From a virus: DNA of 24,562 nt. The translations under genes were made by a program, and so were the position numbers. The notes beneath the pieces were generated by a model. That model was not told the DNA's origin. It did no database searches and was given only the letters and a program-made list of their open reading frames with translations. The stretch spans positions 1-24,562 of the IMG/VR virus record IMGVR_UViG_3300025910_000034; one strand, given 5' to 3'. Within the stretch, counting starts at the first letter, position 1; each line of letters opens with the position of its first letter. Below are positions 1 through 24,562 of the stretch, in pieces.

Positions 1-655
1 CGCTGGTGATTTGGGTCTGTGACAGCAAGCTGGAAAGCTGGCTGGACGTGTACCCGAAATGCCAAGTCTCACGACCAGGCACGTTGAAGAAGCTGATGAG
101 CAACCGACGCGCTTCCCGAATCTTGGCTACGTTGAGGTTGCTGTTCACCCCGGTTGAGCCGAAGTCCACCGCGACGATATTGGCAGAAGGGAACGCTGTT
201 GAAGTCGTTCCAGACTTGCCCGTGAACGCGGTGTTATGGAACCCACCCAAACCAGCCGCAACCATGTTGGCTGCGTCGGCAGTGTTTTCCGAGACTCGCC
301 CGATGATGGTCATGTCGATTGAACGGCCAAGCGCCCACACCATTGTCTGGACGTATGCGCTGGCGGGGTCGATCAACAGCTTCACCTTGTCGAACTTGTC
401 GATGAAGTTGCCGATGTCCCACTGACGGAGAATAACCTTCCGACGGAAATGGGTGGCTTCGTTAACAGGGGAGTCCGCGAAACGAGTGAAGACCTCGTTC
501 GGCGTGCTCTTGTCCAACTGTTCCCAATAGCCTTCCTCGCCCTGTTGTGACTCTACGCGAACGTAGGGGCGAAGCTGTGAACCCATCTGCTGTAGAAGGT
601 ATTCGATGTTCGCGTGGTACTGCTTTACAAAAGCAGTATCTATTGTAAACGACAT
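1..655 (-). CDS. Major capsid protein (partial, C-terminus outside window)
   Basis: About 218 N-terminal residues are visible, beginning MSFTIDTAFVKQYHANIEYL and continuing through a stretch with QMGSQLRPYVRVESQQGEEG. This opening and the later IDPASAYVQTMVWALGRSID segment are typical of the capsid proteins of BPP-1-like and related podoviruses, which build the icosahedral head shell. The ATG at 655 has an AAAGG ribosome site about six bases upstream. The gene follows scaffold and portal in the usual head order. It continues past base 1, so its full length is unknown. A perfect-stem hairpin (671-696) lies directly upstream, as might suit a very highly expressed gene. The family call is from recognition of sequence pattern and synteny. 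Confidence 0.88.
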   Translation of the reverse strand, partial: MSFTIDTAFVKQYHANIEYLLQQMGSQLRPYVRVESQQGEEGYWEQLDKSTPNEVFTRFADSPVNEATHFRRKVILRQWDIGNFIDKFDKVKLLIDPASAYVQTMVWALGRSIDMTIIGRVSENTADAANMVAAGLGGFHNTAFTGKSGTTSTAFPSANIVAVDFGSTGVNSNLNVAKIREARRLLISFFNVPGRETWHFGYTSSQLSSLLSQTQITS

Positions 656-847
656 TGAAGTACCTTTGCAGAATGACTAAAGAAACTTTAGCATTCGCGC
701 CATTGCCCGGACTAGCCGGATGGAGCATGAGCGACTACGCACGCTCTGACTCGTACCTCAGACAGCCGACCCTGGTAAGGGGCTACCGGCCTGGATCAGT
801 GGTTCAGCAGGGCTACCCGGCAAGCCGGACCCACCCGACGCCACTAA
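656..847 (-). other. Intergenic leader between small ORF and capsid gene
   Basis: This 192-base stretch has no convincing gene on either strand. Besides the 671-696 hairpin it holds a GC-rich palindrome, CCGGC-AA-GCCGG, at 817-828, and two similar GGCTACC segments near 781 and 811. It is the longest non-coding gap in the virion module and may hold a capsid-specific promoter, but I cannot point to a convincing -35/-10 pair. Confidence 0.4.
671..696 (-). promoter_or_regulatory. mRNA hairpin just upstream of the capsid gene
   Basis: The arms GAATG and CATTC enclose the inner arms CTAAAG and CTTTAG around a three-base loop, with one bulged base. The hairpin sits about 16 bases from the capsid start codon and leaves the AAAGG ribosome site free. 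No T-tract follows it on the minus strand, so it does not look like a terminator. An mRNA processing or 5'-end stabilising element is inferred. Confidence 0.45.
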
Positions 848-1030
848 TTAGTAACCTGGATTGTGACCGTACCCGCCCTGCTCGTTGCCCTGGTTGATGT
901 TGTGCTTGGGTGACTCGTTGGACGAGTGCTCTTGCTGCCACTCACCGCCACTATCCATGCCCACTTCAACGGGGGACTCGACCGGCGTTTTGTTGCCGGT
1001 TTCGACGGGGGTATTGACATCGCCTGCCAT
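848..1030 (-). CDS. Small hydrophilic virion-module protein, unknown function
   Basis: This 60-residue ORF is rich in Gly, Asn, Glu and Ser and ends in GGYGHNPGY. The ATG at 1030 lies one base after the scaffold stop codon, and the scaffold's last codons supply a GGAG ribosome site seven bases upstream, so translation is probably coupled. It has no membrane segment or recognisable domain. Its position between scaffold and capsid suggests a head-assembly accessory role. An alternative start in another frame (to 1056) lacks such a ribosome site and gives an arginine/serine-rich shadow protein. Confidence 0.6.
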   Translation of the reverse strand: MAGDVNTPVETGNKTPVESPVEVGMDSGGEWQQEHSSNESPKHNINQGNEQGGYGHNPGY

Positions 1031-1031
1031 G

Positions 1032-1931
1032 TTATGACTCCATCATCTGACGCCATCCGAGTACCTTCTGGACCCAGGCGTCGTGTTCGGGATGTTCTTT
1101 GACGTAATAGGGATGCTTGGTCACGTCAGCCGTTGCCAACTTCGCCAACTCCGTGCGGGCGTCCGACTCATTAAAGCCGACCGCCACTTCCTTGCTTATG
1201 GTGCCTTCCTCGATCAGCATCTTGCCCAGGTTGTACATGCCCTTGATAAACGCCGGGTCATTACCCAGGTTCGTCGTCTCAACCTTGCTAGCGACTTCCC
1301 GGCCAAAGACCTGAAACAACGCACGCCGAGCCACGCCCATGTTCCGCTCGGTGCCTGCGCCCCACTCGCCTTTCAGACTCTCTACGCAGGTCTTGGCGTC
1401 AGCCTCGTAGTTGGGGATGGCTGCTTTAACAGTCTCGCCGTAGTAGTTGAGTAGATGCTGTGCCTGCTCCGGACTAATGTTGGCTTTATGAGCCGCTTCC
1501 GCGAACGACTTGATCTCGCCCTCAGTTAGCTCCACGCCCTTTGCAATGATTGGGGCGGCTAACTTATAGCCATCGACGTTCTCCGGCACGCCGAGTTTAC
1601 GATATATCTCGGTCATCTTCTCCCCACGCTTCTCGTCCTTGGCGTCCGGGATACGGATGGACCCGCCGATCATCTTCTGTGACTCGACGTAGGACTTGGC
1701 GAGGGAGGGGATGTCCTTTAATGACTCAAGCGATTTCTCGGTCTTGAGTTCGGCGGGTAACTCGTCCCGCCATGTCTTAGCTGGAACGGTCGCATCGCCG
1801 GAAACAACCTGCGTCCCTACCTGTGATGCCGGTGTCTGCGTGACTTCCTGGGTTTCAGGAGCCGCAGCGGGCGTAATGTCGTTAGAAGTAGTGCCCGTGC
1901 TCTCTGGTGCTGTCGCTAGTGCCGTAGTCAT
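1032..1931 (-). CDS. Capsid assembly scaffolding protein
   Basis: The protein has 299 residues. A low-complexity Thr/Ala/Pro N-terminus (about residues 1-45) is followed by an acidic, mostly helical body, with the segment SYVESQKMIGGSIRIPDAKD near residue 85 and the conserved-looking end HPYYVKEHPEHDAWV. This composition, and the place between portal and capsid genes, fit the scaffolding proteins of T7-like podoviruses, which guide prohead assembly and then leave. The ATG at 1931 has an AGAGGAG ribosome site. Its first 50 bases overlap the end of the Bbp19-like gene in another frame. The length is close to that of T7-type scaffolds. Confidence 0.82.
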   Translation of the reverse strand: MTTALATAPESTGTTSNDITPAAAPETQEVTQTPASQVGTQVVSGDATVPAKTWRDELPAELKTEKSLESLKDIPSLAKSYVESQKMIGGSIRIPDAKDEKRGEKMTEIYRKLGVPENVDGYKLAAPIIAKGVELTEGEIKSFAEAAHKANISPEQAQHLLNYYGETVKAAIPNYEADAKTCVESLKGEWGAGTERNMGVARRALFQVFGREVASKVETTNLGNDPAFIKGMYNLGKMLIEEGTISKEVAVGFNESDARTELAKLATADVTKHPYYVKEHPEHDAWVQKVLGWRQMMES

Positions 1932-2211
1932 CTTGTTCTGTCTCCTCTTTCAAGATAGGGTACTTGTTAATGTCGGCCATGTCAATCATGGACAACAGGT
2001 GAATGATGATCGAACGCTGTCCCTCGTAGAACGCGGTCACGTAGGGGTCTACATCGAACGAGAGCCGATTGTAAAAACGGTTTCGTAAAGACTCCATAAC
2101 TTCGGGACCGTATTCGCTATCCACGAACGTATTCTTGTACGCATAGGCTTTCTTGTGTTGGGCTTCGGTGACGCCCTTCGGCCCGTGTAACATGGCCTCT
2201 AAATCTGTCAT
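1882..2211 (-). CDS. Bbp19-like phage protein
   Basis: This 109-residue protein has a central segment ending TAFYEGQRSIIIHLLSMIDM that resembles the Bbp19-like phage domain named after Bordetella phage BPP-1. The family signature is an aromatic residue, a G-x-R pair and a following hydrophobic helix. Its place between portal and scaffold is the same as that of bbp19. The start codon overlaps the portal stop as ATGA, so the two are translationally coupled. The 3' end overlaps the scaffold start by 50 bases. The role in the virion is not known to me. Confidence 0.65.
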   Translation of the reverse strand: MTDLEAMLHGPKGVTEAQHKKAYAYKNTFVDSEYGPEVMESLRNRFYNRLSFDVDPYVTAFYEGQRSIIIHLLSMIDMADINKYPILKEETEQDDYGTSDSTREHGHYF

Positions 2212-3989
2212 GCTGGTGTCCCCCCTTGTGGCTGCTGCTGACCGGCTTCCTGCGCGACCTTCATCAGCGGGGCGAGTTTAGCCGCTGAGTCAATCGCCTG
2301 TGCTCCCTGCTGTGCTTGCTGTGCCTGCGCGTTCTGATCGGCTTCCTGTTGACGTATCTGGTCCACCACGTCCTTGTCGTGCTTCAACCTGGCAGGCAGG
2401 CCCACCGCGTCCATAATGTAGCTCATAAAGTCGTCGGTATTAATCACGTCGCCCGACGTGGGCTTGATTTGAATCAGCGGAGCCGCCATCTGGAAGAAGC
2501 GTTCGATGGTGGAGAGATCGCTGTACTTCTGTGCACGCGCCAACGGTCCAATATACACCACGTCGATATCGGTGACTAGCCCCTGGCGTTGGGCCTCTAG
2601 CACAACCGGCGGCGGGGGCGGCAGCACACCGGCTCGCATCATTATCCCAAAACAACGGTTAATGAGTGGGGTCAGGAACTCACTTTCTAAGCGGCCCACT
2701 GTCGGCCCAAGCGCCCGCTGCATCTGGTCGATTGTAGCTTGTATCTCCGCTGCCGTCATGTACTGCTTAGAGGGTAACTGTAAGAGGTCACTATAGAACA
2801 CGGCGCGAATGGCTTGCTGTAGGTCCTTCTCGAACTCTAGGCTTAACTCAAAATTACCGCGATGCCCTAGCTCAAACGGGAAGATCGAATCCTTGGATCG
2901 TACTGTGGTAATTCCAGACGGTTGCGTGCGAACCTTCCCAATAACGCCATCGTCAACCACAGCAATCGGAGGGTCGATCCACTTCCCAGCCGCACGTAAG
3001 CGTAGCTCCCTAGCCTTATTAAGCGTCTTAATATCAGGCAATGCAGTGTGTCCGGGACCCCGGCCATAAACCTCGTGAGCCGACTTCCCCCAACGCGGCA
3101 CCATAAAGGGTAACTCATAATAGCCACCTTCGGTAATCAAATGAGCGCCGCTCGCGGTAGAAGGATCACCACCGTAACTGGCGCTCGACCCCACTTCGAC
3201 ATAAACGCTGGCCCAAGGGCGGTCTTTACCCGCCGCGTGCATGAGGTAGTTGGCACCATCGCGGGGCATCACCATATGTAAAATACCCACCATGTCATCC
3301 GGGCGGGCGGTTGCTTTGTGGGCGGTTTCCTTGCTCAGCTTCGACATTCCAAGTTGGAGATCGCCGTCACCAAACTTGAGGGCGGCAGCGCGGGCTGACA
3401 TTTCCAGCTTGCGGCCTACGATGTCCACGCGGCCATCCGGACCCTCGCCAATCACGTACCAGCCCATCGGCAACGCCTTCATACGGAAGCCGTTAAACAG
3501 CATCGGGCCGGGTATCTCCTCGACCAGCAGGTTGCCAGTACCGAAGCACCCGATGTCCAGGTACATTTCATGGGACTCGGCCTTGAAGTTGGACTGGTTG
3601 ATGGCGTCGAGCATCGTATCGCGGCAGATGTCCAGCCACTCGCGCACGTCCTGTTCCATGTTGAGTTCGTTCATACGCATCTGCAACATGAACCACTGGA
3701 TGGTGTTCGGCGTGAGCGTCCCGGCCATCGCGCTTGCGAGGTACTCGTTGGCTTTGACGGCGGTAGTGTCGTAGAGTAGCGATGTCTGCTTGGCACCAGG
3801 GGCGAGCCGGTAGGTAATCTGAGCCTTACGTGGCATGATGTACTGTGCCAGGTCTTGGCTCAGGATGTCGGCAAGACGCCGCTGGTCTAGCAGGTAGTTG
3901 TAGCGGTTGACGACATCGGTAGCGCGGTGACGGTTATCGTCACTCGCCTTCGCGTCCATCGAACCGGCCACGTCGCTTTCAATAGCCAT
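2208..3989 (-). CDS. Head-to-tail connector / portal protein (T7 gp8-like)
   Basis: The protein has 593 residues. It forms the dodecameric ring at the capsid vertex through which DNA is packaged and to which the tail attaches. Family features include the N-terminal helical block, then GAKQTSLLYDTTAVKANEYL and ASAMAGTLTPNTIQWFMLQM, and the later PSKQYMTAAEIQATIDQMQR segment, all typical of the Head-tail_con family. It is slightly longer than T7 gp8 because of a Gln/Ala-rich C-terminal tail (about residues 550-593). The start overlaps the upstream stop as TAATG and the stop overlaps the next start as ATGA. The position after terminase and before scaffold supports the call. Confidence 0.92.
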   Translation of the reverse strand: MAIESDVAGSMDAKASDDNRHRATDVVNRYNYLLDQRRLADILSQDLAQYIMPRKAQITYRLAPGAKQTSLLYDTTAVKANEYLASAMAGTLTPNTIQWFMLQMRMNELNMEQDVREWLDICRDTMLDAINQSNFKAESHEMYLDIGCFGTGNLLVEEIPGPMLFNGFRMKALPMGWYVIGEGPDGRVDIVGRKLEMSARAAALKFGDGDLQLGMSKLSKETAHKATARPDDMVGILHMVMPRDGANYLMHAAGKDRPWASVYVEVGSSASYGGDPSTASGAHLITEGGYYELPFMVPRWGKSAHEVYGRGPGHTALPDIKTLNKARELRLRAAGKWIDPPIAVVDDGVIGKVRTQPSGITTVRSKDSIFPFELGHRGNFELSLEFEKDLQQAIRAVFYSDLLQLPSKQYMTAAEIQATIDQMQRALGPTVGRLESEFLTPLINRCFGIMMRAGVLPPPPPVVLEAQRQGLVTDIDVVYIGPLARAQKYSDLSTIERFFQMAAPLIQIKPTSGDVINTDDFMSYIMDAVGLPARLKHDKDVVDQIRQQEADQNAQAQQAQQGAQAIDSAAKLAPLMKVAQEAGQQQPQGGTPA

Positions 3990-4198
3990 TAGAATCCCTG
4001 TAACTGCTTCCTCACCGCATCAGGCCCGGTGGTGAGCGCCGTGTTGCCCGCAATCGTGGTGGACGGACTCGCGCCCGCCGCTGCCTGCCGCTGCCGGTCC
4101 AGGTCCGATTGCTGGACCACTTTATCAGCCTGTGGTGCCACCGGCGCTTTCGGCATCGTGGGCATCTTCGGTGCGCCAAATCCTAGTAACTGACCCAT
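3989..4198 (-). CDS. Small Pro/Ala/Gln-rich linker protein between terminase and portal
   Basis: This 69-residue protein starts MGQLLGFGAPKMPTMPKAPV. I chose the ATG at 4198 rather than an upstream ATG at 4243 because it follows the terminase stop by one base and has a GGAGG ribosome site within the last terminase codons. The layout (short glycine-rich start, Pro-rich segment, Q/D/R helix, then ASPSTTIAGNT and a basic KQLQGF end) resembles small conserved phage proteins commonly found beside portal genes with a STILTGG-like motif. Their function is unknown to me. The stop overlaps the portal start as TAATG. Confidence 0.7.
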   Translation of the reverse strand: MGQLLGFGAPKMPTMPKAPVAPQADKVVQQSDLDRQRQAAAGASPSTTIAGNTALTTGPDAVRKQLQGF

Positions 4199-4199
4199 A

Positions 4200-5615
4200 C
4201 TACCTCCACGAGTCCACCGTTTGCTCACCGGGGACCGGGCCAAACGGATTATAATCGTATTCAGCTTGCATTGCCGTATCAGAGAAGGCGTCCCACCGGC
4301 CCTCGGCTTGGACCTGCACAGGTGCCTCGTCTGGTCTATCGTTCTCGCCCACGGCCAGGTAACGAAGCGCGTCGGCTGCGTTGCTGGACCAGTCGTGCTC
4401 CGGGTGGGGTAGGAACGTCTGTTTCAATTCGTCGTACTTCTTATGGTAGAACGCTAACGCCTTGAGTCCTTCATCGCACGGACCCTCATTAAACCGGAAT
4501 CGGGGAAAGAGGCGCCGGACAGCCGATATGCCAGTCTCAATAAGTAGCTTCGGGACCACACGAATAGGGCGCAGACCAATCGACGAGAGTGTGCCACGGA
4601 CGGTCTTTTGTGCGGCGATGGTCTCGGCGTCTGCGTCGTGGGGGAGCAAATGCAGGTCATAGCGATAAGGCTTCTCCATAACCACCTTGCCATAATGGTC
4701 TGCCCCGACGCCACTATTCTCATAGTAGTCAATCAATCGGATTTCTTGGCCGAGCTTTTGGTAAAACCAAATGACCGTCGTATCGTTACGGCCCAAGTCC
4801 CATGCCGTGCGAACCGGCTTCTGAGTGATCCAGGGGAAGAAACCCACCCGTGAAGGCTTGTCATTTCTTGCCAGCGCAAGGTAACGGCCATAATAAGAAC
4901 CTTCCACAGCACCTTCAAAGCTACAGTAGTACTCTTGCTGGATAAGGTCTTCGTCTTGTCCAAGGGCGCGGAGTTCATTGAGGTACTCGGTTTCGACGAT
5001 TCGGTGGCCATCGGGTTTGTGCGTTTCGTCGATGGTTAGCTTTGAGGCATACCAACGGTCTGAGTGATGACAGGCGTAGTCGTAGAGGTCCCAACCGTGA
5101 TTCTTACCTCTGGGTGTATAGGCAAAGGCTTGCCATCCTCGGTTGGCAGCAAATATCGGATCGAGCAAGGCTTTGGCTCTAGGACTCTGTAGGGCAAACT
5201 CGCTGTAGACTGCTCCAAGAGGGTTGGTTCCGACAATACGGTTAATGTTATCGGTGCCGACGACTTGGATGATTGACCGGCGACCGTCAAAAGTACGTAT
5301 GGGGACCTGCATTTCGGTCTCGTTTTCCTCGTCCCGCATCCGGATGGCTTCGGGGATGTAGTCTCGGTACGGCGTGCCTTCATTGTCCATGCCGTCCCAA
5401 AATATCTTCTTGCCCTGCGCATACGTGGGAAACAGGTAGTAATAGACGCCAGGTTTCTTGTACGCCTGCGTAATACAATAGTTCAAAAGCACCAGGTCTT
5501 TTCCAGCACGTCGATGCCAAACGAGCACCGCATTCTTTCCAGCGTCGAGGGCTTGAAGGGCAGGTACTTGGAAGTCCCACGGCTGGAACCGAAACGACTC
5601 GTTGACGGTGTTCAC
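4200..5615 (-). CDS. terL: Terminase large subunit
   Basis: The protein has 471 residues and is the ATPase/nuclease motor that cuts and packages DNA. A Q-motif-like FRFQPWDFQVPALQAL near residue 8 is followed by a Walker A-type WHRRAGKD at residues 33-40 and a Walker B-like GAVYSEF. AFAYTPRGKNHGW is consistent with the coupling motif. The C-terminal nuclease domain shows TAWDLGRNDTTVIWF with the first catalytic Asp, and later LPHDADAE and a final SNAADALRYL. The start is GTG at 5615, overlapping the upstream stop as GTGA. Length and order fit podovirus large terminases. Confidence 0.93.
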   Translation of the reverse strand: MNTVNESFRFQPWDFQVPALQALDAGKNAVLVWHRRAGKDLVLLNYCITQAYKKPGVYYYLFPTYAQGKKIFWDGMDNEGTPYRDYIPEAIRMRDEENETEMQVPIRTFDGRRSIIQVVGTDNINRIVGTNPLGAVYSEFALQSPRAKALLDPIFAANRGWQAFAYTPRGKNHGWDLYDYACHHSDRWYASKLTIDETHKPDGHRIVETEYLNELRALGQDEDLIQQEYYCSFEGAVEGSYYGRYLALARNDKPSRVGFFPWITQKPVRTAWDLGRNDTTVIWFYQKLGQEIRLIDYYENSGVGADHYGKVVMEKPYRYDLHLLPHDADAETIAAQKTVRGTLSSIGLRPIRVVPKLLIETGISAVRRLFPRFRFNEGPCDEGLKALAFYHKKYDELKQTFLPHPEHDWSSNAADALRYLAVGENDRPDEAPVQVQAEGRWDAFSDTAMQAEYDYNPFGPVPGEQTVDSWR

Positions 5616-6139
5616 TGAGTTTCACCAACTTCGACCACTTCTACGTCTATAGTAGGTTTCGGCGGGGGACTCGACCATCCCGGCCATATCAGGTTTATCT
5701 GGACAGGACGGTTAGCACCAGGAGCGTCAGAGCGGGGACGATAAATATCAAATAATTCGCCAGCAGCCTTAACCGCCGCCAGTCTCGCGGAGTTGTCTTC
5801 GGTAACGAGGGTGTCCGTGATCTTGCCCTCGAACGCGGCAATGTGTGTCTTTTTGGCATCAAGCTGCTCATCCAACCGCTGGATCATTTTTGTGACGATA
5901 GGCACAGCCCGGTCCAGCGCCCCCGACTCCCGGAGGAGGTCCTGCCTGGCTTGCTCCCTGGTCACGGGAAACTCGCCTGCGGGCGTAGTACTCGAATATC
6001 CCTTCTCTAGGTGGCTGGCCAAAGGTGTGCACGGTGCGGCCAGGACCCCGGAGGGCACATTCGCTGAGGGCAAGGATTTCAGAGGAAAGTAGGACTCGGA
6101 CTCGGTACCAGGCACGTTTGGGCTTTTCGCGTCGGACAA
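5612..6139 (-). CDS. Terminase small subunit-like protein (C-terminal part; possible frameshift product)
   Basis: This 175-residue ORF starts at TTG 6139, with AAGGTGG just upstream. Residues 1-55 are a Ser/Pro/Thr-rich stretch that looks like a linker. From about residue 57 there is a coherent helical region with FPVTREQARQDLLRESGALD and SARLAAVKAAGELFDIYRPR, as in oligomerisation regions of small terminases, then a Pro-rich tail. It lies directly before terL, with a GTGA overlap. It lacks its own DNA-binding domain; that domain is encoded in the overlapping ORF 5868-6287 in another frame, and a +1 shift would join them. Alternatively these are two separate overlapping genes. Confidence 0.65.
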   Translation of the reverse strand: MSDAKSPNVPGTESESYFPLKSLPSANVPSGVLAAPCTPLASHLEKGYSSTTPAGEFPVTREQARQDLLRESGALDRAVPIVTKMIQRLDEQLDAKKTHIAAFEGKITDTLVTEDNSARLAAVKAAGELFDIYRPRSDAPGANRPVQINLIWPGWSSPPPKPTIDVEVVEVGETQ

Positions 6140-6287
6140 CTCGCCACCTTGGAGGGAACTGTTCTTTATACCGGCCTAGGTAGCGTTTCAGCGTACCCAT
6201 CGGCATAGGTATGAGTTCAGACGCCACCTTCAAGTCGAACTTACGTTCAGGTTGAAGGTAGACGTTTGTATCGTCTCCCACGTCCAC
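5868..6287 (-). CDS. Helix-turn-helix DNA-binding protein, probably DNA-binding part of small terminase
   Basis: The ORF has 139 residues from GTG 6287. Residues about 17-75 form a plausible MerR/excisionase-type helix-turn-helix with wing: FDLKVASELIPMPMGTLKRY, then YKEQFPPRWRVV and LLSSEILALSE. Beyond about residue 80 the sequence turns into Gly/Pro/Arg-rich material that looks like an out-of-frame reading of the overlapping terminase ORF. Being first in the leftward packaging operon, it may give the DNA-recognition domain of the small terminase. It could also be an independent repressor acting at the TGAGAAAC sites just upstream. No clear ribosome site is seen before GTG, so the exact start is uncertain. 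Confidence 0.6.
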   Translation of the reverse strand: MDVGDDTNVYLQPERKFDLKVASELIPMPMGTLKRYLGRYKEQFPPRWRVVRREKPKRAWYRVRVLLSSEILALSECALRGPGRTVHTFGQPPREGIFEYYARRRVSRDQGASQAGPPPGVGGAGPGCAYRHKNDPAVG

Positions 6288-6329
6288 TATATAGCCCGTA
6301 GGACAAACTTTGCTATACTACGGGTTGTG

Positions 6330-6484
6330 GTTTCTCGTTTCTCACTCCCCCTTATAGGGGGTGATAAAATGAGAAACTTAACGTAACCTATTGATTTTTA
6401 AAAGAGCGTTCTTCTCAGGCCAAAATGAGAAACTTTCCTATAGTGAGAAACATGTTGATAAATAAGGCTTTTCATGTGAGAAAC
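6330..6484. repeat. Cluster of TGAGAAAC 8-mers (operator or iteron array)
   Basis: Direct copies of TGAGAAAC lie at 6370-6377, 6426-6433, 6444-6451 and 6477-6484. The inverted form GTTTCTCA lies at 6337-6344, preceded by GTTTCTC at 6330-6336. Starts of successive sites are spaced 33, 56, 18 and 33 bases. The inverted pair 6337/6370 flanks the CCCCC/GGGGG palindrome. The same motif recurs only at 11893-11936. Such clusters are known as repressor operators/stoperators or as replication iterons; the sequence alone does not decide which. Confidence 0.75.
6347..6361. repeat. CCCCC-TTATA-GGGGG palindrome
   Basis: A perfect five-base-pair G:C stem with a TTATA loop sits midway between inverted TGAGAAAC half-sites. 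No T-tract follows it on either strand, so it is unlikely to be an intrinsic terminator. It may be part of a protein-binding site or an extruded structure within an origin. Confidence 0.5.
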
Positions 6485-6562
6485 TATAGTCATGCCTAGT
6501 GCCGAAATATCGTCCCCCCTAGTACCCCCGTCAGCTTTCCCTCCGCGTGCGGCGTCTACAGT

Positions 6563-6592
6563 TGTGGATAAGTGTGTGCATAACTATCCACC
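6563..6592 (+). other. DnaA-box cluster (candidate replication origin)
   Basis: TGTGGATAA at 6563-6571 is an exact match to the bacterial DnaA box (TTATCCACA on the other strand). TGTGCATAA at 6575-6583 has one mismatch, and the opposite-strand CTATCCACC at 6584-6592 has two. A further TGTGCATAA lies at 6842-6850. The cluster is in non-coding DNA beside a repeat array and A/T-rich segments, a combination typical of DnaA-dependent plasmid and phage origins. The origin function is inferred. Confidence 0.6.
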
Positions 6593-6665
6593 TGCGCGGC
6601 TTAAGTCTATGATAAGTTTACGATTTCGTCAATTTCGGCTGGCGGTTTATATAGGTCCACACGCG

Positions 6666-6685
6666 CCGCCTGAGGCCGGTTTTTT
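6666..6685 (+). terminator. Possible rho-independent terminator, rightward
   Basis: A G+C-rich stem (CCGCC ... GGCCGG with one bulged C and a three-base loop) is followed directly by six T residues at 6680-6685. It would stop rightward transcripts arising in the repeat/origin region, perhaps an origin RNA, before the early operon. The stem is short, so this is a moderate call. Confidence 0.4.
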
Positions 6686-6705
6686 GGGATAGCCACCCCC
6701 CGCCG

Positions 6706-6731
6706 GTGGTGTTGCAAAAATGACACACCAC
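6706..6731. repeat. Inverted repeat GTGGTGT / ACACCAC
   Basis: Perfect seven-base arms separated by 12 A-rich bases, just after the possible terminator. The size fits a dimeric regulator site. No function can be assigned. Confidence 0.4.
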
Positions 6732-6744
6732 AACCGCTAGTGAT

Positions 6745-6909
6745 GGCGCGACGATGGCATGGTTCTTGCTCTTACGCGCGCGTCAATTAGATATGCGTGC
6801 GGCGCGACGAGTGTATGGATTCTACTACACGGTGCGACGAGTGTGCATAATCGGACACAGTGTTATGCTGCTACCAGGTAATAGGCGGGTGAAGGTGTAG
6901 GCGCGACCA
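6745..6909 (+). repeat. Four GGCGCGACGA-type short repeats
   Basis: GGCGCGACGA at 6745-6754 and 6801-6810, GGTGCGACGA at 6831-6840, and GGCGCGACCA at 6900-6909. Two copies extend into a shared GTGT (GACGAGTGTATG and GACGAGTGTGCAT). The copies lie upstream of the rightward early operon, and the spacing is irregular (56, 30 and 69 bases). They could be binding sites for an early-operon regulator. Confidence 0.5.
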
Positions 6910-6932
6910 TACACTATCGGATTAGGTAGGGA

Positions 6933-7037
6933 ATGGGTAATTGGTTACATAGGACAAGGCTAACACACCACGCACAACCTATGACACGCGATGACAACCA
7001 CGGCCTGGTATGGGGTTTGCATATCTTAGGAGCATGA
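6933..7037 (+). CDS. Possible 34-residue leader peptide
   Basis: The short ORF reads MGNWLHRTRLTHH at its start and ends HILGA. An AGGTAGGG ribosome-like site lies just before the ATG, and the stop overlaps the next start as ATGA, the coupling used throughout this operon. It has no recognisable domain. It may be a leader that couples translation into the next gene, or a chance ORF. Confidence 0.35.
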   Translation: MGNWLHRTRLTHHAQPMTRDDNHGLVWGLHILGA

Positions 7038-7183
7038 CACCGCAAGCAGAACGTATAATCGGTACGCGAGACGGGGAACGCGATGGTAGGGGAATGAACC
7101 CTATCTATAACCCATACTATACAAGTGGTCATTATTTGAGGGCTTACCAAATAGCCTGGTTAAAACACCGTCAAGGTAGCTAA
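7034..7183 (+). CDS. Small protein upstream of the amidoligase
   Basis: The 49-residue ORF starts MTPQAERIIGTRDGERDGRG and ends in an aromatic/basic segment with NPYYTSGHYLRAYQIAWLKH, which looks like a genuine folded helix. The stop codon is one base before the amidoligase ATG, so the two are likely co-translated. AGGAG lies unusually close (one base) to its ATG, which suggests coupling to the ORF upstream instead. Its function is unknown, but its place makes it a candidate partner or substrate of the amidoligase. Confidence 0.62.
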   Translation: MTPQAERIIGTRDGERDGRGMNPIYNPYYTSGHYLRAYQIAWLKHRQGS

Positions 7184-7184
7184 C

Positions 7185-8375
7185 ATGCCCGAAACCTTAC
7201 AATGTGGTGCACACCCTAGTCTAACGCAGCCCTGTACTGCATGTAGGCAATGCCCCGCATGCTGTGACTGTCAAGACTGTGCAGTATGCGAGCACAGGAA
7301 TAGACTCGGCAACTTGCATATCTGTAATCACTGTGAGGGCTGCACACATTGTTGTGAGTGTTTAACGTGCGACTGTGGCGTCTTAGTAACACGCGATTGT
7401 CGAACAAGTAGTCATTGTGATAGACACTGCGATTGTAGCGTAGACGAGGAAGGCGAACGTAACGTAGCTATTCACCGTTACCCTCTAACCTTCCATAACT
7501 CTACGACGTTTAACGTAAATCCTTCACACCGCTACCTATCCGTCGAAATAGAAGTAGCAAACTGTGGGCCTGGTAGTCATGTTAACGTAGCGTGCGAGAA
7601 ATGGAAGGCGTCTATTGTTGAGGATGGCAGCCTACCGGACAGCGGATTTGAGATAAACACGGCACCCGCTAATGGTGACTTATTCGTTAATCAAATCAGT
7701 GAGATATGCGGGGCTTTAGCGAGACAAGGCGCGGAAGTTAACGAAAGGTGCGGCCTGCATGTTCATATAGACGCCCGTACCTTCCGCGCTCCGACCATGC
7801 GTAAGTTACTGAAACTCTACGTTAAACTAGAGCGTGCCTTGTTCCTGCTTGTACCAGATTCTAGACGGCATAACCAATATTGCACACCCGTAGAGCGTAG
7901 ACTACGTGAATATCTGAACCCTAAAAAGCCTGATTACAATAAGATGGATTCTACAGGTGGGCCACTATGGGAAACCGTACCACTGAAAGGTGCAAAGGAA
8001 ACACGCGAAAAGATAGCAGAATACACCTATGGCGATGGCGTCAAGGTAGTACCTAATCAACTACGACGTAACAAGTATGGGGGAGAACGCTACAAGGCAT
8101 TTAACCTGGTCTCCTGGTATCATCGTGGTACAATCGAATGCAGGTTGTTCAATGGGACTGTGAACGCTACTAAAATCATCAATTGGGCTATGCTGTGGGC
8201 GGGTATCCTAGACTATGCGAAGCGTACCCATGAGAACGTGATAGACTCGCTACCCGAACACAGTGACAGCGAACCACTGCGTAACCTAATGATAGTTGCG
8301 CCTACAGGTACAGTAAAAGAGTGGGTAAAGCAACGATTTGATAAGTGGGGTATGAATAAAGAGGAGAACGAGTAA
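7185..8375 (+). CDS. Putative amidoligase with 21-Cys N-terminal zinc-binding domain
   Basis: The protein has 396 residues. Residues 125-345 show the signatures of the phage/bacterial amidoligase family (COOH-NH2 ligases of the glutamine-synthetase/gamma-glutamylcysteine-ligase fold): VEIEV at 120-124, GFEINTAP at 154-161, CGLHVHID at 189-196, RYKAFNL and later GTIECRLFNGT. These supply acidic metal/ATP ligands and the substrate pocket. Residues 7-84 hold 21 cysteines in two repeats of C-x2-C-x2-C-x2-CC-x-C-x2-C (17-32 and 47-62), probably a metal-binding module. It is coupled by a TAATG overlap to a class II glutamine amidotransferase, so ammonia from glutamine is the likely nitrogen source. 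The acceptor carboxylate is unknown. Confidence 0.82.
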   Translation: MPETLQCGAHPSLTQPCTACRQCPACCDCQDCAVCEHRNRLGNLHICNHCEGCTHCCECLTCDCGVLVTRDCRTSSHCDRHCDCSVDEEGERNVAIHRYPLTFHNSTTFNVNPSHRYLSVEIEVANCGPGSHVNVACEKWKASIVEDGSLPDSGFEINTAPANGDLFVNQISEICGALARQGAEVNERCGLHVHIDARTFRAPTMRKLLKLYVKLERALFLLVPDSRRHNQYCTPVERRLREYLNPKKPDYNKMDSTGGPLWETVPLKGAKETREKIAEYTYGDGVKVVPNQLRRNKYGGERYKAFNLVSWYHRGTIECRLFNGTVNATKIINWAMLWAGILDYAKRTHENVIDSLPEHSDSEPLRNLMIVAPTGTVKEWVKQRFDKWGMNKEENE

Positions 8376-9304
8376 TGTGTGGTATATTCGGATATAACCT
8401 ACCTGATACCGTATCAGTCGAAAAACGGGCCATCCTTGCAGCCATCCTCGCAAGCAAAATGGATGCACGCGGGGGTGATTCATGGGGTATCGTTCGAGAT
8501 GGTGAAGTAGCTAAGGGCTTAGGTAGACTGTCTAAGAGCAACCAGGCCATGAAACTAGGCAGAGCACGTATCTTGTTAGGCCATACCAGGGCTGCGACTA
8601 CCGGAAGCATCACGGTAGACAATGCTCACCCATTCGTAAATGGTAGTATCACGGGCGCTCATAATGGGATCATCAGCAACCATGCAGCCCTGAACACGAA
8701 ATATAATCGCAAATGTGAAGTAGATTCAGAGCACATATTCATGCACTTACGCGATGGTCTACCAATGTCAGATATCGAAGGCTATGGAGCAGTGTGGTAT
8801 TTTATGCACAGTAAGCGGGATCGGGTGTATATGTTTAGAAGTGAAGGTGGCGACTTATCCATCTACGGAATTGGTACGCATAAGAATCCGCGTGGTGTGG
8901 TCTTTGCAAGTACCGAGACAAGCATTACCGATGCCCTGTCACTCGCTGGCCTTGAGGGGTTTCCATATGAAATTAAGGCGGGTGTACTCTACTATACAGA
9001 CCAGAATCAATTGTTCTATGAACCTAAAAAGGATATGAAGTTTAGCACAGTGACACGCTACATAAGCGGGAACACGTTTGATTGGAACAATTACGATAGC
9101 TACAAGGGATACGCTAACTACACCCGTACCGAATGGGAGAAAGACTTAGACAAGGGCGAAAGTACGGGCGACGACGACGATTTTGATACCATACTATGTG
9201 ATGGTTGCGACGAGGAAATGCTGCCAGGGGACTATAAGAGCGTACAAGAACACGGCTATAATTGGACGTTATGCAAGAAATGCGAACACACATATGATGC
9301 TTAG
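8375..9304 (+). CDS. Class II glutamine amidotransferase with C-terminal zinc ribbon
   Basis: The protein has 309 residues. It begins MCGIFG, so removal of Met exposes the Cys2 nucleophile of Ntn-type glutaminases. Further family motifs are RGGDSWG (32-38), GHTRAATTG (69-77), NAHPF (83-87) and HNGIISNHA (96-104), all matching the glutamine-binding site of GFAT/PurF-type domains. No sugar-isomerase or phosphoribosyl domain follows. Instead residues 275-303 form a zinc ribbon (CDGC ... CKKC). It should hydrolyse glutamine and pass ammonia to the amidoligase encoded just upstream. AGGAG precedes the ATG by eight bases. Stand-alone glutaminase with an amidoligase is a known but poorly understood pairing. 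Confidence 0.9.
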   Translation: MCGIFGYNLPDTVSVEKRAILAAILASKMDARGGDSWGIVRDGEVAKGLGRLSKSNQAMKLGRARILLGHTRAATTGSITVDNAHPFVNGSITGAHNGIISNHAALNTKYNRKCEVDSEHIFMHLRDGLPMSDIEGYGAVWYFMHSKRDRVYMFRSEGGDLSIYGIGTHKNPRGVVFASTETSITDALSLAGLEGFPYEIKAGVLYYTDQNQLFYEPKKDMKFSTVTRYISGNTFDWNNYDSYKGYANYTRTEWEKDLDKGESTGDDDDFDTILCDGCDEEMLPGDYKSVQEHGYNWTLCKKCEHTYDA

Positions 9305-9321
9305 AAAGGAAGGTGACTAAC

Positions 9322-9561
9322 ATGAAATTTATAGTATCCAGAGCAAGCCATAAGGTACCAGGTATCAAGGGATACGGTTATACAGATGCTACTGTACAAG
9401 AATGGTATCCAGAAGGTGTGATAACGATTAAGACACTATCAGAGCTTATGCAGTTTATTAAGAAGTATGGAACAGTAGTCATACGGGATGAAGGTAATGT
9501 ACCTGATGTTGACGAGGGAATAGGACGTACTATAACAATCTATGATGATTACATGGAATAG
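9322..9561 (+). CDS. Unknown early protein, 79 aa
   Basis: It begins MKFIVSRASHKVPGIKGYGY. It has alternating hydrophobic strands (TVQEWYPEGVITIKTLSELM, then TVVIRDEG) and an acidic C-terminus, so it looks like a small alpha/beta protein. I prefer the ATG at 9322 over GTG 9313 because GGAAGG is placed better for it. It follows the glutaminase by 17 bases in the same operon. No family was recognised. Confidence 0.75.
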   Translation: MKFIVSRASHKVPGIKGYGYTDATVQEWYPEGVITIKTLSELMQFIKKYGTVVIRDEGNVPDVDEGIGRTITIYDDYME

Positions 9562-9574
9562 AAAGGGGTACACT

Positions 9575-9664
9575 ATGATATGGTATATGGATCATGGCGC
9601 GTTGATAGGATGGTACTTAAATGGTATCTCATGGGCGAGGATAGTGTTTCTAGGGGAATGCTGA
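9575..9664 (+). CDS. 29-residue micro-protein
   Basis: The ORF reads MIWYMDHGALIGWYLNGISW and nine more residues. It has a strong AAAGGGG ribosome site seven bases before ATG. It is aromatic and hydrophobic and might insert in a membrane. The stop overlaps the next ATG as TGATG. Confidence 0.5.
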   Translation: MIWYMDHGALIGWYLNGISWARIVFLGEC

Positions 9665-9726
9665 TGAAAACGCCTCACACAAATGCCCTAGGAACGACGA
9701 ACGCAACCAAGTCAATAGTAAGGTAA
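9664..9726 (+). CDS. Possible 20-residue micro-protein
   Basis: The ORF starts MKTPHTNALGTT at the TGATG overlap with the previous stop, and GGGG lies about nine bases upstream. It is very short, polar and basic. Coupling is the only support; it could be a chance ORF. Confidence 0.25.
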   Translation: MKTPHTNALGTTNATKSIVR

Positions 9727-9737
9727 GGGGGTAAAAC

Positions 9738-10109
9738 ATGACGTTACTAGAGGTTATTGACAAGGCACAACCCGCCGAACGAGGTACTTTCCTGGTTCAT
9801 ATCATGCCCTACGGGGTTGATTTAGATATTGAGTGGCCTAAAGTTTTACAAATATTGCGCGACTGTAACGTACAAAATACCGTGAGTATGAATAGCAATA
9901 AACTCAATCCGATTAATGTATGTTTCGAGAAGTATGTCGTTTCAAAACCTGACCACGGTATTAGAAACTGGGGGTTTGAATATCGCGCCTTGTGTGAATT
10001 GTGCCTATCGTATCAGGTCTGGATTTACGATAATGTAGGGGAACAAGGCTATGCGTTCGACCACAGTTTAACAGTAACCAAAATTTGGACGGTCGAGGAA
10101 GGGACATAA
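9738..10109 (+). CDS. Unknown early protein, 123 aa
   Basis: It begins MTLLEVIDKAQPAERGTFLV. An AAGGGGG ribosome site precedes the ATG. A segment DIEWPKVLQILRDCNVQN looks like an amphipathic helix, followed by strand-like IRNWGFEYRALCELCLSYQV. The two closely placed Cys do not form an obvious metal site. It belongs to the rightward early operon. No homologous family was recognised. Confidence 0.72.
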   Translation: MTLLEVIDKAQPAERGTFLVHIMPYGVDLDIEWPKVLQILRDCNVQNTVSMNSNKLNPINVCFEKYVVSKPDHGIRNWGFEYRALCELCLSYQVWIYDNVGEQGYAFDHSLTVTKIWTVEEGT

Positions 10110-10110
10110 C

Positions 10111-10296
10111 GTGCATATAAATAATGCCCCGATCATCTGTAAGCTGTGTGGTGATACCCTGCGCGACGGGTATGATGGCTATAGCGACCAGTACGCCGAA
10201 TGGGGTACGACAGATACAGGGTTAAATAACCCTATACAACGTCCTGCATTATATGTGCATTGTGAGCGGTGCTTAACAACTAATATGGAGGAATAG
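10111..10296 (+). CDS. Small zinc-ribbon protein, 61 aa
   Basis: GTG start at 10111 with AGGAAGGG seven bases upstream. CKLC near residue 10 and CERC near residue 50 make a treble-clef/zinc-ribbon pair in an otherwise acidic protein. It may bind nucleic acid or another protein. It is one of several tiny CxxC...CxxC proteins in the rightward operon. Confidence 0.7.
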   Translation: MHINNAPIICKLCGDTLRDGYDGYSDQYAEWGTTDTGLNNPIQRPALYVHCERCLTTNMEE

Positions 10297-10297
10297 T

Positions 10298-10528
10298 ATG
10301 GAAATTCTAACAGTCAAGTGTAGTACAATTTCTCAATCGTCTAAAGGATTTGCAATGGACTTTACGACTTTAGACGGATGGTATCTAGGCACGATTCGAT
10401 ACCTAAAGAACCGGCCCACGCTAGGTAAGGAATATGAGATAGTAGTGAGTGAACAAGTAGACTTAGAAGTATATGAAGCCGAACGCAACGCACGCGATGG
10501 CTACTGTGGAAAGGGTGAATATGCTTAG
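10298..10528 (+). CDS. Unknown early protein, 76 aa
   Basis: It begins MEILTVKCSTISQSSKGFAM. GGAGG lies about seven bases before ATG, within the end of the previous gene. The sequence suggests a small beta-barrel (DFTTLDGWYLGTIRYL, then EYEIVVSEQVDLEVYE). The last codons overlap the sigma-factor start at 10521, so the sigma gene is probably coupled to it. Confidence 0.7.
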   Translation: MEILTVKCSTISQSSKGFAMDFTTLDGWYLGTIRYLKNRPTLGKEYEIVVSEQVDLEVYEAERNARDGYCGKGEYA

Positions 10529-11039
10529 TCAAGACTTCGATAACGCAGTATCAGAAGGTTACAATAGACTCGTAGGGTTTGCCGAGCAATTCACAAGCCC
10601 TACTGATGTCTATAGCCCTAAGGACATCGTACACAATGCCTTGTTATGGTTCCGTGTCAGGGCGCTTGCGACGTTCGAGTGGCGTAGTCAGGCTGAATGG
10701 GAGTGTATCATACAGAAGAACATTATATGGCAGGTACTAGACTCCCGCAAAGGGCGTAGCGAGGCGCTTAACTTTAAAGACGCCGTGTTATTCCCTGAAC
10801 AAGCCGACGAGGAAGTGGACGTAGACAGTTTTGAAGTAAGCGAGGCGTTTATACTCGCACTAGACGAGTTAGACCATCGCTCTAGGGAAGTCGTTCTAGC
10901 AGTACTGGCTGGGTTTACTCAAGAACAGGTAGCGGATTTGCTGGGGGTGTCTCGCCCCCTGGTGTCGCAGATATGGCGGCGTGCCCTTGACTCGGCGCGT
11001 GAATACATGGAACCCTTAGCATCCGACGATAATAGGTAG
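10521..11039 (+). CDS. Sigma-70 family RNA polymerase sigma factor (ECF-like)
   Basis: The protein has 172 residues. Residues 15-80 resemble sigma region 2 (PKDIVHNALLWFRVRALATF, then the helix with IIQKNIIWQVLDSRKGR). Residues 110-160 resemble region 4, with ALDELDHRSREVVLAVLAGF followed by the helix-turn-helix FTQEQVADLLGVSRPLVSQI. It would redirect host RNA polymerase to phage promoters. I chose the ATG at 10521 (GGAAAGGG just upstream) over ATG 10473. The 3' 125 bases, coding most of region 4, are antisense to the helicase gene's last codons. It could also act as a non-sigma DNA-binding regulator. Confidence 0.8.
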   Translation: MLSQDFDNAVSEGYNRLVGFAEQFTSPTDVYSPKDIVHNALLWFRVRALATFEWRSQAEWECIIQKNIIWQVLDSRKGRSEALNFKDAVLFPEQADEEVDVDSFEVSEAFILALDELDHRSREVVLAVLAGFTQEQVADLLGVSRPLVSQIWRRALDSAREYMEPLASDDNR

Positions 11040-11910
11040 CAGCCGATATGCCTATTTCAGTGGGGTAGAGGTTATAAATAGCGTTGTGTGTCAGGGTAGG
11101 GTGGTGTTCGCATAACTTCATCATCGCCCTACCCCACTCGTCAACAAAACGGGCGGCGGGTTCCAGCCAAAACGGGCCTGGGTCTGGTTCCTGCATGACC
11201 TTAATAGTCAGTGGGTAGCCTTCCTCAACGTCTTGATTCTTAACACAAGCCATCACAAGGGTATCCGGTTCAGGCCTAGTCAGAGCGATACCCACATTAC
11301 ACCCTGCAAGAATATCCGTAGACCCGCTTGCTCGATAACGTGATGGGTCGGGGCTGTCAGTACGGGGCTTTCGCATGTGGTGGGCCACGATGACGGTAAC
11401 ACCTTGTAAACACAGGGGATCAAGGTTTCTCCAAAACTGGCTAACGTCACTGGCCTCGTTCTCTTTCCCGACAATAACACGCCTTAGCGTCTCTACAATA
11501 ATGACCGTGGGTCTGAACTTGTGTTCATTTAAGTACTCCATAAGTAGCGAGGCTCCGTTACCGTCAAATCGAACCCCACAATGGCTGACAGCTTTCAAGG
11601 GTGGCTGGCCCTCAACGCCTAAGCCCTTCGCTAGTCGCTTAATTCTAGCCCGTAACGTGCGTTCGCTCATTTCCTCGTCAATATAAAGTACCTTTTGGGG
11701 TACCGTGGCATGGCCTAGCCAGTCCTGTCCTGTAGCCATACATAAGGCCATATGGAGTAGTACCCACGACTTCATTGAACCGAACTCCCCAAACAGGACC
11801 GTTTTACTACACCGCGTTATCCACGGGTGTAAGACCCATGATATCGGGGGGATAGGCTCTGAAAGGATGCTACTCACTGATATGGGCGGGAAGTTTCTCA
11901 CGTTTCTCAT
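10915..11910 (-). CDS. RepA-like AAA/RecA-fold helicase ATPase
   Basis: The protein has 331 residues from ATG 11910. Walker A is GEFGSMKS (41-48), followed by the Walker B-like VLYIDEEMSE with acidic residues, VIIVETLRR, and a sensor-like VIVAHHMRKPR, as in the AAA_25/RepA group of hexameric replicative helicases. The C-terminus has GISAATYYRRML, a possible helix-turn-helix, then a Pro/Ala-rich tail that is antisense to the sigma gene. It is the only leftward gene between 7 and 22.8 kb. Its first codons (MRNVRNF) are themselves two TGAGAAAC repeats, and no ribosome site is visible upstream. It probably unwinds the phage origin. Confidence 0.8.
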   Translation of the reverse strand: MRNVRNFPPISVSSILSEPIPPISWVLHPWITRCSKTVLFGEFGSMKSWVLLHMALCMATGQDWLGHATVPQKVLYIDEEMSERTLRARIKRLAKGLGVEGQPPLKAVSHCGVRFDGNGASLLMEYLNEHKFRPTVIIVETLRRVIVGKENEASDVSQFWRNLDPLCLQGVTVIVAHHMRKPRTDSPDPSRYRASGSTDILAGCNVGIALTRPEPDTLVMACVKNQDVEEGYPLTIKVMQEPDPGPFWLEPAARFVDEWGRAMMKLCEHHPTLTHNAIYNLYPTEIGISAATYYRRMLRVPCIHAPSQGHAAISATPGGETPPANPLPVLE

Positions 11911-11936
11911 CCATATATAGCAGAGAAATGAGAAAC
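11893..11936. promoter_or_regulatory. TGAGAAAC operator/iteron cluster at helicase start
   Basis: Inverted copies GTTTCTCA at 11893-11900 and 11902-11909 and a direct copy TGAGAAAC at 11929-11936 surround a TATATA element. The pattern of two inverted copies, an A/T core and one opposing copy matches 6330-6377. Two copies lie inside the first codons of the helicase gene, a position suited to autoregulation of the divergent pair of genes here. Confidence 0.7.
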
Positions 11937-11998
11937 CGCCATTGTAGGCTTTTTGATACACTAGCACGGGATGTCCTGATAGCTATATACCCCGTGCA

Positions 11999-12865
11999 GT
12001 GGGAGACACACTCAAAACCTACCGTCCGTCCGAAGTTGAACAGTACGCTTTCTGCCCTACCTATTGGTCGCTCCGTAAATCAGGCTGGACTACCCGAATA
12101 GCGACAAAGGCGACAGTAGCGGCGCTGTGGTCTACAGCCGCGCACGCTGCCTTTGCACTATATCAACGTATGCGGCTTGATGGGTGTACCGACCAGGCGC
12201 AGCTATTGACAGCCGCCCAATGCGAGGCCGCACAGGTCTACGTGGCCGATTTTAACCATTATATAGCAGCGGGGGTCAACTTCGGCACCCTGGACACCGA
12301 CGACGCAGTAGAGGGCCTTAGAAAATTGGTCGCTAACTATACCAAAAGCTGTAAGCTGGACGCCTCTAGGGGCTGGCAGGTGGTCAGCGTGGAAGAAAGC
12401 CTGGACGGTGAGGGGACAACGCGCCCTGATGTCATTGTGCGCGATCCTGACGGCATCCTGTGTCCGGTTGACTATAAGATCAAGCGGAGTGTCAACCCCA
12501 AGTGGTTCGATCATCAAGGGTGGTCAGATGACTTCCAATATAGTCATAAACAGTTGAATTACATATACTTACTGCAAGAAGATGAACGAGTGGGAGAGCG
12601 TGTAACAAAGAACCGCCATTACATCTATTCCATCACAGCCGAGCCATTTGCACAAATATTGACCGCGTATGACATCACACCCGAATACATGGCAGATTGG
12701 TACACAAGTGCCCAACGTTACTTTAAGATGATGGCAAGCGGTGAAAACGAGGGCATCATGCACCCTACCCACAAGTCGCCCTATGGTATGTGTGAAATGC
12801 TGGACTTCTGTACTAAAGGCGGGGCGGGGCTTAGCTATATCAAGGTAACAAAGCGTGAATCTTAA
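11999..12865 (+). CDS. RecB/Cas4-like PD-(D/E)xK nuclease
   Basis: The protein has 288 residues. YRPSEVEQYAFCPTYWSLRK at the N-terminus is the usual opening of Cas4/AddB-type nucleases. The catalytic core is RPDVIV ... CPVDYKIK, with D144, D158 and K160, followed by a QLNYIYLL helix (the Q-x3-Y motif of RecB nucleases). Cys19, Cys265 and Cys271 resemble the iron-sulfur ligands of Cas4, but one of the usual four is not evident. It would process DNA ends for recombination with the Sak4-like ATPase downstream. GTG 11999 is the first start in frame and lacks a good ribosome site, so the true start is uncertain. Confidence 0.82.
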   Translation: MGDTLKTYRPSEVEQYAFCPTYWSLRKSGWTTRIATKATVAALWSTAAHAAFALYQRMRLDGCTDQAQLLTAAQCEAAQVYVADFNHYIAAGVNFGTLDTDDAVEGLRKLVANYTKSCKLDASRGWQVVSVEESLDGEGTTRPDVIVRDPDGILCPVDYKIKRSVNPKWFDHQGWSDDFQYSHKQLNYIYLLQEDERVGERVTKNRHYIYSITAEPFAQILTAYDITPEYMADWYTSAQRYFKMMASGENEGIMHPTHKSPYGMCEMLDFCTKGGAGLSYIKVTKRES

Positions 12866-13043
12866 TTACTTCGGAGCTAATTGTGGGACTCATAAGGATT
12901 GTGGCGGAATCATTCGGGAACACTTAAACCATTCATATCCCTATACGTTTGACGATGGTTACAAGTGTTACATTCCCGCGCTGTACTGCGAGCGGTGTGA
13001 AGTCGAAGTAACGGGCGATACGTTAATAGAGGAGATAGAGTAA
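12855..13043 (+). CDS. Small Cys-rich protein, 62 aa
   Basis: The GTG start overlaps the nuclease stop by 11 bases, and the stop overlaps the Sak4 start as TAATG. Cys10, Cys16 and a later CERC pair could hold one zinc ion. AAGG lies about nine bases upstream of GTG. It is tightly locked between two recombination genes, so a role with them is likely but unproven. Confidence 0.65.
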   Translation: MNLNYFGANCGTHKDCGGIIREHLNHSYPYTFDDGYKCYIPALYCERCEVEVTGDTLIEEIE

Positions 13044-13801
13044 TGCCGCGTTGTCTACTAATCGCTGGACCACCGAACACCCGCAAGACATCAAGCCTTG
13101 TGACCTGGACGAAGGCCGCTAAACCTGGCCGGGTTCATATCGTGTCATGCCCCCGTGAAGCTGGCTACGAGAGCATCCCGACGAATAACCCGCTTGTCGT
13201 GCCCCATATTCTAACCGTGCCCTACAAGTTAGGCGAGGGTAGCGACAAGATACAGTGGAAGGGCATCACCGAGGCTGTCGAGGCTAAGTGTGTCGAAATA
13301 GTCACAGGCAAGCACGGTGACGTATCGACCATTGCTATTGACGGCCTGCAACGCTACGGTGAGGCGGTGCTAGGCTGGATGTCAGGCGGGGCGATCTTCA
13401 CTGACGAGGCATTCAACGGCATGGTGGCCTATAGCCGTGCTAAGACCTACATTGCTGAGTTCATGCTAAAGCTAATGGCCGCGCCAGTCAACTACGTTGT
13501 ATTCACTTGTTGGGTGGACTATGAAAAAGACAAAAAGACGGACGAGGATTCACCTAAAATGGGTGGACCTAAAGCCCCCCGGCATATATGGCCCTCTTTA
13601 TTTGGCACTATGGCAAAAGACGTGGTGGGTATGGTCTCCACGGTCGCAACGGTGGTTGAAAACAACCAGTACTTATGGCAAACGAAGGCTGCGGGAGACA
13701 TACTCGGCTGTGGTCTAAAAGGCCCTGCGGAAATTGTCTCCCGAATCCCACTCAAAGTTCCACAAGACTACCCGGCGTTAGAGAAGGTACTGTATGGCTA
13801 A
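13043..13801 (+). CDS. Sak4-like RecA-fold recombination ATPase
   Basis: The protein has 252 residues. It starts MPRCLLIAGPPNTRKTSSLV, a Walker A in which the usual Gly before Lys is Arg14. STIAIDGLQR near residue 95 is Walker B, and NYVVFTCWVDYEKD, then GGPKAPRHIWPSLFG, follow as in the AAA_24/Sak4 group. Sak4 proteins anneal single-stranded DNA and work with a phage single-strand binding protein. The neighbours (Cas4-like nuclease, polymerase, candidate binding protein at 14431) support this. The start overlaps the previous stop. Confidence 0.82.
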   Translation: MPRCLLIAGPPNTRKTSSLVTWTKAAKPGRVHIVSCPREAGYESIPTNNPLVVPHILTVPYKLGEGSDKIQWKGITEAVEAKCVEIVTGKHGDVSTIAIDGLQRYGEAVLGWMSGGAIFTDEAFNGMVAYSRAKTYIAEFMLKLMAAPVNYVVFTCWVDYEKDKKTDEDSPKMGGPKAPRHIWPSLFGTMAKDVVGMVSTVATVVENNQYLWQTKAAGDILGCGLKGPAEIVSRIPLKVPQDYPALEKVLYG

Positions 13802-13931
13802 CCTCGCGTTCTACATCATGCTCCACCTGGCGCTGTGGCTAACCGAAGGCGGTATCTACTGCTTACGGTTCGCTGCGTGGCTTGAGGACATGGACTTTGA
13901 AGAAATAGAAAGGCTGGCGGGACGGAAATGA
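13794..13931 (+). CDS. Small hydrophobic protein, 45 aa
   Basis: It begins MANLAFYIMLHLALWLTEGG. The hydrophobic N-terminal half could span or lie on a membrane; the C-terminal half is acidic and helical (DMDFEEIERLAGRK). A GAAGG ribosome site sits six bases before ATG. It overlaps both neighbours by a few bases (ATGA at its end), so it belongs to the operon. Confidence 0.65.
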   Translation: MANLAFYIMLHLALWLTEGGIYCLRFAAWLEDMDFEEIERLAGRK

Positions 13932-14215
13932 AACTACTAATGTCGTTACTATTAGTAGCAGTTACCGCGTGTGCGTCTATAGACCCCATGCTGACGGAGC
14001 CGATACAGTCGGCTAAACCGCTGACCGCGCCGTCCATGCGTACCTATACGCCAGAGGGCTATGAGGTGGATTGGTGGATATTTGAGGAGTTTGATTCATC
14101 GTGCACGGTTGAGTACGCCATCCTAGGCTTAAACAAAGAACAGCTTGGGAAGGGCGTCATCCCCTGTCAGATGATGGTGATGTTCTTTCACGCCATACAA
14201 CCGAGGGTCAAATGA
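13928..14215 (+). CDS. Phage lipoprotein, 95 aa
   Basis: The N-terminus MKLLMSLLLVAVTACASIDP is a lipoprotein signal peptide with the lipobox VTAC and cleavage before Cys15. The mature part of about 80 residues has a tryptophan/acid patch (YEVDWWIFEEF) and two more Cys. It would be anchored in the envelope, possibly for superinfection immunity or as an outer-membrane spanin-type factor, but no coiled coil is evident. ATGA overlap with the previous gene. Confidence 0.7.
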   Translation: MKLLMSLLLVAVTACASIDPMLTEPIQSAKPLTAPSMRTYTPEGYEVDWWIFEEFDSSCTVEYAILGLNKEQLGKGVIPCQMMVMFFHAIQPRVK

Positions 14216-14424
14216 ACAAGGAAGAACTAATCGGCCTGTTTATATGGCTCATGTTCCAGCGCCATGACGGTATCGTACACTTTAAGAACGAGGAAATCGC
14301 CAAGTATCCAGGCATGGCTAAGTTACAGATAGCGTTAGAAGTGACAGACGACGGTATCACGATCTTTGTAGTGGAACCAGACAGTGTGCCTACAACCCCA
14401 ACGTCCGGGCTATTGGACGCATAG
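14212..14424 (+). CDS. Unknown small protein, 70 aa
   Basis: It begins MNKEELIGLFIWLMFQRHDG and continues KYPGMAKLQIALEVTDDGIT, suggesting a helix followed by beta strands. The start overlaps the lipoprotein stop as ATGA. There is no recognisable domain. Confidence 0.65.
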   Translation: MNKEELIGLFIWLMFQRHDGIVHFKNEEIAKYPGMAKLQIALEVTDDGITIFVVEPDSVPTTPTSGLLDA

Positions 14425-14430
14425 GAGCGT

Positions 14431-14955
14431 ATGGAAACAGTAGCAGTAGGAGATGGACAGTTAACGGAGTTTCGCACGGGCGTCGATTTCGATGAAGACG
14501 TGCGTGGGTTTAGTATCAACGAACAGAAGGAAATCGAAGGGCGTAACATCCCTGATGGCTGGCAGTCGTTGGGCGTGGTGAGTGTGGCGCGGGTCCAGAG
14601 TGAAGACGAGGTTCGCATGGACTCACTCAAGCCGTACTACAAGTCACTGTTTAACGTGACGTTTAACGTGACAGTCGAGGGGCGCAAGTTTCCGATCAAG
14701 CATACCGCCCTCGTGTCCGGTAAGCCTTTGCAGTTGACGAGCGCCCGGACCGGCAACCAGTATTACCCGACAGCTTCGCGTTTGGGCAGCAACCTGGCGC
14801 GTGCGACACGGGTAGACAGTGGCTTCCAGGGCGTACTTGACGCCGCGATGACCACGCCGCTGTTCGGTAAGTTCGAGACGAACGAAGCGGGTTATCAGTC
14901 GTTAGAGCGTATCTCCAACAGAATGCCAGCGTCCGGTAATGGCGCTGCTGCCTAA
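14431..14955 (+). CDS. Unknown protein beside polymerase; candidate ssDNA-binding protein
   Basis: The protein has 174 residues and starts METVAVGDGQLTEFRTGVDF. A TAGGAG ribosome site precedes the ATG. The middle is strand-rich (YKSLFNVTFNVTVEGRKFPI, then HTALVSGKPLQLTSARTG), which would suit an OB fold, and there are several basic and aromatic residues. It lies between the Sak4-like ATPase and DNA polymerase, where phages often place a single-strand binding protein. There is no acidic C-terminal tail and no family match was recognised, so the function is speculative. Confidence 0.65.
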   Translation: METVAVGDGQLTEFRTGVDFDEDVRGFSINEQKEIEGRNIPDGWQSLGVVSVARVQSEDEVRMDSLKPYYKSLFNVTFNVTVEGRKFPIKHTALVSGKPLQLTSARTGNQYYPTASRLGSNLARATRVDSGFQGVLDAAMTTPLFGKFETNEAGYQSLERISNRMPASGNGAAA

Positions 14956-17554
14956 ACCAGAAGGGTGTAAGGGGTGCCCTGCGTATGGTGACGGCCTCGG
15001 ATTTGTACCTGATGATGTCATTGATGGGGCCGTCACTACCGTTATTCTGCAAAACCCTGGCCCCGACGAAGAAGCAGGCCGCAAGGTGGTCGCAATGGAC
15101 CAGAAGAATCGGCCTGTGTATCAAGTATGCGACCACAAGCCCGCCATCGGACGAACTGGTTACTTCATGGACCGAACACTCCTCCCGTTGGCGGGCTTGG
15201 AGCGCGGCAAGAACGTATCGGTCCTCAACGTCCTCAAATGCCGATGGACAGACAACGGAAGGAAAGTAAATGAACTCCCTCGTGGTAAGGTGCTTTTGGA
15301 CATTGTGGATCGTTGTACCTGTGCTTATCTTAGGATTCCAGCTTCTACTCGGTTGGTAGTCGCAGCGGGGCAACTGGCATGGGAATATCTACAGGGCGAC
15401 AAGTTATCAATATCGAGTTGGCGCGGATTTGTCGGGCCGAAGCTGCTTACCTTGGACTCGGCTTTAAGCCCGAAATCGTCCGAAACGAAGCCCGTGCTAA
15501 ACTCCGGTGGGTGCTCTACTGCTGCCGAAACATCCGGCCATGCGACCACTGTGCAAGTACCAGTACTAGCGACTTTACATCCTGCCGATTTGTTCAGGGA
15601 GAGACGGATGATACTACCGTCTCGGAGCGACTGGAAGAAGGTGCCCAAGCTGCTAGAGGGAACGTGGCCGACGCCGCTGCCTACACGGTTAGTCATATCG
15701 GCCCACACAACGATTCGGGAAATAGATGAATGGTTTGGTCATGCCTATGAAAAAGCGCAAGAAGTCAGCATCGACACTGAATACGTACCGGAAAAAGAGC
15801 TACTTACGATTATTGGAATCGGTTTCCGTGACGGTCATACCATTTCCGGGTGTCAGCTTGAATGGCTTAACCAAGATATATCACGCATTATCCGATCACG
15901 GTTCGTACAAGGATTACGTCATCTACTTACCACTCGTAAGGCCATATTCTGGAATGCTCAAGCTGACCTTCCCATACTCCAAAAAAACCTGTCGATCAGA
16001 CCGCCGCTTTTTGAGGATGCTATGCTTGCTCATGCGGCACTCTGGTCCGAGTTACCACACGACCTCGACTTTGCGTCGTCTGTGTACTCCCCGTACAATA
16101 AACCCAAAAAGGATGTCGTAGGATGGGGGCTAGACAAAAATTGGGGCGACGTGGTAGCAACAGTATGCGTGTGGGAGTCAATAGCCACAAGTCTACAGGG
16201 CGATCCCGGAGCACGGGACGATTACTACAAACAGAAGTTACCGTTGGTATCCATCCTGCTAGAAAATCAGCAGCACGGGCTACGAGTCAACAAGGACCGC
16301 GTTACGAGTATGGTCCCCATGTACGAGGAAAGGTTGCGCCAAGCGTCCCGTATTGCTCAAGCTGCATGTGGCTGGCCTGTGAACTTAGGCAGTTCGACGC
16401 AGCTTGCTTACTGGCTGTACTCTCACGGTGGCTTAGACGCTCAATACAATCGGAAGACGAAAAAGGAAACAGTCGATGATGACGCAATCGCGGAACTTAG
16501 GAACAAAATCGAGCCAGCGCCGGACTTCACGGACGAAAAATCCGGTGTCAACGCCGATTACATACGTGACAGGATCGCTCAAGGGGCCAATCCGCTGTTG
16601 GAGGGCCGAGTCCTTTATGCCGAATCAAAGCAAATCCTTTCCCATTACCTCACGCCATTGGTCCTTGACAGTGGGGGAGTATGTGATCGGGTCTACCCCG
16701 AAACTTCTACGCATACGCAGGACAACGGGCGATGGTCGATAAGCCGACCGCCCCTAGCCCAACTCCCGGACGATTTGAGGGACATTATTGTACCCGATCC
16801 GGGCTTTGTCCATGTGCATTGGGACTGGAACGCAGCCGAGCCGTGGATACAAGCGTTAACTATGAAGTCGAGGTTCTTGACGGATGCGTTGGGAAATGGG
16901 TGGGATTTAAATACGCTGGCCCTCTGCGACCTGATGGGCTGGATGTACCCATACGACAGGTCGAATCCGATGGACGACAAGGGCTGGACGACGCTACACC
17001 AATGGGAGGGGAAAGATGACCCCCGGCGACGGCTTGCAAAGGCGGGACGCCTTGCGCTTGATTATGGGAAGCTTGATCTCTCTACCCTTCCTGGGGTTGC
17101 TCGGTTGGGACTGGTTAAAGCCGACCTTAAAACAGCCGGCCAACGCATCATCGACAGTGACCCCGATAAGCGGCGATACATGGCAGCAACCTTGGGACGA
17201 GTTCGCAAAGGTGAAAATATCAGCCGAGATTGGACCGGAGCGCGACGTGTATTTTTGGGGACGGTTGGAGACTCGATGTATCGAGAATGGCTCAACCATC
17301 CGTTCCAGCGAGGGGTGGCTTCACTCCTCAATCTTACAGTGGCCGAGATCGTTAATACGGTGCCCGGAGTGCGGTACGCATGGTCGATGCACGACGCGGG
17401 CGATATTTCATGCCCCGTTGAACAGTTATCCACGGCCTTACCTGCTATACGGACCATCGTTGAACAGGAACGCGATATTAATGGAACCAAGCACGCTTTT
17501 AAAGCAACGTGGAGTGTAGTCTATGACGATGGACGAAGGGAGTCTATAGCATGA
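14939..17554 (+). CDS. Uracil-DNA glycosylase / 3'-5' exonuclease / family A DNA polymerase fusion
   Basis: The protein has 871 residues. Residues 1-225 resemble family 4 uracil-DNA glycosylase: four likely Fe-S cysteines (C10, C13, C100 in NVLKC, and C125 or C127), LQNPGPDEEAG at 37-47, and LHPAD near the end. An exonuclease domain follows with SIDTEY (motif I) and WNAQADLPIL (motif II); motif III (NWGDVVATVCVW) lacks the usual Tyr. The polymerase has motif A DWNAAEPW (629-636), motif B RRLAKAGRLALDYG (697-710) and motif C MHDAG (817-821). Leu705 replaces E. coli Phe762, and HDA replaces HDE. The start overlaps the upstream gene by 17 bases. Confidence 0.9.
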   Translation: MALLPKPEGCKGCPAYGDGLGFVPDDVIDGAVTTVILQNPGPDEEAGRKVVAMDQKNRPVYQVCDHKPAIGRTGYFMDRTLLPLAGLERGKNVSVLNVLKCRWTDNGRKVNELPRGKVLLDIVDRCTCAYLRIPASTRLVVAAGQLAWEYLQGDKLSISSWRGFVGPKLLTLDSALSPKSSETKPVLNSGGCSTAAETSGHATTVQVPVLATLHPADLFRERRMILPSRSDWKKVPKLLEGTWPTPLPTRLVISAHTTIREIDEWFGHAYEKAQEVSIDTEYVPEKELLTIIGIGFRDGHTISGCQLEWLNQDISRIIRSRFVQGLRHLLTTRKAIFWNAQADLPILQKNLSIRPPLFEDAMLAHAALWSELPHDLDFASSVYSPYNKPKKDVVGWGLDKNWGDVVATVCVWESIATSLQGDPGARDDYYKQKLPLVSILLENQQHGLRVNKDRVTSMVPMYEERLRQASRIAQAACGWPVNLGSSTQLAYWLYSHGGLDAQYNRKTKKETVDDDAIAELRNKIEPAPDFTDEKSGVNADYIRDRIAQGANPLLEGRVLYAESKQILSHYLTPLVLDSGGVCDRVYPETSTHTQDNGRWSISRPPLAQLPDDLRDIIVPDPGFVHVHWDWNAAEPWIQALTMKSRFLTDALGNGWDLNTLALCDLMGWMYPYDRSNPMDDKGWTTLHQWEGKDDPRRRLAKAGRLALDYGKLDLSTLPGVARLGLVKADLKTAGQRIIDSDPDKRRYMAATLGRVRKGENISRDWTGARRVFLGTVGDSMYREWLNHPFQRGVASLLNLTVAEIVNTVPGVRYAWSMHDAGDISCPVEQLSTALPAIRTIVEQERDINGTKHAFKATWSVVYDDGRRESIA

Positions 17555-17814
17555 TTGAACAACGGGTTGAGATATTCATCGAGCAGCAAGGCCATGTGAT
17601 GCTCATGCGGAAGGTGAATGACAAGGTGGCCGAGTTGAATAAGCTAGGGTGGGTAGTGATCGGCATGTCCACCGAGACATCGAACGGGATGACGTTATCG
17701 CTGCTGTTCCAAAAGGGTAATCCGGAGTACACACTGAAACACGAAATGCCGGTGGCCCCGTTTAGCGTTCCAGTAACGCCGTCCATTGACCCTTATACCG
17801 GAGCCAAGCAGTGA
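17551..17814 (+). CDS. Unknown protein, 87 aa
   Basis: It begins MIEQRVEIFIEQQGHVMLMR. A basic helix (KVNDKVAELNKLGW) is followed by strands (VVIGMSTETSNGMTLSLLFQ) and a Pro-rich tail. ATGA overlap with the polymerase and GTGA overlap with the exonuclease place it firmly in the replication operon. No family was recognised. Confidence 0.7.
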   Translation: MIEQRVEIFIEQQGHVMLMRKVNDKVAELNKLGWVVIGMSTETSNGMTLSLLFQKGNPEYTLKHEMPVAPFSVPVTPSIDPYTGAKQ

Positions 17815-18533
17815 AGATACTATTCCTGGATATCGAAACTGCGCCCAACGTCGCCTATGTGTGGGGCCTATTCGACCAGAACATCGCCCATGACCAGGTG
17901 GAAACGTCGAGTTATATCCTATGTTGGTCGGCGAAGTGGGCGGGGAGCAAAACGATGATGTATGTACCCTGCGCCAACGGGAAGATGCTCCCTACGATAC
18001 ATCGGCTTCTCGACGAGGCCGATGTCGTCGTCCACTACAACGGAGCGAAGTTCGACATCCCCACGTTAAATAAAGAGTTTGTCAAGGCTGGCCTCAACCC
18101 ACCTTCACCCTACAAGCAGATCGACTTGCTCAAGGTGTGTCGGCAGGCATTCCGGTTCGAGTCCAACAAACTCGCAGCGGTGGTCAAGGCGTTGGGTCTA
18201 GGTCAGAAGATGGCCCATCACGGCTTTGAGCTATGGGTTGGGTGTATGAAGGGAGATAAGCAGGCATGGCGTGTAATGAAGCGGTACAACCAAATGGATG
18301 TTACACTGTTAGAGAGATTGTATCATCGACTCCTACCGTGGATCGCCAAGCACCCGTGTACCGCTGTCGGCCTGGCGTGTCCGAAATGTGGGAGTACCAA
18401 AACACAGCGTCGGGGGGAACAAGTTGCTCTCACCCGTTCCTACACACGGTACCAATGTCAGTCTTGCGGTGGATGGTTTCGTAGTAACAAGGCGGTCAAG
18501 GCGGCCAACGTCGAACAGGGGGTCAATATCTAA
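17811..18533 (+). CDS. DnaQ/YprB-like 3'-5' exonuclease with zinc ribbon
   Basis: The protein has 240 residues from GTG 17811. The RNase H-fold exonuclease motifs are FLDIETAPN (first Asp/Glu), VVVHYNGAKFDIPTLN (second) and RYNQMDVTLLERLY, a Y-x3-D third motif, so it is a DEDDy enzyme. The C-terminal 50 residues carry a zinc ribbon (CPKCG ... CQSCG), which probably binds DNA or a partner. It could supply proofreading or end-processing activity, notable because the polymerase's own third exonuclease motif looks degenerate. Confidence 0.85.
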   Translation: MKILFLDIETAPNVAYVWGLFDQNIAHDQVETSSYILCWSAKWAGSKTMMYVPCANGKMLPTIHRLLDEADVVVHYNGAKFDIPTLNKEFVKAGLNPPSPYKQIDLLKVCRQAFRFESNKLAAVVKALGLGQKMAHHGFELWVGCMKGDKQAWRVMKRYNQMDVTLLERLYHRLLPWIAKHPCTAVGLACPKCGSTKTQRRGEQVALTRSYTRYQCQSCGGWFRSNKAVKAANVEQGVNI

Positions 18534-18535
18534 TC

Positions 18536-18886
18536 GTGGCTACGCAAGAACAAAAGCGACGGTGGGCAAAGGTCACACGGCATAGGTACCCGGATCGTTA
18601 TCAGTTAAAACAGCGTCGAAAGTACCTAAAGCTGGTTCACAACATCACGCTAGAGCAATATAACAGAATGGTAGAACGACAAAATAATAAGTGCGCTATT
18701 TGTGGAACAGGGCCATCTAAAATTAAAGGCTGGAATATTGACCACGATCACAAAACCGGGCGTATTCGTGGTTTGCTCTGTTACTTTTGTAATTACCGCT
18801 TAGTAACCCGGTGGCACACAATTGACAAATTACAACGTGCGGTCGAATACCTTAAAGATAACTTCGATGGAAGGGTAATCATATGA
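18536..18886 (+). CDS. Recombination endonuclease VII (copy 1)
   Basis: The protein has 116 residues from GTG 18536. CAIC (53-56), NIDHDHKTGRIRGLLC (67-82) and CYFC (82-85) form the zinc-bound HNH/beta-beta-alpha site of T4 gp49-type endonuclease VII, with D69, H70, D71 and H72 in the catalytic motif. The enzyme cuts Holliday junctions and branched DNA before packaging. The basic N-terminal 40 residues likely bind DNA. The stop overlaps the next start as ATGA. Confidence 0.88.
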   Translation: MATQEQKRRWAKVTRHRYPDRYQLKQRRKYLKLVHNITLEQYNRMVERQNNKCAICGTGPSKIKGWNIDHDHKTGRIRGLLCYFCNYRLVTRWHTIDKLQRAVEYLKDNFDGRVII

Positions 18887-19020
18887 AACGTAGCTGGTTC
18901 TATGACATCACAACCATTGCGATAGGGGTTATTATCGCGGAAGTCGTCATGTTATTCATACAGTTTGTGTTAATCGCGCTCATGGCGATACTCATGCCCA
19001 TGAAAGGACTTGGACTCTAA
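18883..19020 (+). CDS. Single-span membrane micro-protein, 45 aa
   Basis: It begins MKRSWFYDITTIAIGVIIAE and has two hydrophobic segments (about residues 10-38). ATGA overlap with endonuclease VII and TAATG overlap with the next ORF. The basic N-terminus suggests that end stays inside. It is the first of three coupled membrane micro-genes. Confidence 0.65.
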   Translation: MKRSWFYDITTIAIGVIIAEVVMLFIQFVLIALMAILMPMKGLGL

Positions 19021-19109
19021 TGAACGACAGCTATTGGGCCTCTATTGCGGTGTTAGCGTTCTTTTGGGGGGTAGCGTTGGGGATGACCCTGGCTATATTA
19101 CTACACTGA
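19020..19109 (+). CDS. Single-span membrane micro-protein, 29 aa
   Basis: The ORF starts MNDSYWASIAVLAFFWGVAL; almost all of the protein after residue 5 is one membrane span. TAATG at the start and TGATG at the end couple it to both neighbours. Confidence 0.58.
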   Translation: MNDSYWASIAVLAFFWGVALGMTLAILLH

Positions 19110-19180
19110 TGGACATGGAATTTGTTACATTCTTGGTAATCTTCGCAGTAGGCGCGTGGTTAATGTTGAGGATTGACTAA
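19109..19180 (+). CDS. Single-span membrane micro-protein, 23 aa
   Basis: The ORF starts MDMEFVTFLVIFAVGAWLML and ends RID. One hydrophobic helix makes up nearly the whole chain. It overlaps the previous stop (TGATG) and the next start (TAATG). Confidence 0.5.
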   Translation: MDMEFVTFLVIFAVGAWLMLRID

Positions 19181-19539
19181 TGGGTACGACGCCGAAACCG
19201 CTTACGTTGAGAGTCACGTCTGAGTTATTTACTCAGCACCGTGACCAATTTGATGAGTTAATTGCACAAGGTCACGACATCGCTCCGTTGATTGATAGAA
19301 TGCTTCCAGAGTCAAATAGACCTATTCATTATCTCGGCCCCAACTGTTGGCGCACACTCGACTTAGAATATCTGGACGTAACTTTAGAAGCGATACGAAA
19401 GGAAGTCTATGAAGTACGAACGCCTAAACCTGGCAGCGACGATCCTAAGCGGCCTGCTAGGGCACGAAAGAGCCGCGCACGCAAGCCCACAAGAACATCT
19501 ACAAATGTCGCTAACGCTAGCGGAACAATTGGAGACTGA
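19180..19539 (+). CDS. Unknown protein, 119 aa, with basic tail
   Basis: Residues 1-75 look folded (starting MGTTPKPLTLRVTSELFTQH, later DIAPLIDRMLPESNRP). From about residue 77 on, the protein is a Lys/Arg/Pro/Ser-rich tail encoded by DNA that also codes for the ORF at 19409 in another frame. TAATG couples it to the membrane micro-gene upstream. The basic tail may bind DNA or be tolerated overprint sequence. Confidence 0.65.
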   Translation: MGTTPKPLTLRVTSELFTQHRDQFDELIAQGHDIAPLIDRMLPESNRPIHYLGPNCWRTLDLEYLDVTLEAIRKEVYEVRTPKPGSDDPKRPARARKSRARKPTRTSTNVANASGTIGD

Positions 19540-19648
19540 ATATGAGCGACGAGAAACCATCAGAAAAGCAGCTAGAGTTTCACAAACTATCACCCCTTCC
19601 GCGCAACATACGTCGCCTGATGTTGAAGGCGGCTATCAAGGCCGGTAA
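19409..19648 (+). CDS. Helical phage protein, 79 aa, overlapping two neighbours
   Basis: It begins MKYERLNLAATILSGLLGHE and continues with SPQEHLQMSLTLAEQLETEY, a pattern seen in small helical phage proteins. An AAAGGAAG ribosome site precedes the ATG. The first 131 bases overlap the 119-residue gene and the last 107 bases overlap the gene at 19542, each in another frame. The first half looks like the real product of this frame. Confidence 0.6.
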   Translation: MKYERLNLAATILSGLLGHERAAHASPQEHLQMSLTLAEQLETEYERRETIRKAARVSQTITPSAQHTSPDVEGGYQGR

Positions 19649-19922
19649 GGAACCGTATGCCGAAGGCTATGAAAAGGGCTACGAAGCCGCTAAAACGCTC
19701 ATGTATGAAGCGGGCTTCCGAGCGGGTTACAAGGAAGCCTTTGACGACATCGAGCGTCAAAGCCCCGCCAAAGCTGCCGTCGGAGCCTTGGTCCAACCTG
19801 TGGAGATCGGGTTGGTCGCACCTGACGGAAGTAAACTGGTTGTAAACGAGCGGGACGACTACCAACCGTCAGAGGAGAGTCAAAATGATACTGGCTACGT
19901 TGTTGTTAGCGAGCGCACTTAG
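19542..19922 (+). CDS. Unknown protein with Gly/Ala/Tyr-spaced helix, 126 aa
   Basis: It begins MSDEKPSEKQLEFHKLSPLP. Residues about 35-70 form a helix with repeated GY/AG spacing (YAEGYEKGYEAAKTLMYEAG), a pattern common in small phage proteins. GGAG lies eight bases before ATG. The 3' end overlaps the secreted-protein gene by 38 bases. Function unknown. Confidence 0.68.
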   Translation: MSDEKPSEKQLEFHKLSPLPRNIRRLMLKAAIKAGKEPYAEGYEKGYEAAKTLMYEAGFRAGYKEAFDDIERQSPAKAAVGALVQPVEIGLVAPDGSKLVVNERDDYQPSEESQNDTGYVVVSERT

Positions 19923-20253
19923 TCAGCCCGTACATGGGCATTGGCCTGACGCCGGGATCGTCAATACGACGTGCGAGAACGTGCTACGGGTGCTGTCTAA
20001 GGGCGAACCGAGCGAAATGCTCTATAACAGCGTGCAGGGTATCCTCATGCTAGTGTTTGAATACGCCGATGGGACGCGGTTGGAGTTGTTCTACCACGTT
20101 ACCGACCTTATCCACGAGGAAGCCGCTGATGTAAGCATCCGTATCGAACCAACGCCGTTCATGTATAAAGAGCATTATAAGTCACTACACGAAACCTGGG
20201 TTGACAAGGGAGGTAACGGTGTTTGCACGGATTTTAGACTATATGTACCATGA
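19885..20253 (+). CDS. Exported protein, 122 aa
   Basis: The N-terminus MILATLLLASALSQPVHGHW is a Sec signal peptide with likely cleavage near residue 18. Three Cys remain in the mature part, which has a strand-rich core (GILMLVFEYADGTRLELFYH). GAGGAGAG lies just before the ATG. It would act in the cell envelope. No family was recognised. Confidence 0.68.
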   Translation: MILATLLLASALSQPVHGHWPDAGIVNTTCENVLRVLSKGEPSEMLYNSVQGILMLVFEYADGTRLELFYHVTDLIHEEAADVSIRIEPTPFMYKEHYKSLHETWVDKGGNGVCTDFRLYVP

Positions 20254-20356
20254 CTTGGGTGTGTTCGAGATATTCCTGATCGTGGCGGCGTGGATGGGCA
20301 TTGTACTCACAGCCGTCTACTTCGCGTCACATGTTAACCTGCCGGGGAGTTTCTAA
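20219..20356 (+). CDS. Membrane micro-protein, 45 aa
   Basis: GTG start with a very strong AGGGAGG site five bases upstream; the ORF overlaps the exported-protein gene by 35 bases. The sequence MFARILDYMYHDLGVFEIFL leads into a single membrane span of about 22 residues. Such embedded pairs of a signal-peptide protein and a membrane protein recall spanin pairs, but no coiled coil is evident. Confidence 0.6.
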   Translation: MFARILDYMYHDLGVFEIFLIVAAWMGIVLTAVYFASHVNLPGSF

Positions 20357-20357
20357 T

Positions 20358-20630
20358 ATGTATGATAGCAACGAGCAGCGTATAGTCATTGATACGTTCG
20401 CTAACATGCTCGACGCGGCGACCAAAGATGGTGGACGCAAGCGTGCGGCGGGTATCAAGCCCCCGTGGTGGGAGGATCAGTCCCACGAGGCCGCTATCTA
20501 CAGTCACCTGAACAAGTGGAAGCACGGCGAGAAGGCTGATAAAGACAGTGGTGCTCACCCACTCGTGCATCTTGCGTGGCGTGCGTTGGCGATTGCGTAC
20601 CAGGAGACTAAGGGTAAGGTACAGCCGTGA
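20358..20630 (+). CDS. dATP/dGTP diphosphohydrolase N-terminal domain-like protein
   Basis: The 90-residue protein contains KPPWWEDQSHEAAIYSHLNK, then DSGAHPLVHLAWRALAIAYQ, a pattern I recognise from phage proteins annotated as dATP/dGTP diphosphohydrolase N-terminal domain (an all-alpha NTP-pyrophosphohydrolase-like fold). The His and acidic residues could bind metal. I chose ATG 20358 (GGGGAG eight bases upstream) over 20301. It would adjust the dNTP pool, though activity in such short members is uncertain. GTGA overlap with the next gene. Confidence 0.72.
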   Translation: MYDSNEQRIVIDTFANMLDAATKDGGRKRAAGIKPPWWEDQSHEAAIYSHLNKWKHGEKADKDSGAHPLVHLAWRALAIAYQETKGKVQP

Positions 20631-20737
20631 CTTGTAAGAAACACCCGGCTTATAAAGCTAAGCGAATGCCACGGGCTAACTGTGATCGGTGCTGGATGAT
20701 GTACTGTCGTAAAACCTTTGCCAAACAGGTGGGATAA
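20627..20737 (+). CDS. Small CxxC protein, 36 aa
   Basis: GTG start in a GTGA overlap. The sequence starts MTCKKHPAYKAKRMPRANCD and goes on to RCWMMYC, a Cys pattern seen in tiny phage zinc-finger proteins (CKKHP-x-YK...C-x2-C). It is basic and likely to bind nucleic acid. Coupled to the next gene by TAATG. Confidence 0.65.
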   Translation: MTCKKHPAYKAKRMPRANCDRCWMMYCRKTFAKQVG

Positions 20738-20892
20738 TGAAACTTAAAGAATGGTTCTGTTTCCATCACTACCACAGGAAATCCGGCCAATACCCATATC
20801 CTAGATGTAAAAAGGGGAAACGACGTATGGCTTACCGGGGCACATGTTGTCGTTGTGGTAAAACCTACGTATCATGGGGGTATGGAACATGA
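20737..20892 (+). CDS. Small basic zinc-ribbon protein, 51 aa
   Basis: It begins MKLKEWFCFHHYHRKSGQYP. Cys8, the HHYH cluster and later CCRC near residue 38 suggest one metal site. It is strongly basic (CKKGKRRM). TAATG at the start and ATGA at the end couple it to both neighbours. Confidence 0.62.
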   Translation: MKLKEWFCFHHYHRKSGQYPYPRCKKGKRRMAYRGTCCRCGKTYVSWGYGT

Positions 20893-21239
20893 AGCGGGTC
20901 TATGTCGCAGGACCATTGACGACAAGCGGCAGCGTGGCCGAGAACATCCATAACGCCATCCGTGCCGGGAATGAGTTGCTACGTGCGGGGTACTGGCCGC
21001 ATGTGCCACACCTGAATTACTATTGGGAGATCATGTTCCCTGCGCCCTACGAAATGTGGATGACCATTGACTTAGCACAGGTACGTATCTCGGACGCCCT
21101 GATACGCTTACCTGGCGATAGTCGCGGGGCTGACCGGGAGGTAGCGGAAGCGTCGTTGTATGGGATACCATGCTATAACAGCGTGCGAGAGTTTCTACAG
21201 ATAGAAATGGAGACCGGGGATGCCGTACATAAAGCCTGA
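20889..21239 (+). CDS. DUF4406 / nucleoside deoxyribosyltransferase-like protein
   Basis: The 116-residue protein starts MKRVYVAGPLTTSGSVAENI, then RAGYWPHVPHLNYYWEI and LPGDSRGADREVAEA. The YVAGP start and the S-x-GAD-x-E motif are typical of DUF4406 and nucleoside 2-deoxyribosyltransferase-like Rossmann proteins that act on nucleoside N-glycosidic bonds. I chose ATG 20889 (ATGA overlap) over 20874. With the diphosphohydrolase-like gene just upstream it suggests nucleotide-pool or base-modification chemistry. Confidence 0.72.
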   Translation: MKRVYVAGPLTTSGSVAENIHNAIRAGNELLRAGYWPHVPHLNYYWEIMFPAPYEMWMTIDLAQVRISDALIRLPGDSRGADREVAEASLYGIPCYNSVREFLQIEMETGDAVHKA

Positions 21240-21474
21240 ACAGCGACAGAAGTGGGACCAGTGGCTCTATGCGATGCCCCTGTTCAACCTACCGGGGGAA
21301 TTGTCGTATGTCATCACCCGGATCGTTCGGATGTACCGGATGGGCGAGCAGACGAGCTACATATCGGTTGCGCTTATTACGGGGGTTCTCGTGCTCACAA
21401 CGCTAGAGTTTGTACGTCGTGTCGTGTTTGGTTATGAGGACAAGAAGATAGAGGAGAATGGGGATGTTTACTAA
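21220..21474 (+). CDS. Conserved phage protein ending YEDKKIEENGDVY, 84 aa
   Basis: The N-terminus MPYIKPEQRQKWDQW, the LPGELSYVITRIV segment and the C-terminal YEDKKIEENGDVY together mark a small protein seen in many phage and metagenome genomes (I believe DUF6899). The middle is helical and hydrophobic (SVALITGVLVLTTLEFVRRV). GGAG lies seven bases before ATG. Its function is unknown. Confidence 0.75.
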   Translation: MPYIKPEQRQKWDQWLYAMPLFNLPGELSYVITRIVRMYRMGEQTSYISVALITGVLVLTTLEFVRRVVFGYEDKKIEENGDVY

Positions 21475-21724
21475 CGTGAAGCATGTGGTGTCCGGCCTAG
21501 TCTTGGCGGTGCTTGTAGGAATTGGTACGGTATGGGCAACGTTTCACGGGGATGCACGCAAGCAAATCGTCATCGAACAGGTGGATAACGGCTGGAAGAT
21601 TAGCGAGTGTTATGTTGGTTCCAACTGTCCGGTCACGAAGGTGGCTACAAGCCACCTACAAGCTAACGCCATCGTGTGGGCGTACATTTCAGGTAAGCCA
21701 CTACGCCCGGATTGGAGGGAATAA
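21464..21724 (+). CDS. Membrane-anchored or exported protein, 86 aa
   Basis: It begins MFTNVKHVVSGLVLAVLVGI, a signal-anchor segment, then a soluble part with two Cys. ATG 21464 is better spaced from AGGAG than the in-frame ATG at 21458. TAATG couples it to the next gene. The C-terminal part (NAIVWAYISGKPLRPDWRE) looks folded, but no family was recognised. Confidence 0.65.
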   Translation: MFTNVKHVVSGLVLAVLVGIGTVWATFHGDARKQIVIEQVDNGWKISECYVGSNCPVTKVATSHLQANAIVWAYISGKPLRPDWRE

Positions 21725-22041
21725 TGGACAAAGTTATAATGTGGCACCACCCAAACTGCACGTTCAATTCCACTGACACACCAGATGGTGATTTCTGTAA
21801 TTGCCGTGGTGTTGTGGACAAACGTGACTACGACGCCCTCGCCCGCCAGGTGGCGACGCTGGAGCGGGTCTCGCAGGAGGATCACTGTCGCGCCGAGCAG
21901 CTAGAGCACCAGCTGGCCGAGGCGCGGCTTGATGTTGTACAGAAGCAATGGATCGTGCTCAAGGCTGACTATGACGCACTAGAGGCGCGGCTGGCTACTT
22001 ATGAGGAGAAATATGGATCAATTACTGACAAGGGCGTTTGA
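21724..22041 (+). CDS. Coiled-coil protein with N-terminal Cys cluster, 105 aa
   Basis: It begins MDKVIMWHHPNCTFNSTDTP; Cys12, two later Cys (FCNC) and nearby His could bind zinc. From about residue 36 it is a heptad-like coiled coil (RDYDALARQVATLERVSQED, later EQLEHQLAEARLDVV). GGAGG lies five bases before ATG. It overlaps the next gene, another coiled-coil candidate, by 29 bases. Confidence 0.68.
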   Translation: MDKVIMWHHPNCTFNSTDTPDGDFCNCRGVVDKRDYDALARQVATLERVSQEDHCRAEQLEHQLAEARLDVVQKQWIVLKADYDALEARLATYEEKYGSITDKGV

Positions 22042-22282
22042 GGACTTACAACGTGCACTAGCGGCCGTCCGCAATTACGCGGAGCAGTCCGATGCACGGC
22101 TGACTGATTTGCGCGCGCAGTGTATCACCTCACACTCGCCCGATGAATGGCTTAGGCTGTGCGAGGAACGGGAGGCGAAGTTGCAAAAGCGGCTGAGCGC
22201 GGTCACGGCGGCGCTGGCGACGGGGCGCACGATGAAGCCGTTAGGCAGTGGAGTAGATAATTGGGATGATAAAGCCGAGTGA
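22013..22282 (+). CDS. Helical/coiled-coil protein, 89 aa
   Basis: It begins MDQLLTRAFEDLQRALAAVR and continues as charged helices (WLRLCEEREAKLQKRLSAVT). I chose ATG 22013 with GAGGAG just upstream over 22001. It may pair with the coiled-coil protein before it. Function unknown. Confidence 0.62.
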   Translation: MDQLLTRAFEDLQRALAAVRNYAEQSDARLTDLRAQCITSHSPDEWLRLCEEREAKLQKRLSAVTAALATGRTMKPLGSGVDNWDDKAE

Positions 22283-22294
22283 ATTGGTGGATAA

Positions 22295-22387
22295 ATGACA
22301 CGGTTCTACCGTAACGGCGACCTCACCCGCTTAGGCGCGGTGCTACTGTTCCTCACGATTAACCTGTTATTGAGGTTATGGAAATGA
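22295..22387 (+). CDS. Membrane micro-protein, 30 aa
   Basis: The ORF starts MTRFYRNGDLTRLGAVLLFL; a basic start and then one hydrophobic helix. GGTGG lies a few bases upstream, and ATGA couples it to the next ORF. Confidence 0.5.
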   Translation: MTRFYRNGDLTRLGAVLLFLTINLLLRLWK

Positions 22388-22521
22388 GACCCTTACGCCC
22401 GACGCGAAAGCGACGTAACCGCTGTAACTATTCGTCGAACTACACTTATGCCGTGGGTGGCGTCCAGTGGAAGCGGCGTATCAATAACAAGTACAAACGG
22501 TTAGCGACAAAGGGAGTCTAA
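22384..22521 (+). CDS. Very basic micro-protein, 45 aa
   Basis: It begins MRPLRPTRKRRNRCNYSSNY and ends KYKRLATKGV, with over 13 Lys/Arg. It probably binds nucleic acid or another acidic partner. ATGA overlap with the membrane micro-gene. Confidence 0.55.
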   Translation: MRPLRPTRKRRNRCNYSSNYTYAVGGVQWKRRINNKYKRLATKGV

Positions 22522-22522
22522 C

Positions 22523-22702
22523 ATGGAAATCTGGATATTTGTAATCTTTATGTTAGCAGCGGGGGATGGGGGACTAGACTCAACGGCTTATGCACACCCG
22601 ACGCAAGCAGATTGCTTGGTTCACCGGGGCAACATCGTAGCCGTCAACAAGCCTAACGACAGGACGTATATCACCGAATGCTTTAAGATGGTGGGGAAAT
22701 GA
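22523..22702 (+). CDS. Exported Cys-containing protein, 59 aa
   Basis: It begins MEIWIFVIFMLAAGDGGLDS. The first 13 residues are a short hydrophobic signal; the mature part has two Cys (residues 31 and 53) that could form a disulfide. AAAGGGAG is just upstream, and ATGA couples it to the next gene. Confidence 0.6.
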   Translation: MEIWIFVIFMLAAGDGGLDSTAYAHPTQADCLVHRGNIVAVNKPNDRTYITECFKMVGK

Positions 22703-22935
22703 GCGAGATCGCGGTCTACGGCTACAGTGACAACTACGACTTAATCGACTGGACGGATGGTGCGGAACAGCATGACCCGTCGATTATGGCATCCGTGATG
22801 CCAAGTCATGTGCTTATATCTCGTCCCGTGCCTGTACTAGCACAAGAACAGGATACTCCCCATACAAATACGCATGTGAGTCCCCCGCATGGTACGTTAT
22901 CCAGCCTGTCCACTTGGCCGAAGGCACCGGAATAA
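22699..22935 (+). CDS. Last rightward gene, 78 aa, unknown
   Basis: It begins MSEIAVYGYSDNYDLIDWTD. Only the first 35 or so residues look like a real domain. The Ser/Pro/Thr-rich remainder is antisense to the leftward gene 22814-23152, so the C-terminus may be overprinted. It marks the end of the rightward operon. Confidence 0.5.
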   Translation: MSEIAVYGYSDNYDLIDWTDGAEQHDPSIMASVMPSHVLISRPVPVLAQEQDTPHTNTHVSPPHGTLSSLSTWPKAPE

Positions 22936-23152
22936 CCACTTGGAAATGTCCAATATCCAGGTACAGCGTCCCGTTGTCTTCGTCACGAGACATGCCCATA
23001 GATGCGCCATCACAGAACCCACCTGCGTTCGCTTCGATGGCCTTGGTCTTTTGAGAGGGGTAGACTTCTATAACGGTGTTACAGACGCCAAACTCATGCA
23101 GGACGGGAGTAGCAAAGCTTACTAATGTATAAAGCAATAAATCTAAGAACAC
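22814..23152 (-). CDS. Exported protein of the lysis module, 112 aa
   Basis: It begins MFLDLLLYTLVSFATPVLHE, a probable signal peptide. The mature part has two Cys and strands (GTLYLDIGHFQVVIPVPS, then WTGWITYHAGDSHAYLY). GTG 23152 is the first start in frame. A better ribosome site (GGAAGG) lies 12 bases upstream beside an out-of-frame ATG at 23159, so the start is unsure. Its 3' end overlaps the rightward gene by 122 bases. Confidence 0.6.
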   Translation of the reverse strand: MFLDLLLYTLVSFATPVLHEFGVCNTVIEVYPSQKTKAIEANAGGFCDGASMGMSRDEDNGTLYLDIGHFQVVIPVPSAKWTGWITYHAGDSHAYLYGEYPVLVLVQARDEI

Positions 23153-23265
23153 GCGACATAGATACCTTCCCGTGGCTCAACCATTATCCCTCGCGGGCCG
23201 TGGTGCCAGCCACATGATACTCTATCAGTATTGGTGTCGAGCAGGTAATCACCCCACCACAGGCG

Positions 23266-23661
23266 CTAACTCACTTGATTCGTGTCTGTCTTGCGGCGCA
23301 AGTCTAGATGGGCAGACGCCCGTAGTAAGTAAAGGATGGCAGCCTGCAAGACCTTTGGGGCATCGTCAAAATATGCAATACCTAGATTACACTTACGGCA
23401 AAGTAACCCGCGTACCTGCTTTGTCTGGTGATCGTGATCGACGCCTAGAACACGATCATGCCGTTGACAAATAGCACACCGACCACCCTGTTCTTGCCGC
23501 ATATTCTCAAGGTCAACTAAAGTTAAGCCGTACTCGCGTTTGTACCAATTTTCCTTATAGTGAGGATTATTGGCCCACGCTTTATATTTTTTGACGTGCT
23601 CACGGTTCTTCTCACGCCATCGTTTTTGCTTGGCATAGTATGCAGGCCCGCGTTTTGTCAT
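23266..23661 (-). CDS. Recombination endonuclease VII-like HNH protein (copy 2)
   Basis: The protein has 131 residues. CAIC (62-65), VDHDHQTKQVRGLLCRKC (74-91) and a very basic N-terminus (first 40 residues) define the same zinc/HNH site as copy 1 at 18536, with D75, H76, D77 and H78. It is the second such enzyme in the window, here in the leftward lysis module. It could be a homing-type HNH nuclease or a second junction resolvase. ATGA overlap with the HExxH gene. Confidence 0.85.
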   Translation of the reverse strand: MTKRGPAYYAKQKRWREKNREHVKKYKAWANNPHYKENWYKREYGLTLVDLENMRQEQGGRCAICQRHDRVLGVDHDHQTKQVRGLLCRKCNLGIAYFDDAPKVLQAAILYLLRASAHLDLRRKTDTNQVS

Positions 23662-23984
23662 GTAGGCTTCTTTGTTAAGTCTAAATGTGCAGCTACGGCA
23701 GGCGTACTCAAAATCCTAACCTGCCAGTCGGCCACGCAATGAAGCACTTCATGCAGTAACACGGCGCGAAGATACCGCATAGGCTTGCGCCGGTCTAAGT
23801 AAATTGTCATCCCTTCCGTCGTACTCACACAGAAGGCATCGTCGGTGTCGTGATCTTCGTCGTTGAAGGTCTCGACATACTTCGCCAGCCATGCCTCATG
23901 GGGGAGTATTTCTATACTAATCGTATAGTTAAATGGTAATCTTATCTTTTTTGGGATGCGAAGGCGTCGGCGTTTGTCGCTCAT
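23658..23984 (-). CDS. HExxH zinc-metallopeptidase-like protein, 108 aa
   Basis: The motif LLHEVLHCVADW places H78, E79 and H82 in a zinc-protease signature on a helix, preceded by TTEGMTIYLDRRKPMRYLRA. That order (substrate strand, then HExxH) resembles ImmA/IrrE- or SprT-like small metallopeptidases. A third zinc ligand is not certain. GGGAG precedes ATG 23984 by six bases. Overlaps the membrane protein gene by 56 bases. It may cleave a host protein, such as a repressor, or act in lysis. Confidence 0.72.
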   Translation of the reverse strand: MSDKRRRLRIPKKIRLPFNYTISIEILPHEAWLAKYVETFNDEDHDTDDAFCVSTTEGMTIYLDRRKPMRYLRAVLLHEVLHCVADWQVRILSTPAVAAHLDLTKKPT

Positions 23985-24141
23985 GTCTGTCTCCCATTAA
24001 CGTACAGAACGGTGGCTTCGGATAAATGAGGCACCAGACGATCTCCATCTGTGTTTCCATCAGGGACACGCGTAGGTGTAGGTAGCCTAGGTCGATAATA
24101 AGGAATGCGATGACGATCCAGCGTATGATCTTACTTACCAT
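23929..24141 (-). CDS. Membrane protein after holin, 70 aa
   Basis: It begins MVSKIIRWIVIAFLIIDLGY, one membrane span with a basic inside end; the rest has two Cys and a basic/Pro-rich tail. ATG 24141 overlaps the holin 3' end. The position after a holin fits a second lysis protein (antiholin or inner-membrane spanin), but it has no clear coiled coil. Confidence 0.62.
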   Translation of the reverse strand: MVSKIIRWIVIAFLIIDLGYLHLRVSLMETQMEIVWCLIYPKPPFCTLMGDRHERQTPTPSHPKKDKITI

Positions 24142-24514
24142 TGTACTTGTCCACTGTTCGTAGGGTTGCGATCCCAAGCATCGCGCCGAGTACGTTGACC
24201 ATGACGCTCGTATCAACTGGTGGAGGCGGGATGGTGTGGTATAATGTGCTCACCCAGGTTAGCAGCGGTACTGCCATCGACGAGTAGACGAACGCAGCCC
24301 CGCATGACCACCCGATAAACGGGCGCCATCCCGCGACAAACCAATTAGAACTTGCAGCCTCGACCTTGTTAATCTCGATTTGGCCCATTAACTCGTTATG
24401 GACACTAGCAGCAAGTTCAGCAGCAGCCTTCTCCCGTACATTAGCGTCGGGGAGCCACTTCGATAGCCCTGTGTTAATCAGGTCAGCGATAGCACTAATT
24501 GGATCGAGTCCCAT
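24131..24514 (-). CDS. Holin, 3-TM type
   Basis: The protein has 127 residues. After an amphipathic helix (MGLDPISAIADLINTGLSKW) comes the typical EINKVEAASSNWFVAGWRPF, then two or three hydrophobic segments. This is the pattern of the GTA/phage 3-TM holin family, which opens the inner membrane to release endolysin. The ATG lies one base after the stop of the upstream gene. Confidence 0.85.
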   Translation of the reverse strand: MGLDPISAIADLINTGLSKWLPDANVREKAAAELAASVHNELMGQIEINKVEAASSNWFVAGWRPFIGWSCGAAFVYSSMAVPLLTWVSTLYHTIPPPPVDTSVMVNVLGAMLGIATLRTVDKYNGK

Positions 24515-24515
24515 G

Positions 24516-24562
24516 TTACTCTAAGCACTCCCGTATCTGCTCGGCGTTTTTGGCCTGGTGCG
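24516..24562 (-). CDS. C-terminal end of an unidentified gene (partial)
   Basis: The last codons visible before the holin gene read HQAKNAEQIRECLE and then TAA, one base before the holin start. The rest lies beyond the right edge. By position it may be an endolysin or tail gene, but nothing in these 14 residues tells which. Confidence 0.5.
   Translation of the reverse strand, partial: HQAKNAEQIRECLE

Follow-up and report, generated by a model that had tools for sequence, protein, structure and literature searches.

Pairs of an amidoligase and a class II glutamine amidotransferase (GATase), forming part of a larger gene cassette, are known in phages from Iyer 2009 and Hardies 2013, which PMC5498523 and PMC10580990 cite; the cassette bearers include phiEco32, RIO-1/PSA-HP1, LUZ24, PaP3, tf and PA11/TC6. 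Both genes are annotated in LUZ24-like phages (PMC3890496), in tf (PMC3517423) and in OM43 phages (PMC10580990), and in RIO-1-like phages the pair has been termed part of a "peptidoglycan modification cassette" (PMC5498523), for which superinfection exclusion was suggested (PMC5498523, PMC10580990, PMC11945000). No enzymatic activity or substrate of a phage amidoligase-GATase pair is reported in the literature that we found. MurT-GatD of Staphylococcus aureus (PMC3267633) is alike in outline, a separate glutaminase feeding an amide-making ligase, but its families are unrelated (a Mur ligase and a class I GATase).

The stretch of DNA analysed here (the window) is a 24,562-bp virus fragment, IMG/VR record IMGVR_UViG_3300025910_000034, from a phage whose nearest portal relatives are Pelagibacter podoviruses. 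Like the peptidoglycan modification cassette, it carries an Amidoligase_2 and a class II GATase in one non-structural block (Table 1); it differs in that COOH-NH2 ligase and GGCT genes did not turn up in the fragment or in its complete relative MW202637, and in the cysteine-rich N-terminus of its ligase. The initial annotation had called the pair a likely undescribed system, which does not hold, since such pairs are already annotated in LUZ24-like, tf, OM43 and RIO-1-like phages; the window pair is a variant, reduced and rich in cysteine, of a theme already known from phages. Its reading of the letters was accurate: the two ORFs adjoin with a TAATG overlap, and all five quoted motifs were located, GLHVHID (residues 190-196) and YKAFNL (303-308) in the ligase and MCGIFG (1-6), GHTRAATTG (69-77) and HNGII (96-100) in the GATase.

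Table 1. Features of the amidoligase-GATase locus, in window coordinates
Feature	Position	Strand	Evidence
Amidoligase gene P0001, 396 aa	7185..8375	+	PF12224 E=1e-26; dN/dS 0.19; fold matches Z 11-13
Cysteine-rich N-terminal region of ligase, residues 1-90, 21 Cys, putative zinc knuckles	7185..7454	+	Cys enrichment; Cys conservation in the closest relative, L007; pLDDT 32-46
Amidoligase_2 catalytic domain, ~residues 112-352	7518..8240	+	Alignment of 22 relatives; Pfam match 155-338
Shine-Dalgarno-like GAGGAG and TAATG stop/start overlap, coupling both genes	8361..8377	+	Direct sequence reading
Stand-alone class II GATase (glutaminase) gene P0002, 309 aa	8375..9304	+	GATase_6 E=9e-9; dN/dS 0.075
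Ntn-type glutaminase domain, residues 1-225	8375..9049	+	pLDDT mostly >90; GlmS/PurF Z 23; invariant active site
C-terminal zinc-ribbon/treble-clef-like tail of GATase, residues 271-309, CDGC...CKKC	9185..9301	+	Weak fold match; CxxC pairs in related GATases

The amidoligase and GATase are the first genes of the rightward block, which bears out their placement at the head of the non-structural genes; early expression would be a prediction from this position. This block also encodes a sigma-factor-like protein, a Sak4-like protein, a family A DNA polymerase and an exonuclease, and a stretch of about 0.9 kb separates it from a divergent leftward block with terminase, Head-tail_con portal and capsid families. 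The amidoligase stop codon TAA (8373-8375) has one base in common with the GATase start codon ATG (8375-8377), and the GAGGAG run (8361-8366) lies 8 bases upstream of that start. A promoter and terminator scan of the region gave signals not clearly above those of shuffled sequences. Between the divergent blocks, positions 6745-6844 hold imperfect direct repeats of GGCGCGACGAGTGT, which are possible operator sites. Elsewhere in the rightward block, a 350-aa ORF lies on the minus strand (10915-11967), and related stretches, found in several contigs (L026, L031-L039), look like part of a primase/helicase-type ATPase. The polymerase (14939-17554), whose best matches are Manatee Spring phage polymerases, looks by eye as if a uracil-DNA-glycosylase-type domain were fused to its N-terminus.

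Sequence patterns derived from the initial single proteins, and from an alignment of close sequences, recovered one relative. In the closest contig, IMGVR_UViG_3300005518_000071 (L007), the amidoligase and GATase are 80% and 87% identical to the window proteins, stand in the same order and adjoin matching terminase and portal genes. Between the two contigs dN/dS was 0.19 for the amidoligase and 0.075 (0.07 rounded) for the GATase, as compared to 0.02 for the terminase and 0.04 for the portal, so that purifying selection acts on both genes of the pair. Together with the profile matches these ratios rule out chance ORFs, and both are therefore real, selected proteins.

Profile and fold comparisons agree with the initial assignment of an amidoligase-fold enzyme and a stand-alone class II glutaminase. 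The ligase matched PF12224 (Amidoligase_2) with 94.8 bits over residues 155-338, against a curated cut-off of 22 bits, and the PHROG amidoligase family at 1.8e-28. A sequence search for relatives of solved structure yielded nothing significant; these were found by fold comparison alone. An AlphaFold model built from 22 sequences, confident from about residue 101 onward, matched YbdK (Z 13.2-13.3), plant glutamate-cysteine ligase (12.1), glutamine synthetases (11-12) and Dop (10.9), with a Foldseek E of 3e-6. Over residues 109-396 the ligase resembles YbdK, glutamate-cysteine ligase, glutamine synthetase and PafA-Dop in fold and in conserved Glu, His and Arg positions, but sequence identity is 10-14% and those enzymes are without a glutaminase subunit. 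The model thus points to an Amidoligase_2 with the carboxylate-amine ligase fold of glutamine synthetase. Eleven residues (E121, E123, S149, E156, H192, H194, R227, Y303, N307, E318 and R320) did not vary in the alignment of 22 relatives.

For the GATase, GATase_6 scored 35.9 bits, above its cut-off of 27, GATase_4 reached E=1.6e-6, and PHROG GATase/aminotransferase families gave E values down to 1.4e-20. Its AlphaFold model, computed from 21 sequences, came closest to GlmS (Z 23.1) and PurF (Z 22.7), then to EgtC (Z 19.0), and Foldseek matched it to 1xff at 2.7e-12. From residue 2 to 235 it shares the fold and all catalytic residues of the GlmS and PurF glutaminase domains, and the active-site set C2, R72, N97-G98 and D117, including the catalytic cysteine, showed no variation among the 21 sequences; R72, N97-G98 and D117 make up the glutamine-binding set of GlmS/PurF. 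The modelled protein is accordingly assigned to class II glutaminases of the GlmS/PurF type with an Ntn fold. It differs from GlmS and PurF in standing alone, without a synthase domain, in its zinc-ribbon-like tail, and in having Ala for the gating Trp/Tyr. As this position (73, the gating Trp of GlmS) is also variable among relatives, a GlmS-like ammonia channel is not assured in the window pair. The invariance of catalytic residues across 21-22 relatives rules out their loss, and both proteins are therefore predicted to be active enzymes. In Escherichia phage XT18 (L005:9000-9460), the annotated GATase start leaves out the N-terminal half; the frame extends upstream to ...K-I-C-G-I..., and translation may in fact begin at a non-standard Ile codon directly before the catalytic Cys.

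Both proteins carry an additional cysteine-rich part that the initial annotation had not mentioned. In the ligase, cysteine makes up 21 of residues 1-90, compared to 1.3% elsewhere in the window proteins (binomial p ~3e-20), and the closest relative keeps 16 of the 21 cysteines as against 28 of 59 other residues. This region is modelled with low confidence (pLDDT 32-46), and a search for a Pfam name gave no more than scattered weak hits to LIM, DUF4428 and treble-clef families in individual relatives. The GATase tail matched a small ribosomal chain weakly (6xu6_CW, Z 4.6, rmsd 1.6 over 39 residues), and comparable CxxC pairs occur in other GATases of the same group. We regard both as putative zinc-binding modules, for the ligase on the basis of cysteine spacing, and most likely they would join the two subunits or bind the target.

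We surveyed how often the two genes occur together; the loci include near-copies, and the counts do not represent independent events. With the GATase as seed, an Amidoligase_2 was present as well in 32 of 37 records, nearly always on the same strand and adjoining or very near. Seeded with the amidoligase, a same-strand class II GATase was found at 46 of 80 viral loci, each time within 300 nt, and at 11 of 65 genome loci, the ligase lying upstream in 54 of these 57 pairs. In most relatives, then, the genes adjoin, and both surveys rule out that they never do. Amidoligases without a GATase made up the remaining 34 viral and 54 genome loci. Pairing followed the N-terminus of the ligase: with at least three CxxC motifs there, 21 of 22 loci had a GATase partner, as compared to 36 of 123 for other ligases, and the gene of the single unpaired one (L130) runs into the contig end. 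Cysteine-rich ligases form a few groups on the tree, the deep joins of which are weakened by long branches; their GATase pairing is therefore more than one lineage's habit.

The closest named record is the complete genome MW202637 (Caudoviricetes, Manatee Spring), which has an amidoligase with a Cys-rich region followed by a GATase 42% identical over residues 1-220, and in which terminase and non-structural genes diverge as they do in the window. Its ligase is longer (684 aa), however, its pair lies deeper inside the operon, and a 43-aa ORF (L002:13097-13228), which could be a peptide substrate or due to chance, separates the two genes. Next after L007 in relatedness come L044 and two copies from a 165-kb contig binned as Elusimicrobia (L123, L188, L124), where each belongs to a window-like pair. 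The major head protein, RNA ligase and thymidylate synthase of this contig match phage families, and it is therefore probably a large phage. It has three amidoligases in a span of about 20 kb; a GATase follows two of them, and the third has none in the surrounding 9 kb. In Omnitrophica contigs (L125-L132), cysteine-rich ligase-GATase pairs are found near genes for a T4SS coupling protein, TraC, TrbC and RadC, at several loci directly downstream of the RadC-like gene, and up to three amidoligase copies occur in one genome. Given these neighbours, the Omnitrophica pairs reside in conjugative elements. In our reading the module is of use to mobile elements at large, in phages as in conjugative elements, probably by altering something in the host cell.

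Our preferred reading, which we hold with somewhat better than even confidence, is that the pair forms a two-subunit, glutamine-dependent amide ligase changing a carboxylate of the host cell. Once the initiator Met is removed, the GATase would hydrolyse glutamine through Cys2 and free ammonia, while the amidoligase would use ATP to activate the carboxylate as an acyl phosphate and couple it with the ammonia or with a different amine; we infer the transfer of ammonia from GATase to ligase. Directed evolution of a Pseudomonas phage produced missense changes in both the amidoligase gp22 and the GATase-type gp23 of two evolved phages, at different positions in each (PMC11450229), which suggests that the two proteins work together. 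Against our reading, the many GATase-free amidoligases show that the ligase fold does not always depend on a glutaminase. As to the substrate, our guesses are spread: a peptidoglycan-precursor peptide and a protein side chain are each possible, a small molecule slightly less so, with a small remainder for something else, and cell-wall precursor and protein are about equally likely targets.

The pair might instead be a reduced peptidoglycan modification cassette, amidating or otherwise altering cell-wall peptide precursors and so blocking other phages; we rate this as possible though short of an even chance. Both families occur in cassettes of Vibrio, Pseudomonas, Escherichia and Arthrobacter phages. 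Further genes such as COOH-NH2 ligase, ATP-grasp or GGCT accompany the pair in Vibrio 1.208.B, Pseudomonas TC6 and Escherichia XT18, in Arthrobacter Salgado GGCT precedes the ligase and GATase, and the interpretation is a published one (PMC5498523, PMC11945000). That cell-wall role, however, is a published hypothesis, with no biochemical test in the literature that we found. Neither COOH-NH2 ligase (PF14395) nor GGCT (PF06094, GGACT) gave a match in the 24.6-kb window or in complete MW202637, and no ATP-grasp family is listed among 25 of the 29 window ORFs or for MW202637, although divergent members could escape; the window is a fragment, and missing genes could lie outside it. The two-gene layout is common to many other contigs (for example L009, L010, L011 and L017). 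A bolder proposal, which we consider doubtful, is that a zinc-finger amidoligase and a glutaminase constitute a distinct two-gene module of unrelated phages and conjugative elements, amidating a specific host macromolecule that the cysteine-rich domain picks out; its role would be host takeover or counter-defence, as opposed to cell-wall superinfection exclusion. Neither protein matched a PADLOC anti-phage defence model.

Three further explanations assign the GATase or the pair to other chemistry. The GATase might be an EgtC-like hydrolase that trims the ligase's gamma-glutamyl amide products, and not an ammonia donor; stand-alone proteins of this fold can be hydrolases, the model does match the Ntn hydrolase EgtC, and PMC5498523 places the GATase among degradation genes, but GlmS and PurF match better (Z 22-23) and R72, N97-G98 and D117 are invariant, so that we think this unlikely. 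Still less probable is an auxiliary metabolic module aiding nitrogen assimilation by the infected cell. Such a role was put forward for Phage-ZRK32, the genes of which include amidoligase, GATase, GGCT and glutathione synthase; adding this phage promoted growth with nitrate or ammonium (PMC10945688). Those were whole-phage experiments; the net reaction of the pair uses up glutamine and ATP, and target-binding-like cysteine-rich modules together with spread in conjugative elements better fit host modification. Class II amidotransferases are known in phage 7-deazaguanine pathways, and the pair adjoins replication genes, which could suggest a glutaminase feeding DNA hypermodification as thought for phages modified in this way. 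No deazaguanine synthesis or transglycosylase family is listed among 25 of the 29 window ORFs, however, and the constant partner of the GATase is the amidoligase, leaving this explanation very improbable.

The two-gene form found in the window is the smallest unit of the pathway, and hence the version that can most readily be expressed and assayed. That it recurs in conjugative elements points to an advantage shared by mobile DNA, beyond what the superinfection idea calls for, and the identity of its substrate would explain a common class of unassigned phage genes.
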